DNA of 64,000 bases from Bacteroidales bacterium (GTDB lineage: Bacteria; Bacteroidota; Bacteroidia; Bacteroidales; Salinivirgaceae), in the NCBI GenBank assembly GCA_012519055.1, contig JAAYQU010000045.1:62001-126000 (forward strand). The letters run 5' to 3'. Shown here piece by piece: positions 1-64,000 of the stretch. Every line of letters starts with the position of its first letter. Positions within the stretch are counted from its first letter, which is position 1. The position numbers were made by a program, and so were the translations under genes. The notes beneath the pieces are model-generated. The model saw only the letters and a list, made by a program, of their open reading frames with translations. It searched no databases and was not told the DNA's origin.

Positions 1-262
1 CAAAACCATATTTTTTATTGATTTTATTTTTCAGTGGCGTTCTAATAATCTGGAGTTCTTGTTTGACAATTCCCGATGTTATTTTTACAAATAGAACGCC
101 GTTGGATATTCTAAGACCTTTTGTGCTTTTTGCCATGTGCTCACCGACAAAATCACTCCAATTATTAATGATAGACGTTTCATTTAACTTGCTTTTGGAG
201 TTGTTTTCGGTTATCCACTCATCAATTGCTTGTCCTAAGTTAGTTACTTTCTGTTTTCTCAT
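1..262 (-). CDS. DUF721/DciA-like protein, 3' end beyond window
   Basis: This reading frame starts at an ATG whose first base is 262 and stays open to the window edge, so about 87 N-terminal residues are visible and the C-terminus is missing. The start lies inside the end of recF in another frame, with a 23-bp overlap, which suggests translational coupling. A motif of the form NNWSDFVGEHMAKST, followed by a strand-rich stretch ending in KQELQIIR, is typical of the DUF721 family (about 95-100 aa). In many bacteria this family is related to the helicase-loading protein DciA and sits next to recF. The role in replication is inferred from the family and neighbour only. Confidence 0.8.
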   Translation of the reverse strand, partial: MRKQKVTNLGQAIDEWITENNSKSKLNETSIINNWSDFVGEHMAKSTKGLRISNGVLFVKITSGIVKQELQIIRTPLKNKINKKYGF

Positions 263-1364
263 ATTGTAATTGTACTTGCCCATAAGATACTGAAAATATT
301 TTATAAGGAGATAAAATATCTTCTAAAAAAACATCAATTCTTGCTTTGTTTGTGTCTGTTATAAAAATTTGTCCGAAATGATCGGCAGATACCATTTTGA
401 TTATTTTAGAAATACGTTTAGCATCTAATTTATCAAAAATATCGTCAAGAAGCAGAAGGGGCTTTATTCCTGTTGTTTTGGCAGAGTATTCATAATATGC
501 TAACTTGATTGAAATAATAAAAGTTTTTTGCTGTCCCTGAGATGCCGATCTTCTAAGGCTTCGCCCGTCAATGGTCATTTCCAAGTCGTCTCTGTGGATA
601 CCAACAGTAGTGTGACCAGCAACCAAGTCCGTGTTTCGGCTTTTTGTTAATTGGTCTTGAAAATCTGAATCATTAAGTTGGCTGCTATATATCAAACCAA
701 CTTTTTCGTCATTGTTGCTAATTATCGTGTAGTATTGTTGAAACAAGTCCTTGAAATTATCCATAAAGTTCTTTCTTACAGAGAATATCTCATTTCCGTA
801 TTTTACTAATTTCACATCGTACATTTCCAAGGTTAGTTCGTCAATTCTATTGTTTTCGCGCATTTGTTTTAGGGCTTTATTTCTATTTTCAAGAACCTTG
901 TTGTATTGAATAACATAAGTTAAATAAGTGCGGTCAAATTGCGAAATCATATAGTTTAACATTTTTCTGCGCTCATCGCTTCCTGCATGTATGACCATTG
1001 TGTCTGATGGAGTTATCATAACAAGTGGAAGATATCCTATATGATCAGAATAGCGACGGTAGTTTTTACCGTTTAGGCTAATAGTTTTTCCTCTATCGCG
1101 TTCAACACCGCAGTAAACTCTTTCTTGGCTGTTGTTTTTTGTGAAATAGCCGTCTATTATGAAGTAATCGAAGTCTTTAAGGATATTTGAGCTGTCGGGT
1201 ATATTAAAATAGTCTTTGCAAGCTGATAAATAATAAATAGAACTCAATAAGTTAGTTTTGCCTGCACCGTTGAGCCCAACGAAACAATTAATGTTTTCTG
1301 AGAAAAATAAATCGGCGTTTTCAATATTTTTATAATTGTTAATTTTTAAATTACTTATGTACAT
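240..1364 (-). CDS. recF: DNA replication and repair protein RecF
   Basis: RecF is an SMC-like ATPase that binds single-strand/double-strand DNA junctions and, with RecO and RecR, loads RecA at gaps. The 374-aa product has a Walker A motif (GLNGAGKT) at about residues 30-37, an ABC-type signature SQGQQK near 275 and a Walker B region LLLLDDIFDKLD near 303. This is the family order and the usual length of about 360-375 aa. I start it at the ATG giving MYISNLKI, because the longer frame adds 16 residues (first base 1412) that the family lacks. It overlaps the following DUF721 gene. Confident by motif content. Confidence 0.95.
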   Translation of the reverse strand: MYISNLKINNYKNIENADLFFSENINCFVGLNGAGKTNLLSSIYYLSACKDYFNIPDSSNILKDFDYFIIDGYFTKNNSQERVYCGVERDRGKTISLNGKNYRRYSDHIGYLPLVMITPSDTMVIHAGSDERRKMLNYMISQFDRTYLTYVIQYNKVLENRNKALKQMRENNRIDELTLEMYDVKLVKYGNEIFSVRKNFMDNFKDLFQQYYTIISNNDEKVGLIYSSQLNDSDFQDQLTKSRNTDLVAGHTTVGIHRDDLEMTIDGRSLRRSASQGQQKTFIISIKLAYYEYSAKTTGIKPLLLLDDIFDKLDAKRISKIIKMVSADHFGQIFITDTNKARIDVFLEDILSPYKIFSVSYGQVQLQYEKTESN

Positions 1365-1504
1365 TATAACACCAATTTTATTTTTATAATATAAGACACT
1401 TTTAGCCACCAAATTATAGAGTTTACTATAGTTGTGGCAGTTTGCTGGTATTTCTGTTTATTTGTAGGAAGTGATTAGAGCTTACTTTCTTGGTATAGTA
1501 GGGT

Positions 1505-3550
1505 CTAATCCTTTGTTCTTGTAACGTAAATCATTTGACTAATACTTCTATATCCTCTTATGCCCTCTTCGACAAAATAATATGTGTCGCCAAATGAATG
1601 TTCTACTTTTACATAAACGCTAAGGCTATTATCTTCGTTTATAAATACTTTCGTAACTTTTTTATTGAATTCATAGTATTCATAAACTGTCTTTCTTCTT
1701 CCTAAAACCTCATCTAATTTATCGCCTATATCGTCGAAACTTGATTCAAGTGAACGTGCCGCCCTTTCTTCAATTGAGTTTCTATATTGTGCTCTTTTTA
1801 TTTCGTTAAGTTCTCTTTCTCTCTCTCTTCTTTCCTTTTCACGAACTCTATTAATACTGTCTGCTGCAGCTCTTTCTAAAGCGACTCTACGTATATCTTC
1901 TTCCACTCTAAGTCTTTGCTGTTCTTCTTGAGCTTTTCGTATGCTATCTGATACCGCTTTTTGTCGTGCAATTTTTCTTGCTTCTTCCATTTGAGCTTCT
2001 CTTTTTGCATCTTCTTCGGCTTTTCTAGCGGCTGCAATTTGTTCTCTTAGCTTTCTGTTTTCCTCTATCTGTGCTAATCTTGCTTCTTCTTGTTGTGCTG
2101 CCAGGATACTATCTGAGCGAGCTTTTTCTGAAGCGGCTCGTCTCATCTCTTCAATTAGTTTAAGTCTGTTTTTTTCATCTTCTGCTAACCTTATACTGTC
2201 AGCAATACGGTTTTGTTCTGCAATTCTTTTTAGTTGTTCAAATTGTTCTGCCCGTATTTTTTCATCTTCTGCTCTTTTTATACTGTCAGTTAATGCTCTT
2301 TGTCTTGCGAGAGTTTTTTCTTCCTCTTCTTTAGCTTTTCTCTTTGCCTCTTCTTCGGCTAGTCTTTTATTTTCAAGTTCTTCTTGAACTCTTGCTGCTT
2401 CCTCAGCAGCTTTTCTTACTCTTTCAATCTCTTGTGCGCGTTGTAAACTGTCAGCTCTGGCTTGTGCCATGGCTCTTTGTCGGGCATCTTCAATAGCTTT
2501 TTGCCTTGCAAGTTCTTCTTGTGCTGCTTTGATACTATCAGCTAATGCTCTTTGTCTTGCGAGAGTTTTTTCTTCCTTTTCTTTAGCTTTTCTTTTTGCC
2601 TCTTCTTCGGCTAATCTTTTATTTTCAAGTTCTGCCTGGACTCTTGCTGCTTCCTCAGCAGCTTTTCTTACTCTTTCAATCTCCTGTGCACGTTGTAAAC
2701 TGTCAGCTCTGGCTTGTGCCATGGCTCTTTTACGAGCATCTTCGACGGCTCTTTGTCTTGTAAGTTCTTCTTGAGCAGCTTTAATGCTATCAGAAACACG
2801 TTTCTGTTCTGCTAATCTTCGAGCATGCTCTTCATTTTGCCTTCTTTTTTCCTCTTCTTTTGCAAGTCTTATGCTGTCTGTTACTCTTTTGTGTTCTGCA
2901 ATTTGCCTTTGTCTTTCTATATTTTCTGCTCTTAGTTTTTCTTCATTGGCTTTTCTGGCTGCTTCTATTTGGGCTTGTAGCTCAGCAGCAGCCTTTCTTT
3001 CATTTTCTTGGGGAGTAGTTTTTGTGATTGATTTTTTTTCAATGTCGTCTATTCGCTTTTGAATAGTTTTAGAATAGTCGGTATCGTAATCAAAATCGTC
3101 CTTATTGGAGTGATATTTTATAATTGCAACAGGTTGATTAAACACAACTATATCTGTTCCTTCTGGTTGTTTAAATAAAATTACTTGAAATTCAAATGGT
3201 TCAAACGGATCATAAGATACAGTTTGATATTCTGAATCGGGTATGTGTGTGTTAACGTTAATGCTTTTTGTAATATATCCCGCTTTTTCAAAAGTTAAAA
3301 TATAATCTGCTTGATAGTCTAAATCAAACTCAAATTTGCCGTTTCTTGGTATGGTCTCATTTCCTACCCTTTGATTATCACGGTCGATATATACTCGTGT
3401 TCCTTCTGGATCTCCTTCAGACATTTTCACTTTTCCAAAAACCTCGTACCTAGGTTTTTGTGACAACAAGCTAAAAGGCTGCAACGTCATTATTATGAGT
3501 GCACAAGAGATAAAAAGAGTTCTTTTAAAAGCTATATTATGAAATCTCAT
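1505..3550 (-). CDS. Secreted long coiled-coil protein with internal tandem repeat
   Basis: I do not recognise a named family for the whole 681-aa protein. Residues 1-30 look like a signal peptide. Residues about 35-120 form a strand-rich domain (GKVKMSEGDPEG, then RNGKFEFDL) resembling the carboxypeptidase-regulatory/PEGA folds common in Bacteroidota surface proteins. Residues about 165-600 are an uninterrupted, Arg/Glu/Ala/Lys-rich helix punctuated by recurring ADSI/ADSL tetrads. The C-terminal 80 residues are again strand-rich. Within the helix an 84-residue block is duplicated nearly perfectly. The protein probably spans or tethers something in the periplasm, as TolA-like helical stalks do, but that is inference. 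It is a single gene between recF and the rplT terminator. Confidence 0.88.
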   Translation of the reverse strand: MRFHNIAFKRTLFISCALIIMTLQPFSLLSQKPRYEVFGKVKMSEGDPEGTRVYIDRDNQRVGNETIPRNGKFEFDLDYQADYILTFEKAGYITKSINVNTHIPDSEYQTVSYDPFEPFEFQVILFKQPEGTDIVVFNQPVAIIKYHSNKDDFDYDTDYSKTIQKRIDDIEKKSITKTTPQENERKAAAELQAQIEAARKANEEKLRAENIERQRQIAEHKRVTDSIRLAKEEEKRRQNEEHARRLAEQKRVSDSIKAAQEELTRQRAVEDARKRAMAQARADSLQRAQEIERVRKAAEEAARVQAELENKRLAEEEAKRKAKEKEEKTLARQRALADSIKAAQEELARQKAIEDARQRAMAQARADSLQRAQEIERVRKAAEEAARVQEELENKRLAEEEAKRKAKEEEEKTLARQRALTDSIKRAEDEKIRAEQFEQLKRIAEQNRIADSIRLAEDEKNRLKLIEEMRRAASEKARSDSILAAQQEEARLAQIEENRKLREQIAAARKAEEDAKREAQMEEARKIARQKAVSDSIRKAQEEQQRLRVEEDIRRVALERAAADSINRVREKERRERERELNEIKRAQYRNSIEERAARSLESSFDDIGDKLDEVLGRRKTVYEYYEFNKKVTKVFINEDNSLSVYVKVEHSFGDTYYFVEEGIRGYRSISQMIYVTRTKD
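2446..2949 (-). repeat. 252-bp tandem duplication inside the coiled-coil gene
   Basis: Two adjacent copies of a 252-bp (84-codon) unit differ at only a few positions. For example, the string CTTGTGCCATGGCTC begins at 2461 and again at 2713, exactly 252 bp apart. The unit length is a multiple of three, so the helix register and reading frame are kept. Outer limits are approximate because shorter degenerate versions of the same heptad-like pattern continue on both sides. Confidence 0.75.
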
Positions 3551-3764
3551 TATGTTGCGAATAGCAATGATTTTATAAGTTTTTGAAAACTTTAATTAAA
3601 ACTCCACAAAATAATTAATTTTTTATGATTTTACAAAATATGTATTTAACAATGATTTGTTAATATTAATGTAATCTTATTTTCTAATTAATTAAAAAAT
3701 TGTGCAATAATCTAGTTGTATGATAAACAATAACATAGTTGAATGTTGATTAAAACCAGAAAAC

Positions 3765-3800
3765 AAAAAACCGCTCGAAAAAATTATCAAGCGGTTTTTT
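3765..3800 (-). terminator. Rho-independent terminator after rplT
   Basis: An 11-bp stem (AAAAAACCGCT at 3765-3775 with AGCGGTTTTTT at 3790-3800) encloses a 14-nt loop and ends in a T run on the minus strand. It lies 40 bp past the rplT stop. The A and T runs are symmetrical, so it could also work from the other side, but no plus-strand gene reads into it. Confidence 0.8.
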
Positions 3801-3839
3801 ATATTAAATGACAATCTTTTTCTCCAAAAAACTTCAACC

Positions 3840-4187
3840 TTAAGCTTTAACTGATTTCACAATCATTTCAAAAGCTTCTGGATGGTTCATTGCCAAGTCG
3901 GCTAAAACCTTACGGTTGATTTGTATGTCTTTTTTGTGTAATGCTCCCATTAGTTCAGAGTAGGTCATTCCATGAAGACGTGCACCTGCGTTAATTCTTT
4001 GAATCCAGAGGGCTCTAAAATTACGTTTTTTTGTTCTGCGATCGCGATATTGATATTGCAATCCTTTTTCGTATGTGTTTTTAGCTACGGTCCACACGTT
4101 ACCTCTTGCTCCGAAATATCCTCGTGTTTGTTTAAGGATTTTTTTTCTTCGGGCTCTTCCTGCTACTATGTTTGATGCTTTAGCCAT
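3840..4187 (-). CDS. rplT: 50S ribosomal protein L20
   Basis: L20 binds 23S rRNA early in large-subunit assembly. The 115-aa product has the family signature running from [19 protein letters not shown] through [16 protein letters not shown] to [17 protein letters not shown], at the usual length. It is the last gene of the thrS-infC-rpmI-rplT operon, the standard order in many bacteria, and is followed by a terminator. In other bacteria L20 or IF3 autoregulates this operon. I see no proven operator here. Confidence 0.97.
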
Positions 4188-4273
4188 TTTGTTGTTTGTT
4201 TTACGAATGTTCAGTGTTCGTTATCCGAATCTTTTAAAACTGAGGCACTCTTATTGTTAATATTAATATTTGA

Positions 4274-4471
4274 TTACTTTAAACCTAAACATTTCAAGAT
4301 GTTGTTTGTGTCAGATTTTGATACCAGTGATGTATTTGTTAATCGACGTTTTCTCTTGATAGTTTTCTTTGTTAAAATGTGACTTTTGTACGCATGTTTG
4401 CGTTTAATTTTTCCCGTTCCTGTTAATGCAAATCGTTTTTTTGCTCCGGGATTTGTTTTTACCTTAGGCAT
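4274..4471 (-). CDS. rpmI: 50S ribosomal protein L35
   Basis: A small (65 aa), very basic ribosomal protein of the large subunit. The N-terminus [20 protein letters not shown] and the middle [15 protein letters not shown] match the L35 pattern. It sits between infC (30 bp upstream) and rplT (86 bp downstream), exactly where L35 is expected. No irregularity is seen. Confidence 0.97.
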
Positions 4472-4501
4472 AATACTCTAGATTTAATTTTGTTAAACAA
4501 G

Positions 4502-5080
4502 TTACTTTTTTTGTTTTTTTGGAGATATAAACATTGTCATTCTTTTTCCTTCAAGTTTTGGAAGTTGATCTACTTTTCCCCACTCTTCGAGTTCTGTCGC
4601 AAGTTTTAGCAATAATATTTCGCCTTTTTCTTTAAATAAAATTGTCCTTCCTTTAAAAAAGACGAATGCTTTAATTTTTGCTCCTTCTTGCAGGAACTTA
4701 ATAGCGTGATTTTTTTTGAATTCAAAATCGTGCTCATCAGTGTTGGGGCCAAATCTAATCTCTTTTACTACAACTTTTGATGCTTTTGCCTTTTGCTCTT
4801 TAAGTCGTTTTTTTTGGTCGTATAGAAATTTTTGATAATCAATAATCCTACATACAGGAGGATCAGCATTTGGTGCAATTTCAACCAGATCAAGGTTCAT
4901 TTCCTCAGACATACGCAATGCTTCTTTAATGCTGTAAATTCCTTGGTTCTCGATATTATCTCCTGTAAGGCGAACCTTAGGTGTAATTATTTTTTCGTTA
5001 ATACGATGGGCGGGTTCTTGTGCAGCCTTGCCCCTTGGTGTTCTTTGTGTAGGTCTTTGATTAATAGATCTTTCCTCCAT
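4502..5080 (-). CDS. infC: Translation initiation factor IF-3
   Basis: IF-3 binds the 30S subunit and checks the start codon and initiator tRNA. The 192-aa product carries an N-domain ([17 protein letters not shown], then [22 protein letters not shown]) and a C-domain ([20 protein letters not shown] to the lysine-rich end). A polar extension of about 25 residues precedes the usual RINE start of the conserved domain. The ATG lies 3 bp after the thrS stop, so translation may be coupled. Here infC uses ATG, not the AUU start known from Escherichia coli. Confidence 0.95.
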
Positions 5081-5083
5081 AAA

Positions 5084-7024
5084 TTAATTTAACAATTCGT
5101 TATTTACTTCATTTTTTACGTGTTTAGTAAACTCTTCAAGTGTCATTACTCCTTTGTCACCTTCTCCTTGTCGGCGAACAGAAACAGTATTCGTTTCCAT
5201 CTCTTTTTCTCCTACGATAATCAGAAATGGAACTCTTTTTAGTTCATTATCACGTATTTTGCGACCAATTTTTTCGTTACGGTCGTCAATAACGGTGCGA
5301 ATATCGGAATTATTTAGGAAATCCAAAACATTTTTTGCATATCCATTGAATTTTTCACTAATAGGCATCACAACTACTTGGTCTGGAGTTAGCCACAATG
5401 GGAACTTTCCGCCTGTGTGTTCAATTAAAACAGCAATAAAGCGTTCCATTGACCCAAAAGGGGCGCGGTGGATCATTACGGGGCGGTGTCGTTTGTCGTC
5501 GTGTCCAATATATTCTAATTCAAAACGTTCGGGTAGGTTGTAGTCTACTTGTATTGTTCCTAATTGCCATTTTCTACCAATAGCATCGCGTACCATGAAA
5601 TCCAATTTTGGACCGTAGAATGCAGCCTCGCCGTACTCAACAACGTAGTTTAAGCCTTTTTCGTTCGCAGCTTCTATAATCGCGCTTTCTGCTTTTTCCC
5701 AATTTTCTTCGGATCCGATGTATTTTTCGTGATTATTTTTGTCGCGTAATGAAACTTGTGCTACGAAATCATTGAAGTTGAGAGTTTTAAAAATATAAAA
5801 TACAATATCAATTACTTTAATAAACTCCTCTTTCAGTTGGTCTGGGCGACAAAAGATGTGTGCGTCATCTTGTGTAAAGCCGCGTACACGTGTTAATCCG
5901 TGTAACTCTCCGCTCTGTTCATAACGATATACCGTACCGAACTCGGCTAAACGTATTGGTAAATCTTTATACGATTTTGGACTCGACTTGTAAATCTCGC
6001 AGTGGTGGGGGCAGTTCATTGGTTTTAATAAAAATTCCTCACCTTCGGCTGGAGTTTTGATTGGTTTAAATGAGTCTTCGCCGTATTTTGCGTAGTGCCC
6101 GCTGGTTACGTACAGTTGTTTTCCACCAATATGTGGTGTCATAACCATTTGATACTCATATTTTTTCTGTATCTTTTTTAAGAAGTTTTCCAATCTTTCG
6201 CGTAGAGCAGCTCCTTTTGGCAACCACAAAGGCAATCCTTGACCAACAGCTTGTGAAAAAGTAAATAGTTCAAGCTCTTTTCCTATTTTTCTATGGTCGC
6301 GTTTTTTCGCCTCTTCAAGCATAACTAGGTATTCGTCAAGCATTTTCTTTTTCGGAAAAGTAATGCCGTAAACGCGTGTTAACTGTTTTCGTTTTTCATC
6401 ACCACGCCAGTATGCTCCTGCAACCGAAGTAACTTTAACCGCTTTAATTGGTTCTGTTGAAGGCAAGTGTGGACCTCTACAAAGATCTGTAAATGTTCCT
6501 TGTTTATAGAATGATATGGTACCGTCTTCTAGTTCAGATATCAGTTCAGTTTTATAATTTTCTCCAATACTTTCAAAATACTTAAAGGCTTCTTGTTTGG
6601 GAACTTCGTTTCTGATGTATTGGTTTTTTTGTGATGCTAACTCCATCATTTTGCTTTCAATCTTTGCAAAATCAGCATCTGTAATCATTTTTTCCTCAGG
6701 GAGTTCAACGTCATAATAAAATCCATTTTCAATAGCTGGACCGATACCGAACTTTACTCCGGGATATAATTGTTGCAAAGCTTCGGCTAATAAGTGAGCT
6801 GATGAGTGCCAGAAAGCATGCTTACCCTCTTCGTCTTCCCATTTATGTAATTTGATCGTAGCGTCATTGGTGATTTTACGGGTCAAATCCCACAAGTCGT
6901 CATTTACAGTTACCGACATTACATTTTCAGCAAGGCGTGGGCTTATGCTTTGTGCTATTTCAAAACCTGTAACTCCGGAGGGATACTCGCGGACGCTATT
7001 ATCGGGAAGGGTGATTTTAATCAT
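5084..7024 (-). CDS. thrS: Threonyl-tRNA synthetase
   Basis: A class II aminoacyl-tRNA synthetase that charges tRNA-Thr. The 646-aa length is typical. In order it shows a TGS domain (residues 1-60), the editing domain with [12 protein letters not shown] and a later [10 protein letters not shown] segment, the catalytic core with [10 protein letters not shown] and [34 protein letters not shown], then the motif 3 region [13 protein letters not shown], and the anticodon-binding domain at the C-terminus. It is 4 bp downstream of a small coiled-coil gene and 3 bp upstream of infC, so it is a mid-operon gene. Confidence 0.98.
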
Positions 7025-7028
7025 GTTG

Positions 7029-7322
7029 CTATTTTTTATTGTTCAAAGATTCTATACGATTAACAATTTCTTGAGTTGAGTCAACTAACTGCAAGCGTAG
7101 TTCTTTGAAATATTTTTTTGCGTTTTTTTCTGTCTCTTTATTTGACCTACGGAAACCGTTGATATTATCAATCGTTTCATTATGGAGATTTATAATATCT
7201 TGGCTAATTTTAGTAATTTCCTCTGTTGCTGATGAATTCGTAATTTCTGCAATATAGCAGCCAAATAGTAGTTCAGAGGTCAGGTAATCTAATTCTTTTT
7301 TTAATCGTTTTATTGATGCCAT
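7029..7322 (-). CDS. Small helical protein upstream of thrS
   Basis: A 97-aa product I cannot name. It is almost entirely predicted helix with a heptad-like spacing of hydrophobics and a basic C-terminus (RIESLNNKK). There is no signal peptide and no membrane segment. It starts 10 bp after the nucleoid-associated gene and ends 4 bp before thrS, so it is surely co-transcribed with them. Tight spacing and an intact frame support a real gene. The function is unknown. Confidence 0.8.
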
Positions 7323-7332
7323 ATATGTTATT

Positions 7333-8379
7333 TTATGTTTCTTCGTTAAAGAAGAGTTTATAATAATTCATTTGTTTGTTGTTATCGTATCCTCGCTCTA
7401 TTTTTTCAGGGTCTCCATGCACATAAAGATGAAAATTTCTATCCAGCTTGATAACTGGTCTGAAATATCTTCTGCTTTTTGACAGTGCAGGTTTAGAAAC
7501 GACGAAACTGTCTGCAAATTCTACACCATAATTATCGGCAAACTGTTTTTTGTAATCTTCAAAGACTTCAATAGCTTCATTTTGTCCAATTACTTTTTTT
7601 GTAAAATCTTCGTTATCAAATAGTTTTGAGTTTTTAAAATAATCGTCACTACGTTGTAAAAATGCAATTTGTTGTGCCTTTTCAACGTTGTTTTCTTCTG
7701 TCAGAACTTCATTACCAAACTGTTGGCAAACTTGCATAAAATTTTCAGTTTGATAATATCCATCTGCGATTTGGTTTAGGTTAAGAAAATCGGTGCGCCA
7801 ATATTGCGCTTCAGCACTTTTGTTAACCTTATCTACAATAGCAATTTTATAGCCACTCTCTTCGTACACGTTGAAAATAAGGCAACCCTTATCTAATTTA
7901 CGAATATTTATTCCTTGATCATGTTCGGCAACAAATTGTTGGTCATTTTGATATACTTTTAAGAAAACATCTTTGTTTTCACTTTTAAAAACTCCTAGGC
8001 AATCGACCTCTTGTCCATCAATACTACAGTTTTTAAAAAGGGCTATATAAAGCTCTCCGGTTTTTATATTAGGATGTTGTGATGTTGTGTGCAACCATTT
8101 GGTTATTAGGTCACTATTTGTTTTAAACTCTTCAGGATTATTAAATATTGCTTTACAATATTTGTACATATTATGATTTTCTCCAATGCCACTAATATCA
8201 AACTCGTAGAATGCACCTGGTTTAAACGATGAGAGGAAGTAGGTTAGGAGCACTTGTTTTAGCTCACTGTCATGTATAACCAATTCACTCTCTGAAAGTA
8301 GCAAAGATGATGAATCAAATCTACTACCGACCTGATGTATAACAAATTTTTCTAACGAAACATTTCTAAAGTCGATCAT
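7333..8379 (-). CDS. Nucleoid-associated protein, NdpA/YejK family
   Basis: The 348-aa product resembles the 37-kDa nucleoid-associated protein family (NdpA/YejK). It has an N-terminal part like ELVIHDSELKQVLLTYF, a central FMQVCQQF segment, and a C-terminal region SKSRRYFRPVIKLDRNFHLYVHG that fits the family ending. These proteins associate with DNA in the nucleoid, but their precise action is not settled. I chose the ATG at 8379 over a TTG two codons earlier. It is the first gene of the operon that runs to rplT. A TAATTTTG element at 8399-8406 on the minus strand could be its -7 box. Confidence 0.82.
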   Translation of the reverse strand: MIDFRNVSLEKFVIHQVGSRFDSSSLLLSESELVIHDSELKQVLLTYFLSSFKPGAFYEFDISGIGENHNMYKYCKAIFNNPEEFKTNSDLITKWLHTTSQHPNIKTGELYIALFKNCSIDGQEVDCLGVFKSENKDVFLKVYQNDQQFVAEHDQGINIRKLDKGCLIFNVYEESGYKIAIVDKVNKSAEAQYWRTDFLNLNQIADGYYQTENFMQVCQQFGNEVLTEENNVEKAQQIAFLQRSDDYFKNSKLFDNEDFTKKVIGQNEAIEVFEDYKKQFADNYGVEFADSFVVSKPALSKSRRYFRPVIKLDRNFHLYVHGDPEKIERGYDNNKQMNYYKLFFNEET

Positions 8380-8567
8380 AATCAAAAATTTCGGACTGCA
8401 AAATTACAAAAATATCAGACAGGTTTTCAACTCTTAGTTAATAAATTTGTTAAGAAATGAGTTCATCCTTTAAAATCTGACCTAATTGTTAAGAAATAGA
8501 CAATGTTAATTGTGTGAGTATAAGTTGTTTAAATAAATAGTATTTGATTTTAGTATTGAAAATGTAA

Positions 8568-11387
8568 TTATTTAGTGAATAATTTATTTTCGCTAATCTC
8601 TTTAATTTTACCATATTTATTAAGTTGATTGATTGATATTCTTGATTTATCACCAACAACAACTATCGCAAATTTGTTATTTTTTAACATTCGATTGTAA
8701 AATTCGTACAATTTATCCCAGGTTAAATTTTTATAATATTCTGTTAGTTCGTTAAATGGGTCTGTTTCATACCCTTGATTTTTCCATTTTTTAACTTCAG
8801 GTATAAGGTTTCTAAAATCTGGTTTATCGGTTAATGCCTTACTAATTAGGTACTCTTTAATCATTTCGATGCGTTCGGGTTTTTGTGGCATATCACGAAT
8901 TATTGAGTTCAGAATCTCTATGGCTTCATTTGCCTTGTCGGATTGTGTTCCCACGTATGCAGTAAAATGCACCGGGTCGTTCTGTTTTTTTGGTATTTTA
9001 AAACTTCCACCAACAGCATAAGCCATGCTCCTGTATTCGCGAATTTCCTGTGCAAGTAAACCCGAAAATCCACCACCAATATAAACATTGAAGGCGTTGA
9101 GCATTGCATATTCTTGTTTTGATAATTCAGATTTTGTTGTGAAAAATATCTTTGCCTGTTTAGCCTTTTTCTTATTTGTAAAAAACAGCGTGTTTTCGGG
9201 ATAGGTCGCAGTTGGCTTGTAAATAGGGGAGTCAGTATCTTTTAGGTTCTCACTGAAATTGAGATTGTTACGTGCATGCTCGCAGAGTTCGCCAATATCG
9301 GTATTTCCTGCGAAAAATATCTCAATTGCGTATTGAGTTGCTGATTTAAATACCTCGATTAAGTGAGTTGCTTTTAGTTTTTTAATATCGCTAAGTTTGT
9401 CTCTGTCGATATATTTCGATTTTTTGTTGTATAAAGCGTAGTGTAACAGAGCGTTGGCCACATTATCTGGTTCTTTGTGCTCGATCTCTCTGTTTGCTTT
9501 TTCGTTTTCGTATATTGTTGATATTTTGCTGTTATCGGCGATGGGTTCGTTAATTAGCTTATTGAGTAGCTGTAAGACTTTTGGAAGATTTTTCTCTATT
9601 CCAACTACGTTGATAGACGTGTAACTATCGTTAACATCGAAAGTATATGTGGCACCAAGCTTTGCAAATTCAAGTTTTAGTTGATTTGAGTCAAATTCTT
9701 TAGTTCCAGTGAGGTTCATGTACGAAGTAGCTAAATCAAGCCTTTTAATTTTTTCTGTGCCTACGCAAAACAAAATCTGAAGTGTAAATATGTCGTTTAC
9801 GTTATTTGCTGTTCTGAAAACTTTGTAATTCTTATAAATTTCCCTCTCCTGAATATCCTTTAAAAAGTCAATGGGCTTATAATCAAGCTCTTTTGGTTTA
9901 ATGGTGTTGAAATGTTTTTGATATTCAGACACCTCCTGTGTGTTTGACATAATGGGCTTATATCCTGGTTTGTCTATCTTGTCAACAGGCGGTTTTCCCA
10001 TTTTTGATTGTAAAACTAAATAGTTGTCACCGAAATACTTAGATGCAACTTTTTTGACATCATCTGATGTGATTTTTTTAATTATCTCAGCTCGATTAAA
10101 AATAGTGTTTAGATCTAAACCTTTTGTAAATGCAAAAGCTAAGGCAAGTGATTTTTCTTGCAGTGACTCTAATTTCTGTTGCTCTTCACTGTAAAATTCG
10201 TTTTTAATGGTTTCGAGAAATGTTTCGGTAAAATCGCCTTTGGTTATCCTCTGTATTTGCTCAATAGCAAGATTTTCAGCATTTTCGTGGCTTTGTCCAA
10301 TTAGTTTGGGGATAGCCATAACGATTAAACTTCCGTAGTCGTGGTAAGGGATTTGCATTGCTACAGCTGCCAAAAGTTTATTGTCAAGGCTAAGTTGGTC
10401 GAGGTAACCCGTTTGTGTTGAATTGTTTAACATCTTGCAAATCAGGTCCATAACAGGTTTTTCTTCTTCGCCATCTGCGGGAACGCGGAAACCCATCAGA
10501 TTCATTTTTATAGGCGACAGCTTTTCGCTATATACTTCGCGCCCTTTGAATGGCTCTTCGATATATTTTGTACGCTCTGGCAATTTTGCGCTTTTAAGTT
10601 GACCAAATTTATCCTCAATCATTGGCATTACTTCATCTGTATTGAAGTCGCCTGACAATACAAGAGCCATATTATTAGCTACATACCAAGTTTTGAAAAA
10701 TTCGTACATCTTGGTAAGACTGGGGTTTTTCAAATCCTCCTTAGTGCCTATTAATGAGCGTTGTCCGTATGGGTGCTTTTTAAACATGTAGCGATTAAAA
10801 CTTTCGATAAGCTTTGTTTGGAATTGGTCTTCGTACATATTTTTTTCCTCGTAAACAACTTCGAGTTCGGCTTGAAAAGCCCTAAAAACAGGTTCCTGAA
10901 AACGGTGTGAATATAGGTCAATCCAGCGATTGATTTGGTTTGGCGGAAACTCGTTGAAAAACACCGTTATATCGGGCGAAGTAAAGGCGTTAAGTTTTGT
11001 TCCGCCCATTCTGTAAACCAAATTACTCATTTCATTCAGAATGCCGTATTGTGCAGCCTCCAGTGACTCTTTGTTTATCTGTGTCTGAATTTCTTTTCTT
11101 TTTTCTTCGTCTTTTGTCGCTGATAATAAATCATATAGCTTAAATATATTATCGATATGTGGTTTCTCTTTCTCCCAGTCTAACGTTCCAAGTTTGGTAG
11201 TGCCTTTAAAAAGCATATGCTCCATATAGTGAGCCATTCCTGTTGCGTTTGCCAGGTCATCTTTGCCGCCTGCTTTTGTTACAACAAGTCCAAAAACTTT
11301 TGGTAGTCTGTGGTCTTCGTTCAGAATTACGGTAAATCCGTTTTTTAGTGTTTTTGTTGTTAAGTTGTTATGTGAAGATAAGTTCAT
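8568..11387 (-). CDS. M16-family zinc peptidase (two-repeat, insulinase-like)
   Basis: A 939-aa metallopeptidase with the inverted zinc motif HxxEH (H53, E56, H57 in HYMEHMLF) and a downstream acidic helix containing VVYEEKNMYEDQF that would supply the third ligand. A second, inactive-looking M16 half follows, with AQEIREYRSMAYAVGG in its conserved position. Pitrilysin-type members are this long and clamp peptides between the two halves. Unlike many Bacteroidota homologues, the N-terminus (MNLSSHNNLTTKTLKNGF) has no signal peptide and no better start is visible upstream, so a cytoplasmic location is likely. It is a single gene. Confidence 0.93.
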   Translation of the reverse strand: MNLSSHNNLTTKTLKNGFTVILNEDHRLPKVFGLVVTKAGGKDDLANATGMAHYMEHMLFKGTTKLGTLDWEKEKPHIDNIFKLYDLLSATKDEEKRKEIQTQINKESLEAAQYGILNEMSNLVYRMGGTKLNAFTSPDITVFFNEFPPNQINRWIDLYSHRFQEPVFRAFQAELEVVYEEKNMYEDQFQTKLIESFNRYMFKKHPYGQRSLIGTKEDLKNPSLTKMYEFFKTWYVANNMALVLSGDFNTDEVMPMIEDKFGQLKSAKLPERTKYIEEPFKGREVYSEKLSPIKMNLMGFRVPADGEEEKPVMDLICKMLNNSTQTGYLDQLSLDNKLLAAVAMQIPYHDYGSLIVMAIPKLIGQSHENAENLAIEQIQRITKGDFTETFLETIKNEFYSEEQQKLESLQEKSLALAFAFTKGLDLNTIFNRAEIIKKITSDDVKKVASKYFGDNYLVLQSKMGKPPVDKIDKPGYKPIMSNTQEVSEYQKHFNTIKPKELDYKPIDFLKDIQEREIYKNYKVFRTANNVNDIFTLQILFCVGTEKIKRLDLATSYMNLTGTKEFDSNQLKLEFAKLGATYTFDVNDSYTSINVVGIEKNLPKVLQLLNKLINEPIADNSKISTIYENEKANREIEHKEPDNVANALLHYALYNKKSKYIDRDKLSDIKKLKATHLIEVFKSATQYAIEIFFAGNTDIGELCEHARNNLNFSENLKDTDSPIYKPTATYPENTLFFTNKKKAKQAKIFFTTKSELSKQEYAMLNAFNVYIGGGFSGLLAQEIREYRSMAYAVGGSFKIPKKQNDPVHFTAYVGTQSDKANEAIEILNSIIRDMPQKPERIEMIKEYLISKALTDKPDFRNLIPEVKKWKNQGYETDPFNELTEYYKNLTWDKLYEFYNRMLKNNKFAIVVVGDKSRISINQLNKYGKIKEISENKLFTK

Positions 11388-11516
11388 AATTTATGTACAG
11401 TTATAAAATTGTGTTAGATATAAATTTTGCCCTTAAGGCAAGTTATCAATCCGTGCAAAAGTAGTAAAAAGCCTCAAATTGATAAAGCATTTGTGTTCGG
11501 AGAGAAAGTCAAATTC

Positions 11517-12299
11517 TTAAAATTCAATTATATCTCCACTGCTTATCCAGCTGACATCAAAATGAGTGCTTAAGTGACATATCACTCTCGGGTGTGTGCA
11601 GTGCGATGGGTATAATTTTGTGATATGATGTTGCTTAAAAAACTTGACGGTTTTTTCTAAACGTTCATCAATCTGTGATAAATGAAATCCACCTACAATT
11701 GCTGCTATAGGGTTATGGGGGAAAAACTCTTTCGCTTTCAGTACAATATTGCAAATGCCACTATGAGAGCAACCTGTAATAATAACAATGCCTTTGTTAG
11801 TATTGAACGTCAGAGCGGTATCATCTATTATTGGGTCAGTCTCGCCATTTTCTAAAATATATTTTGGCGATATGGATTCAAAGTCGGTTATTCGGGGAAT
11901 TTCACCCATAAACCATGCTTGATGTTCAATTTTAACAGGTTTTGATGAGCGGGTAATCTTAAAGCTGTTCTCTATATCAGTTTCTGACAAATCAAGTCCA
12001 ATATATTGATTGTTAGTGCGTTTATACCGTTTAGTAAAAATATCGGGGTGAGCTAAAAGAGGTTTGTTTTTAGGAAAATATTTTAGTCCGTTTCCGTGGT
12101 CGTAATGTCCGTGGCTTAAAACAATTAAGTCGGTTTGGTTCAAATCAATGCCTAATTTGTGCGCGTTAATTGTTGCTATATCTGTTTGTCCGGCATCAAA
12201 TACAATCTTTTTGTTATTGTATTCAATGTAGAATGATAGTCCATGTTCGGCTTTACAGTTAGAACTTGCTTGATTATCGACCAAAACTGTTAATTTCAT
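11517..12299 (-). CDS. Metallo-beta-lactamase-fold hydrolase (COG1237-like)
   Basis: The 260-aa product has the binuclear metal motif SHGHYDHG (H63, H65, D67, H68), then ITGCSHSGI, VGGFHL and PSHCTHP, the order seen in the MBL subgroup often annotated as dihydropterin-ribofuranosyl-aminobenzene phosphate synthase-like. That annotation comes from archaeal methanopterin synthesis and should not be transferred to this organism. No signal peptide is present. The substrate is unknown. The gene stands alone between the M16 peptidase and tRNA-Lys. Confidence 0.88.
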   Translation of the reverse strand: MKLTVLVDNQASSNCKAEHGLSFYIEYNNKKIVFDAGQTDIATINAHKLGIDLNQTDLIVLSHGHYDHGNGLKYFPKNKPLLAHPDIFTKRYKRTNNQYIGLDLSETDIENSFKITRSSKPVKIEHQAWFMGEIPRITDFESISPKYILENGETDPIIDDTALTFNTNKGIVIITGCSHSGICNIVLKAKEFFPHNPIAAIVGGFHLSQIDERLEKTVKFFKQHHITKLYPSHCTHPRVICHLSTHFDVSWISSGDIIEF

Positions 12300-12374
12300 T
12301 TTTTGCGTTTGTTTGTAATTTTTCAGGCTTTATGCCACGAAATTAAAAAATAATTGAAATAAATTTCAAAAAGG

Positions 12375-12405
12375 TTTGGCAAAAATAAAAAATAGAGTAC
12401 CTTTG
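12375..12405 (+). promoter_or_regulatory. Bacteroidota-type promoter of tRNA-Lys
   Basis: TTTG at 12375-12378 is followed after exactly 19 bp by TACCTTTG at 12398-12405, matching the TTTG-N19/20-TAnnTTTG consensus of the primary sigma factor in Bacteroidota. The tRNA begins 24 bp after the -7 box, leaving a short leader. This is the cleanest promoter in the window. Confidence 0.8.
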
Positions 12406-12428
12406 CAGTCGCAAAACAAAAATGCATT

Positions 12429-12501
12429 GATTCAGTAGCTCAGCAGGTAGAGCACATCCCTTTTAAGGATGGGGTCCTGGGTTCGAACCCCAGCTGGATC
12501 A
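12429..12501 (+). tRNA. tRNA-Lys (anticodon TTT)
   Basis: The 73-nt sequence folds as a standard cloverleaf. The acceptor stem GATTCAG pairs with CTGGATC (one G-T pair), the D stem is GCTC/GAGC, the anticodon stem CATCC/GGATG holds the loop CTTTTAA with anticodon TTT, and the T arm is CTGGG-TTCGAAC-CCCAG. The discriminator base is A and CCA is not encoded. A promoter precedes it and a terminator follows. Confidence 0.97.
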
Positions 12502-12503
12502 CA

Positions 12504-12529
12504 AGCCGAACATTAGTTCGGCTTTTTTT
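12504..12529 (+). terminator. Terminator of tRNA-Lys
   Basis: An 8-bp perfect stem, AGCCGAAC (12504-12511) with GTTCGGCT (12516-12523), has an ATTA loop and continues into seven T residues. It starts 3 bp after the mature tRNA end, so the tRNA is a single-gene transcription unit. Confidence 0.9.
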
Positions 12530-12579
12530 GTGTAAAAAAACAAGGTGTCGTAAACCATGTTTTTGAGTTTGTTGGTTTC

Positions 12580-13599
12580 TCAAAACGGCATTCTCGCCAA
12601 AGGAGCCAATCCATGGTCGGCAAATTCGTTGTTCAGGAACTTGTAGTATCCTGCAATAGCTACCATTGCGGCATTATCGGTTGTCAGAGAGAGAGCAGGA
12701 GTATAGACATCTAACTTTAACTCTTTGCCAAGAGAGTGAGCTGCTTTTCGTAATTCGCTGTTTGCTGATACTCCTCCGGCAATGCCAAAACTTTTGACAT
12801 TTGTCTGTTTTATTGCCTTTTTAGTTTTGTCTATCAGAATATCTACAATACTTTTTTGTAACGAAGCGCAAAGGCTTTCTCTGTTGTTTTCAATAAAATT
12901 GGGGTCTTCTTGTAAACGGTCTCTTAAAAAGTATAGAAACGAAGTTTTTAAGCCACTAAAACTAAAATCCAAGCCGTTAACTCTTGGTTTTGCAAACTTA
13001 AAGGCAGTTGGGTCGCCTGTTTGAGCCAACTTGTCGATAACAGGACCTCCGGGATAGCCAAGGCCCATTATTTTTGCGCATTTATCAAAAGCTTCTCCTG
13101 CAGCATCGTCAATAGTTTGCCCTATTATCTCCATTTTCAAAAAATCTTCAACTAACACCAATTGTGTATGACCGCCAGAGACTAACAAACATAACATTGG
13201 AAACTTTGGCATTTTAAAATCGGGAGTATCTTTTTTTATAAAATGTACTAAGATGTGGGCTTGTAAGTGATTTACATCAATTATTGGAACATCTAACGAT
13301 AAAGCCAATCCTTTGGCAAAAGATGTTCCCACTAACAAAGCTCCTAACAGTCCGGGACCGCGCGTAAAAGCAATAGCCGATATTTGATTTAATTCAACCC
13401 CAGCCTCTTTTAAAGCTATATCAACAACTGGAATAATATTCTGCTGATGTGCTCTTGAAGCCAGCTCGGGTACAACTCCACCATATTTTTGGTGTATTGT
13501 TTGATTTGCTATGTAATTTGAAATAACATAGCCGTCTTTTACAACCGATGCAGATGTTTCATCACATGACGACTCTATTCCCAAAATAATTACTGACAT
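12580..13599 (-). CDS. tsaD: tRNA threonylcarbamoyladenosine synthase TsaD
   Basis: TsaD transfers the threonylcarbamoyl group to A37 of ANN-decoding tRNAs, working with TsaB and TsaE. The 339-aa product begins with the ASKHA phosphate loop region (ILGIESSCDETSAS), carries the iron-binding histidines H111 and H115 in HLQAH, and has the later motifs LLVSGGHTQLV, GLGYPGGPVIDKLA and GGVSANSELR. Length and motifs are canonical. It is divergent from the tamB-like gene with about 246 bp between them, an arrangement often seen in Bacteroidota. Confidence 0.97.
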   Translation of the reverse strand: MSVIILGIESSCDETSASVVKDGYVISNYIANQTIHQKYGGVVPELASRAHQQNIIPVVDIALKEAGVELNQISAIAFTRGPGLLGALLVGTSFAKGLALSLDVPIIDVNHLQAHILVHFIKKDTPDFKMPKFPMLCLLVSGGHTQLVLVEDFLKMEIIGQTIDDAAGEAFDKCAKIMGLGYPGGPVIDKLAQTGDPTAFKFAKPRVNGLDFSFSGLKTSFLYFLRDRLQEDPNFIENNRESLCASLQKSIVDILIDKTKKAIKQTNVKSFGIAGGVSANSELRKAAHSLGKELKLDVYTPALSLTTDNAAMVAIAGYYKFLNNEFADHGLAPLARMPF

Positions 13600-13845
13600 A
13601 TTATGTTTTAAAAAACTTACAAAGTTAAACTATTTATTTTGACAATTCGTTAATAATACTGATAGTATATGTTGCATCGGTATTAACTATTGTAAAATTT
13701 AATAAAAGAACTAACCTTTAAAAAATTATAATTGGTGTAACAAAATACCACAAATTAGCTGTTTCTAAGCTTTGAATGACTATTTTTGCAGTAACATTAA
13801 TTAACTAAACAAATTAGACCCATAAAGAGTAGAGGTAAAATATGG

Positions 13846-16800
13846 TTGTTGATATTGACAGTGATTGTTTCATTGCCATTTATACTCTATTTGGTATTGC
13901 TTAGCAGTTCTGTACAGACATATCTGACAGATAAAACAACTTCGTGGTTAAAAAATGAGTTTGGTTTGAATGTCTCTATCAGACAAATTAATTTCAGACC
14001 CATTAATCATCTTGTTATAGAGGATATTTATGTTGAGGATACAAGTGGTGACACTTTAGCCTATATCCACTCATTGACAGCAGGCGTTGAACAAATAAAC
14101 TTGAAAGGTCCTGAATTGTATTTCAGCCGTGTAGTGTTTGATAGTCTGAAGTTTCATATGCAATCTGACAGTTTAGGTAAGTCAAATCTTATTAATGTAA
14201 TTGATCTGTTTAGAAAAAAGGATTCGGTTGTTGAAAAGAAAGTTTCGAATTTCAGACTCTATTCGCACATTGTCGCTCTTAAGCGTTCAGAATACGTTTT
14301 AAGAAAATTTAATCCCGAAAAAACGCAGAAAATAAACTTCGGCGATTTAAAACTTGGCAATCTGAATGTTGAGGCACAACCATTTGATTTGCGAGGCGAT
14401 ACAATCATTATTGATATTAAAAAACTCTCCACAATAGATCATTGTGGTTTAAAGGTTGATAATATGTCAACTGTTTTTTGCTTAGAGCCGAGAGCTTTAA
14501 AGTTCGAGAACTTTAACACAATGTTTGGGCAAACAAATGTTAATTCCGAGTATGTAAGGCTTATTCAATTAACTGACACCGCTTTTGCTAATTTTGAAAA
14601 TGAAGTATCATTCGATGTCAATCTGTTTTCAAGCGATGTTACAACTGATGACCTGGCTTGGTTCGCGCCAGAATTAAAAAAACTCGATCTAAAAGCAAAA
14701 ATTAAGGGTAAAGTAACTGGACCATTAAGTAATTTGTATGGAGATAATTTACTTATAGAAGTTTTAGACTCCACAAAACTGCATACATCACTTAAACTAA
14801 GAGGTTTACCCGATGTCGAAAATATGTTTTTTGATGCCGATATAAAAAACCTAACAACATCGTACAGTCAGTTAGCGCAATTAACGGTATTAAAAGATAG
14901 TTTGGGTAGCCCTATTTTGCCTCCAGAACTGAGCTGTTTAGAAAGAATAAATTATAAAAGCTTTGTTTCTGGGAATATGTCAAATATTTCATCAGTAGGA
15001 ACCTTTAACACAAATATTGGTGGTGTTTTTCACAATATCTCTTATAGCCAAAATGATATGAAGCAAATAAGCCTTAATGGTTTAGTTCAATTAAATAATT
15101 TTGGTATAGGTGTTATATCAGGAACTTATCCTATGTTAGATAAGATCGATACGAAAATAAATATTAGCTCTGTGCTAAATCCCAACAAAACCTTTTCTGC
15201 ACAATTTAAAACTTTGGTAAGTCATGTTGATTTTGAAAATTATCCATATAAAAACATTGAAATCGAGGGTAAATTAACCGACAAGTTTTACGATGGGAGT
15301 ATCACAATTGATGATCCTAACGTTGAATTGGATTTTATGGGTAAGGTTGAATATGGAACCAAAAGGCAGCATCACAAGTTTATATTAAATCTCTCAAAAT
15401 TTAATCTTTATCCTCTCGGTTTAGACTCTGATTCCGCTTCACGAATGCAATTCGATATGGTTGCAAATCTTTATGGAATAAATCCTGATAGTATAATTGG
15501 CACGGTTAACATGTACGATGTTTATATTACACGTAAAGGGGAAGAAGCGAATTTTGTGAATTTAGACTTGAATTTCGACAGGAAAGGAATCTCTAAAACC
15601 CTGAGTGTCAATTCTGAATATATAGGAGTGTTACTTTCAGGACAATATACATATAACACTGTATCAGATGTTTTAAGCGATGCTGTAAAGCAATATATGC
15701 CAGCAGTTGCATGGTCTGATGAGGTAATTCAAGAGGACGATTTTACAAATATCCAACTTAAAATAGATTTACACAATGTTAAACCTGTTGTAAACCTGTT
15801 TGATACAGCTTTGACTGTAAGTAACAATAGTTATTTGGACATTAGGTATAAAGCCAGCGGAAGAAAGTTTGATATGAAAGGTTTAACATCAAAAGTTGCA
15901 TATCAAGATATGTATTTGAATAATATTTCGTTTTCAGGGTATAACGAAGCAACTAAAATAATTGCCAACATTAGTGCAGACAACTTCTTTTATTATCAAG
16001 ATATGTCGTTAAAAAATTTATCATTAAACACAATTCTTGAAAGCAATCTAATGACATTCAACGTCAACTGGAATAACTATAACAGAGAAGACACAACGAA
16101 TTATAGTGGATACATCAGTTCGCAAATATTGTTTCCAGAGTCGGGGAATTTCGACAGATTTGGTATCAATATACTTTCGTCAAATGTCGTAATTTCCGAT
16201 ACAACGTGGAGCATTTCGCCATCAGTAGTAAAGGTAAACGGTTCTGAAATAGAATTCGATAATTTTGCTATCGGACATCGAAATCAACATCTGTATATAA
16301 ATGGAATAATAAGCAACGACTCTAATGACACTCTATTTGTTAATACCAAAAGTATAAACTTAGAGATGTTAAATGTGCTATTAAAAAATAAATTCGGGAT
16401 TAGCGTTGAAGGGGTTCTGACAGCCGATATTGCGGCGACCAATCTTTACGAAAATCCTTTTGTGCTTGCGCAAATAGATTTGGATAATTTAAAATATAAT
16501 GGGCAATTAATTGGCGATACAAAAATATCGAGTTCGTGGGATCCTTTACTAGAGATGATAAAAGTTGACTGGGTATCGACAATTCAAAACTATGATGTTT
16601 TGTACATAGTGGGAGATTATAGTCCGGATAATTCAAATGTGAATTTTAGATTGTTTGTCGACAGATTCGATTTATCTATTTTAAATCCTTATTTGGAGGG
16701 AGTTTTGCACGATTTGACTGGTCTTACAACTGCAGAAATGATAATAAAAGGTAATTTAAAAGCACCAAAAATGGAGGGTGTAATTATTTTAGATCGATGT

Positions 16801-18234
16801 AGTTTTGTTTTAGATTACACAAAAACACGTTATCAAATAACCGACTGGATAGATATTTCACCAGATGCAATTATTTTTTCCGATTTAAGAGTTGTTGATA
16901 ATAACAATAACAATTTACTTGTAAGTGGTAGAGTTACTCATAACAATTTTGACAGTTTAGGTCTTGACGTAAGGTTTAACGCAACTAACTTTATGTTCTT
17001 GAACACCTTAGAGAAAGATAATAGTAAGTTTTTTGGAACAGTATTCGCCTCGGGTAATGGAACTGTAAAAGGGAAAGTTGATAATTTGGATATTTCAATG
17101 GGAATTAAAACCGAGCCAAATACGCGTCTATTTATTCCGCTTAACAGTGGAGGAACTGTAAATCAAACCGATTATATTGTTTTTAAACAACCAAAAGCGC
17201 AATTAACGGATAAAAACAAGCAAGCACCTGAAACGAAGGACAAGAGTGAATCAGAAATAAATTTAATGATGAATCTTGAGGTTACTCCCGAAGCTGAAGT
17301 TCAAATAATTTTTGACCCTGCAATTGGAGATATTATAAAAGCCAAAGGTTCGAGCAATTTAACTATATATATGCCTCCAAAAGATGATTTGGAAATATAC
17401 GGTGATTATATAATTTCAGAAGGAGACTATCTGTTTACCTTGCAAGATGTTTTTCAAAAACGATTTGCCATAGCTAAAGGATCAAGCATTACTTGGTCAG
17501 GCGATCCGGCTAATGCGAATATCGATATTGACGCTGTTTATAAGGTGCGAAGGGCAAATTTATACGACCTGACATTTAATTCCGAAGATGAAGGCTCACG
17601 CATTTCCGCTGATGCTCACTTGCTTATGACAGGAACATTTACAGCACCAAACATCAATTTTAAAGTTACTTTGCCAGCATCAGCCGAAGCAGCACAAGAC
17701 CAAATAAACGCACTGCAATCAGACGAAATAAGCAAACAAGTAATATCGCTACTAGTATTAAACAGATTTCAACCTTTGCCCGGAGCAGTTAAGGTTGCAG
17801 AAACAACAGGACCTTCGAGTGTTGAAAGCAATGCAAGTGAATTGCTTTCAAATCAGGTAAGCAACTGGCTTTCACAAATCAGCAGATCGTTTGATATTGG
17901 GTTTAACTACACTCCGGGAGGTGAAGTTTCGTCACATGAATATGAACTTGCCGTATCAACTCAAATATTGAACAACCGAGTGACAATAAACACAAACTTA
18001 GGTATGGGAGGAGAACAAATTGGACAAAGTTCTAGTAGCGGAACAAATATTGCAGGCGACTTTGAAATGGAAGTAAAACTCGATAAGCGCGGAAAAATAA
18101 TGTTTAAAGGATATCACAAAACAGATAATAATTACGATTCACACTCAAAACAAGGAGCAGGTGTATTTTATCGAGAAGAGTTTAATACCTTGAACGAATT
18201 GTGGGGGAAGTTTTTTAGAAGAAAATCGAAATAA
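13846..18234 (+). CDS. TamB-like translocation/assembly protein (AsmA/DUF490 superfamily)
   Basis: TamB-like proteins are inner-membrane-anchored, periplasm-spanning beta-rich bridges involved in outer-membrane protein assembly or lipid transport. The 1462-aa product has one N-terminal membrane helix, a very long strand-rich body, and a C-terminal TamB/DUF490 domain with the typical GDYIISEGDYLFTLQD near residue 1186 and QISRSFDIGFNYTPGGEVSS near the end. The start given is a TTG. The frame is open back to a stop at 13798-13800, and the upstream codons encode a basic stretch (RPIKSRGKIW) that suits the cytosolic side of the helix, so the true start may be a rare ATT at 13813. A TATTTTTG -7-like box lies at 13781-13788. 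Confidence 0.9.
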   Translation: MLILTVIVSLPFILYLVLLSSSVQTYLTDKTTSWLKNEFGLNVSIRQINFRPINHLVIEDIYVEDTSGDTLAYIHSLTAGVEQINLKGPELYFSRVVFDSLKFHMQSDSLGKSNLINVIDLFRKKDSVVEKKVSNFRLYSHIVALKRSEYVLRKFNPEKTQKINFGDLKLGNLNVEAQPFDLRGDTIIIDIKKLSTIDHCGLKVDNMSTVFCLEPRALKFENFNTMFGQTNVNSEYVRLIQLTDTAFANFENEVSFDVNLFSSDVTTDDLAWFAPELKKLDLKAKIKGKVTGPLSNLYGDNLLIEVLDSTKLHTSLKLRGLPDVENMFFDADIKNLTTSYSQLAQLTVLKDSLGSPILPPELSCLERINYKSFVSGNMSNISSVGTFNTNIGGVFHNISYSQNDMKQISLNGLVQLNNFGIGVISGTYPMLDKIDTKINISSVLNPNKTFSAQFKTLVSHVDFENYPYKNIEIEGKLTDKFYDGSITIDDPNVELDFMGKVEYGTKRQHHKFILNLSKFNLYPLGLDSDSASRMQFDMVANLYGINPDSIIGTVNMYDVYITRKGEEANFVNLDLNFDRKGISKTLSVNSEYIGVLLSGQYTYNTVSDVLSDAVKQYMPAVAWSDEVIQEDDFTNIQLKIDLHNVKPVVNLFDTALTVSNNSYLDIRYKASGRKFDMKGLTSKVAYQDMYLNNISFSGYNEATKIIANISADNFFYYQDMSLKNLSLNTILESNLMTFNVNWNNYNREDTTNYSGYISSQILFPESGNFDRFGINILSSNVVISDTTWSISPSVVKVNGSEIEFDNFAIGHRNQHLYINGIISNDSNDTLFVNTKSINLEMLNVLLKNKFGISVEGVLTADIAATNLYENPFVLAQIDLDNLKYNGQLIGDTKISSSWDPLLEMIKVDWVSTIQNYDVLYIVGDYSPDNSNVNFRLFVDRFDLSILNPYLEGVLHDLTGLTTAEMIIKGNLKAPKMEGVIILDRCSFVLDYTKTRYQITDWIDISPDAIIFSDLRVVDNNNNNLLVSGRVTHNNFDSLGLDVRFNATNFMFLNTLEKDNSKFFGTVFASGNGTVKGKVDNLDISMGIKTEPNTRLFIPLNSGGTVNQTDYIVFKQPKAQLTDKNKQAPETKDKSESEINLMMNLEVTPEAEVQIIFDPAIGDIIKAKGSSNLTIYMPPKDDLEIYGDYIISEGDYLFTLQDVFQKRFAIAKGSSITWSGDPANANIDIDAVYKVRRANLYDLTFNSEDEGSRISADAHLLMTGTFTAPNINFKVTLPASAEAAQDQINALQSDEISKQVISLLVLNRFQPLPGAVKVAETTGPSSVESNASELLSNQVSNWLSQISRSFDIGFNYTPGGEVSSHEYELAVSTQILNNRVTINTNLGMGGEQIGQSSSSGTNIAGDFEMEVKLDKRGKIMFKGYHKTDNNYDSHSKQGAGVFYREEFNTLNELWGKFFRRKSK

Positions 18235-18315
18235 AACCATTTGGCTTTTAGCCTTAGATATAAAAAATATAATAACTTTGAGCCAAAATCGTTAACAATT
18301 TAAAATCACTATTAT

Positions 18316-18999
18316 ATGATCGACACACTTATTCAAGATGTTCCTGGTGCAGTTGCGGAAAGCCAAGCAACCGAGATGACTATGTCAATTTGGGAAATGA
18401 CCCTCAAAGGGGGTGTTCTTATGATACCCATCTTTATTCTGTCCATTATAGCGGTTTATATCTTTTTTGAACGCTATTTTGCTATTAGAAATGCTTCGAA
18501 AGAAGATCCCTCTTTTATGGAAAGAATTAAAGATTATATTCATGCGGGACAAATTGATTACGCTATAAATCTTTGTCAACACACTGATAACACGATATCA
18601 CGAATGCTTGAAAAGGGAATTAATCGCATAGGCAGACCTTTAAACGACATAAGTACAGCCATAGATAATATTGCAAACCTTGAAATAGCAAAATTAGAAA
18701 AAAGTTTACCAGCTCTGGCATCTGTAGCAGGTGGAGCACCAATGCTTGGTTTCTTAGGTACTGTTACTGGTATGATACGTGCATTTTACGACATGGCTAA
18801 CGCAGGTAGCAATATAGACGTACAACTGTTGTCAAGTGGTATTTACACGGCAATGGTAACCACAGTTGCAGGTTTGATAGTTGGTATTACAGCCTATTTT
18901 GCATATAACGCTTTGGTAGCACGAATTGAGAGAGTTGTATTCCGGCTGCAAGCGCGTGCAATTGAATTTATGGATTTACTCAACGAACCAGTAAATTAA
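18316..18999 (+). CDS. exbB: MotA/TolQ/ExbB proton-channel family protein
   Basis: ExbB/TolQ forms the pentameric inner-membrane channel that, with ExbD, converts the proton gradient into movement of TonB or TolA. The 227-aa product has a first membrane helix at about residues 33-52 (GGVLMIPIFILSIIAVYIFF), a cytoplasmic loop, and two helices around LASVAGGAPMLGFLGTVTGMI and GIYTAMVTTVAGLIVGITAYF, the family's conserved region. It is 7 bp upstream of exbD and belongs to an exbB-exbD-tonB operon. A TAACTTTG element at 18273-18280 could be the -7 box. Confidence 0.94.
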   Translation: MIDTLIQDVPGAVAESQATEMTMSIWEMTLKGGVLMIPIFILSIIAVYIFFERYFAIRNASKEDPSFMERIKDYIHAGQIDYAINLCQHTDNTISRMLEKGINRIGRPLNDISTAIDNIANLEIAKLEKSLPALASVAGGAPMLGFLGTVTGMIRAFYDMANAGSNIDVQLLSSGIYTAMVTTVAGLIVGITAYFAYNALVARIERVVFRLQARAIEFMDLLNEPVN

Positions 19000-19006
19000 A
19001 CTAACA

Positions 19007-19417
19007 ATGGCAATAAAAAGAAGAAGCAAAGTTAGTGCAGAATTCAGTATGTCATCAATGACAGACATTGTGTTTTTGTTACTTATATTTTTTATGGTAA
19101 CAAGTACACTTATCGCGCCAAACGCATTAAAACTATTGCTACCTCAAAGTAACAATCAGACACAAGCAAATAAACCTATAACAACAGTATCCATAACTGC
19201 TGATTTAACATATGCTGTTGAGACACAGATTGTTCCATTTGAACAATTAGAGAGCTATATACAATTAAAAGTTGGACCAGCTGCCAGTTATACTGAACCT
19301 CCTACGATATCGCTACATGCCGACAAAAGCGTAGCTATTGAACATGTAGTAAAGGTTATGAATATTGCAAAACGAAATAGATATAAATTGATTTTGGCTA
19401 CTGCTCCAGAAAATTAA
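19007..19417 (+). CDS. exbD: ExbD/TolR biopolymer transport protein
   Basis: The 136-aa product has the ExbD layout: a short basic N-terminus, one membrane helix (MTDIVFLLLIFFMVTSTLI, with the conserved aspartate of MTDIVF that carries the proton), and a periplasmic domain of about 90 residues. It lies 7 bp after exbB and 54 bp before the tonB-like gene, so the three should be made together. TolR and ExbD cannot be told apart from the sequence alone. Confidence 0.94.
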   Translation: MAIKRRSKVSAEFSMSSMTDIVFLLLIFFMVTSTLIAPNALKLLLPQSNNQTQANKPITTVSITADLTYAVETQIVPFEQLESYIQLKVGPAASYTEPPTISLHADKSVAIEHVVKVMNIAKRNRYKLILATAPEN

Positions 19418-19471
19418 TCTTTTGTAAAAGCGCAAATTTAAACAGGCACAATAATATTATAATATAAACCA

Positions 19472-20344
19472 ATGCAACAAGATAACAACAAGAAGATTGG
19501 ATTTATAGGTACTGTAATATTTCATGTTGCAGCTGTCATTATAATGTTTCTGTTTGGTTTTGTTACCCCACTGCCTCTGCCCGAAGAGGAGGGTATTTTG
19601 ATAAATTTTGGTGTCGATGATGCTGGTAGCGGAGATATTGAAACTCAGTTTTCGCCTTCAGTTGCTATGGTTGAAACTCAGCCGCAAGTATCAAACCCTG
19701 TTGTAGAAACTTCCGATGACAATGAGAAAGAGATACTTACTCAAGATTACGAGGAAACCGCTGCGATGGAAGAAAGGAAGAAGAAAGATAGGGAACGAAA
19801 ATTAGAAGAGGAGAGACAAGAAAAAATCAGAAAAGAACAAGAAGCCGAACGAGTACGACAAGAGGAGATTGAACGCAAAAGACAAGCAGAAGAACGTCGT
19901 AAGGCAGAGCAACAACAAAAAATAGCAGAAAGCACAGGAAAAGCATTTGGAATAGCCAACACCAACTCGCAAAGCGACGGAACGGGAGGCGGTTTTGGCA
20001 ATCAAGGTGATTTAAGGGGATCACCGGATAGTCGTTCATACGAGGGTAGTGGGCAAGGTAAGCAAGGAATTAGCTACAGCCTTGCTGGAAGAAGCCCTCA
20101 CGGAGGACAACTACCACTACCGCTTTATCCGAATAAAGAAGAGGGGGTTGTTGTAATAAAAGTCAAGGTTGATAAAAATGGCTATGTAACAGAAGCTGTG
20201 TGGGAATCCAAAGGTTCTACTACGACCGACAGACAACTTGTTGAAGCAGCTACTAAAGCTGCAAAGAAAACACGTTTTAATCAAGATGAAAACGCTGATT
20301 TAATACAGGTTGGAACAATTACTTATAGATTTAGTATCAAATAA
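19472..20344 (+). CDS. tonB: TonB-family energy transducer
   Basis: The 290-aa protein has an N-terminal membrane anchor (residues about 8-30), an acidic linker, a charged helical Arg/Glu/Lys-rich stretch at about 95-155 as in TolA, a Gly/Ser-rich spacer, and a C-terminal domain (from PLYPNKEEGVVVIKVKVDKNG onward) of TonB type with the conserved KVDKNGYVTEA pattern. It would span the periplasm and pass ExbB/ExbD energy to outer-membrane receptors. The TolA-like helix leaves open a Tol rather than Ton role, but the C-domain favours TonB. Confidence 0.88.
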   Translation: MQQDNNKKIGFIGTVIFHVAAVIIMFLFGFVTPLPLPEEEGILINFGVDDAGSGDIETQFSPSVAMVETQPQVSNPVVETSDDNEKEILTQDYEETAAMEERKKKDRERKLEEERQEKIRKEQEAERVRQEEIERKRQAEERRKAEQQQKIAESTGKAFGIANTNSQSDGTGGGFGNQGDLRGSPDSRSYEGSGQGKQGISYSLAGRSPHGGQLPLPLYPNKEEGVVVIKVKVDKNGYVTEAVWESKGSTTTDRQLVEAATKAAKKTRFNQDENADLIQVGTITYRFSIK

Positions 20345-20388
20345 GCAATTAGCAATGTGCAATTAGCAATGTGCAATGAACAATTGGC
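20345..20388. repeat. Short direct repeats GCAATTAGCAATGT
   Basis: Two perfect back-to-back 14-bp copies (20345-20358 and 20359-20372) are followed by a degenerate third copy. They start directly after the tonB stop codon. There are no spacers, so this is not a CRISPR array. It looks like slippage-type intergenic repeat DNA. Confidence 0.7.
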
Positions 20389-20417
20389 AAATAATTGGCT
20401 GAATGTTAATGTGTTGT

Positions 20418-20442
20418 AGAGACGTCATATCATGGCGTCTCT
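20418..20442. repeat. Palindromic element with AGAGACG/CGTCTCT arms
   Basis: An 11-bp stem (AGAGACGTCAT with ATGGCGTCTCT, one G-T pair) encloses a 3-nt loop. The arms match those of the palindrome at 21611-21638, so both belong to one repeat family. It lies between tonB and the accessory secreted-protein gene and could also act as a weak terminator. Confidence 0.7.
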
Positions 20443-20492
20443 GTCTAGCCTGGAAGTTACTGTAGTAGCTACAAATTTCAAAAATTTTGAAT

Positions 20493-21362
20493 ATGAGGAT
20501 AATTGCTGTTCTTATTTTCGGCACAATAACCTTTTGGGGTTATTCACAAGAAACTAAAATTATTAGTGGAAAAATTATAAATCAAGAAGGTGAAGGAATT
20601 CCGTACTCAAGCATTGAATTTAAATCAAAGAAGGGAGGTGTTGCTTGCGATAATAAAGGAATATACCATTGGAAAATAAAGAACTTTACTACAAAAGATA
20701 CTATAATTATTAGATCAATGGGTTATCTTTCAAAAGAAGTCCCAATAAGTATAATTCTTGATACTTCCCAAAGTGTAATTTTAAAAAGAAAAATATTTGA
20801 ACTTGATGAAGTTGTTATTAGCAGTAATACAGAAACTTATAATAAAAAAGTAAAAATAGTAGGGAACAATAATAAGCCTAAGGGGGGATTTGGCTTTATT
20901 TCTCCAGGGAGAGAAATTGCTATATTTATCAAAGACACAAGCGTAGTTAACAGACGAATACACTCTGTGTCATATTTTATAAGCAATAAAGTAGGAATAC
21001 CTACCACACCATTTAGAGTTAGAATATATTCTGTAGATAAACAAACGGGATTACCTTCGAATGACTTGTTGATAAATCAAATAGTTTTTACTCCTAAAAA
21101 TAGTGGTTGGAATAGCATTCAGATAAATGATGATATTACTTTTCCCGAAAATGGTGTATTTGTTTCAATGGAATATATTTATACAGATGAAAAATATTAT
21201 GCAATCGACAAATGGGGAACAGAATACTATGGACAGTATATAGGAATGTCTGAAAGTAAAAATAGGATTTGCAGAACATTCGTTAAAGAATTTGGTTTAG
21301 GTTGGATAAAAAAGAGCAATTCAAAATATAGTGATGCTTGTATTTTTATAGAAGTAATCTAA
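20493..21362 (+). CDS. Secreted protein with carboxypeptidase-regulatory-like domain
   Basis: The 289-aa product starts with a signal peptide (MRIIAVLIFGTITFWGYSQ). Residues about 22-105 form a carboxypeptidase-regulatory-like beta domain (SGKIINQEGEGIPYSSIEF, then LDEVVIS), the fold that opens many TonB-dependent receptors, but no plug or barrel follows. The remaining 180 residues are strand-rich and unrecognised. I start it at the ATG two codons inside a possible TTG. It stands alone, bracketed by AGAGACG palindromes, which suggests an accessory gene. Confidence 0.8.
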   Translation: MRIIAVLIFGTITFWGYSQETKIISGKIINQEGEGIPYSSIEFKSKKGGVACDNKGIYHWKIKNFTTKDTIIIRSMGYLSKEVPISIILDTSQSVILKRKIFELDEVVISSNTETYNKKVKIVGNNNKPKGGFGFISPGREIAIFIKDTSVVNRRIHSVSYFISNKVGIPTTPFRVRIYSVDKQTGLPSNDLLINQIVFTPKNSGWNSIQINDDITFPENGVFVSMEYIYTDEKYYAIDKWGTEYYGQYIGMSESKNRICRTFVKEFGLGWIKKSNSKYSDACIFIEVI

Positions 21363-21520
21363 TAATCGTAATTTTATATCAAAAAGATACTGTCCTAAAA
21401 AGGAGTGTAAAGTTCTTTATTAAGTCGGAAGACCGAAGACAATTCCGCATTGAGCTTGTAGAAGTAAAGACGGAAGCCTTTAGCTGTTGGCTATCAATGA
21501 GGCAATTGTTGTATCAATAG

Positions 21521-21540
21521 CCCCGACTTTCAAGTCGGGG
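21521..21540. repeat. Hairpin CCCCGACTT/AAGTCGGGG
   Basis: A 9-bp perfect inverted repeat with a 2-nt centre. It is GC-rich in an AT-rich setting and is the first of three closely spaced palindromes between two convergent genes. There is no T run, so terminator activity is uncertain. Confidence 0.6.
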
Positions 21541-21562
21541 ATTGAGTAAGCGCACGTGATTT

Positions 21563-21578
21563 TTGGGCTTTAGCCCAA
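21563..21578. repeat. Hairpin TTGGGCT/AGCCCAA
   Basis: A 7-bp perfect inverted repeat around TT, 22 bp after the previous hairpin. It is the second member of a three-palindrome cluster. The function is unknown. Confidence 0.55.
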
Positions 21579-21610
21579 GTAATGCGGATCATGTGGGCAA
21601 CGTTTTCAAC

Positions 21611-21638
21611 GTAGAGACGGAGCATGCTCCGTCTCTAC
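21611..21638. repeat. Perfect 28-bp palindrome with GTAGAGACG arms
   Basis: The two 14-bp halves, beginning GTAGAGACGGAGCA, are exact reverse complements with no loop. The outer arms repeat those of the element at 20418-20442. The right end overlaps the stop codon of the minus-strand gene at 21635. This is a REP-like element and may form a terminator stem for either convergent gene. Confidence 0.75.
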
Positions 21639-22123
21639 ACTAAGAGTTTCCCTATGATTTCAACCCATTTTGAAATGGTTTTCATTTCATCGTGATTATC
21701 AAAATCGGGATCATAATCGGCGTTAAAAAACTCCCATGTAATAGTCGATGCTTGTTTGTTTGTTGTTGTAAAAGTAATACCCTCTCTTGTCTTTACGTTT
21801 TTTTGGGTTTCTCCCTCTCCAACGGTTTTGCTTGAACTAAACTCCTCGCATTTAACTATATCTTTTATTTTCAATACATACTCTTTCATCTGAAAATCGC
21901 GATAGATACAGAAAAATAGGAGAGAGTTGGTTTCATCAATAGCAATGCCCGAACGTCCGTAAACATCACTCTGAGAAATTTTAGCATTATTCTCCTTGCT
22001 TATTTTGTCTAAAGATTTTAGTACTCTGGCACTAAATCCCTTTTTCTTTTTTGATGCCCATACAAAGGGTATAATAAAAGCAGCAATACATGCTACTGTA
22101 ATAATTATCATTCCTGTACTCAT
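21635..22123 (-). CDS. Membrane-anchored hypothetical protein
   Basis: A 162-aa product that I do not recognise. A membrane helix occupies residues about 5-23 (IIITVACIAAFIIPFVW) and is followed by a lysine cluster, so the rest (about 138 residues, mixed helix and strand) should be cytoplasmic. Its stop codon lies inside the 28-bp palindrome. It is convergent with the secreted-protein gene. Confidence 0.7.
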   Translation of the reverse strand: MSTGMIIITVACIAAFIIPFVWASKKKKGFSARVLKSLDKISKENNAKISQSDVYGRSGIAIDETNSLLFFCIYRDFQMKEYVLKIKDIVKCEEFSSSKTVGEGETQKNVKTREGITFTTTNKQASTITWEFFNADYDPDFDNHDEMKTISKWVEIIGKLLV

Positions 22124-22265
22124 TGTTATAAAAATTTTTTAGTAAATAGATTATTGAAAAAATATTAATAATGCGCTATATTTCAACAGGTTATTAAATA
22201 TTGAAACGTAGCATAAACTACAGATAAGGGAAACGTAGTTTTAGTTTTTATTGTAGATAACCGTA

Positions 22266-22694
22266 TTACCAAAAACAGTGGAAAGGAAAAAGCTTATCGG
22301 CTTTGCGTGGATTTATAATAATTGTAGATGTAAAATACAGGTACTCAACCCCTACAGTCGGTTCCGGGCGAGCGATTGTAGGCAATAATCCATTAAGGCT
22401 TTTGTAAACAGCATTATGATTAATAAAATTAACGTGACTAAACGAAGTTTGAACTTCATTTTTCAGAGCATGCTGTAAAAAACCAATATTATAGACAGAA
22501 AAATAATAATTATCGTGGTGTTGGCTACTGTAACTACTATTAAACTTACTTAGTGTATTATTAATTTCAGCACTCGATATAAACTGAACACCCAACAGTA
22601 AAACCAACAAAAGCGCAGTCATAATTAACCATGGTGAGCTTTTGTCTGACTTTGGTTTATATAACTTAGGTTTATCTATATGCAAGTTTTGCAT
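22266..22694 (-). CDS. Hypothetical protein with one membrane helix
   Basis: A 142-aa product with a basic N-terminus (KPKLYKPKSDKSSPW), a membrane helix at about residues 23-41 (LIMTALLLVLLLGVQFI), and a polar remainder rich in His, Asn and Ser. I cannot assign a family. The codon pattern and the plausible topology support a real gene, but it could be strain-specific or decaying. Confidence 0.55.
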   Translation of the reverse strand: MQNLHIDKPKLYKPKSDKSSPWLIMTALLLVLLLGVQFISSAEINNTLSKFNSSYSSQHHDNYYFSVYNIGFLQHALKNEVQTSFSHVNFINHNAVYKSLNGLLPTIARPEPTVGVEYLYFTSTIIINPRKADKLFPFHCFW

Positions 22695-22816
22695 TATCGA
22701 AATATTTCCCGAAAGATAGTAAAATTAGTGCAGATAATTGAATAGTTAGGCGTTAATATCTGAAAGAATAGTTGTGAATTTTTCATGATACTATATTTGA
22801 CCAATATCGTAAAACA

Positions 22817-22846
22817 AAAAAGCGAAGCATGGTTGCTCCGCTTTTT
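22817..22846 (-). terminator. Terminator after the ferredoxin gene
   Basis: The arms at 22817-22829 and 22834-22846 pair (AAAAAGCGAAGCA with TGCTCCGCTTTTT, one mismatch) around a 4-nt loop and run into T on the minus strand. It lies 24 bp after the ferredoxin stop. Confidence 0.75.
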
Positions 22847-22869
22847 ATTTTTTTTTCTATTACTGCCGA

Positions 22870-23037
22870 TTATGCCGGAGAAATTGCTTCAACGGGGCAC
22901 ACTTCTGCACATGAACCACATTCAGTACATGTGTCTGGATCGATTTTATAGATATCTCCTTCAGAAATTGCGTCAACCGGACATTCTGAGATACATGAAC
23001 CGCATGCTATGCAGTCTTCTGAAATTTTATAAGCCAT
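22870..23037 (-). CDS. 2[4Fe-4S] ferredoxin
   Basis: A 55-aa electron carrier of clostridial type. Two cysteine sets are complete: CIACGSCISECP (C9, C12, C15, C19) and CTECGSCAEVCP (C37, C40, C43, C47), giving two cubane clusters. The pseudo-twofold layout and the length are exactly those of small anaerobic ferredoxins. It would serve low-potential electron transfer, for example with oxoacid:ferredoxin oxidoreductases or hydrogenases. It has its own promoter-like box and terminator, so it is a single-gene unit. Confidence 0.95.
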   Translation of the reverse strand: MAYKISEDCIACGSCISECPVDAISEGDIYKIDPDTCTECGSCAEVCPVEAISPA

Positions 23038-23066
23038 CTTTTTTATTTTTATTTGTTAAGGTTTCG

Positions 23067-23098
23067 CAAATGTAGTGTCCTTTATTTAATTTATGAAA
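23067..23098 (-). promoter_or_regulatory. Probable ferredoxin promoter
   Basis: On the minus strand TTTC (23098-23095) precedes TACATTTG (23074-23067) by 20 bp, one mismatch from the TTTG-N19/20-TAnnTTTG consensus. The ATG is 30 bp downstream of the -7 box. Confidence 0.5.
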
Positions 23099-23216
23099 TA
23101 AAACTGTAAAAATTAAAGCATTTTTCATCTATTCAGATAGATTTTAAATAAGTAATATATAGTCCTAGGTTAAATTCGTCTCACCAACGTTACTCCATTT
23201 AATAATGACAAGACCA

Positions 23217-25712
23217 CTAAGTCTTCCCATTACTTTTGTATTTCAAATGCGCTATAACAACCCTAATGTCGCTATATTCAACACTATTGCTCAGAGCCCG
23301 CTTAATCTCGCCAATACTTTCAAAGAAATTACTGGAAATAAAATCGGATATAAGTTTAATTTTATCTTCATGAATCAGTTCGTCTGCAGATATTTCACCT
23401 GTCTCTACATATGAAATCAGATGTCCCAAAATAGTTGATATAACAAGACCTCTATCAGTCGCTATCTCTTCAACAGTTAGCCCTTGTTTGAACATATCGT
23501 AACTAATCTGTTTAGTACTGATTTTCTTCTTTTTTGGTTCAAATTCAATTTTCTCGGTTTTTTCGTACTGAGGTCTCAAATTGTTGTTAGCGCAGTACTC
23601 TTCAACAATTGATATTATGTCTATACCAAATTTTTCGGCTTTTATTTTACCTATTCCATGAATTTTTCTAAGCGCAGCAATATTTGCGGGTAAGTAATTG
23701 GAAATCTGAACAATAGACTTATTTGGCAATATTGCATAAAGAGGTACATTAAGATTGTCGGCTGCAATTTCGCGCCATTGTCTTAGCTGTTCGTATAGTT
23801 CCGGATTTTCTGACTCTTCGTTTTCTTTAACTTTTATTTTACCGACACGCATACTCTTTTTCCGTCTATCACTTGGCGACTCAATGGCAGCTTTAGCTTT
23901 TGCCTGCATAAACAGCTTAACGTCAAAACCAGATGCACACGATAACATGCTGTCGTTCTTTATTTGTAAATCCCACTCAATTTTAGTTTTAACATCTGAA
24001 AGCATTTTGCTGACCTGTTTGTTGTCGCTTGAAATATCAATGGTTTCAATAAACTGTATGAGTTCGTTCTCCATTTTTGGCTGAAAGTATGCAACGGCTT
24101 TTTTTATTCGTCCCTGTATCAGTTCCGACTCTTCAACCGATGATGTAAGTTTTTGTGTATGACGCAAAATTTCGTTGTTGAATTTTTGTCCTACATCATA
24201 AAAGTTATTGTTTAAGACATTTATAAAGTTCTCTGTCTTTTCGGGCAAAGTTGAGCTAAGAATAGTGTGATTGTTTTGAATAGTTTTTTGTAGTTGATAT
24301 GCGTTTTTTCTAATGCTACTAAAATCGAAAAGATCATGTAGTAATTCTATTTGGAACTCTAGTTGCGCTTGTTTAAGTTGGTTACTGTCAGGTTGATTGC
24401 GTGAAATTTCATTATTAAAACTGATAATGCTTGAATCGGTTTTAATCCCGTAAGTGTTGATAGGCGAGCTTAAAATTAATCCTTCTAAAGATGTACATCG
24501 GCTAAGCGCAACATATACCTGACCATGTGCAAAAGCAGCTTGTGCGTCAATAACTACTTTATCGAATGTCAGCCCCTGACTTTTGTGAATGGTAATAGCC
24601 CATGCAAGTTTCAAAGGTATCTGTTTGAAAGTACCAATTACTTGTTCTGTAATCTCTTTAGTCTCTTGGTCAATAGAGTAACGATTATTTTCCCATGTAA
24701 GCTCAGTTACAGCCAAAACCTCCTCTTGATCCTGACACTTAACGAAAACAACATCTTCCTCGATATCAACTACTTCGCCTATTTTGCCGTTATAGAACAG
24801 TTTCTCGGGCGAGGGGTCGTTTTTAACAAACATCACCTGTGCGCCAATCTTCAAATCAAGGTTATACTCTGTGGGGTAAGACGTTTCAGGAAAATCTCCA
24901 GAGACCTCAGCAGTAAACATCTCCGACGCTCTATTTAGTTTTTTAAGCTGTTTGTCGTTAATAAGTTTTGCTTGGTTGTTGTGGGTTGTAAGCGTAATAT
25001 ATCCTTTGTCGTAGTTATCAAGTATTTGGGGCTGGTAGCGCGCATTTAATTTCTCTATATCGCTTGTAGTCAGTCTATTGTCTCTCACACTGTTTAGCAA
25101 ACTGATAAAATTTTGGTCTGATTGCCTGTAAACCTCTGTCAGCTCGATGCTAACATAATCGGTTTGACGTAGTGCGTTGCTTCCAAAAAAATATGTTGAT
25201 TGATAGTATTTTTCCAATATTTCACGCTCGTCTTCTTTTACAACAGGTGCAAGTTGCTGTAAATCTCCAATTAAGAGAAGTTGAACACCTCCAAATGGTT
25301 TAGAGTTGTTTCTGTATCGTCTTAAAACATTGTCTATTGCATCAAGCAAATCTGCTCTAACCATGCTTACTTCATCAATTATCAGAAGATCAAGGCTTCT
25401 TATAATATCAATTTTGACCTTTGAAACACGTAATTGTGCATTTTGCTCGTCTTCTGATGTTTCTGTTTTCATTCCGGGAATAAAAAGTCCGGGAGCAATT
25501 TGAAAAAATGAATGTATTGTGACACCACCTGCATTAATTGCAGCAACGCCTGTCGGAGCGACTACAATATTCCTTTTTGTTGTTGTTTTTGTGATATTTT
25601 GTAGAAAAGTTGTTTTTCCTGTCCCTGCTTTTCCTGTTAAAAAAACATTCCGTCCTGTGTATTCAACAAATTCGTATGCTAATTTTAATTGACGATTTGT
25701 GAAGAAGCTCAT
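23217..25712 (-). CDS. Pif1/RecD2-like DNA helicase with HRDC and HTH domains
   Basis: An 831-aa superfamily 1 helicase. The Walker A motif is GKAGTGKTTF near residue 27, followed by VVAPTGVAAINAGG, the DEXX motif LLIIDEVSMVRADL, GDLQQLAPV, and motif VI in WAITIHKSQGLTFDKVV with YVALSRCTSLEGL. This is the Pif1 pattern. After a coiled middle, residues about 645-715 form an HRDC domain (LYEQLRQWREIAADNLNVPLY) and the C-terminus a helix-turn-helix (GLTVEEIATDRGLVISTILGH), both typical of bacterial RecQ/Pif1 fusions. It probably unwinds G-quadruplexes or stalled forks. It is a single gene. Confidence 0.93.
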   Translation of the reverse strand: MSFFTNRQLKLAYEFVEYTGRNVFLTGKAGTGKTTFLQNITKTTTKRNIVVAPTGVAAINAGGVTIHSFFQIAPGLFIPGMKTETSEDEQNAQLRVSKVKIDIIRSLDLLIIDEVSMVRADLLDAIDNVLRRYRNNSKPFGGVQLLLIGDLQQLAPVVKEDEREILEKYYQSTYFFGSNALRQTDYVSIELTEVYRQSDQNFISLLNSVRDNRLTTSDIEKLNARYQPQILDNYDKGYITLTTHNNQAKLINDKQLKKLNRASEMFTAEVSGDFPETSYPTEYNLDLKIGAQVMFVKNDPSPEKLFYNGKIGEVVDIEEDVVFVKCQDQEEVLAVTELTWENNRYSIDQETKEITEQVIGTFKQIPLKLAWAITIHKSQGLTFDKVVIDAQAAFAHGQVYVALSRCTSLEGLILSSPINTYGIKTDSSIISFNNEISRNQPDSNQLKQAQLEFQIELLHDLFDFSSIRKNAYQLQKTIQNNHTILSSTLPEKTENFINVLNNNFYDVGQKFNNEILRHTQKLTSSVEESELIQGRIKKAVAYFQPKMENELIQFIETIDISSDNKQVSKMLSDVKTKIEWDLQIKNDSMLSCASGFDVKLFMQAKAKAAIESPSDRRKKSMRVGKIKVKENEESENPELYEQLRQWREIAADNLNVPLYAILPNKSIVQISNYLPANIAALRKIHGIGKIKAEKFGIDIISIVEEYCANNNLRPQYEKTEKIEFEPKKKKISTKQISYDMFKQGLTVEEIATDRGLVISTILGHLISYVETGEISADELIHEDKIKLISDFISSNFFESIGEIKRALSNSVEYSDIRVVIAHLKYKSNGKT

Positions 25713-25762
25713 GTGTTTTTAATTTTGCAACTAAAATACTAAATCATAACGAGACACAAAAA

Positions 25763-25799
25763 AATGAGACACTCTTTACTCTAATAAAAGTATCTCATT
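25763..25799 (-). terminator. Terminator after the FMN reductase gene
   Basis: An imperfect stem with AATGAGA (25763-25769) and TCTCATT (25793-25799) at its base is followed on the minus strand by a T run. It lies about 75 bp beyond the reductase stop and upstream of the helicase start. Confidence 0.6.
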
Positions 25800-25874
25800 C
25801 CTAAGTGTTTTTCTATTTTGACAGTATTCCTCAAATCATTTTGTCTATGGAAAAGTTTTGACTTGTTTGCGTGT

Positions 25875-26423
25875 TTAAAACTTGTTAGTCCATTTTTCAA
25901 ATGATGCCATAAAGTTTGTTAAAAATTTCTCGGTTTCAGCCACTAAATTACCTTTATCGTCAAATAGGTTATGTACATTACCTATGTATGCTTCTGGATT
26001 TTGCATTAACAAAACATTCAAAAACATCATTGGTTGACGTAGTGCAAGATTGGCACCAAAACCGCCAAGAGGACTTTTCGAGACACTAACGATAGCACCA
26101 GGTTTACCACTCCACATATTTTTTCCGTACGGGCGTGATGCTACATCAAGCGCATTTTTTAATACTCCAGAAATAGTACGATTATATTCTGGCGTAACAA
26201 ACAGAAAGCCATCGGCTTGCTCTATTTTTTTTCGAAATTTCACATATTCCTCATGAGGTTGTTCTTGGTCGATATCCTCGTTATAATGGGGTAAATTTCC
26301 TATTTCCACTATTTCCATTTCCAGGTTTTCAGGTGATAGACTTATTAGTTGTTGAGCAATTTTTTTATTATAAGACTCTTTTCTTAAACTGCCTACTAAA
26401 ACTGCAATTTTTTTCTTATTCAT
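25875..26423 (-). CDS. NADPH-dependent FMN reductase family protein
   Basis: A 182-aa flavodoxin-fold protein. The N-terminal GSLRKESYNKKIA loop binds the FMN phosphate, and FLFVTPEYNRTISGVLKNALD contains the family's PEYN motif. The later KPGAIVSVSKSPLGGFGANLALRQ also fits. Members reduce FMN, quinones or azo compounds with NAD(P)H. The substrate cannot be read here. I use the ATG at 26423 because the longer frame adds 12 residues before the conserved beta strand. Confidence 0.92.
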   Translation of the reverse strand: MNKKKIAVLVGSLRKESYNKKIAQQLISLSPENLEMEIVEIGNLPHYNEDIDQEQPHEEYVKFRKKIEQADGFLFVTPEYNRTISGVLKNALDVASRPYGKNMWSGKPGAIVSVSKSPLGGFGANLALRQPMMFLNVLLMQNPEAYIGNVHNLFDDKGNLVAETEKFLTNFMASFEKWTNKF

Positions 26424-26578
26424 AATTATTAAACGTTTGTTGTGATTTGACTTAAGCAAAATCGGATATTATTTATTTAACTCCGAATACTCAGATATCA
26501 ACAACAAAACCAGTATTTTGTTCTATGATTATTAGGTGTAGAAAAAGTTTTTGCAAACTCAAGCACAGTAAAACACAA

Positions 26579-26603
26579 AACTCCAATTATATTAATTGGA
26601 GTT
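26579..26603 (-). terminator. Terminator after the zinc-ribbon gene
   Basis: An 11-bp perfect stem (AACTCCAATTA with TAATTGGAGTT) has a 3-nt loop, with T-rich DNA on both sides. It lies 60 bp beyond the stop of the zinc-ribbon gene on the minus strand. Confidence 0.65.
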
Positions 26604-26662
26604 TGCGTTTTATTTTATATTCTTTTTCCTGTGTTTAGGGCTATTAGGGAATTATCAATATT

Positions 26663-27436
26663 CTACAATTCGCTTGCAACTTCTTCTGCTGTCTCGGGGT
26701 CGATTAATATACGTCCACAGTATTCACAGTCAATAATTTTTTTGTACTGACGAATATCAACCATTCTTTGTGGAGGAATTGCATTGAAGCACCCGCCACA
26801 CGACTCTCTGTCAAAAGTAACTACAGCTAAACGGTTTTTTGCATTGTTTTGAATTCTTGTATATGCATTATACAAGCGCTCTTCAATGAGTTTTTTTACT
26901 GATTCTCTGGAATTAAGCAATCGGTCTTCTTCAATTTTAGTTTCTGCGATTATTGAATCAAGTTCAGGACGTTTGTGTTCCAAATCAGCTTTTCTCTCAT
27001 TATGAACGGCCTCTGTTCTTTCGTATGCTTCTTGATTTTGTTTAATCCTTCCTGTAAGTTCGCGTATTAATTTTTCACGAAGTTCAACCTCAAGCTCCTG
27101 ATATTCAACTTCTTTGGCAATAGACCTGAATTCACGATTATTGCGAACATTCATTTGTTGCTCTTCGTATTTTTTAATTAAGGTTTGAGCACTAATAATC
27201 TCGTTCTTCTTATCCGAGACTTCATTTTCAAGCTCTTTTATCTCTTCCTTGATCTTATTTAAACGTGTTTCGAGACCTGCAATTTCATCTTCAAGATCTT
27301 GTACTTCAAGAGGAAGTTCTCCACGTAAAGTTTCAATTTTAATAATTTCGTTATCAATGCATTGAAGTTTATACAATGCTTTAATCTTTTCATTAACCGT
27401 TTCGGCTACAGGTGTTTGTTTATTTTTTGCTACCAT
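26663..27436 (-). CDS. Coiled-coil protein with C4 zinc ribbon (DUF164/CdsZ-like)
   Basis: A 257-aa protein. Residues about 15-180 form a long antiparallel coiled coil rich in Glu and Lys, and the C-terminus carries a four-cysteine zinc ribbon (CGGCFNAIPP, then CEYCGRILIDPE). The NNREFRSIAKEVEYQE segment in the coil is typical of the family. Such proteins are near-universal in Bacteroidota and are thought to bind nucleic acid or act as chaperones. The exact job is not established. It is 4 bp downstream of the Nif3-like gene, a conserved pairing. Confidence 0.9.
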   Translation of the reverse strand: MVAKNKQTPVAETVNEKIKALYKLQCIDNEIIKIETLRGELPLEVQDLEDEIAGLETRLNKIKEEIKELENEVSDKKNEIISAQTLIKKYEEQQMNVRNNREFRSIAKEVEYQELEVELREKLIRELTGRIKQNQEAYERTEAVHNERKADLEHKRPELDSIIAETKIEEDRLLNSRESVKKLIEERLYNAYTRIQNNAKNRLAVVTFDRESCGGCFNAIPPQRMVDIRQYKKIIDCEYCGRILIDPETAEEVASEL

Positions 27437-27440
27437 AGAG

Positions 27441-28538
27441 TTACAGATAATTAATTGGGTTCAAATTTGTTTTCGATTTGAGGACTGCAAAGTTAGGGAA
27501 TTTTTTTGTAAGACAATCGTAAAAAACATTCATTGCTATTTTTTCACTACCAAAATGTCCTATATCCACCAAAAATAGTTTGCTTTCATAGTCAATATAA
27601 GTGTGATATTTAATATCGCCAGTAATAACTGCATCAGCTCCCAACAATAAAGCGGTATCAATAACCGATGAGCCACTACCTCCGATAATCGCAATTTTAC
27701 TTATAGCTCTATTATTGATCCGACTACATAAAACATTTTCCAACGATAACTTTTCTTTCAGATACTTAATTAGTTGATTTTCACTCATCTGTTGTGGCAA
27801 AACTCCTATACGACCAAGCCCAACGCTTGGGAGTTCATTCTCAATGGGATAAATATCGTATGCAACCTCCTCGTAGGGGTGGGCACTAATCATATCATTA
27901 ATGGCCTTTTGCAAACTGCGTCGTTCAACAACGGTTTCTATTCTTGTTTCAGGCTCAAAGTGTATCTTTCCAATTTTTCCAACGAACGGATTTGTGTTAT
28001 CGTTACCTCGAAACGTTCCGTTGCCCTGAATGTTAAAGCTACACGAGTCGTAATTTCCAATGTTTCCGGCCATAGAATTAAACAGAGCTGTCCGAACTTT
28101 ATCGGCGTGTTCATGCGGAACAAAAGTCACAATTTTGAATAGGTGTGATTTTAGTGGTTGTAATACCTCTATATCTGTTAGATTCAACGCTTTAGCCAGA
28201 TAATCATTTAAGCCTCCAACGGCATTATCTAGGTTTGTGTGTGCGCAGTAAAGGGCTATATCGTTCTTAATCAGTAGTTTTAATATCGAAGCTGTTTTGT
28301 CGGTGTTTATTATTTTTTTAATACCACTAAAAATCAATGGATGATGAGAAACAATTAGATTTGCATTTTCGGCAATGGCTTCATTTACAACATCTAAAGT
28401 GCAGTCAAGGCAAGTTATTATTTTCGATATTGGTTTATATGTATCAACCAATAAACCAGAATTATCCCAACTTTCCTGATATTGTAATGGGAAACGCTGA
28501 TTTAAAAAAAATATGATTTCGTTCAAATTTAGTTTCAT
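27441..28538 (-). CDS. Nif3-like dinuclear metal-centre protein
   Basis: A 365-aa member of the Nif3/YbgI family (often annotated as GTP cyclohydrolase I type 2). The metal-binding motifs are IVSHHPLIFSGIKK near residue 60, CAHTNLDNAVGGLN near 98, and GDIKYHTYID plus DIGHFGSEKIA near the C-terminus. Between them is the CutA1-like insert (VTFVPHEHADKVRTALF) found in the longer form. It forms toroidal hexamers in studied members. The substrate is unsettled. It is co-transcribed with the downstream zinc-ribbon gene. Confidence 0.93.
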   Translation of the reverse strand: MKLNLNEIIFFLNQRFPLQYQESWDNSGLLVDTYKPISKIITCLDCTLDVVNEAIAENANLIVSHHPLIFSGIKKIINTDKTASILKLLIKNDIALYCAHTNLDNAVGGLNDYLAKALNLTDIEVLQPLKSHLFKIVTFVPHEHADKVRTALFNSMAGNIGNYDSCSFNIQGNGTFRGNDNTNPFVGKIGKIHFEPETRIETVVERRSLQKAINDMISAHPYEEVAYDIYPIENELPSVGLGRIGVLPQQMSENQLIKYLKEKLSLENVLCSRINNRAISKIAIIGGSGSSVIDTALLLGADAVITGDIKYHTYIDYESKLFLVDIGHFGSEKIAMNVFYDCLTKKFPNFAVLKSKTNLNPINYL

Positions 28539-28649
28539 ACTTAATTAGTTTTTCAAACTCATAAATATAGTAAAAATTGTTCCTTATTGTTTTGAATTAT
28601 TAAAACAAACTAATTCTATAATCTTGATAACTAGTGTAATTTGGTTTAA

Positions 28650-28898
28650 TTAACGACCGCTTTCTGATGTTTTTTCTATTTTTAGAGTTGTGTAATCGAC
28701 AGGGCTTTTAGCTTTCTTTTGTTCCATTTTGTCAAATGCTTTGGCGCAAATAATGCCTCTTTTGCGCATTTCTTTGTTGTGCCCAACGTGCGTTTCAGGG
28801 AAACGTCCTCCCTTAATAATTATTATGCGGATTGCCAGGCCTATGACCGCAATACCTATCAATATCAAAGCAGCTAAAATGGTTTGAATCGCTGACAT
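28650..28898 (-). CDS. Small membrane protein, Bacteroidota type
   Basis: An 82-aa product with one membrane helix at about residues 5-28 (QTILAALILIGIAVIGLAIR) followed by the motif RFPETHVGHNKEMRKRGI with a cysteine just after it, and a polar tail. I recall similar small membrane proteins as common in Bacteroidales, without known function. It is a single gene, divergent from the sensor gene. Confidence 0.8.
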   Translation of the reverse strand: MSAIQTILAALILIGIAVIGLAIRIIIIKGGRFPETHVGHNKEMRKRGIICAKAFDKMEQKKAKSPVDYTTLKIEKTSESGR

Positions 28899-29193
28899 AT
28901 TTTATAATTTTATTTGCTACTATCTCAAACTTACGCAAAAATAACGTAGTCAGCGCTAAAAACAAAGAAAAAATAGAAAACATTAGAACAGTAGCTGATT
29001 TTATGTGTAGTAAATAACTTAATTATAACTATATGTTGGACTAAATAAAAATCAATAGGCAAAATAGTTGTATGAAAAAGTACTTTTCTAATCGAAAAAA
29101 TAGTATGTTTGTAGTTGGTAAATATCTGACATTTCAAATAAATGCTTTGAAGTCAAGGCAACAGAAATATAAATAGATAAAAACATTATACGA

Positions 29194-31374
29194 ATGAAGT
29201 TTAGATTTTCAATGGTAAACCGTTTATATTTCGGTTTTGGAATATTAATAGTGGCATTTGTTGTTAGTAGCGTTTTAACTTTTACAAACCTGCAGGCAAA
29301 CAAAAAGGCAAACGAACAAATATCAGAAATATATGCTCCTTCGATTTCATATTTGAATGAGCTAATAAGTTTAGTTAACAATTCAAAGATGTTAATAAAA
29401 AACTGGGTTTTTATTGAACGACAATCAGAAACACCCGATAAGATTAGTCTTAAAAATATACACTCTAAACAATATCCTCAAGTTATTGTGAAACTAAGTG
29501 AGTTGAAAGAGCATTGGAGTGTAGATGATATTGAACTGTTCGACAAAATTGAAAAAACTTTGTCTGATACGCTGTTTGTATTGCAAACACAAATAATGGA
29601 ACAACTAAATACTTTGGAGTCGTATGAAGATCAAGAGGTTGTTTTAGAGGTGAGTCCTATGGTTGAGAAGAACGGGGAGATTATTGTTTTTTCTAACGAT
29701 GTAATAGAAGATATAACAGAACTTAAGACAAGCATAAATGAATGCTATGATGAAATAAATGCAAGAAATATTGAAAATGTAAACAATTTTCAACGTACTG
29801 TAGTAATTATGGGGATTGTTTTAGTAGCACTCTCTTTGTTTATATTTTATCTTATATCTCGAGTTACTGTAAGACCTGTTCTTAAGCTGCGTGAATTTTT
29901 ATTGCAAATGGCTAGAGGAATTTTGCCCGATGAACACCTGAAAGTTTCTGATGATGAAATTGGAGATATCTCGCAAGCTCTGAATCAGTTTGTCGACAAT
30001 ATGAAAAGGACTTCGAGTTTTGCGTTAGAAATTGGAAATGAGAACTTTGGAGCCGAATACAATGCTTTAAGTGAAGACGATATACTAGGTAACAGCTTAA
30101 TCACAATGCGCCAAAATTTAAAAACAGCATCGGAGCAAGAACAAAAACGTAAACAAGAGGACGAAATAAGAAATTGGACTACAAAAGGACTTGCGGAATT
30201 TGGAGATATTTTAAGACAAAGTACCAATATAGAGTCTTTATCGTATGACGTTCTCGAAAAAGCTATTGAAATTTTGGGTGCAATTCAAGGAGCACTGTAT
30301 ATATTGGAAGATAATGACGAGGATGATGTTCATTTTAGAATGACAGCAGCAATTGCTTATGGTCGAAAAAAACTAGCATCGCGTCGTGTAGAGATTGAAG
30401 AGGGACTCGTTGGACGTTGTGCCTTTGAACAAGCTCCGGTTTATTTAAAAGAGGTGCCGCAAGACTATGTAAGAATCACGTCCGGCTTAGGCGATACAAA
30501 TCCCTCTGTAATATTGTTGGTGCCATTAAAAGCTAATGAGACAATTTATGGTGTAATAGAGATAGTATCCTTTAACCAATTTGAAGAGTATCAGATTAAT
30601 TTTTTAGAGCAAGTAAGTGAAAACATAGCTGGGACTTTAGCGACTGTAAAAATAAATGAAAAAACGGCACGATTACTTGAAGAGTCGCAGCAGAAAGGAG
30701 AAGAGTTAGCATCTCAAGAGGAAGAGATGCGTCAAAATATGGAAGAGCTTCAAGCCACTCAGGAAGAATCAGCAAGACGTGAGCTTGAAATGCGCGAAAT
30801 ACTCGAAGCCATCAACAATAGTGTTGGAAATATAGAGTTTGATTTGTTTGGAGTAATTCAAAATGTCAACGAAAGATATGCTCAGTTTTTGGGTCTAAAA
30901 GAAGAAGATTTAATAGGACGTGAACACCGCAACTTACTTAAATTAACCCATAAACAAGATATGCTTTACCGTGAAATGTGGGAAGGTTTTACTTCCGGAT
31001 CTTCGGTTGAAATGGACTTATGTTATCCGACTTCATATGGAGATGTTTGGCTGAGAGAAACTTATACTCCTTTAAAAGATGCTAGTGGTGAATATAAAAA
31101 GGTTTTGAGTCTTTCGGTAGACATATCCGATAATAAAACAAAAGATAGAGCAATACATGCGTACAGGAGGGAGCTTGATGAGCAGGGAGAAAACCTTAAA
31201 AACATTATTGATCAATTAAATACACATAAATCTGAAAGCGAACTAAGAGAAAATGAGCTATTGAAAGAAAGCGAAGCTACAGAAGAGGAAAACAGAGTTC
31301 AAATAGAAAGTATGAAACTACTAATTGAAGATCTTGAAGAAAAAATACGCAAGCTTACAGCAGGCAAATCATAA
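29194..31374 (+). CDS. Membrane sensor with HAMP, GAF and PAS domains, no output domain
   Basis: The 726-aa product has a first membrane helix (about residues 9-33), an extracytoplasmic helical-bundle sensor, a second helix (about 204-224), a HAMP domain (RVTVRPVLKLREFL, then DDEIGDISQALNQF), a GAF domain (about 345-490, with VEIEEGLVGRCAFEQ), a coiled coil with QEEEMRQNMEELQATQEE, a PAS domain (about 540-655) and a terminal coiled coil. No histidine-kinase, cyclase, phosphatase or methyl-accepting hairpin is visible. The coil resembles signal-transducing linkers that normally precede a kinase. It may pass its signal to a separate partner. Confidence 0.9.
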   Translation: MKFRFSMVNRLYFGFGILIVAFVVSSVLTFTNLQANKKANEQISEIYAPSISYLNELISLVNNSKMLIKNWVFIERQSETPDKISLKNIHSKQYPQVIVKLSELKEHWSVDDIELFDKIEKTLSDTLFVLQTQIMEQLNTLESYEDQEVVLEVSPMVEKNGEIIVFSNDVIEDITELKTSINECYDEINARNIENVNNFQRTVVIMGIVLVALSLFIFYLISRVTVRPVLKLREFLLQMARGILPDEHLKVSDDEIGDISQALNQFVDNMKRTSSFALEIGNENFGAEYNALSEDDILGNSLITMRQNLKTASEQEQKRKQEDEIRNWTTKGLAEFGDILRQSTNIESLSYDVLEKAIEILGAIQGALYILEDNDEDDVHFRMTAAIAYGRKKLASRRVEIEEGLVGRCAFEQAPVYLKEVPQDYVRITSGLGDTNPSVILLVPLKANETIYGVIEIVSFNQFEEYQINFLEQVSENIAGTLATVKINEKTARLLEESQQKGEELASQEEEMRQNMEELQATQEESARRELEMREILEAINNSVGNIEFDLFGVIQNVNERYAQFLGLKEEDLIGREHRNLLKLTHKQDMLYREMWEGFTSGSSVEMDLCYPTSYGDVWLRETYTPLKDASGEYKKVLSLSVDISDNKTKDRAIHAYRRELDEQGENLKNIIDQLNTHKSESELRENELLKESEATEEENRVQIESMKLLIEDLEEKIRKLTAGKS

Positions 31375-31419
31375 AACACAGTTTTGATTTGTAATATAAA
31401 AACAAATAGCTCAAAACTA

Positions 31420-32046
31420 ATGATCCTTACATTACCCAAGAGAGTTTTATTTATTACTATTCTACTCATTGTTGTCACAACATCGCTGAACGCTCAAAGA
31501 TGTGAGAAGAAAAAGCTTGCACCAAAAGAGTGGCTTGCAAATTATGATTTTTCGACACAAACAACATATACTCAATTGGCTGTTGGAGACACAATAAGAA
31601 TGAAAACAGTTGTATATTCGCAGTACGACTATAGAATTTTCGTAGTAGGAGAAAATCGGCTTGGAAGATTAAAATATAGAATTCTTGTACCTGAGAAAAA
31701 ATTTGAACCTGTTGTAGGGAAAGTGGTGGATAAAGAAATAACGTTATATAAGAGAGATCAACACGGATTTCTCATGTATGATGAAAATGAAGAGCCGATA
31801 CCTATAGGGACAACCATTGTTAAAGACACTATTTGGTCAAGACAATTAACAACTTCTGAATCAGTAATATTTGAAAATGATAATATCGACAACTTTTATT
31901 GGGATGCAAAAGTACATAAGACACGATTGTTAATAGTAGAAGTTATTGTGCCTAAGAGTAGTAGATATTTTTTTGGTTGTGTTTCACTTATGGTAGGACG
32001 AATCCCATTTGGAGAAAACGTAGATTCTGAAACAAACATATACTAG
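31420..32046 (+). CDS. Secreted hypothetical protein
   Basis: A 208-aa product with a signal peptide (LPKRVLFITILLIVVTTSLNA, cleavage after NA before QRCEKKK). The mature part is strand-rich and unrecognised. I use the ATG at 31420 since the upstream TTG would put polar residues ahead of the signal. It follows the sensor gene by 45 bp in the same direction, so the two may be co-transcribed, and it could be the sensor's periplasmic partner. That link is inference from position only. Confidence 0.78.
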   Translation: MILTLPKRVLFITILLIVVTTSLNAQRCEKKKLAPKEWLANYDFSTQTTYTQLAVGDTIRMKTVVYSQYDYRIFVVGENRLGRLKYRILVPEKKFEPVVGKVVDKEITLYKRDQHGFLMYDENEEPIPIGTTIVKDTIWSRQLTTSESVIFENDNIDNFYWDAKVHKTRLLIVEVIVPKSSRYFFGCVSLMVGRIPFGENVDSETNIY

Positions 32047-32319
32047 TTAAATCAATTATTTTGTCCATGTGAATGATTAAAAAAGTTTTCACGAGAGTTC
32101 CTTTATGTATAACTGTTTAAATGTCAGCGAACAATAAAAAGTATGTCAATTAGGCAATAATATAAATTGGTATTTTGTTTGTACAAGAGTTTAATAAACA
32201 TCAATATTACAAGCATTTTTTATACTTTTGCAAAACCTGTATTAATTGAAAACAAAATAATTTATAAACGATTTAATAATATCAAGTTTTTATAAAATAG
32301 GAGATTACAAAACAATCAA

Positions 32320-32688
32320 ATGACAAAAGAAAAAGAAGTAACAACCAAACAACTACTTGAAGTCATTATTGAAAGCATAAAGGAGAAAAAGGGAAAAGAA
32401 ATTGTTCAAATTGACTTTTTAAAAATTGCAAACTCAATAGCAGACTCTTTCATTATTTGCCACGGAGACTCCACAACACAAGTTGAAGCTATCGCCGACA
32501 ATATCAAAGATAAAATAAGTGAAAAACTTTCAATGAAAGTTAAATATATAGAAGGAAAAACAAATGCCCAGTGGGTTTTAATAGACTTCTCTGATGTAGT
32601 GGTACACATTTTTCTTGAACCTATAAGGAGATTATACAATCTTGAAGGTTTGTGGGCTGACGGAGAGTTTTATTATCACAATGATTGA
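32320..32688 (+). CDS. rsfS: Ribosomal silencing factor RsfS
   Basis: RsfS binds L14 on the 50S subunit and blocks joining with 30S when nutrients are low. The 122-aa product has the family core IVQIDFLKIANSIADSFIICHGDSTTQV and WVLIDFSDVVVHIFLEPIRRLYNLEGLW. Length and ending are canonical. An AGGAG sequence at 32300-32304 precedes the ATG. A TACTTTTG -7-like element lies at 32223-32230. It is the first gene of an rsfS-ftsH-DUF2007-cdsA-psd run. Confidence 0.95.
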   Translation: MTKEKEVTTKQLLEVIIESIKEKKGKEIVQIDFLKIANSIADSFIICHGDSTTQVEAIADNIKDKISEKLSMKVKYIEGKTNAQWVLIDFSDVVVHIFLEPIRRLYNLEGLWADGEFYYHND

Positions 32689-32698
32689 TATTATTAAT

Positions 32699-34678
32699 AT
32701 GACCAACAAAAAAAACATGAACAATCAAAAAAGCAATCGTAATAATCCCATAAAACAGGATAAAACAGATAATAAAAAGCCCAGATTTAATATATATTGG
32801 ATATACGCCATAATAGCATTGGCATTCATATTTATAAACTTTCTCTCGCCAAGCGGTTCACCCGAAGAGATAAATATGGCTGATTTTAAAAACAATATGC
32901 TTTCCAAAGGCGATGTTGAGAAAGTGATTGTTGTAAACAAAGAGACCGTTGAAGTATATATTAAACCCTCAAAAATTGGTACAGGTAGATACATTGACAA
33001 TACCAGCGGTGGCTTTTTTAAGCAACAAAAACCAAATTTTTTATTTAAGATCGGCTCGGTAGAAAGTTTTGAGAAGCAAATGGCTGAAGCCCAGGAAGGT
33101 ATACCTGAAACAGAAAAGACCCCAATTGTTTATGAAACCCGGGAGAATCACATTGGTAATATTATCATGTATATTCTTCCAATAGTAATAATTGTCGGTA
33201 TATGGATATTAATTATGCGACGTATGAGTGGGGCTAACAGTGCGGGAGGGCAAATTTTTAATATAGGAAAATCAAAAGCCAAGCTTTTTGATAAAGATAA
33301 CAACGTGAAAATTGATTTTAGTCATGTGGCGGGTCTTGATGAAGCTAAAGTTGAAATAAAAGAGATAGTCGATTTTTTGAAAAACCCAAAGAAATATACT
33401 GATCTTGGTGGAAAAATACCGAAAGGAGTGCTTTTAGTAGGACCTCCGGGAACAGGAAAAACGCTTTTGGCTAAGGCCGTCGCAGGAGAAGCCCATGTCC
33501 CTTTCTTTTCTCTGTCGGGTAGTGATTTTGTAGAAATGTTTGTTGGAGTAGGGGCAAGTCGTGTAAGAGATTTATTCAGGACTGCAAAGGAAAAATCCCC
33601 ATGTATAATTTTTATTGACGAGATTGATGCAATTGGTCGTGCAAGGGGAAGAAACCCAAATATGGGAGCTAACGACGAGCGGGAAAACACACTAAACCAA
33701 CTCCTTACTGAAATGGATGGCTTTGAATCCAACAGTGGTGTGATTATTCTTGCGGCTACCAACCGTGCCGATATCCTAGATAGAGCCTTGTTGCGAGCCG
33801 GAAGATTTGATCGTCAAATTCATGTTGAGCTTCCCGACCTTAATGGACGTAATGAAATATTTAAAGTACATATGAAACCTTTACGATTGGCAGGAGATGT
33901 CGACGTTGAGTTTTTGGCAAAACAAACCCCCGGATTTAGTGGTGCAGATATAGCTAATGTTTGTAACGAGGCAGCATTGATTGCAGCAAGAAAAAATAAG
34001 AAAAAGGTAGAAAGACAAGACTTCCTTGATGCTGTTGACAGAATCGTTGGCGGTCTTGAAAAAAGAAGCAAAGTAATTTCGCCACAAGAGAAAAAAGTTA
34101 TAGCATTTCACGAAGCAGGTCACGCTACAGTAAGTTGGATGTTAGAACATGCCAACCCATTAATAAAAGTTACTATTATCCCCAGAGGACAGGCTCTAGG
34201 AGCAGCTTGGTACTTGCCTGAAGAGAGACAGCTTTCGACTAAAGAGCAGGTTTTTCACGAGATGTGTTCAATAATGGGAGGTCGTGCTGCAGAAAAATTA
34301 GTTTTCGACTCTGTTTCAACTGGAGCACTCAATGACTTGGAGCGAGTAACCAAACAAGCCTATGCACTTGTTGCATATTTCGGCATGAGTGAAAAATTAG
34401 GTAACTTAAGCTTTTATGACAGCACTGGACAATCAGATTTTTCATTTGTTAAACCTTTTAGCGAAAAAACAGCAGAACTGATTGATAAAGAGGTTAAAAT
34501 GATAGTCGATAAAGCCTATAATACAGCTTTAAAAGTGTTAGACGAAAATAGAGAAGGTCTTGAACAATTAGCAAACAAGCTACTTGAAAAAGAGGTAATA
34601 TTTACAGATGATTTAGAACAAATTTTTGGTCCAAGACCTAAAAGTGAATCAGAGGAACAGACAGTTGATAGTATGTAA
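32699..34678 (+). CDS. ftsH: ATP-dependent zinc metalloprotease FtsH
   Basis: FtsH is a hexameric inner-membrane AAA protease that removes misfolded and regulatory membrane proteins. With the chosen start it has 659 aa: membrane helix 1 at about 31-48, a periplasmic domain, helix 2 at about 155-173, Walker A GPPGTGKT at 248-255, Walker [11 protein letters not shown], the arginine-finger region [12 protein letters not shown], and the zinc motif HEAGH at 471-475. Three in-frame ATGs (32681, 32699, 32717) are possible. The first would overlap the rsfS stop. I chose the middle one. Confidence 0.95.
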
Positions 34679-34746
34679 AACAACCTGCTGTGATAAAATA
34701 GTTATTGAAGTAATTATTTATTGTAAAAAATACTATCTTTGATTTT

Positions 34747-34968
34747 ATGAGTAAAAACTGGTCATTAGCATACACAACAACACTCGATTATCGTGCACAA
34801 ATGATAAAAGATCTTTTAAAAGATCATGATGTAGAAGTTGCAATTATTAATAAAAAAGATTCAGCATATGTGCTAGTAGGAGAGATAGAGATATATGTGT
34901 TACACGAAAAGTTAATAACAGCCAAACACCTAATCAAAAGCTTCTTAGAAAATGAAAAATCTGACTAA
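34747..34968 (+). CDS. DUF2007 small protein
   Basis: A 73-aa cytosolic protein with the DUF2007 pattern: a helix with AQMIKDLLKDHDVEVAIINKKD followed by VLVGEIEIYVLHEKLITAKHLIKSF. Family members are small ferredoxin-like folds of unknown function, proposed to sense or bind a ligand. Its end overlaps the start of cdsA by 17 bp, so the two are translationally coupled. Confidence 0.85.
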   Translation: MSKNWSLAYTTTLDYRAQMIKDLLKDHDVEVAIINKKDSAYVLVGEIEIYVLHEKLITAKHLIKSFLENEKSD

Positions 34969-35764
34969 ACGAACGCTTACAGGTTTAGTTTTTACGGTAA
35001 CGCTAATTGTTGCATTTGTTGCCAGTCAATACTCTATGTTAGCCATGGTAGTGCTAATCGCAATTTTGTGTATTTCAGAGCATTATGGTATGGCAAAGGC
35101 TATAGAGATAAGACCACTGTATGCTATTGGATATACTATTACTTTGTTAATCATTGCATTAACGTTTTTAATTTCAAAAGATATAATACCTCCTGAAATT
35201 AGCATTGTGTTAATCCCCTTATTATCAATGGCTTTTATTGTACAGTTATACCATAAACACAAAAAACCCATAGAAAATATTGGATATACTTTTTTGTCAA
35301 TAATACACGTTGCTATACCTCTTTCACTGTTAATTGTTTTGTCACAATTAGGTGAAACATACGACCATCAAATAAATCTCGGTATTATTTTCATGATATG
35401 GGCAAGCGATACTTTTGCCTATTTGGTTGGAATGGCAATTGGACAAAATCCACTTTTTTACAGAATCTCTCCAAAAAAATCGTGGGAGGGGTTTATTGGA
35501 GGTTTGGCCGCTGCTCTGGTATTATCGCAAATTATCGCAAAGTATTGGATAATTTTAACACCATTGCAATGGGGAGTTCTTTCTATAATAGTTTCAATAA
35601 CAGGCGTTTGGGGTGATTTGGTTGAGAGCATGTTTAAAAGAGCTGTAAACGTTAAAGATTCGGGCAATATATTACCAGGACACGGTGGAGTTTTGGACAG
35701 ATTCGACAGTTTGCTTATGGTTATGCCATTTGCATTTACTTATGTTTATTTGATATTATCGTAA
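34952..35764 (+). CDS. cdsA: Phosphatidate cytidylyltransferase
   Basis: CdsA makes CDP-diacylglycerol from CTP and phosphatidate, the branch point of phospholipid synthesis. The 270-aa membrane protein has about seven or eight helices and the C-terminal family signature: SPKKSWEGFIGG, then GVWGDLVESMFKRAVNVKD and GHGGVLDRFDS. It is followed 18 bp later by psd, which uses the phosphatidylserine derived from its product. No pssA is in the window. Confidence 0.96.
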   Translation: MKNLTKRTLTGLVFTVTLIVAFVASQYSMLAMVVLIAILCISEHYGMAKAIEIRPLYAIGYTITLLIIALTFLISKDIIPPEISIVLIPLLSMAFIVQLYHKHKKPIENIGYTFLSIIHVAIPLSLLIVLSQLGETYDHQINLGIIFMIWASDTFAYLVGMAIGQNPLFYRISPKKSWEGFIGGLAAALVLSQIIAKYWIILTPLQWGVLSIIVSITGVWGDLVESMFKRAVNVKDSGNILPGHGGVLDRFDSLLMVMPFAFTYVYLILS

Positions 35765-35782
35765 TAAAATACAAGTAATTAT

Positions 35783-36442
35783 ATGACGACAATTCATAAA
35801 GCTGGTTGGAAAATTACGTCTGTAATAACGCTAATGTTGATAGTAGTTAATTTTTTGATAATCTGTTTTGTGAAAGCCAAGTGGTTAGTCTTTTCAATTT
35901 TACTGTTATCTGTCCTATTCCTAATATTCGTACTACGATTTTTTAGAAATCCTGTCAGACAAGTAATATCAGATGATAACGTTATTGTTGCGCCTGCTGA
36001 TGGTACTGTCGTTGTGGTTGAAGAGACTTTTGATAACGAAGTTTTAAACGAAAATTGCATCCAAGTATCGATTTTTATGTCAATATGGGATGTGCATAAA
36101 AATTGGATTCCAATTTCAGGAGTACTTAAATATTTCAAGTATCACCAAGGAAAATTTTTAATAGCAAGGAACCCAAAATCATCAACGCTTAATGAGAGAA
36201 CTACTTTAATGATTGAAACTGAGGATAATAAAAAAATTGTTGTAAGACAGATTGCTGGCTACGTTGCAAGAAGAATAGAGACATATACTACTAAACCAGA
36301 AACAGATGTAAAAAAAGGGCAACAAATGGGATTTATTAAGTTTGGCTCAAGAGTAGATATTTTATTTCCCACTGGCACTGAAATTCTTGTAAACATTGGC
36401 GACACCACAAGAGGCTGTTTAACTCCTATAGCAAAATTTTAA
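35783..36442 (+). CDS. psd: Phosphatidylserine decarboxylase (short form)
   Basis: Psd converts phosphatidylserine to phosphatidylethanolamine. The 219-aa product is the short, archaeal-type form: two N-terminal membrane helices, then ADGTVVVVEE, DVHKNWIPISG (conserved DVH), and the self-cleavage region IKFGSRVDILFP, where cleavage at Gly-Ser creates the pyruvoyl group. It ends the operon and is convergent with a minus-strand gene 16 bp away. Confidence 0.95.
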   Translation: MTTIHKAGWKITSVITLMLIVVNFLIICFVKAKWLVFSILLLSVLFLIFVLRFFRNPVRQVISDDNVIVAPADGTVVVVEETFDNEVLNENCIQVSIFMSIWDVHKNWIPISGVLKYFKYHQGKFLIARNPKSSTLNERTTLMIETEDNKKIVVRQIAGYVARRIETYTTKPETDVKKGQQMGFIKFGSRVDILFPTGTEILVNIGDTTRGCLTPIAKF

Positions 36443-36458
36443 ATAGAGTATAATACGT

Positions 36459-36968
36459 TTATTTTTTTGCTAAAAAGACGTAGGTCTTCTTGTTTTTTAA
36501 AATCTCTACTTTCAATAACCCATCAACTTGGCTAATTTCTATATCCTCCTTTTTTAACTTTTTAAAACATGCATCTTCTGCTATATATACGTAGTTTTCC
36601 GTAATAATACAACCATAGCGATATTTTAAAAAATACCAAATAGAGTATGCTATAAATATTGCTCCAAAGAAAAAGTTGTAACTATAGTTTGCAACATCTG
36701 TTTGGGTGTTACTTTTATAAATACCAATAAACATCCATAAAAAGCCCACAACTGCAAGGCCAACCGAGTGCAGTGTAACCAAATCAGTATTTTTAATTTT
36801 AACCGAAGCTTTGATAAGTATTTTGCGTAAAATTATCAGATCGATTAGGAGTACAATTGCTATCACTAAGGAAAACAAAATAAAACCAATTTCCCATCCC
36901 ATAAAAGACAATAATGTACCGGCAATTATGCAGATTATTACAAATGTTAAAATTAATGAGCTTCTCAT
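36459..36968 (-). CDS. Hypothetical membrane protein
   Basis: A 169-aa protein with four probable membrane helices (for example IICIIAGTLLSFMGWEIGFIL and FILFSLVIAIVLLIDLIIL near the N-terminus) and a C-terminal cytosolic segment of about 50 residues with KKLKKEDIEISQVDGLLKVE. No family recognised; the C-terminal part resembles membrane-proximal PH-like domains in length only. I start it at the ATG three codons inside a TTG. Confidence 0.72.
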   Translation of the reverse strand: MRSSLILTFVIICIIAGTLLSFMGWEIGFILFSLVIAIVLLIDLIILRKILIKASVKIKNTDLVTLHSVGLAVVGFLWMFIGIYKSNTQTDVANYSYNFFFGAIFIAYSIWYFLKYRYGCIITENYVYIAEDACFKKLKKEDIEISQVDGLLKVEILKNKKTYVFLAKK

Positions 36969-37045
36969 TTTTTGCAAATTTTTAGAGTTTAAAATTGAGA
37001 GAAATATATTCGATAGTCTATAAAATTATTTTTGGCGTATTTACT

Positions 37046-37597
37046 TTATAACAGTTTAAAAAATAATAATGGAAGAACAATGACAGCATTATGTGCACTG
37101 TGAATCAAAGCAGTAGAGAGCAGTGCATGTTTTCTTATACGATAAAATATGTAGTAACTCACTGCGAGCATAATACCACCAAATATTTTATGAATAAATG
37201 AAACAACTCCTAAAAAAACTCCTGTTGTCCAAACAACTTGATGTGCCAAGCCAAACAGCAGTGAACTAATTATAAAGAACTTTATAGGTATTCCAGTTTT
37301 TCTAACTATTTTAAAAAACTGGAATATCAAGTGTTGAAATATTGAAGTTTCAATTATTGGACTCAAAACCAAAGCACTAATTGTTGCAATAATTGCATTT
37401 TTTGTAGGGAAATCAGAATTTAACCCTTGAAAATAATTTTCTAATTGTAGTTCCAAAAACACGTTTGTTAATAGTATGAACCCCATGAAGATAAGACTTA
37501 TTATTATTTTGAAAGTCACAATCAGCAAAACAGTTTTCTTATATGGTATTTGTTCAACTCTGGTTCGTAAAAGAACGAATTTTCGATCTATTTTCAT
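37046..37597 (-). CDS. Divergent CPBP/Abi-type intramembrane protease-like protein
   Basis: A 183-aa protein with about five membrane helices. The order of motifs recalls the CPBP (CAAX protease and bacteriocin-processing) family: SPIIETSIFQHLIF at the first motif, FGLAHQ at the second, and HSAHNAV at the third. The first motif normally reads EExxxR. Here the second Glu is Thr and the Arg is Gln. Activity is therefore doubtful, while the two histidine motifs remain. It is a single gene divergent from the glutamate cluster. Confidence 0.68.
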   Translation of the reverse strand: MKIDRKFVLLRTRVEQIPYKKTVLLIVTFKIIISLIFMGFILLTNVFLELQLENYFQGLNSDFPTKNAIIATISALVLSPIIETSIFQHLIFQFFKIVRKTGIPIKFFIISSLLFGLAHQVVWTTGVFLGVVSFIHKIFGGIMLAVSYYIFYRIRKHALLSTALIHSAHNAVIVLPLLFFKLL

Positions 37598-37813
37598 CTA
37601 AGTTATTAATGCAAATTTAAAGGACCATTCAATAAACAAATGTAATTTTTATTTACAAATTCATAATTAATATCTACGATTTTTTTATTGTTTAAAACTT
37701 TTTTTGTTTTCTGTCGATTTCGCTGCTATATCTGATTTTTGTTCAAAAAATAGAGTCAGTTTATACATATTTTTGCATTTCTGAAAAACAGGAACTTTTC
37801 GTCTTATTATAAT

Positions 37814-37844
37814 TTTTTTCTTGTATAAAAAGTGGCTAAATTTG
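37814..37844 (+). promoter_or_regulatory. Probable promoter of the glutamate-fermentation cluster
   Basis: TAAATTTG at 37837-37844 fits the -7 consensus TAnnTTTG exactly. A weak TTTT stands 19 bp upstream in the -33 position. The glmS ATG is 27 bp after the -7 box. No cobalamin riboswitch is visible in the 270-bp upstream region. Confidence 0.5.
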
Positions 37845-37870
37845 TACATAATTTTAATGATGATACTATA

Positions 37871-38281
37871 ATGAATGGAAAGACAATTGTAACCGGTGTA
37901 ATAGGTGCAGATGTCCACGCTGTTGGAAACAAGATTCTCGCTTATGCCTTGGAGCAAGCCGGATTTAAAGTTATTAATTTAGGAGTGATGGTATCGCAAG
38001 AAGAGTTTATTGAAGCAGCATTGGAAACCAACGCCGATGCTATTTTGATCTCTTCACTATACGGACACGGAGAAATTGACTGTAATGGACTGCGCGAGAA
38101 ATGCGATGAAGCAGGATTGAAAGACATTCCTCTTTTAGCTGGTGGAAATCTCGTAGTGGGGAAACAGAATTTCGAAGATGTGGAAAAACGATTCCTCGAT
38201 ATGGGTTTTACCCGCGTTTATCCCCCCGGAACTACCGTAGAAACAAGCATTGCAGATTTAAATGAAATTCTTGGATTATAA
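37871..38281 (+). CDS. glmS: Glutamate mutase (methylaspartate mutase) sigma subunit
   Basis: GlmS is the cobalamin-binding subunit of glutamate mutase, which interconverts L-glutamate and L-threo-3-methylaspartate by a radical mechanism. The 136-aa product has the base-off B12 motif DxHxxG (D14, H16, G19 in [10 protein letters not shown]), then [10 protein letters not shown] and [10 protein letters not shown], the Rossmann-like pattern of the family. Length and sequence closely follow the characterised clostridial protein. I use the ATG at 37871; an upstream GTG would precede the -7 box. First gene of the cluster. Confidence 0.96.
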
Positions 38282-38413
38282 CTAAACAAAAGTTTTGTTA
38301 TAGTTTGCTGATAATTTGTTGTATTGCTGACTATCTTGGTTATACAACGGAATTATTAAACTGATTTTTGGCATAGCCAAAATATGCGAAGTGAATAATA
38401 CTAAGTAGATATT

Positions 38414-39799
38414 ATGAATATCCTCACAGCAGACATTGGAAGCACTTACACTAAATTGACTGCAATTGACGCTACTACAAAGAAAATTCTTGCCACGTCT
38501 GTTGCTTTTACCACCATCGAAACCGATGTTATGGAGGGCTTTATGTCTGCGTTTTCTAAATTAGAGGAGAAAATAGGGGTGTTCAAGTACGATGAACTTC
38601 TTTGTTGTAGTAGTGCTGCTGGTGGATTAAAAATGGTAGCTCTGGGGCTTGTTCCTGAACTTACCGCAAAAGCTGCAAAACTCGCTGCTGCAAGTGCCGG
38701 GGCAAAAGTGGTAAAAACTTATGCTTTCGAAATATCGGAAGCCGAACAGACCGAAATATTTGAAATTAATCCTGACTTGGTGTTACTTTGCGGCGGAACT
38801 GATGGCGGAAACAAAGAGGTAATACTCGCCAATGCTCGTCGTCTGTGTCAGGTTGACTGCCCGTTTACTACAATTATTGCTGGTAATAAAAGCGCATCTT
38901 TCGAGCTTAGAGAGATTTTTGAAACATCGGGGAAATCGTTTGAAATCACAGAAAATGTGATGCCCGAATTCAATAAGCTAAATATCGAACCCGCAAGGTT
39001 AAAAATTAAAGAGCTCTTTATCAGCCGAATAATAGAGGCAAAAGGATTAAGTCGCATCCAAAAAATGTGTAAAACCGATATTATTCCAACACCCTTGGCA
39101 GTGCTAAACGGCTGTGAACTATTAAGCAAAGGTACAAAATCTATTGATGGGATAGGAGATTTACTTGCAGTGGATATTGGTGGAGCAACCACCGATATAT
39201 ATTCCATAGCAGACGGAAAACCCACCATAGAAAACGTAATCATAAAAGGATTGCCCGAACCATTTAGCAAACGCACAGTTGAGGGCGATTTAGGAATGCG
39301 TTATAGTCTGTTGTCTCTTGCTGATGAGCTTGACTTAGAGGCTATTGCAGAAGAAATTGGCTTGCAATCAACAGATATTTCAAATTGGGTAAAAACGTGT
39401 AGTGCAAATCCCGATACGTTGGCAGAACCTCAATCCAAGGAACAGAAAATAGAAGAGGCGTTAGCGCGTGGTGCTGTAAAAATTGCTGTGGAACGTCATG
39501 TTGGAGTTTATCAGCCAGTATATACGCCCTTTGGGCAGGTCTTTTCACTTACAGGAAAAGATTTATCGGCAGTACCTTTTGTGATAGGAATTGGTGGAGC
39601 TATTATCAATGCAGAAAACCCAAAATATATTTTGGAAGGTGCTAAGCTCCAGTCAGATGATTTTGTTTACGCAAAACCTAAAAATCCCGACTATTTAATC
39701 GACAAAAAATATATTTTCGCCTCTATGGGTTTGCTAAGTTCAGATTATCCTGATTTGGCATTGGAATTGATGAAAAAAGAGATAAAACAACCGAAATAA
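38414..39799 (+). CDS. glmL: Glutamate mutase accessory protein GlmL (MutL)
   Basis: A 461-aa ASKHA-fold ATPase with NILTADIGSTYTKLTAID at the N-terminus (phosphate 1 loop) and LLAVDIGGATTDIYSI near residue 255 (phosphate 2). MutL genes sit between the two glutamate mutase subunits in many anaerobes and are thought to load or reactivate the cobalamin enzyme, although this has not been firmly shown. It is 132 bp after glmS, the widest gap of the first three genes, with a small TTTTGGC/GCCAAAA hairpin at 38366-38382. Confidence 0.93.
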   Translation: MNILTADIGSTYTKLTAIDATTKKILATSVAFTTIETDVMEGFMSAFSKLEEKIGVFKYDELLCCSSAAGGLKMVALGLVPELTAKAAKLAAASAGAKVVKTYAFEISEAEQTEIFEINPDLVLLCGGTDGGNKEVILANARRLCQVDCPFTTIIAGNKSASFELREIFETSGKSFEITENVMPEFNKLNIEPARLKIKELFISRIIEAKGLSRIQKMCKTDIIPTPLAVLNGCELLSKGTKSIDGIGDLLAVDIGGATTDIYSIADGKPTIENVIIKGLPEPFSKRTVEGDLGMRYSLLSLADELDLEAIAEEIGLQSTDISNWVKTCSANPDTLAEPQSKEQKIEEALARGAVKIAVERHVGVYQPVYTPFGQVFSLTGKDLSAVPFVIGIGGAIINAENPKYILEGAKLQSDDFVYAKPKNPDYLIDKKYIFASMGLLSSDYPDLALELMKKEIKQPK

Positions 39800-39820
39800 A
39801 CAGAATAAAAAACTAAAATA

Positions 39821-41272
39821 ATGCAAATTAAAAACCAAAAACTTTCAGACGATAATTTCTTTGCCGAACGCAAGGAAGTTCTCGGGCATTGGCACACAGG
39901 AAAAAGTGTTAATTTTGATGAAGCCGTTGAATATCAAAAATCTATTCCAAAAGCGAAACGTTTTGGAGAGAAGCTTTCTAAAGCTGTTACCGATGGTATT
40001 ACACTTATCCAGCCACGTGCAGGCGTAGCACTTTACGATGAGCATATCAAACTACTTAACTTTCTTGAAACCGAAGGCGAGGCAGACCTTCTTCCAACAA
40101 CTGTTGACAGCTATACTCGTTTAAATCGCTACAACGAAGCTGAAACAGGTATTGAGAGAAGTAAAGAGACAGGACGCTCTATGCTTAACGGTTTTCCTAT
40201 TGTAAACTATGGAGTAGATATTTGTCGTCAAGTAACCTCGGCACTTAAAAATCCTGTTCAAGTGCGTCACGGAACGCCTGATGCTCGCTTGCTTACTGAA
40301 ATAAGCATTGCCGGAGGATTTACTTCATACGAAGGTGGCGGAATTTCATACAATATACCTTATTCAAAAGCTCACTCTATTGAAAAAACCATAGCACACT
40401 GGCAATACACTGACCGATTGGTAGGCTTGTATGAAGAAGCTGGAGTTTCTATTAATCGTGAACCATTTGGTCCGCTTACAGGAACGCTTATTTCTCCATG
40501 TATTTCCAACTCTGTGGCTATCATTGAAGCATTGTTGGCTGCCACGCAAGGTGTAAAAGATATCACAATAGGTTACGGACAATGTGGAAACCTTATTCAG
40601 GACGTTGCTGCCATTCGTTCGCTTAGTATTCTTGCTCGTGAATACCTTGATAAGTTCGGTTTCAAAGATGTGCGCATTACTACCGTTTTCCATCAATGGA
40701 TGGGTGGTTTTCCACAAGATGAAGCCAAAGCCTTTGGTGTAATTTCGTGGGGTGCTGCTGCGGCTGTACTTGCAAAAGCTACTAAAGTGATTGTTAAAAC
40801 TCCACACGAAGCAATGGGAGTACCTACCAAAGAAGCCAATGCAGCAGGATTACGTGCTACTAAACAGTTAGTTTCAATGCTGAAAGACCAGGATTTTCGT
40901 TCTATTCCTGCGGTAATTGCAGAAAGTGAAATCATTATGAAAGAGATGCATTGCATTTTAGACAAAGTGGAAGAATTAGGCAAGGGCGATTATGCCGTTG
41001 GAACCGTTGCAGCCTTTGAAGCAGGAGTATTGGATATTCCATTTGCGCCAAGTCGCTACAATGCAGGAAAAGTTATGCCCGCTCGTGATAACGTAGGGGC
41101 TGTTCGTTTCTTAGAAATAGGCAATATGCCTTTTACGCAAGACCTAATCGATTTCCATCGCCAAAAATTAGAAGAGCGTGCTAAATACGAAAAACGTGCT
41201 GTTAGCTTCCAAATGGTTATTGACGATGTTTACGCTATAGGCAAAGGATTTCTTGTAGGACGTCCAAAGTAA
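39821..41272 (+). CDS. glmE: Glutamate mutase (methylaspartate mutase) epsilon subunit
   Basis: GlmE is the TIM-barrel catalytic subunit that binds glutamate and, with GlmS, holds adenosylcobalamin at the interface. The 483-aa product matches the family in length and in segments such as [56 protein letters not shown] and [18 protein letters not shown]. It starts 21 bp after glmL. No truncation or frameshift. Confidence 0.97.
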
Positions 41273-41340
41273 ACAAATTCGGTACTAAAAGATATTTTGA
41301 AAATACTTTATAAACTTTTAACTTTCAACTTAATAAATAT

Positions 41341-42579
41341 ATGAAAATTACAAAAATTATTTGCGCTCCCGGCAAAACAGGCTTTTTCTTTGATGACCAA
41401 AAAGCCATTAAACAGGGAGCTAAAATAGATGGTGAATTCTATGAAGGAGAGCCAGTAACGCCAGGATTTACAGCAGTACGTCAAGCTGGAGAATCTATCT
41501 CGGTTATTTTTGTTCTCGAAAACGGAGCATTGGCTCACGGCGATTGTGCTGCCGTTCAATATTCGGGTGCAGGTGGTCGTGATCCACTTTTCCTTGCAGA
41601 AAACTTTATTCCTGTCATTGAAAAATATGTCGCACCACTTTACGTAGGTAAAGAGATTACCACGTTTCGTGAAATGGCTGAATTGGTGGATACAGGAATA
41701 AATCCTGAAAGAGGAAAGGTGTTTCATACTGCTATCCGCTACGGTGTTACGCAAGCGCTCTTAGATGCAGTAGCTAAAAGTCAAGGTAAACAAATGGCGC
41801 AAGTAATTGCAGAGGAGTATGGAACAGAAATTTCAAAAAAAATGATTCCTATTTTCTCGCAATCGGGAGATCTCCGCTACCTGAATGCCGACAAAATGAT
41901 CATGAAAGGTGCCGATGTGTTACCACACGCGCTTTTCAATAATGTAGAGACCAAAGTGGGCTTGAATGGAGAAAAAGTCAAAGATTATATTAAGTGGTTG
42001 AGAGACAGAATATTGAAGCTAAAACCGTATGATAGTTATAACCCAACAATCCATATTGATGTTTATGGTACATTAGGAATTGTTTTTAATGATGATTTTG
42101 AATCTATTGCAAATTATATAGGAGAACTTGAAAAACTGGCTAAACCGTTCTGTCTCCGTGTTGAAGGTCCGGTTGATATGGGTGAAAAAACCGCTCAAAT
42201 GGATGCACTACGCACTATACGTCAAAAGATGGAGCAGAAAGGAATTAAAGCTGAAATTGTTGCAGACGAGTGGTGTAACACGTTGCAAGATGTGATAGAT
42301 TTTTCAGCACACAAAGCAGGACATGTTATTCAAATTAAAACGCCCGACCTTGGCGGTATCAACAACACTATCGAAGCTGTTTTATACTGCAAAGAGCATG
42401 AAATGGGAGCATACCTCGGTGGTACATGTAACGAAACCTGTCGCTCGGCTGAGGTTTGTGCACATATTGCCATGGCGACATCGCCTGTTCAGTATCTTGC
42501 TAAACCCGGTATGGGCGTTGACGAAGGATATATGATTGTATATAACGAGATGAGTAGAATTCTTGCTCTTTGCAAGTAG
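41341..42579 (+). CDS. mal: Methylaspartate ammonia-lyase
   Basis: This enolase-superfamily enzyme removes ammonia from 3-methylaspartate to give mesaconate. The 412-aa product keeps the catalytic residues of the characterised clostridial enzyme with an offset of two: K333 in QIKTPDLGG, H196 in VLPHALF, and Mg ligands D240, E275 and D309. The order of segments, from QYSGAGGRDPLF to GTCNETCRSAEVCAHIAMA, is canonical. It follows glmE by 68 bp and makes the second step of the pathway. Confidence 0.97.
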   Translation: MKITKIICAPGKTGFFFDDQKAIKQGAKIDGEFYEGEPVTPGFTAVRQAGESISVIFVLENGALAHGDCAAVQYSGAGGRDPLFLAENFIPVIEKYVAPLYVGKEITTFREMAELVDTGINPERGKVFHTAIRYGVTQALLDAVAKSQGKQMAQVIAEEYGTEISKKMIPIFSQSGDLRYLNADKMIMKGADVLPHALFNNVETKVGLNGEKVKDYIKWLRDRILKLKPYDSYNPTIHIDVYGTLGIVFNDDFESIANYIGELEKLAKPFCLRVEGPVDMGEKTAQMDALRTIRQKMEQKGIKAEIVADEWCNTLQDVIDFSAHKAGHVIQIKTPDLGGINNTIEAVLYCKEHEMGAYLGGTCNETCRSAEVCAHIAMATSPVQYLAKPGMGVDEGYMIVYNEMSRILALCK

Positions 42580-42631
42580 TTGTCTTTGCTAAAGTCAAGA
42601 TGTATCAGTTCAATAGAAATTTATAATAAAA

Positions 42632-43990
42632 ATGAAAGAACTTAGAATATTATCCCCCACAGCTATTCTCGGATACGGATTTCCGATGGAATCGTTTGTG
42701 GAAGGAATGAAACGTAAACCGCACGTAATAGCAGTAGATGCAGGCTCAACCGATCCAGGACCATATTATTTAGGTGCAGGAAAATCGTTTACCGACCCCA
42801 ATTCAGTTAAACGCGACTTAGAGATTATGATTCCCGCCGCAATAGAAGCAGGGATTCCTCTAATTGTTGGTACTGCTGGAGGTTCAGGAGCGCGCCCGCA
42901 CGTGAATCTTACAGTAGATATTATTAAAGCTATTGCACGTGAGAAAAAATTGTCATTTAAAATGGCAGTTATTCAATCGGAATTTGATAAGGAGTTTGTA
43001 AAAGAGAACTTGCGAAAAGGAAATATTACGCCTCTCAATCCTGCTCCACAAATTACCGAAGCAGATATTGATGAATCTGTACATATAGTTGCACAAATGG
43101 GAGAGGAACCATTTATAGAAGCGTTGGAAAACGGGGCAGATGTAATTCTTGCCGGACGCAGTTACGACCCATCTGTCTTTTCGGCACTTGCTATTAAAAA
43201 TGGTTTCAACAAAGGACTTGCTATTCACTTAGGTAAGATTTTGGAATGTGCAGCTATTGCAGCCTTGCCCGGTAGCGGAAGTGATTGCATGTTTGGATAT
43301 CTACATGAAGATAATTTCGTGCTCGAACCACTATCGCCTTTGCGTAAATGTACTACGCTTTCTGTCGCAGCACATACATTGTACGAAAAAACTAACCCAT
43401 ATATTTTGCCCGGACCAGGTGGTGCAATCAATTTACATGAATCGAAATTTGAACAAATTGATGATAACAAAGTACGTGTTTCAGGAAGCCGTTTTGTACC
43501 AACCGAAGAGTATTTTGTGAAATTAGAAGGTGTTAAACGTGTGGGTTACAGAACAATCTCGTGTGCAGGAGTGAAAGACCCAATTATGATTTCAAAAATC
43601 GATAGCATTACTGAAAGTGTTAGAGATAGAGTGAAAAATAATTTTGAGTCATACGGAATAAAAGACTTCTTCTTAGATTTTAAAGTTTATGGAAGAAACG
43701 GAGTTATGGGAATGTTTCCGGATGCCCCACACAGCAAAAGCGACGAGTTGTTGATTATTATTGAAGCAGTTGCACCAACACAAGAGCAAGCCGATACAAT
43801 TTGCGGATTTGCTCGCAGTACAATGCTACACTTCGGATACGAAGGACGTATAGCAACGGCAGGAAACTTGGCATTTCCTTTCTCGCCATCAGATGCGAAA
43901 ATGGGAGAGGTGTTCGAGTTTAACGTCTATCATTTAATGAAAGTAAAAGATCCTAAGACATTGTTTCCGATAGAATATATCAAGTTTTGA
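42632..43990 (+). CDS. DUF1446 / AtuA-like protein
   Basis: A 452-aa cytosolic protein of the DUF1446 family, whose best-known name comes from the acyclic terpene utilisation protein AtuA. Conserved features include AVDAGSTDPGPYYLGAG near the start, IVGTAGGSGARPHVNL, GADVILAGRSYDPSVFSALA, and a C-terminal NGVMGMFPDAP. No biochemical activity is firmly known for the family. It is placed between mal and the mesaconase genes, so it may act on a C5 dicarboxylate or its CoA ester. That is inference. It is paired with the DUF4387 gene, 41 bp downstream. Confidence 0.85.
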   Translation: MKELRILSPTAILGYGFPMESFVEGMKRKPHVIAVDAGSTDPGPYYLGAGKSFTDPNSVKRDLEIMIPAAIEAGIPLIVGTAGGSGARPHVNLTVDIIKAIAREKKLSFKMAVIQSEFDKEFVKENLRKGNITPLNPAPQITEADIDESVHIVAQMGEEPFIEALENGADVILAGRSYDPSVFSALAIKNGFNKGLAIHLGKILECAAIAALPGSGSDCMFGYLHEDNFVLEPLSPLRKCTTLSVAAHTLYEKTNPYILPGPGGAINLHESKFEQIDDNKVRVSGSRFVPTEEYFVKLEGVKRVGYRTISCAGVKDPIMISKIDSITESVRDRVKNNFESYGIKDFFLDFKVYGRNGVMGMFPDAPHSKSDELLIIIEAVAPTQEQADTICGFARSTMLHFGYEGRIATAGNLAFPFSPSDAKMGEVFEFNVYHLMKVKDPKTLFPIEYIKF

Positions 43991-44031
43991 GTATCGCTCT
44001 AAATCATTGTATATCAATTAAAAACAGACAA

Positions 44032-44349
44032 ATGAAATATAAATTAACAGAAATAGCTTCAGTCATCAGAAGTAAAAATTCAGGTCCTTATGAGTTGACG
44101 TTCGATGTGATTTTTAAGGATTTCGAGATGTACGAACGTGTTAAAGCAGCAAAGATTTTTAATGAAAAAATGTTTGCTTCGTTGTATCATGTGCCCGAAT
44201 CAGATATTATCGGTGTGGTGCATTTCGATCCCGCAAAGGCAATAAAAACCACTATTGTTCGTCCAATCTCTTCGGGATCGTTGGGCGAAACTGACGTTTA
44301 CGGTGCACAACAGCACGCCCCGTTGATGAACTTTACGTTTGAATTATAA
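44032..44349 (+). CDS. DUF4387 protein
   Basis: A 105-aa product containing SVIRSKNSGPYELTFDVIF, HFDPAKAIKTTIVRP and GSLGETDVYGAQQHAPL, the pattern of DUF4387. In other genomes this domain is found next to or fused to the C-terminus of DUF1446 proteins, so the two genes here probably make one complex. I take the ATG at 44032; the frame begins further upstream only by using a TTG inside the preceding gene's stop region. Function unknown. Confidence 0.85.
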   Translation: MKYKLTEIASVIRSKNSGPYELTFDVIFKDFEMYERVKAAKIFNEKMFASLYHVPESDIIGVVHFDPAKAIKTTIVRPISSGSLGETDVYGAQQHAPLMNFTFEL

Positions 44350-44361
44350 AAACATAACCAA

Positions 44362-44424
44362 TGGCTTTTAACTGTTAGTTTGCATAATAACAATATATAC
44401 AAATCGACTAACAGTTAAAAGCCA
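44362..44424. repeat. 18-bp perfect inverted repeat inside the glutamate operon
   Basis: TGGCTTTTAACTGTTAGT at 44362-44379 is the exact reverse complement of 44407-44424, with a 27-nt AT-rich centre. The hairpin lies between the DUF4387 stop and the ATG of the P-loop gene. There is no T run after it, so it is more likely an RNA-processing, stability or attenuation element than a simple terminator. Confidence 0.75.
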
Positions 44425-44444
44425 ATATCAAATAGCAAAAAGTT

Positions 44445-45389
44445 ATGAACAACTTCATTCAAGAGTACATGGTTTCGTCGCAATATTTCGCACCACGCGG
44501 AAAGGAACGACTGATGTTTCTCGGTGAACAAATTTCACATCGACATCTCAATTTCAACGACAAACTTATTGCAGTATTGGGTGATGCAGGTGCAGGTAAA
44601 TCATCACTAATTAAAGGAATGTTTCCCGGTCTGCAGCTCTCTAATGATGATGATATTGTAAATCCTCACAAAATGCTGCAAGTGCGAAACTCTATGATGG
44701 AAGTAGATGAAGCGACTACATTTCATATTGATATTCGTTTTCAAATGGCGTTTACACAGATGTTTGAAATTGTGGATTATGTAAACTCTTTATTAGAGCG
44801 AAATCGCCGTGTAGTAGTTGAGCATTTTAACTTGTTATATCCTGCATTGGGCAGAAATGCTGATATTATTGTAGGCATTGGCGAGGAAATCATTGTTACT
44901 AGACCCAGTCTTTTCGGACCTCAGCCTGAGAGTGTTTATAATATTGTGCATGAGTCACTTCGATATCGAAAAATGGCGCATTCAGCAGAAGAAGTAACCA
45001 CAGAAGTTCTTCATGAAACTTTTGATATTATGGAGGAAGAATATTTTTTTTCTGATATCAGAAACGGATTTGTGATCAAATTCCATAAGAAACCAGATAT
45101 TGATTTGGAAAAGCTCGCACTTCTAATTGATGAAAAAATTGCTAAAAACCTGCCTATTTCATATTGCGATGAAAATCATATTATGTTGGGAGAAAGAGTT
45201 GTAAGTTGTGATGGACCGCGTTTGCATGTGAAAAACACATCAGAAATTGAAAATTTCTCGCTTATCAAGCGCTTTGTATATGATTCAGTTACCAACACAT
45301 ATTGTTTGATTGGTGTTGTGGATAATTATACAGAAGATTTAGAAAACCGAAATACCCGTTATTTCTTAGCTAGAAAAAATTTAGAATGA
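44445..45389 (+). CDS. P-loop NTPase with AlaRS-type second additional domain
   Basis: A 314-aa protein with an unusual make-up. Residues about 40-190 form a P-loop NTPase with Walker A GDAGAGKSS at 46-54 and a strand RRVVVEHFNLLYPAL that could hold the Walker B acid. Residues about 205-285 resemble the second additional domain of alanyl- and threonyl-tRNA synthetases: SCDGPRLHVKNTSEIENFSL parallels the CGGTHVxxTGEI motif, with C255 and H261. I have no proven function for it. Its stop overlaps the start of the hydratase alpha gene by 4 bp, so it is tied to the pathway. It might protect the enzyme or handle an activated intermediate. Confidence 0.82.
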   Translation: MNNFIQEYMVSSQYFAPRGKERLMFLGEQISHRHLNFNDKLIAVLGDAGAGKSSLIKGMFPGLQLSNDDDIVNPHKMLQVRNSMMEVDEATTFHIDIRFQMAFTQMFEIVDYVNSLLERNRRVVVEHFNLLYPALGRNADIIVGIGEEIIVTRPSLFGPQPESVYNIVHESLRYRKMAHSAEEVTTEVLHETFDIMEEEYFFSDIRNGFVIKFHKKPDIDLEKLALLIDEKIAKNLPISYCDENHIMLGERVVSCDGPRLHVKNTSEIENFSLIKRFVYDSVTNTYCLIGVVDNYTEDLENRNTRYFLARKNLE

Positions 45390-46228
45390 AAACTGTAAAA
45401 GCCTCAGATATTACCAATTTGGTTGAAAAGCTTTGTATCGATGCATGTTGTGATATCAGCGACGATATCAATAACAAATTTAAAAGTTGTTTAGAAACCG
45501 AAAAATCGCCTCTTGGCAAGAATGTTCTAAGAACACTTATCGAAAATGCTAAAATTGCTCGTGATGAGCGCAGCCCAATGTGTCAAGACACCGGCGTAAC
45601 AGTGGTTTTCGTTAAAATGGGACAAAACGTAAAAATAGAGGGAGGATTTATCGAAGATGCTATTAATCAAGGTGTTCGTCAAGGATACGAAAAGGGATAT
45701 TTACGTAAATCGGTGGTACGCAGCCCAATAGATCGTGTAAATACAGGCGATAACACGCCTGCCGTTATCCATTACGAAATTGTTCTCGAAGATGTTTTTC
45801 ATATTACCGTATCGCCCAAGGGCTTCGGTAGTGAAAACAAAAGCGCGTTGAAAATGCTTACACCAAGCGAAGGTGTTGAGGGTATAAAGCGTTTTGTGAT
45901 AGATACAGTTTCGGTAGCCGGAGGGAATCCTTGTCCGCCTATTATTGTAGGTGTTGGCATTGGTGGAACCATGGAGAAAGCAGCACTAATGAGCAAAAAA
46001 GCATTGCTCAGACCGTTAGATACAAAAAATCCCGATCCTGTACTTGCCAACTTAGAGGCAGAGCTACTTACCGAAATAAATAAACTCGGTATTGGTCCCG
46101 CTGGATTTGGAGGAACAACCACCGCTTTAGGTGTTCATATTTTGACATATGCCACACATATTGCAGGGCTGCCCGTATCTGTTAATATCAGTTGTCACGC
46201 AACTCGACACTCAGAGGGAGAACTGTAA
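45386..46228 (+). CDS. Class I fumarase-type hydratase, alpha subunit (probable mesaconase)
   Basis: The 280-aa product is the iron-sulfur half of a two-subunit class I fumarase. Three cysteines fit the cluster ligands: C66 in SPMCQDTG, C183 in GGNPCPP and C270 in SCHATRH. Fumarase and mesaconase belong to the same family, so substrate cannot be read from the motifs. The setting beside methylaspartate ammonia-lyase argues for mesaconate hydration to citramalate. The ATG overlaps the P-loop gene stop by 4 bp (ATGA). Confidence 0.92.
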
Positions 46229-46275
46229 GATAAAGAGCTGATAACCTTTTACTTTATTCCACAAAATTAAAAACT

Positions 46276-46833
46276 ATGAGTAATAAAAAGATACTACAAG
46301 CACCATTTTCAGACGAGACAATACGTTCACTTCGCGCCGGTGATATGGTCTATATTTCGGGTACGATTTATACAGCTCGCGATGCCGCACACAAACGACT
46401 ATATGAAATGCTTCAGCGTGGAGAACCAATGCCTTTCGATTTTACAGGACAGGTTGTATATTACGCAGGTCCGGCACCTGCTAAGCCCGGGAAACCAATT
46501 GGTTCTGTTGGTCCCACTACTGGCGGAAGAATGGATGCATATTCACCTACACTTATAGCCGAGGGACTAAAAGTTATGATAGGGAAAGGTACACGTAGTG
46601 CAGAAGTTATTGAAGCAATGAAAACCTACACAGGGGTTTACTTTGCCGCTATCGGCGGAGCCGCTGCACTAATGGCAAAATGTGTTCTAAGTGCAGAAGT
46701 TATCGCATTCGACGATTTGGGAACCGAAGCAATACGTAAACTGCAAGTTAAGGAACTGCCTGTTGTTGTAGCGGTCGATTCCGAGGGAAACGATGTTTAC
46801 AAAATGGCAATTAGCAACTATCAAGTTAAATAA
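46276..46833 (+). CDS. Class I fumarase-type hydratase, beta subunit (probable mesaconase)
   Basis: The 185-aa product is the C-terminal swivelling domain of class I fumarases, made as a separate chain. Typical segments are GDMVYISGTIYTARDAAHKR, GPAPAKPGKPIGSVGPTTGGRMD, MIGKGTRS and AAIGGAAALMAKCV. It follows the alpha gene by 47 bp and closes the cluster. With the alpha subunit it should convert mesaconate to citramalate, although ordinary fumarase activity is equally possible biochemically. Confidence 0.92.
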   Translation: MSNKKILQAPFSDETIRSLRAGDMVYISGTIYTARDAAHKRLYEMLQRGEPMPFDFTGQVVYYAGPAPAKPGKPIGSVGPTTGGRMDAYSPTLIAEGLKVMIGKGTRSAEVIEAMKTYTGVYFAAIGGAAALMAKCVLSAEVIAFDDLGTEAIRKLQVKELPVVVAVDSEGNDVYKMAISNYQVK

Positions 46834-47090
46834 CGAACGTATGGCGGTGTCTCATAATTGCCCAACTACTGCCTTACTTCGATATTCGGGTTCAGTCACG
46901 TACTTCGGGTACCCTCCTTCGCCCGCAATTTCAGTGCCTTGTATTTGGACACTTTTGAGCCACCTTATCACTTTTTTGTTAAATATTACTTTTGAAATAG
47001 CCTCATTATAACGATGTTCTCAACACAATTGACTGATTATTAATATGTTGTTTTGATGTGCTTCAATCAAATATAAAATGCAAAAAAAAA
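46834..47090. other. Intergenic region between convergent operons, with a long imperfect palindrome
   Basis: No gene is supported here. From 46843 to about 46964 the sequence forms an imperfect inverted repeat: the left side (GGCGG, then CTCATAATTGCCCAA and CTGCCTT) is roughly matched by the reverse complement of the right side (AAGGCAC region, TTGGACAC, GAGCCACC), with a GTACTTCGGGTAC turn near the middle. It is more GC-rich than its surroundings and starts 10 bp after the hydratase stop. It may be a dispersed intergenic repeat or a structured 3' end. The rest, to 47090, is AT-rich and featureless. Confidence 0.45.
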
Positions 47091-47115
47091 GGCTGTCTAA
47101 AAAACAAAGACAGCC
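47091..47115 (-). terminator. Terminator of tyrosine phenol-lyase
   Basis: An 8-bp perfect stem (GGCTGTCT at 47091-47098 with AGACAGCC at 47108-47115) has a 9-nt loop and is followed on the minus strand by nine T residues. It lies 26 bp after the stop of the tpl gene. Confidence 0.9.
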
Positions 47116-47141
47116 TATTTTTTATTTAAAATCGTATAAGA

Positions 47142-48551
<1,410 letters not shown>

Positions 48552-48560
48552 TTAATTGCG

Positions 48561-48591
48561 CGAAGTTACATTAAAATGCTTTATTTTCAAA
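48561..48591 (-). promoter_or_regulatory. Promoter of tyrosine phenol-lyase
   Basis: On the minus strand TTTG (48591-48588) is followed after exactly 19 bp by TAACTTCG (48568-48561), one base from the TAnnTTTG consensus. The start codon lies about 40 bp downstream of the -7 box. Confidence 0.7.
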
Positions 48592-48790
48592 GTAAAAACA
48601 GATATTTTTATATAGCTAAGTTTAGTGCTGAAACTAGTATATAATAATAAAGTACGAGAATTGTGTAAAACCAAAGACTGACAAAACAATGAGAATGAAA
48701 TAGATGACTTTATTTTGTTAATCTATGAATAACAAGGTTTTAACTTGCAAGGGTTATGACAATTTTGCGAAGAAAAGAACAGGTGTGTTT

Positions 48791-49243
48791 TTACAATTTT
48801 TTCTGACACTCTTTGCAAATACCATGAAAGTACATTACATGCGAATTAATAATAAATTCGTATGAGTTTGATACAGAGTCTTTTATTTCATCAACTCTGG
48901 AATCGGAAAATTCGATAACCTTACCGCAACTTGTGCAAATCATGTGGTCGTGTTGTTTGTAATTAAATACACGCTCAAACTGTGTTACACCATCTCCAAA
49001 TTGATGTTTTATTAAGAGATTAGCATCAGCCATTAAATCTATAGTATTGTATATTGTGGCACGACTTACACGATAGTTTTTGTTTTTCATCTCCGAGTAG
49101 AGAGATTCAACATCAAAATGACCATTATGAGAATATATAGTATCTACAATTGCGTAGCGTTCTTGTGTTTTACGATAGCCATTGCTCTCCAAATAACTGG
49201 TGAATATATCTTTTACAATGTCTCTAGTTTCCTTGTTTTCCAT
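48791..49243 (-). CDS. Fur-family transcriptional regulator
   Basis: A 150-aa regulator of the Fur/PerR superfamily. The winged helix covers residues about 15-85 (YRKTQERYAIVDTIY, then VSRATIYNTIDLMADANLL). The metal-sensing part has QHDHMICTSCGKVIEF with one CxxC zinc pair and HGICKECQ with the second. The exact metal or peroxide specificity cannot be read. I chose the ATG at 49243 over one 12 codons earlier. It stands alone; nearby genes do not reveal its targets. Confidence 0.93.
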   Translation of the reverse strand: MENKETRDIVKDIFTSYLESNGYRKTQERYAIVDTIYSHNGHFDVESLYSEMKNKNYRVSRATIYNTIDLMADANLLIKHQFGDGVTQFERVFNYKQHDHMICTSCGKVIEFSDSRVDEIKDSVSNSYEFIINSHVMYFHGICKECQKKL

Positions 49244-49433
49244 AACTATTGTAGTATGACGTATTTGCAAAAATAACATTTATTATTTAAAAAAACGGCT
49301 AAAATACTGTAATCTAGTTGCAAGTGCTATATTTTCCATAAATTCACTACATTGATGAATATATAGGTGCATTGTTTATAATTCGTCTGTTTTGTTACTT
49401 TTAAACAAAAATAGACGCAAAAAGTTCAGTTTT

Positions 49434-50651
49434 TCAAATTATTAAACAGCAGTCGCCGTAGCTTAGAAATCTGAAGTTACGCTCAAGAGCAAAACTATAC
49501 ATTTGTCTCCAGTTTTCACCAACAAACGAAGCTAAAAGCAGTAACAGTGTGCTTTTGGGTTGATGAAAATTAGTAATCAGGCGGTTTGTCAATTTACACT
49601 TATATCCGGGAACGATAATTATTGATGTGCTTGCCTGAATATGCGTAAACTTATTGGTTTCTAAATACTCCAAAATAGCATTAAGTGATTCTTCTGTATT
49701 ATATAAGTTCTCTTTTTCGTAAGGCTCCCACTGTTCAATATTAAAATGATTATTGGCAGGTGTTTTTCCGCTTAGTATTTGACAGCCAATGTAGTATAAA
49801 CTCTCGAGCGTTCTTGTGGTTGTAGTGCCAACAGCTGTAATATTACCAATATGTTGTTTTAGATTTTTTATTGTCTCATTAGAGAGAGTAAAAAATTCGG
49901 AATGCATTGTGTGGTCGTGAATAGTATCCCCTGACATGGCTTTAAAAGTACCAGCACCTACATGTAGAGTAACTTTATCAAGGGAAATTTTTCTCTCTCT
50001 TAGCGATTGCAACACACTGTCTGTAAAATGCAATCCTGCAGTTGGAGCAGCAACTGACCCTAATATCTTCCCAAAAATTGTTTGATAAGTTAACTTGTCA
50101 ATATCTTCGCTTTCTCTGTTTAAATAGGGAGGAATAGGTATTTTCCCGGCATGGTCAAGTAGCTCTCCAAATGCGTATTCTCCCGGCCAACGAAATTCAA
50201 CAATATTGTATCCTTCACATCTCTCAATTAGTTCAGCTTCTATGTAAATTTGCTTGCTGTCAATTTCTAATTTTGAAGTAATAGTGCAGCTTTTCCATCT
50301 TTTTAGATTGCCTACTAAGCAGTTCCATCTACACTTTTCATTTGAAGCCAAAGCTTGGGAGAAATCTAAGTTATAACTCGGCTCGAGACAAAAAACTTCA
50401 ATCTTTGCACCATTGTTATTACGGAAAAACAGGCGTGCAGAGATTACTCTTGTGTTATTAAAGACTAACAGTGAGTTTTTAGGAAGAAATTGTGGTAAAT
50501 TTTTGAAAGTTTCTTCAGAAATTGTTCCTTTATTGTATAGCAGTAGTTTTGATTCATCGCGGTTTTTAAGAGGATATTTAGCAATCCTGTCATTCGGTAA
50601 TTCGTAATCAAACTGATTTATTTTTATATCCAAATCGTTAAGTTTATACAT
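49434..50651 (-). CDS. queA: tRNA preQ1(34) S-adenosylmethionine ribosyltransferase-isomerase
   Basis: QueA transfers and isomerises the ribosyl part of S-adenosylmethionine to preQ1 at the wobble base, making epoxyqueuosine. The 405-aa product has FDYELPNDRIAKYPLKNRDESKLL at the start, SVAAPTAGLHFTDSVL in the centre, VTLHVGAGTFKAM, HSEFFTLS, AVGTTTTRTLESL and the ending FHQPKSTLLLLLASFVG. The length is at the long end of the family, as seen in Bacteroidota. Single gene. Confidence 0.96.
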   Translation of the reverse strand: MYKLNDLDIKINQFDYELPNDRIAKYPLKNRDESKLLLYNKGTISEETFKNLPQFLPKNSLLVFNNTRVISARLFFRNNNGAKIEVFCLEPSYNLDFSQALASNEKCRWNCLVGNLKRWKSCTITSKLEIDSKQIYIEAELIERCEGYNIVEFRWPGEYAFGELLDHAGKIPIPPYLNRESEDIDKLTYQTIFGKILGSVAAPTAGLHFTDSVLQSLRERKISLDKVTLHVGAGTFKAMSGDTIHDHTMHSEFFTLSNETIKNLKQHIGNITAVGTTTTRTLESLYYIGCQILSGKTPANNHFNIEQWEPYEKENLYNTEESLNAILEYLETNKFTHIQASTSIIIVPGYKCKLTNRLITNFHQPKSTLLLLLASFVGENWRQMYSFALERNFRFLSYGDCCLII

Positions 50652-50776
50652 GATAAAAAACAGGCAAAGTGGTTATGGTTTGTGCTACCTTTTTGTATGT
50701 GTATCACAAATGTAGATTAAAAACGAATAACAAATTGCAAAAATCAGACATTTTAAATCAATATTAATACAAAAAA

Positions 50777-50802
50777 CCTCTCATATATCACAATACGAGA
50801 GG
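50777..50802 (-). terminator. Terminator of tRNA-Pro
   Basis: CCTCTC (50777-50782) pairs with GAGAGG (50797-50802) around a 14-nt loop, followed on the minus strand by six T residues. It lies 38 bp after the tRNA. Confidence 0.7.
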
Positions 50803-50840
50803 CTTTTAAATTAACATTAAAAAGTTATGAAAAAGTATTT

Positions 50841-50919
50841 TGGTCGGGATGAGAAGATTCGAACTTCCGACCCCACGCCCCCCAGACGCGTACTCTAAAC
50901 CTGACTGAGCTACATCCCG
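50841..50919 (-). tRNA. tRNA-Pro (anticodon GGG)
   Basis: The reverse strand gives an acceptor stem CGGGATG/CATCCCG, D arm GCTC/GAGT, an anticodon stem CGCGT/GCGTG with the loop CTGGGGG and anticodon GGG, and a T arm GGAAG-TTCGAAT-CTTCT. The discriminator A is followed by an encoded CCA (50843-50841), unlike tRNA-Lys in this window. Confidence 0.95.
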
Positions 50920-51028
50920 AACTTTAGGGTGCAAATGTATTAATATTTTAGCAAATTTGAAACAATTTGTACTATTATTTAGCTAATGCTGTTTATGCTT
51001 TGATATACAATCACATTACTAAAATAAA

Positions 51029-51058
51029 AAAGCGGCCTATCTGATTTTAAGCCGCTTT
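51029..51058 (-). terminator. Terminator of the membrane-protein gene
   Basis: AAAGCGGC (51029-51036) pairs with GCCGCTTT (51051-51058) around a 14-nt loop, with a T-rich tail on the minus strand. It lies 23 bp after the stop of the gene at 51081. Confidence 0.8.
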
Positions 51059-51080
51059 ATATTTTTTGCTTTATCTCAGT

Positions 51081-51674
51081 TTACTCTTCTAAAGAAGGAA
51101 TATCTTCTGTTAATTTACCGTAGAAGAATGCTTGAGCACCTAATAAAATAGGAGCAAAAACAAGGAGAACAATTATAGTTAAGATTGGATGTATTGCTCC
51201 TAAAATTCCGCTAACGATACCTAAAGCGATAAAAATTAATAGGTGTGTGAAAAACATTTTCCATTTATATCCATGTGTACATCTGTTACTTACGCTTAAT
51301 GCTTCACTGGGGTTTATACCTTTGTCTACAACAAATAGTGTTGCGAAAGAGTAAGCGTATGTCATAACCACACCAGGAAAATACATAAAAAGAAAAGCAG
51401 GAAAGAGTACAATAGACTTCAAACCTGTAACGAGAAAGAACTCGCCCATGTACTTGCGGTATTTACCGTCAAAAATTTCTAATGGAGAAATTATTGTTCC
51501 ACGACTCATTTTTGCAGGTAAAGTAACCATAGCTACTGTTGTTCCAACGTTTAGATAAGGTATCCAAATGGTTATTGCCCAAAGAATTACCGCACCTAAT
51601 AACGATAAAAAATTTTTAAAACCAAGCTTAATAGATTCAAGAAAAGCTTGCGATACTGTAAATTTTGATTCCAT
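51081..51674 (-). CDS. Integral membrane protein of unknown function
   Basis: A 197-aa protein with about five membrane helices, including LLGAVILWAITIWIPYL and a Gly/Ile-rich hairpin near the C-terminus (LLIFIALGIVSGILGAIHPIL). The gap after helix 2 (LPAKMSRGTIISPLEIFDGKYRKYM) is a conserved-looking cytosolic loop. The layout recalls membrane proteins of the DUF4013/glycerophosphodiesterase-associated kind, but I cannot assign it. Single gene between tRNA-Pro and the exopolysaccharide locus. Confidence 0.8.
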   Translation of the reverse strand: MESKFTVSQAFLESIKLGFKNFLSLLGAVILWAITIWIPYLNVGTTVAMVTLPAKMSRGTIISPLEIFDGKYRKYMGEFFLVTGLKSIVLFPAFLFMYFPGVVMTYAYSFATLFVVDKGINPSEALSVSNRCTHGYKWKMFFTHLLIFIALGIVSGILGAIHPILTIIVLLVFAPILLGAQAFFYGKLTEDIPSLEE

Positions 51675-51871
51675 AATCTGTATTGTTTTTAGTTTAACGT
51701 CATAAAGATAATAAATTAAAACATATGCATTTGTTAACGATTTGTTAACAAACTGTTAATGGTTTTAAGTTGGTTAAATAATTTCCACTGCAATAAGTTA
51801 AAACCAATCATTTTCTTTTGCCTATATTTGTAGCTCTATACGCAATTAAGGTATATTACTATCAAATAAAC

Positions 51872-53740
51872 ATGTCAGGTTTTACTGGAGTCCATTTTTT
51901 GAATAATACGTCGCAAACAGAGATAACTAATAAAGAGTCATCGGTTTTTGAATTTCCTTTTCAAAAAGAAATTCAAAACTATAATGGAAAATTTACGGTA
52001 TCGTGTAGACTTTCGGCAAATTGTGCACACAATGAAATCAAGCCTTATATTGATATTACTGAAAGATATACAGTTTTTTTTTACGGTAATTTATACAATA
52101 TACATGATTGTCGCAAATATCTCGAAAACAATTCTGTAGTTATTAAATCAAATGATATTCGTGAAATTGTTCTGGGTTTATATATATTAAGGGGTATAAA
52201 GGGTTTTGAGATAATAAATGGCTGTTTTTCATTATCAATTTATGATAAAATATCCGATACATTAATTTTATCCCGCGATCGTTATGGCAAAAAGAATCTT
52301 TACTATTACTCAGATAACCAAAAGTTGATATTTGCCACAAGTATCGAACATATTCTAAAATATAAAATTGATAAGTCAATAAATCACAGTGCTTTATACG
52401 GTTATTTTATTCATAACTATAATCCATCTCACGAAACTATTATAAGAGGTGTAAATAAATTAAAACCTGGATACGCAATTATATCGCAAAATAGTGATAT
52501 TGAGATAAAACAATGGTATACTTTGCCTGAAACAAATACCAGCCAAGAATCATATGAAAGTGCTGTTAGTCATTTAGAAAGGATAATAGATGATGCTGTT
52601 AAAATTCGCTTAGAGGGAGAAAATAAGATAGGTTGCTTTCTTAGTGGAGGTATTGATTCTTCAGTAGTTACGGCTATAGCGTCAAGGTACAAATCAGATT
52701 TGAAGACTTTTAATATTGGCTTTCCCGATCATCCCTTTTTCGATGAGACAAAGTGGGCTTTGATAGCTGCAAGACATCTTAAAACTGATCACCACACAAT
52801 TGAAGTAACAGAAAATCATTTATTAGAAAATTTGCCAGATGTTCTTGATAGCTTTGATGAGCCTTTTGCTGACAGTAGTGTTGTATTACTATATATTTTA
52901 GCCCGAGAAGCAAAAAAAGAGATAGATACAGTTTTAACAGGAGACGGTGCTGACGAGATTTTTGGGGGATATAGAAAGCATTTAGCTCATTATAAAGTAG
53001 CTAAATTGCATAAATATAGGTTGTTAGCAAAAGCGATGTTGCCATTTTTTAGTTTTATCCCACAAACACGTAAAGGCAAAATAAGCGATAAAGCTAGACA
53101 ATTGGCAAAATTTTTGGAAGGTCTGTCGTTAACTCCGTCTGAGCGTTATGTTCAATGGGCATCAATATCATCACGAAAAGATATAAATAAGCTTATGTAT
53201 AATCCAGTTGAAAATACTGATTACTACACTTTTGTAAAACAATTAACTGATATACTGAATAAAAACGACTTGATAGGTGAAATAACAAAAGCAGATATAC
53301 AATTGGTTCTACATGGCGATATGCTTCAAAAATTAAATTTTGGATTATCTCCGCATGCTTTAAATGCTCGTTCTCCATTTATTGATTATCGGGTTGTTGA
53401 TTATGCTTTGTCATTGCCTGATTGCTACAAAGTTTATGGTAATTTTAGAAAAAGAATTTTGCAAGACAGTTTTAAAAAATATCTTCCCGAAGAGTTGTTT
53501 ACAAGGCCCAAAAAAGGTTTTGAATTACCTTTACAATCACTACTAAGTGGAGAAATCTTTGAAAAAATAGATAAAGAGTATTTAAACAAGGATTTCGTTG
53601 CAGAACAAGGCTTATTTGATTTTAAATATACAGAGGATTTAAAGAAGAAACTATTTAAGCCAAATGTAGGAGATACTCCTGCAAAAATTTGGGCTTTGGT
53701 GGTATTTCAACATTGGTATAAAAAGCATTTAGAGATATAG
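51872..53740 (+). CDS. Asparagine-synthase-like protein with Cys2 replaced by Ser
   Basis: The 622-aa product has the AsnB layout: an N-terminal Ntn-type glutaminase-like domain (about residues 1-195) and a C-terminal synthetase domain with the PP-loop FLSGGIDSSVV, FADSSVVLLYILAR and VLTGDGADEIFGGYRKH. The synthetase half looks intact. In active glutaminase domains the chain starts Met-Cys; here it starts MSGF, so the nucleophile is Ser, and the usual RGPD motif is missing. It may use free ammonia or amidate another substrate. A TATATTTG -7 box at 51823-51830 supports the ATG used. First gene of the exopolysaccharide locus, 2 bp before a glycosyltransferase. Confidence 0.9.
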   Translation: MSGFTGVHFLNNTSQTEITNKESSVFEFPFQKEIQNYNGKFTVSCRLSANCAHNEIKPYIDITERYTVFFYGNLYNIHDCRKYLENNSVVIKSNDIREIVLGLYILRGIKGFEIINGCFSLSIYDKISDTLILSRDRYGKKNLYYYSDNQKLIFATSIEHILKYKIDKSINHSALYGYFIHNYNPSHETIIRGVNKLKPGYAIISQNSDIEIKQWYTLPETNTSQESYESAVSHLERIIDDAVKIRLEGENKIGCFLSGGIDSSVVTAIASRYKSDLKTFNIGFPDHPFFDETKWALIAARHLKTDHHTIEVTENHLLENLPDVLDSFDEPFADSSVVLLYILAREAKKEIDTVLTGDGADEIFGGYRKHLAHYKVAKLHKYRLLAKAMLPFFSFIPQTRKGKISDKARQLAKFLEGLSLTPSERYVQWASISSRKDINKLMYNPVENTDYYTFVKQLTDILNKNDLIGEITKADIQLVLHGDMLQKLNFGLSPHALNARSPFIDYRVVDYALSLPDCYKVYGNFRKRILQDSFKKYLPEELFTRPKKGFELPLQSLLSGEIFEKIDKEYLNKDFVAEQGLFDFKYTEDLKKKLFKPNVGDTPAKIWALVVFQHWYKKHLEI

Positions 53741-53742
53741 CT

Positions 53743-54945
53743 ATGTATAAAGTTCTCAGAATAATTAATCGGTTTAATTTAGGAGGTCCTACGTATAATG
53801 CAGGTTATTTGACAAAATATTTGCCCGATAATTTTGAGACAAAACTTATTGGCGGTCCTAATGAAAAAAGTGAGGCAGATAGTCTGTTTATTTTGGAAAG
53901 CATAGGAGTAAAGGGACACGTTATTGAAGAGATGAGACGTTCTATAAATCCCTTAAATGACTTGCGAGCCTTTAGAAAAATATTAAAAATAATAAAGAAT
54001 TATAAACCCGATATAGTTCACACCCATGCATCAAAAGCGGGAACGTTGGGTCGTTTAGCTGCTTGGTTTTCAGGAGTTCCTGTTATTGTACACACGTACC
54101 ATGGGCATGTTTTTCATAGCTATTTTTCTGCGTTTAAAACATTCATATTTAAAACAATAGAGCGTTTATTAGCCAGAAAAAGTAGTGCAATTGTTGTTAT
54201 AAGTCAGTTGCAAAAAGAGGAATTATGCTATAAGTTTAAGATTATACCAGAAAATAAAGCGCATATAATACCTTTAGGTTTCGATTTAAGCCGGTTTTCT
54301 ATAAATCAGGCAGAAAAAAGAGTGGCTTTCAGGTCGCATTACGAAATTCATGATAACGAAATTTTAGTTGTAATAGTTGGAAGATTGGCACCTGTAAAAA
54401 ACCACGATATGTTTTTGAAAGTGGTTAAAAGTATCAAGGATAGTAATTCCACAAACAATTTTCGGTTTATGATTGTAGGAGATGGAGAAACACGTAAGCA
54501 TTTGGAATATACAGCTTTAACGATGGGGCTTTCAATATCAACACCCGAAGAGCATATAAAAAACTCTGATATAATTTTCACGTCGTGGATTAAAGAAATT
54601 GAAAACGTTTATTCAGCAGCAGATATTTCAGTTTTAACTTCGTTGAATGAAGGAACTCCCGTAAGCTTAATAGAGTCTCTAGCAGCTGGAGTACCAGTTG
54701 TTTCAACAAATGTTGGCGGTATTGCCGATTTTATTACTGACGGCATTCATGGTTTTTTAACAGATACCGATCAAATAGAGCTATTTGCGCAACGAGTTAA
54801 TGATCTTGCCGGCAATGCTGAAAAACGTAAACAAATGGCAGAAAAGGGTAGAGAGCAGGTACTTAAAATATTCGATTTAAAACGTCTTGTGACCGATGTG
54901 ACAAATCTATACACCAATCTACTATCTAAACAGATTAAAAAGTAA
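53743..54945 (+). CDS. Family 4 glycosyltransferase
   Basis: A 400-aa GT-B enzyme. The N-terminal domain has NRFNLGGPTYNAGYL and HTHASKAGTLGRLAA, and the C-terminal domain VVIVGRLAPVKNHDMFL, MIVGDGETRKHL and the GT4 signature LNEGTPVSLIESLAAGVPVVST with the two glutamates seven residues apart. It should add one sugar from a nucleotide donor to a lipid-linked chain on the cytosolic face. The sugar is unknown. It follows the asparagine-synthase-like gene by 2 bp. Confidence 0.94.
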   Translation: MYKVLRIINRFNLGGPTYNAGYLTKYLPDNFETKLIGGPNEKSEADSLFILESIGVKGHVIEEMRRSINPLNDLRAFRKILKIIKNYKPDIVHTHASKAGTLGRLAAWFSGVPVIVHTYHGHVFHSYFSAFKTFIFKTIERLLARKSSAIVVISQLQKEELCYKFKIIPENKAHIIPLGFDLSRFSINQAEKRVAFRSHYEIHDNEILVVIVGRLAPVKNHDMFLKVVKSIKDSNSTNNFRFMIVGDGETRKHLEYTALTMGLSISTPEEHIKNSDIIFTSWIKEIENVYSAADISVLTSLNEGTPVSLIESLAAGVPVVSTNVGGIADFITDGIHGFLTDTDQIELFAQRVNDLAGNAEKRKQMAEKGREQVLKIFDLKRLVTDVTNLYTNLLSKQIKK

Positions 54946-54991
54946 GCAGTTTGGACAAATAGAGTTATCTTTGGAGAAAATATATTTTATC

Positions 54992-55759
54992 ATGAGAATT
55001 AAGACCCTGTATCATACTATAATTTTAATTGTTGCTATCGTTTTCTTTCAAAGTTGTAAGTTATTGCAACCAAATAAAATGCTTTCAACACCTTCAGATT
55101 TTCAGTATTCGGAGTTTAAAACGTCTGAAGTTGAGTATAGGATAAAACCGTATGATAAAATTAGAATCAGTGTTTCTACAAACGATGGATACAGAATGAT
55201 TGCTATAACTGAAGGTGTAAACATTCAAAATATAAAAGGCGAGATGGATTTTATGGTTGAATTTGATGGTATGGTAAAGCTGCCCACGATTGGTAGAGTT
55301 GATATCGCGGGTCAGACAATTCGTGAAGCTGAGCAGTCGCTAGAAAAACTATATGCTGAACATTATCAAAATCCGTTTGTTCTTTTACAAGTGGTTAATC
55401 GTCGTGTTTATGTCTTTAAAAGCGGGGGGAAAATAGGAACCGTAGTAACAATCCCCGAAGATAACCTTACCTTACTCGAAGCAATTGCTCAATCAGGAGG
55501 ACTTAGTGATACAGACAAAGCATATCAGATAAAACTTATCAGAGGAAACCCAGCTGAAGAGCCACAAGTTTTTTTGTATAATATCAGAGAGTTAAGTGAG
55601 CTTAAAGGGACTAATTTGCAGTTGGAAGCAAATGATATAATACATATTGAAAGCCGACCAAGATATGGAACACGTGTGTTAAACGAATTGACACCATATT
55701 TTGCATTAATATCTACAATAACTTCAGTATTACTTCTTGTTAAATTTTACACAAAATGA
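54992..55759 (+). CDS. Wza-like polysaccharide export lipoprotein
   Basis: A 255-aa outer-membrane lipoprotein. The signal peptide ends in a lipobox FQSC with Cys at residue 22. The poly-export domain contains EYRIKPYDKIRISVS and FMVEFDGMVKLPTIGRV, followed by a SLBB domain (VYVFKSGGKIGTVVTIPEDN). A C-terminal hydrophobic helix could cross the outer membrane, as in Wza. I start at the ATG giving MRIKTLY; the longer TTG form adds seven residues. It overlaps the next gene by 4 bp. Confidence 0.92.
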   Translation: MRIKTLYHTIILIVAIVFFQSCKLLQPNKMLSTPSDFQYSEFKTSEVEYRIKPYDKIRISVSTNDGYRMIAITEGVNIQNIKGEMDFMVEFDGMVKLPTIGRVDIAGQTIREAEQSLEKLYAEHYQNPFVLLQVVNRRVYVFKSGGKIGTVVTIPEDNLTLLEAIAQSGGLSDTDKAYQIKLIRGNPAEEPQVFLYNIRELSELKGTNLQLEANDIIHIESRPRYGTRVLNELTPYFALISTITSVLLLVKFYTK

Positions 55760-58170
55760 CGAACAGAAAACTACCTATACTTAACGATACATTCGACCCT
55801 ATAGTTTTCTTCAAAATTGTTAAAAAAACAATTTTGCCATCCATTGCCATTCTTTTAATTGCGTTAGGTATTGGGTTTATTTATTTGCGATATACTCCCC
55901 CGTTGTATGAAGCAAAGACAGTTATGCAAATGACTAATGAGGATAATCCAAATAAGTTATTGAAGCTATCTGAGGTTTATGGAGAAGATAATAAAAATCT
56001 GAACAAGACCATTACTTTATTGCGTTCGAAAGAGTTTATAAAACGCTGTATGACACAGCTTGCGTTTGATGTACGTTATTTTATCCATGGAACATTCTTG
56101 AACACTGAACTATACAGATCAACACCTTTTATAGTTGAATACAAAATAGATTCAAACAATATTTATCAGGAAAATATATTCGTTCATTTTTACTCAATAG
56201 ACTCATGTCAAGTTAGATATGAAAGCGATGGTATAGAATATGAATATAAAGGCTTGACAGGGAAATGGTTTTCTTTAGGAGGCAACCAGTTTAAAATTAT
56301 AATGCAAAACTTTCAGGCTGTTGAAAACATGAGTAAATCAGAGCCTCTTAACAAGTATTTTTTCCAAATAACTAATCCCCGAGAGATTGAAGATGAGATA
56401 CTTGAAAATCTTTCAGTACGTATTTTGAGTCAACAAACGCAAACAATAGAAATTAGTTACTCGTCTAACAATGCATTACAAGCAGCTGAAGTTGTAAATG
56501 TAATTACCGATGTGTTTCAAAAATATGAAGTTGTCAAAAAAGGGGAGAGTGTACAAAATATACTTAAATTCATTGATAAACAGTTAGATATTGTTTATAA
56601 TAATTTAGATATAGTAGAATCTGATATGCATAGCTTCAAAAAGAAATTTAACATAAGTGATAAGCCCAAATCAGAGTCGCCAATACCATTATTCGTAAGT
56701 CGTGCTACAGAAATGGAAAACGAAATACTGTCTGTAGAATTTGAATTATCGACTTTAGAATATATTAAAACTGAGCTGTCAGACAATCCTGATGCAAATA
56801 TTTACGAAATGTTAGCATTGCTAACGGGTACAAAAATTGAATCGTTCATATCGACGATGCTAAACAATTTGCAACTCTTGATACAACAGCGTAACAGTAT
56901 GCTTTATGAGGTTACTTCAACTAATCCAAGAATAACAAAAATTGAGTCACAGATAGCATCTTATAAGAGACAATTGGTGGATTTTATTGGTTCTTCAATT
57001 ACACGTCTTGAACAAAAAAAGAGCATGCTGCAGGAAGAAATTACAAAATACGAAAAGAGTATTTTCCGCGGTCCTGGATATAACGAATTTGAATATGCAA
57101 AGTTGCAACGTTTATATTCAATTAACGAAGAGTTTTATCATCAGTTAATGCAAAAAAAAGCTGAATACATGATAAGTCAGGCAGGTTTTGTACCAAGTAG
57201 CACCGTTTTAGAAGTCGCCTCTATTCCTGCTGATCCTATTTCTCCCAATAAAGCACGAGTTTTTTCAGTAGTTCTTACAGTTGCTTTAGTATTGATATTT
57301 GTTTTAGTGATTACTAAGTATTTGTTGTACGATGATATTCTATTGCCTGAAACAATTAAAAACTACACTGATACGCCCATTATAGGCGTAATACCAAATT
57401 ATAGGAATAAAGTACCAGTATCACAATTGCTTGTTGATAAACATCCAAATTCAATGTTTACAGAAGCTTTCAGAAATATCAGAACTAACATTCAATTTTT
57501 GTCGCAAGGTCATGGAAGTAAAATCATTACAGTTACTTCAACTATTTCTGGTGAGGGGAAAACTTTTGTTGCCATAAATCTAGCAGGTATACAGGCAATA
57601 AGTGGTAAAAAAGTAATATTGTTGGATATGGATTTACGTAAGCCCCGTCTTCATATTGGGTTTAATGTAGATAACGAAAAAGGTATGAGCACCATTATCT
57701 GCGGTGAAAACAAGTGGCAAAAATGTGTGCGTAAAAGCGATTTGCCAGGGTTAGATTATATCACAGCAGGTCCAGTTCCTCCAAATCCTGCTGAGTTGGC
57801 ATTCAGCAATCGTGTTGATGAGATATTTGAAGAGCTTGAAGATAACTACGATGTAATTATTGTTGATACTCCGCCTATTGGAATAGTTACAGATGCGTTA
57901 ATGAATCTTCATAGGGCAAATTATCCGATATATGTATTTAAAGCGGGAGTATCTAAACGCAGTTTTATTCAAAATGTAAATAGCCTGATTGAAGATAAAA
58001 AGCTGTCAAATATCTCTATAGTTTTTAATGGAATTGATTTTAGAAAGAATCGTATAACAGCCTACGGTTACGGTTATGGTTATGGCTACGGATATAATTA
58101 TTATACAGACGAGGAGGATTATGTCTCACCAAAATGGTTAAAACGATTTAAGTCAGCAAGGTTCTTGTAG
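55756..58170 (+). CDS. Wzc-like chain-length regulator and tyrosine autokinase
   Basis: An 804-aa inner-membrane BY-kinase. Helix 1 is at about 28-48, a long periplasmic Wzz/GNVR region with coiled coils follows, helix 2 is at about 502-523, and the kinase domain has Walker A TISGEGKT near 597, Walker A' LLDMDLRKPRLH near 622 and Walker B VIIVDTPP near 700. The C-terminal tail is tyrosine-rich, with repeating Gly-Tyr pairs, the expected autophosphorylation cluster. With Wza it would control export and length of the polymer. It overlaps wza by 4 bp. Confidence 0.94.
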   Translation: MTNRKLPILNDTFDPIVFFKIVKKTILPSIAILLIALGIGFIYLRYTPPLYEAKTVMQMTNEDNPNKLLKLSEVYGEDNKNLNKTITLLRSKEFIKRCMTQLAFDVRYFIHGTFLNTELYRSTPFIVEYKIDSNNIYQENIFVHFYSIDSCQVRYESDGIEYEYKGLTGKWFSLGGNQFKIIMQNFQAVENMSKSEPLNKYFFQITNPREIEDEILENLSVRILSQQTQTIEISYSSNNALQAAEVVNVITDVFQKYEVVKKGESVQNILKFIDKQLDIVYNNLDIVESDMHSFKKKFNISDKPKSESPIPLFVSRATEMENEILSVEFELSTLEYIKTELSDNPDANIYEMLALLTGTKIESFISTMLNNLQLLIQQRNSMLYEVTSTNPRITKIESQIASYKRQLVDFIGSSITRLEQKKSMLQEEITKYEKSIFRGPGYNEFEYAKLQRLYSINEEFYHQLMQKKAEYMISQAGFVPSSTVLEVASIPADPISPNKARVFSVVLTVALVLIFVLVITKYLLYDDILLPETIKNYTDTPIIGVIPNYRNKVPVSQLLVDKHPNSMFTEAFRNIRTNIQFLSQGHGSKIITVTSTISGEGKTFVAINLAGIQAISGKKVILLDMDLRKPRLHIGFNVDNEKGMSTIICGENKWQKCVRKSDLPGLDYITAGPVPPNPAELAFSNRVDEIFEELEDNYDVIIVDTPPIGIVTDALMNLHRANYPIYVFKAGVSKRSFIQNVNSLIEDKKLSNISIVFNGIDFRKNRITAYGYGYGYGYGYNYYTDEEDYVSPKWLKRFKSARFL

Positions 58171-58185
58171 TTTTATTTTGTTGAT

Positions 58186-59265
58186 ATGGAGTACATTATA
58201 CTTATAATATTATATGCAGGATACTCATTTGTACTGGGTTTTTTATTACATAAATACCTTATTAACTCAACTGAAAAATATAATCTTAAAAAAGCCAATG
58301 TTACAGGTATTAGATGGGAAACGCAGACAAAGCCCATTTTTGGAGGTATTACATTTTTTAGCCTTTTTATATTTGGTATAATAAATTATGTTTTACTGTT
58401 CAAAGGCGATTTTCTCACAAATAACATCGGTGTAGGAATTATACTCGTCGTTACTATTTCATTTTTAATTGGTTTGGCAGACGATTTGTTAAACTCAAGT
58501 CCATTTTTTAAATTTTTTGCACAATTAGCTTGCGCTCTACTTCTCATAAACTTCGATATTTATATAAAAATTTTTGAATCTCAGACGTTAAACTACTTGT
58601 TAACAGTATTTTGGGTTGTTGGCATAATGAATAGTATCAACATGTTAGATAACATGGATGCTATCACATCGAGTATTTCAACGTTGATTTTTGCATTTTT
58701 CATACTTGTTGTAATATATCAGGATTATGTAGATAAATGGTTTTATTTAATTGTTTTAGTCTCTGCAATTAGCAGTACAGGCAGTTTTCTTATATTCAAT
58801 TGGCATCCTTCAAAAATGTACATGGGTGACAATGGTTCAATGTTTTTAGGAGCACTACTATCAATTGCAGGAATACTCTTCATTTGGAATATGCCGGCAC
58901 AAAATCTTGAACATCCCGGTTTTACTCCGCTACTTATAATTTGGCTACTTTTTACAGTTCCAATCACAGATACAACCACAGTTAGTATTAACAGGCTTTT
59001 GAAAGGCAAATCACCATTTGTTGGAGGCAAAGATCATACAACACACTACCTCTCTTATTTGGGATTGAGTGATAGAGGAGTAGCATTAGTAATGATAGCT
59101 ATTACAATAATATCACATCTCTTGGCAGGGTTGTTGATGTTTCATATTAAAAGTCCAACAAAACAAGAACTAATATTATTTGCCATTTGGCCAACACTTG
59201 TTTTTATCACTCTTTTTTCAATAACAAAAATAGTAAAACCGAAGGAAAAGAAGAAAAATGCGTAA
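58186..59265 (+). CDS. WecA/MraY-family undecaprenyl-phosphate sugar-1-phosphate transferase
   Basis: A 359-aa polytopic membrane protein with about ten or eleven helices. Active-site motifs are IGLADDLLNSS, NSINMLDNMDAI, MYMGDNGSMFLG and the histidine motif GGKDHTTHYLSYLG. The family links a sugar-1-phosphate to the undecaprenyl carrier to start a glycan chain. The length and the DNMD motif suggest the WecA/TagO side rather than MraY. It starts 15 bp after the kinase gene and overlaps the next gene by 8 bp. Confidence 0.93.
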   Translation: MEYIILIILYAGYSFVLGFLLHKYLINSTEKYNLKKANVTGIRWETQTKPIFGGITFFSLFIFGIINYVLLFKGDFLTNNIGVGIILVVTISFLIGLADDLLNSSPFFKFFAQLACALLLINFDIYIKIFESQTLNYLLTVFWVVGIMNSINMLDNMDAITSSISTLIFAFFILVVIYQDYVDKWFYLIVLVSAISSTGSFLIFNWHPSKMYMGDNGSMFLGALLSIAGILFIWNMPAQNLEHPGFTPLLIIWLLFTVPITDTTTVSINRLLKGKSPFVGGKDHTTHYLSYLGLSDRGVALVMIAITIISHLLAGLLMFHIKSPTKQELILFAIWPTLVFITLFSITKIVKPKEKKKNA

Positions 59266-60202
59266 CACTTTAATAATCATTGCTTCAATAATACTATCTA
59301 TTTGTACAATTGTTATCGTTAAATATCTGTCAAATGCTGAAACCAATAAAAAAGAAGAGATAATATTTCAGGAGGATTTTGGTACTTCATCTGTTATGAT
59401 GATAGAATCTTTGCCAATTCCTTTAAGCCTGACATTTGCCGGAGAGAATGTCCCCATTGAGTACATAGATGTCAGGGAAAAATTAGATAGAGAATTAGCA
59501 GTAAACTGTTTTTTGCATTCAAATACATATTTGTTGATTAAAAGGGCAAACAGATATTTACCACAAATAAGTAAAATACTGTCAGAAAATGACTTGCCTG
59601 ACGATTTGAAATATATTCCTGTAATTGAGAGTGGGCTTGCAAACGTTGTTTCTCCATCGAAAGCAGTCGGATTTTGGCAGTTTCTTGAGGGAACAGCAAA
59701 AGAGTACGGGTTAGAGGTAAGCAAAGAAGTTGATGAACGCTATAACTGGAAAAAGTCCACCCAAGCGGCTTGTGATTATTTTAAGTGGTTAAATAAAAGA
59801 TATAATTCATGGACTTTAAGCGCAGCTGCATATAATTGTGGCAGAACAGCACTTAATAGATTTATCGATATACAAAAAGTTGACAACTACTATTCTCTTT
59901 TGCTTTCAGAAGAGACTGAACGTTATCTGTTTAGAGCTTTGGCTTTAAAGCTAATACTCTCTGAACCTGAGCGATATGGCTATTTAATTGAATATCACGA
60001 AATGTACCCATATATTGATACATACGAAGTTGAAATAGACAAAACCATTCCAGATTTAGCGTCGTGGGCGAAGAAAAAAGGTTTAACATATCGTGAATTG
60101 AAATATTTTAATCCCTGGCTACGTACTAACACTCTTACAGTAAAGAAAAATAAAAAATACACTATTGAGTTGCCACACGCTAATTATAGAAAAGCTCATT
60201 AA
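59258..60202 (+). CDS. Membrane-anchored lytic transglycosylase, MltD-like
   Basis: A 314-aa protein with an N-terminal membrane anchor (residues 4-24), an SLT domain in which E124 of VIESGLAN is the catalytic acid, the family segments AVGFWQF and SAAAYNCGRTALNRF, and a C-terminal LysM-like repeat (SWAKKKGLTYRELKYFNPWLR). It would cut peptidoglycan, perhaps opening a path for the export machine. The 8-bp overlap with the preceding transferase gene ties it to the exopolysaccharide locus. Confidence 0.92.
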   Translation: MRNTLIIIASIILSICTIVIVKYLSNAETNKKEEIIFQEDFGTSSVMMIESLPIPLSLTFAGENVPIEYIDVREKLDRELAVNCFLHSNTYLLIKRANRYLPQISKILSENDLPDDLKYIPVIESGLANVVSPSKAVGFWQFLEGTAKEYGLEVSKEVDERYNWKKSTQAACDYFKWLNKRYNSWTLSAAAYNCGRTALNRFIDIQKVDNYYSLLLSEETERYLFRALALKLILSEPERYGYLIEYHEMYPYIDTYEVEIDKTIPDLASWAKKKGLTYRELKYFNPWLRTNTLTVKKNKKYTIELPHANYRKAH

Positions 60203-60250
60203 GTATATTGTAATCAAGTTGTTGTGACGAGTTGAAAATTATTTTTACAA

Positions 60251-63094
60251 ATGGATTCTGAAAACCTTAAAGATAATATTACCGATATTAATTCTAAAAG
60301 CATCAATGTATACGGTGCACGTGAAAACAATTTGAAAAACATTGATGTGTCAATACCTCGCAATAAATTAACTGTAATAACAGGGTTAAGTGGAAGCGGA
60401 AAATCTTCACTAGCTTTTGATACGATATGTGCAGAAGGACAAAGACGTTATATAGAGACATTTCCAAGCTATGCAAGACAGTTTTTAGGAGTTTTAGAGC
60501 GACCCAATGTTGATAGAATAACCGGACTAAGCCCTGTAATTAGTATTGAACAAAAAACAACAAACAAAAATCCACGCTCAACCGTAGGAACCGTTACCGA
60601 AATATATGATTTTGTAAGGCTTTTATTTGCGAAAATTAGCGATGCTTATTCGCCCGCTACAGGAAAGAAGATGGTAAAATATACCGAAGATCAAATACAC
60701 GATTTAATTACTCAACGTTTTGTTAATCAATCTGTTTATATTTTAGCACCTATAGTTAGAGGTAGAAAGGGGCATTATAGAGAGCTGTTTGAACAAACCA
60801 GACTAAAAGGTTATTTATATGCCCGAGTAGATGGAAAAATCGTTGAACTGAAACCTGGATTAAAGCTTGATAGATACAGCATACACAATATCGAGATAGT
60901 AATTGACAAGATAGTAGTAAAAGAAGAAGATCAAAGGCTGAAACGTTCCATAAAAACAGCTTTGGAGCAAGGTAAGGGTACAATGATGATTTTCCTTCCG
61001 GAAACTGAGAATATTGAGCACTTTTCCAAAAACTTGATGTGTCCAGATACAGGAATTTCTTACGACATGCCACAGCCACATACCTTTTCGTTTAACAGTC
61101 CAGCAGGTTGGTGTCCGGTGTGTAAAGGATTAGGAGAAATAAGCGAAATAGATATCTCGAAAATTATTTCTAACACAAATCTCTCTATTCGTGATGGGGG
61201 CATTATCCCAATTGGGAAATACAAGCCTTCTGTTATTTTTTGGCAATTAGAGTCTATTGCTATCAAACACAAAACAAGTCTTGATATTCCAATCAAAGAA
61301 TTGCCCGATGATTTTATGGAAGCTGTTCTTTACGGCGTTGATTATCCTATTAGTCTAGATAAAACCCCTTTGGGCAGATATTCAGGATACAAGGTTAATT
61401 ATGAGGGAATTATAGAGATTTTGAAACAACATGCTGAGGAAAATAGTGAAGGGAAGGCAGTCAAAAAATATTTTAAAGAGCAGGTTTGCACCGAATGTAA
61501 TGGTGCAAGGTTGAAAAAAGAGTCATTGAACTTTAAAATTAACAATAAAAACATTGCCGAGATAAGCCAAATGGATATTGAAGAGTTATCATTTTGGTTT
61601 TCAGGACTATATGAACAATTGGGAATACGACAACAAAAATTAGCCACAGATATTCTAAAAGAGATAAATAATCGAATAACTTTCTTATTAAATGTGGGAT
61701 TGGGCTATCTCTCTTTAAACAGAGGTTCAAAAACTCTTTCAGGAGGAGAGAGTCAGCGAATTCGATTGGCAACTCAAATAGGAGCGCAGTTGGTCAATGT
61801 TCTATACGTTCTGGATGAACCCAGCATTGGGCTTCATCAACGTGACAATATACGGCTTATTAACTCACTTAAATCACTACGCGATTTAGGGAACAGCATA
61901 ATTGTTGTCGAGCACGACAAAGAGATGATTGAGGCTGCTGATTTTGTTGTTGATATCGGTCCGGGTGCAGGTAGAAAAGGTGGGCAGATATGTGCAGCTG
62001 GAATAATCGAAGAAATCACCAAAAACGATTCTATTACAACGCAATATCTGAACGGAACGAAGCAAATTCAAATTCCATCGAGTAGAAGGGAAGGAAATGG
62101 CAAGACAATAGTTTTAACAGGAGCAACAGGAAATAACCTTAAAAATGTGGATGTTGAAATCCCTTTAGGAAAATTTATTTGCGTTACGGGTGTTAGTGGC
62201 AGTGGAAAATCTAGCTTAATTAACGAAACACTGCATCCAATACTTAATAAACACTTTTTCAATGCTTTAAAAGACCCACTGCCTTATAAGACAATCAAAG
62301 GAATAGAGAATATTGATAAAGTAATAGAGATAGATCAAAGTCCGTTAGGTCGGACACCGAGAAGTAATCCGGCGACATATACCAATGTTTTTAACGAAAT
62401 CAGAAATATTTTTGCTCAACTTCCCGAATCAAATATAAGAGCATATAAACCGGGACGTTTCTCTTTTAATGTCAAAGGTGGAAGATGTGAAACATGCAAG
62501 GGAGCCGGACTTCAAACTATTGAAATGAATTTCCTGCCGAGTGTATATGTTGAGTGTAAAGATTGTCGAGGCAAACGATATAATCGCGAGACATTGGAAG
62601 TAAGATACAAAGGCAAAAGTATTAGTGATGTGCTTGAAATGACAGTAAATCAAGCTGTTGAATTCTTTGAAAATATTCCCAAAATCAGAAGAGTTCTAAA
62701 AGTAATTCAGAAAGTTGGACTAGGATATATCAAACTCGGACAACCCTCAACTACTTTAAGTGGCGGAGAATCTCAGAGAGTTAAGTTATCGGCAGAGTTA
62801 GCGCGTCCCGGAACAGGCAATACGCTCTATATCTTAGATGAACCAACAACAGGCTTGCATTTCGAAGATGTTCGAGTTTTGCTTGATGTACTAAACGAAC
62901 TAGTAAACAAAGGCAATACAGTAATAATTATTGAACACAATTTAGATATTATAAAATCAGCAGATCATATAATTGATATCGGTCCGGAAGGTGGGAGAGA
63001 AGGCGGACAAATAGTTGCCGTAGGTACACCTGAAGAGATAGCTTTAAATAAAAACAGTATTATCGGGAAATATTTAAAGCACGAACTAAACTAA
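60251..63094 (+). CDS. uvrA: Excinuclease ABC subunit A
   Basis: UvrA finds DNA lesions and hands them to UvrB in nucleotide excision repair. The 947-aa product has two ABC modules: Walker [10 protein letters not shown] in the first and GVSGSGKSS in the second, signatures [12 protein letters not shown] and [12 protein letters not shown], and zinc motifs with [10 protein letters not shown] and [10 protein letters not shown] followed by [10 protein letters not shown]. Length and order are canonical. It follows the transglycosylase by 48 bp but is probably an independent unit. A terminator follows. Confidence 0.98.
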
Positions 63095-63107
63095 CTATAA
63101 CGCAAGC

Positions 63108-63142
63108 AAAAAGAGACTGTGTTTTAAACAGCCACTTTTTTT
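63108..63142 (+). terminator. Terminator of uvrA
   Basis: AAAAAGAGACTGT (63108-63120) pairs with ACAGCCACTTTTT (63128-63140), 11 of 13 positions, and continues into T residues. It lies between uvrA and the convergent minus-strand gene and may serve both. Confidence 0.75.
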
Positions 63143-63154
63143 ACAGAATTTCAA

Positions 63155-64000
63155 TTAGTTGTCCTTATATTCGAATTTAATGATATCAGTAAATCTAAAT
63201 GAGTACCCCCTGGTAGCTATAGTTGGGAAGTCATAAACGTCATATTGATATACAATTGTTGTTTCGTATCCTCCTAACACTTCTCCTGATTCTGAAAATT
63301 TGAATTTTTTATTGTGGATTATATTGTTTTTAGAATTTATTTTAGCTTCAAACATTGGATAAATGTCTTTAATAGAATTGTAGGCATTCCTTTTATTGTC
63401 ATAGGAATAAATCGTGCTATCTTTTGTAAAAAAATCCATAGTACCATTGTCAAGGAAATATGCAGATTTTTCATACTCCGTAGTAATATTACCATTTTTC
63501 CAAATAAAGTGTTTTTGTAAAATCTCAAGTTCTTCTACTTCAGGTGTTGGGGTGGAGTCTTGTAAAGAAGATGCTTCGATAAACATTGACATTTTTTGAG
63601 GATAGTTCCCTTCGTATTCTATTGTCATGTAGCCAACATATGAAAATTCTTTATTAAAGATTTCGTCAATATAAATATTAAGGCGTGTAATTTTATCATT
63701 GTGATAAATTGGCATAAACTTCCCTTTCAAAACAAGATTATCCTTTTCTTCTTTCCCGAAAGTTGCAATTTTTCTTAACCCCTTAGAAAAAAAGTTTGCA
63801 CTCTGTTTATAGTATGGAGAAGAAAACACTCTAAATTCTGAAATTTTAGAGTTTGATCCTGACACATAATCAAACTCAATTCTATTGTGGACTGTTTGAT
63901 CTCCACCGTAATTCTCAATTTTATTTAAACATTCACCGTTCCAGTAATATTTATCGTCTAACCAAAGATTTTGCTGATTATTACCCTGTAAAACTTGATC
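63155..64000 (-). CDS. Hypothetical protein, 5' end beyond window
   Basis: The frame is open from the window edge to a stop at 63155, giving 281 visible residues with the N-terminus missing. An apparent GTG start at 63865 is not the true start, because coding-like sequence (for example LWLDDKYYWNGECLNKIENY) continues upstream. The protein is strand-rich with repeated aromatic residues, and one part recalls Bacteroidota surface proteins that carry YD-type strands. I do not recognise a family. It is convergent with uvrA. Confidence 0.75.
   Translation of the reverse strand, partial: DQVLQGNNQQNLWLDDKYYWNGECLNKIENYGGDQTVHNRIEFDYVSGSNSKISEFRVFSSPYYKQSANFFSKGLRKIATFGKEEKDNLVLKGKFMPIYHNDKITRLNIYIDEIFNKEFSYVGYMTIEYEGNYPQKMSMFIEASSLQDSTPTPEVEELEILQKHFIWKNGNITTEYEKSAYFLDNGTMDFFTKDSTIYSYDNKRNAYNSIKDIYPMFEAKINSKNNIIHNKKFKFSESGEVLGGYETTIVYQYDVYDFPTIATRGYSFRFTDIIKFEYKDN

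Follow-up and report, generated by a model that had tools for sequence, protein, structure and literature searches.

A predicted heteromeric citramalate lyase of the CmlA/CmlB kind in the methylaspartate operon of a Salinivirgaceae bacterium

Results

Gene content of the operon

The window analysed here is a 64,000-nucleotide stretch of contig JAAYQU010000045.1 (assembly GCA_012519055.1; Bacteroidales, Salinivirgaceae), in which nine genes lie on the + strand in the order glmS-glmL-glmE-mal-[A-B pair]-P-loop gene-mesaconase:

37832..38281, + strand: glmS, methylaspartate (glutamate) mutase subunit S (NCBIfam NF002612, 214 bits, cut-off 110)
38414..39799, + strand: glmL (MutL), glutamate mutase reactivase/accessory protein (NF040745, 627 bits, cut-off 475)
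39821..41272, + strand: glmE, glutamate mutase subunit E (TIGR01503, 766.8 bits, cut-off 390.1)
41341..42579, + strand: mal, methylaspartate ammonia-lyase, mesaconate-forming (TIGR01502, 572.9 bits, cut-off 286.15)
42632..43990, + strand: predicted cmlA-type gene for subunit A of a citramalate lyase, 452 aa, of the AtuA/DUF1446 family (PF07287, 87.4 bits, cut-off 22.8)
44032..44349, + strand: predicted cmlB-type gene (DUF4387) for subunit B of a citramalate lyase, running from an ATG at 44032 to a stop at 44349 (PF14330, 141.2 bits, cut-off 27)
44445..45389, + strand: P-loop/AlaX-like gene, 314 aa, often kept beside the pair (no Pfam family; structure model)
45386..46228, + strand: mesaconase (class I fumarase) alpha subunit, by context (NF004885, fumarate hydratase, 416.8 bits, cut-off 276; PF05681)
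46276..46833, + strand: mesaconase (class I fumarase) beta subunit, by context (NF005310, 269.6 bits, cut-off 238; PF05683)

The true start of glmS is probably an internal ATG near 37871, as the family match begins only at residue 15, and the mesaconase role of the two class I fumarase subunits is read from their operon context. With mal and this contextual mesaconase in the same operon, the pathway itself would supply the substrate of a citramalate lyase. The open reading frames confirm that the AtuA/DUF1446 and DUF4387 genes are adjacent, with a spacing of 41 bp. The initial annotation also placed them between mal and mesaconase, and this position stands, although the pair does not directly adjoin the mesaconase genes, the 314-aa gene (44445-45389) intervening. 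The product of that gene matches no Pfam family at E<=0.001; its structure model (pLDDT 83.5) combines an N-terminal P-loop ATPase domain resembling TsaE/YjeE (Z 8.7-9.4 over residues 5-159) with a C-terminal AlaRS-editing/AlaX-like domain (AlaX Z up to 12.7, rmsd 2.7, 125 residues). None of the operon proteins encoded at 37832-46833 matches CitD, CitE or CitF, and the CitF family (PF04223) has no match in the window's genome.

Relationship to a citramalate lyase of solved structure

Compared with all PDB sequences (phmmer), subunit A matched one distinct sequence, chain A of entries 9erq and 9evf (E 8.1e-154), residues 4-442 aligning with 5-440 of the 456 in 9erq; the next match had E 0.036, and such matches to Hsp90 (0.036 and worse) were dismissed as noise. 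The DUF4387 protein matched chain B of the same entries (E 9.4e-29, residues 1-104 of 105). These chains are named 'Citramalate lyase, subunit A (cmlA)' and 'subunit B (cmlB)', and 9evf, released on 2025-10-08, is entitled 'Citramalate lyase - ADP - pyruvate complex'. An AlphaFold2 model of subunit A (30-sequence alignment, pLDDT 87.0, pTM 0.85) superimposed on 9evf_A with a Z of 47.0 and an rmsd of 2.2 over 445 aligned residues at 52% identity, and Foldseek returned 9evf (E 2.0e-61, TM 0.92) and nothing else at E<=0.001; the identity to chain A across the two comparisons is 52-54%. Residues 301-429 of subunit A gave weak structural matches only, ferredoxin-fold proteins among these. The A protein of an E. 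coli glm operon matches the solved chain A with 974 bits across all 456 residues, which places the solved enzyme with those of enterobacterial glm clusters.

All features that could be compared here assign the predicted pair to the CmlAB kind. The nearly full-length alignment of both chains with 9erq/9evf agrees with the initial annotation, which took the pair for one two-part enzyme, possibly supplying the missing citramalate-cleaving or -activating step; its statement that these domains have no settled activity is out of date, AtuA having been listed in print as an acetate lyase (PMC4847356) and the glm-linked pair in the PDB since 2025. The enzyme kind is already known from the deposited structure, and only its occurrence and links are newly found here. 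Our literature search, which left subscription journals mostly uncovered, found no paper on the CmlA/CmlB enzyme; one may well exist.

Co-occurrence with glmE and distribution of the pair

Among 295 genomes of the window's order, glmE above 700 bits, subunit A above 700 bits and DUF4387 occur in the same four (G000, the window's own, with G580, G596 and G667). The association of glmE with subunit A has a Fisher P of 3.2e-9, or 2.4e-7 once the window's own genome is set aside. Two further genomes carry a divergent glmE without the pair (G473, 372 bits; G575, 309 bits, which also has CitF), and with all six genomes above the glmE cut-off counted, subunit A is present in 4/6 (P 4.9e-8). These P values overstate the association because the sampled genomes are related to each other. 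The other seven of the 11 matches from the A-subunit search of this order reached 21-37 bits, in frames of 601-629 aa that represent the fused classical type.

A wider sample consisted of the best 80 of 578 confirmed relatives, obtained with two peptide patterns and five seeds; three of the seeds were glm-linked, and the sample consequently leans towards glm operons. Loci were considered to have room when enough DNA was available on the side in question, and a neighbour was counted at 60 bits or more, on the same strand and within 9 kb, mesaconase being accepted on either strand. Among these best 80 of 578, DUF4387 lies downstream of subunit A, at 509 bp or less, in 78 of the 79 loci with room. 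At a distance of up to 9 kb, mal is present in 66/72, glmE in 62/67, a mesaconase relative in 32/44, and the 314-aa P-loop/AlaX gene in 52/70. The link between the pair and glmE thus extends to other taxa, and the co-occurrence and locus counts speak against a chance neighbourhood, which we rejected. The two domains had initially been described as occurring side by side or fused; the former arrangement is borne out by the 78 loci, but not the latter, since the one fused protein that was scanned (L155, 600 aa) has PF23544 behind its AtuA domain in place of DUF4387. For three of the five loci without glmE, the gene lies elsewhere in the genome, while none was found in Desulfoluna and Pelotomaculum. 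Ten genomes from the best 80 of 578 loci were searched as the locus showed no glmE, and three lack it altogether (L097, L113 and L117), L113 retaining a piece of mal.

In the same set of the best 80 of 578 relatives the pair is found in Bacteroidota, Bacillota, Spirochaetota, Synergistota, Chloroflexota, Elusimicrobiota and Thermodesulfobacteriota, many of these being metagenome-assembled genomes, and a midpoint-rooted tree with many long branches puts the window's protein among glm-linked sequences. A citramalate lyase of the CitF type does not always accompany the pair: CitF exceeds its cut-off in 7 of 53 A-subunit genomes, six of these matches being full length (the 53 derive from 50 of the best 80 of 578 loci plus six genomes, with L062 left out and G473 and G575, which have no subunit A, excluded). 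Three Vallitalea loci among the best 80 of 578 (L096, L102 and L108) hold the pair inside a glm operon, and no CitF was found in Vallitalea genomes G721, G725 and G728; as judged from sequence, the pair offers an answer to the published citramalate lyase gap of that genus.

Relatives at 36-58% identity occur in operons that lack glmE. On a Neorhizobium galegae plasmid and on a Klebsiella plasmid the pair accompanies a class I fumarase with no glm match in the locus, and these could possibly be mesaconate-to-pyruvate modules fed by other pathways. Among the papers listed for galegine breakdown by bacteria, none fitted. Still more divergent pairs, at 42% and 36% identity, have genes for a tricarboxylate transporter and RraA, or for a CoA lyase and a CoA-transferase, as neighbours and may act on other hydroxy acids.

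Exclusion of CitF from clostridial glm operons carrying the pair

A search of 391 genomes from the class of Petroclostridium gave 20 with a glmE of at least 726 bits, and these were counted; G762 (glmE 421 bits, with subunit A at 508 bits on the same contig and CitF on another) and G938 (22 bits) were dropped. Subunit A is present in 6/20 (549-684 bits), 2.6-2.8 kb from glmE (start to start) in five and on another contig in the sixth. All 14 remaining genomes carry CitF, which in 13 lies on the same contig as glmE at a distance of 4.8-6.4 kb; in the fourteenth (G1078), glmE is on another contig. Subunit A was absent from these 14 CitF-carrying genomes, G928 giving a 17.7-bit match. Two of the six A-subunit genomes also have CitF, away from glmE (at 108 kb in G720, on another contig in G822). 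Glm-linked CitF therefore occurs in 0/6 genomes with subunit A versus 13/14 without it (P 1.8e-4, optimistic given the relatedness of the genomes). Among the 59 of 369 glmE-negative clostridial genomes that were tested, none has a close relative of subunit A; two encode a relative at 36-38% identity, and another gave a match to a fragment at 31 bits. In this sample, a glm operon never holds both lyases, which looks like non-homologous replacement of one by the other.

Discussion

Proposed function and mechanism

We hold it to be highly probable that the pair encodes a heteromeric (S)-citramalate lyase of the CmlA/CmlB kind, a degree of confidence that attaches to the citramalate-lyase function and not to the ATP step considered below. 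Support for this function is shown by two-chain homology, the fold of the modelled chain A, operon position, and mutually exclusive occurrence with glm-linked CitF in our sample. Points that count against it are the relatives in operons lacking glmE, the six A-subunit genomes with a full-length CitF, the two genomes of the order whose divergent glmE comes without the pair, and an orphan CitE-like protein in the window's genome. Citramalate from the neighbouring mesaconase would be cut by CmlAB into pyruvate and an acetyl product, completing a route from glutamate through methylaspartate, mesaconate and citramalate to pyruvate and acetate, in which CmlAB would take the place of the unrelated acyl-carrier-protein enzyme, CitDEF, of other glutamate fermenters.

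Breaking the C2-C3 bond of citramalate leaves a carbanion on the acetate arm, and the carboxylate therefore needs activation, which CitDEF provides in the form of an acyl-carrier thioester. As neither a carrier protein nor a CoA-transferase was found in the operon, phosphorylation by ATP is the simplest reading of the ADP-pyruvate complex. ATP would phosphorylate the carboxylate of the -CH2-COO- arm to an acyl phosphate, equal in role to the CitDEF thioester; retro-aldol cleavage of this acyl phosphate would yield pyruvate and acetyl phosphate; and ATP would be regained from acetyl phosphate and ADP, either on the enzyme or via acetate kinase, such that the net conversion is of citramalate to pyruvate and acetate with ATP in a catalytic role. 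Acetate kinase was found in 17 of 18 genomes with subunit A (from 14 of the best 80 of 578 loci plus four genomes), G733 being the exception, and ATP could therefore be regained, which lends slight support to the scheme; the kinase is common in fermenters and was also found in 9 of 14 control genomes. We infer activation by ATP and cleavage to acetyl phosphate from the title of 9evf, in which ADP could instead be a regulator, and put the chances of this sequence of events at about even.

Alternative explanations

The ATP step, and it alone, has a competitor in a nucleotide-independent lyase, which would cleave citramalate by a metal- or general-base-assisted retro-aldol reaction and release free acetate directly, the ADP of 9evf being regulatory or adventitious. 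Aldol lyases that release a carboxylate directly exist, isocitrate lyase among them, and the PDB entries are called plainly 'citramalate lyase'; the report of ADP and pyruvate together in one complex (9evf) weighs against this mechanism, which we regard as possible but somewhat unlikely. A much more improbable reading has the operon working in reverse, with CmlAB and ATP condensing acetate and pyruvate to (S)-citramalate, which mesaconase, methylaspartase and glutamate mutase would then carry to glutamate. The reactions of the pathway are reversible in principle, and an ADP-pyruvate complex suits synthesis as much as cleavage; however, a CitF-type lyase fills the same slot of other glm operons, and published accounts assign such clusters to glutamate fermentation (PMC4682846, PMC8473912).

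We give slightly less credence again to a route in which a CoA-transferase converts citramalate to its CoA ester and a citramalyl-CoA lyase of the CitE/RipC type cleaves that ester, while the pair does something else. Such a route is drawn for mesaconate utilisation in, for example, Burkholderia xenovorans (PMC4682846); the window's genome has one CitE-like protein, and HpcH_HpaI matches above 80 bits occur in 7 of 18 genomes with subunit A (again from 14 of the best 80 of 578 loci plus four genomes). Yet in 11 of those 18 there is no such match above 30 bits, and the CitE-like protein of the window's genome (279 aa, the sole HpcH_HpaI protein found there) scores 92.1 bits against a citE cut-off of 443.4 and 79.1 bits against a RipC cut-off of 375, so that no RipC equivalog was found in the genome; its gene, moreover, lies between those for RNase Y and biotin ligase, and not beside a CoA-transferase. 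With no CoA-transferase match in the operon and this orphan protein far below the curated cut-offs, we likewise rejected the pair as a CoA-ester enzyme. Annotation of the DUF1446 gene as methylaspartate ammonia-lyase, which Kronen and Berg called unexplained (PMC4682846), was rejected for subunit A as well, mal being a separate gene here.

Implications

A citramalate lyase of the CmlAB kind would close two gaps in the printed record, namely how enterobacteria with the glm cluster dispose of citramalate (PMC4682846) and which citramalate lyase Vallitalea uses (PMC6163223). The present analysis adds three points to the deposited structure: the two lyases are mutually exclusive in the glm operons sampled, the pair is widespread, and it can be linked to AtuA chemistry. 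Our results indicate that the methylaspartate pathway ends with either of two unrelated enzymes, which in our sample never share a glm operon. Annotation that looks for CitDEF only therefore overlooks this pathway in many members of the Bacteroidota, Bacillota and Spirochaetota.

Comparison with known systems

Of the 395 genomes searched in the phylum, 152 have a PF07287 match, almost all of them much stronger than that of the window's protein (E 1.9e-13 in this search, against values under 1e-100 for most others). The stronger matches that were looked at are of the classical type, so that the PF07287 label by itself is no marker of a CmlA-type enzyme; by score, the window's protein belongs to PF07287, but it is not a classical AtuA. 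Classical AtuA is 19-22% identical to the window's subunit A. Its partner domain is PF23544, 'AtuA_ferredoxin' (in one fused and one unfused protein), whereas the partner in the window matches DUF4387 as its sole family at E<=0.001, with PF23544 not reaching that level. A comparison of the DUF4387 and AtuA_ferredoxin profiles (probability 3%, P 0.015, 37 columns at an RS..G motif) is too weak to establish kinship. The operon of the fused classical AtuA includes biotin carboxylase, enoyl-CoA hydratase and acyl-CoA dehydrogenase, while no acyl-CoA carboxylase, enoyl-CoA hydratase or acyl-CoA dehydrogenase is present among the nine proteins of the operon at 37832-46833.

Classical AtuA does share the AtuA/DUF1446 domain, with 23 columns invariant across six Cml-like and five classical proteins, columns that are not certain at about 20% identity; the invariant residues include D41, R176, D179, E205, C206, Y251, E252, K297 and E372. 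For Thauera, AtuA is listed among enzymes 'characterized or tentatively identified', as acetate lyase, and its proposed reaction, like that of a citramalate lyase, takes acetate off a tertiary 3-hydroxy acid (PMC4847356); a review credits the same reaction to LiuE, not to AtuA (PMC4097962). Because of the 23 invariant columns and the acetate-removing reaction of AtuA, we tentatively suggest, as a speculation we would sooner doubt than defend, that AtuA/DUF1446 proteins with their partner of approximately 100 residues (DUF4387 or AtuA_ferredoxin) constitute one superfamily of ATP-dependent acetate-releasing lyases. The substrate would be a tertiary 3-hydroxy acid whose free -CH2-COO- arm the enzyme turns into an acyl phosphate, and a retro-aldol reaction would then split this into a ketone and acetyl phosphate. 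CmlAB would then act on citramalate, AtuA on 3-hydroxy-3-isohexenylglutaryl-CoA, and further branches on other substrates. If true, this would account for the loss of acetate, and not of acetyl-CoA, in the terpene pathway as it is written, and would constitute a third carboxylate activation for such cleavage, besides acyl-ACP and acyl-CoA thioesters; equally, AtuA would gain a concrete, testable reaction if the acyl-phosphate reading of CmlAB is true.

The CitDEF-type lyase of Clostridium tetanomorphum and its relatives catalyses the same reaction from the same place in the glm operon (PMC4682846), but its proteins are unrelated to CmlAB, and the window's genome has no CitF. In the account of Kronen and Berg (2015), cells high in citrate lyase, isocitrate lyase or methylcitrate-cycle activity showed no citramalate lyase activity, the fate of citramalate was 'still unclear', and a DUF1446 gene of then unknown function lay downstream of mal in enterobacteria and Dictyoglomus (PMC4682846). 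The genome of Vallitalea guaymasensis was described as complete for the methylaspartate pathway but for citramalate lyase, and an undescribed enzyme was suggested (PMC6163223). The DUF1446 gene in the methylaspartate cluster of E. coli O157:H7 is, as in the window, downstream of mal; the match to 9erq was seen in another E. coli strain.

The E. coli glm operon runs glmS-glmL-glmE-mal-A-B-transporter-class I fumarase-cobO, and differs from that of the window after the pair, where the window has the P-loop/AlaX-like gene and a split mesaconase in place of the transporter, the fumarase (in one piece in E. coli) and cobO. A hypothetical protein of E. coli (L033) is also 314 aa long, with no detectable relationship to the window's 314-aa protein. 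The closest of these systems is the solved CmlA/CmlB (9erq/9evf): about half of the residues differ from those of the window's pair, while both subunits are alike over nearly their full length, the fold of subunit A is alike, and the place in the glm operon is as in E. coli.

The 314-aa gene and a probable amino-acid fermentation context

Between the CmlA/CmlB pair (AtuA/DUF1446 and DUF4387, the proposed citramalate lyase subunits A and B) and the mesaconase gene of the glm operon lies a gene assigned to no Pfam family; a short way downstream of the operon, on the opposite strand, is a tyrosine phenol-lyase gene.

Window 44445-45389, + strand: 314-aa gene
Window 47142-48521, - strand: tyrosine phenol-lyase gene (TIGR02618, 914.9 bits)

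Among the best 80 of 578 relatives of the A subunit, the 314-aa gene neighbours the pair in 52 of the 70 loci with sufficient DNA on that side. Its structure model comprises two domains, a TsaE/YjeE-like P-loop and an AlaRS-editing/AlaX-like domain, and residues H179, E182, C255, and R259 are invariant across an alignment of 23 proteins. Searches of the Escherichia coli, Klebsiella, and Neorhizobium loci returned no match to this protein. Its role might be to protect translation from methylaspartate, or it might assist the B12 mutase.

Taken with the glm operon, the tyrosine phenol-lyase gene suggests that the bacterium ferments amino acids. An iron-dependent stimulon described for Prevotella intermedia includes its mal and AtuA-family genes (PIOMA14_II_0010-0012), with changes of 2.2-2.5-fold (PMC10434189); this would fit an Fe-S mesaconase encoded in the same operon.

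An orphan CitE-like protein

Contig 46, 85529-86158 (L170:5524-6360): CitE-like protein of the window's own genome, 279 aa, orphan

This gene is flanked by those encoding RNase Y and biotin ligase, and its product scores under the curated cut-offs of both citE and RipC. Petrimonas carries a CitE-like protein of similar score (81.5 bits).

CmlAB beyond the glm operon

L097:10001-11682: CmlAB, Desulfoluna
L117:9995-11955: CmlAB, Pelotomaculum
L035:7949-18886: CmlA/CmlB gene run, Klebsiella pneumoniae plasmid pHNLC3
L036:1721-12192: CmlA/CmlB gene run, Neorhizobium galegae plasmid pHAMBI1141b
L155:905-8343: classical Atu-type row, genome from the window's order

The Desulfoluna and Pelotomaculum pairs (66 and 64% identity, respectively) are similar in sequence to the glm-linked type; no glmE match was found in either genome, nor any mesaconase relative within 9 kb of CmlAB.

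On pHNLC3, typed as conjugative, the order is LysR-CmlA-CmlB-ALDH-SDR-ADH-ALDH-fumarase-semialdehyde dehydrogenase, apparently a catabolic module with mesaconate and citramalate at its end. An A-subunit relative occurs in 12 Klebsiella plasmid records, the neighbourhood having been read in pHNLC3 alone.

Neorhizobium galegae is a nodule symbiont of Galega officinalis, and its plasmid combines, in one run, ferredoxin reductase, aldehyde dehydrogenase, class III aminotransferase, 2Fe-2S ferredoxin, arginase-family hydrolase, P450, SDR, CmlA, CmlB, and fumarase. Galegine is described as the dominant alkaloid of this plant (PMC9166927). A literature search yielded no fitting account of bacterial galegine breakdown; from gene content, we infer a possible route from galegine via prenylamine, prenal, mesaconate, and citramalate to pyruvate and acetate.

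Within the window's own order, the L155 row (carboxyltransferase, enoyl-CoA hydratase, biotin carboxylase, fused AtuA-AtuA_ferredoxin, and acyl-CoA dehydrogenase) shows the same gene arrangement as the classical Atu system.
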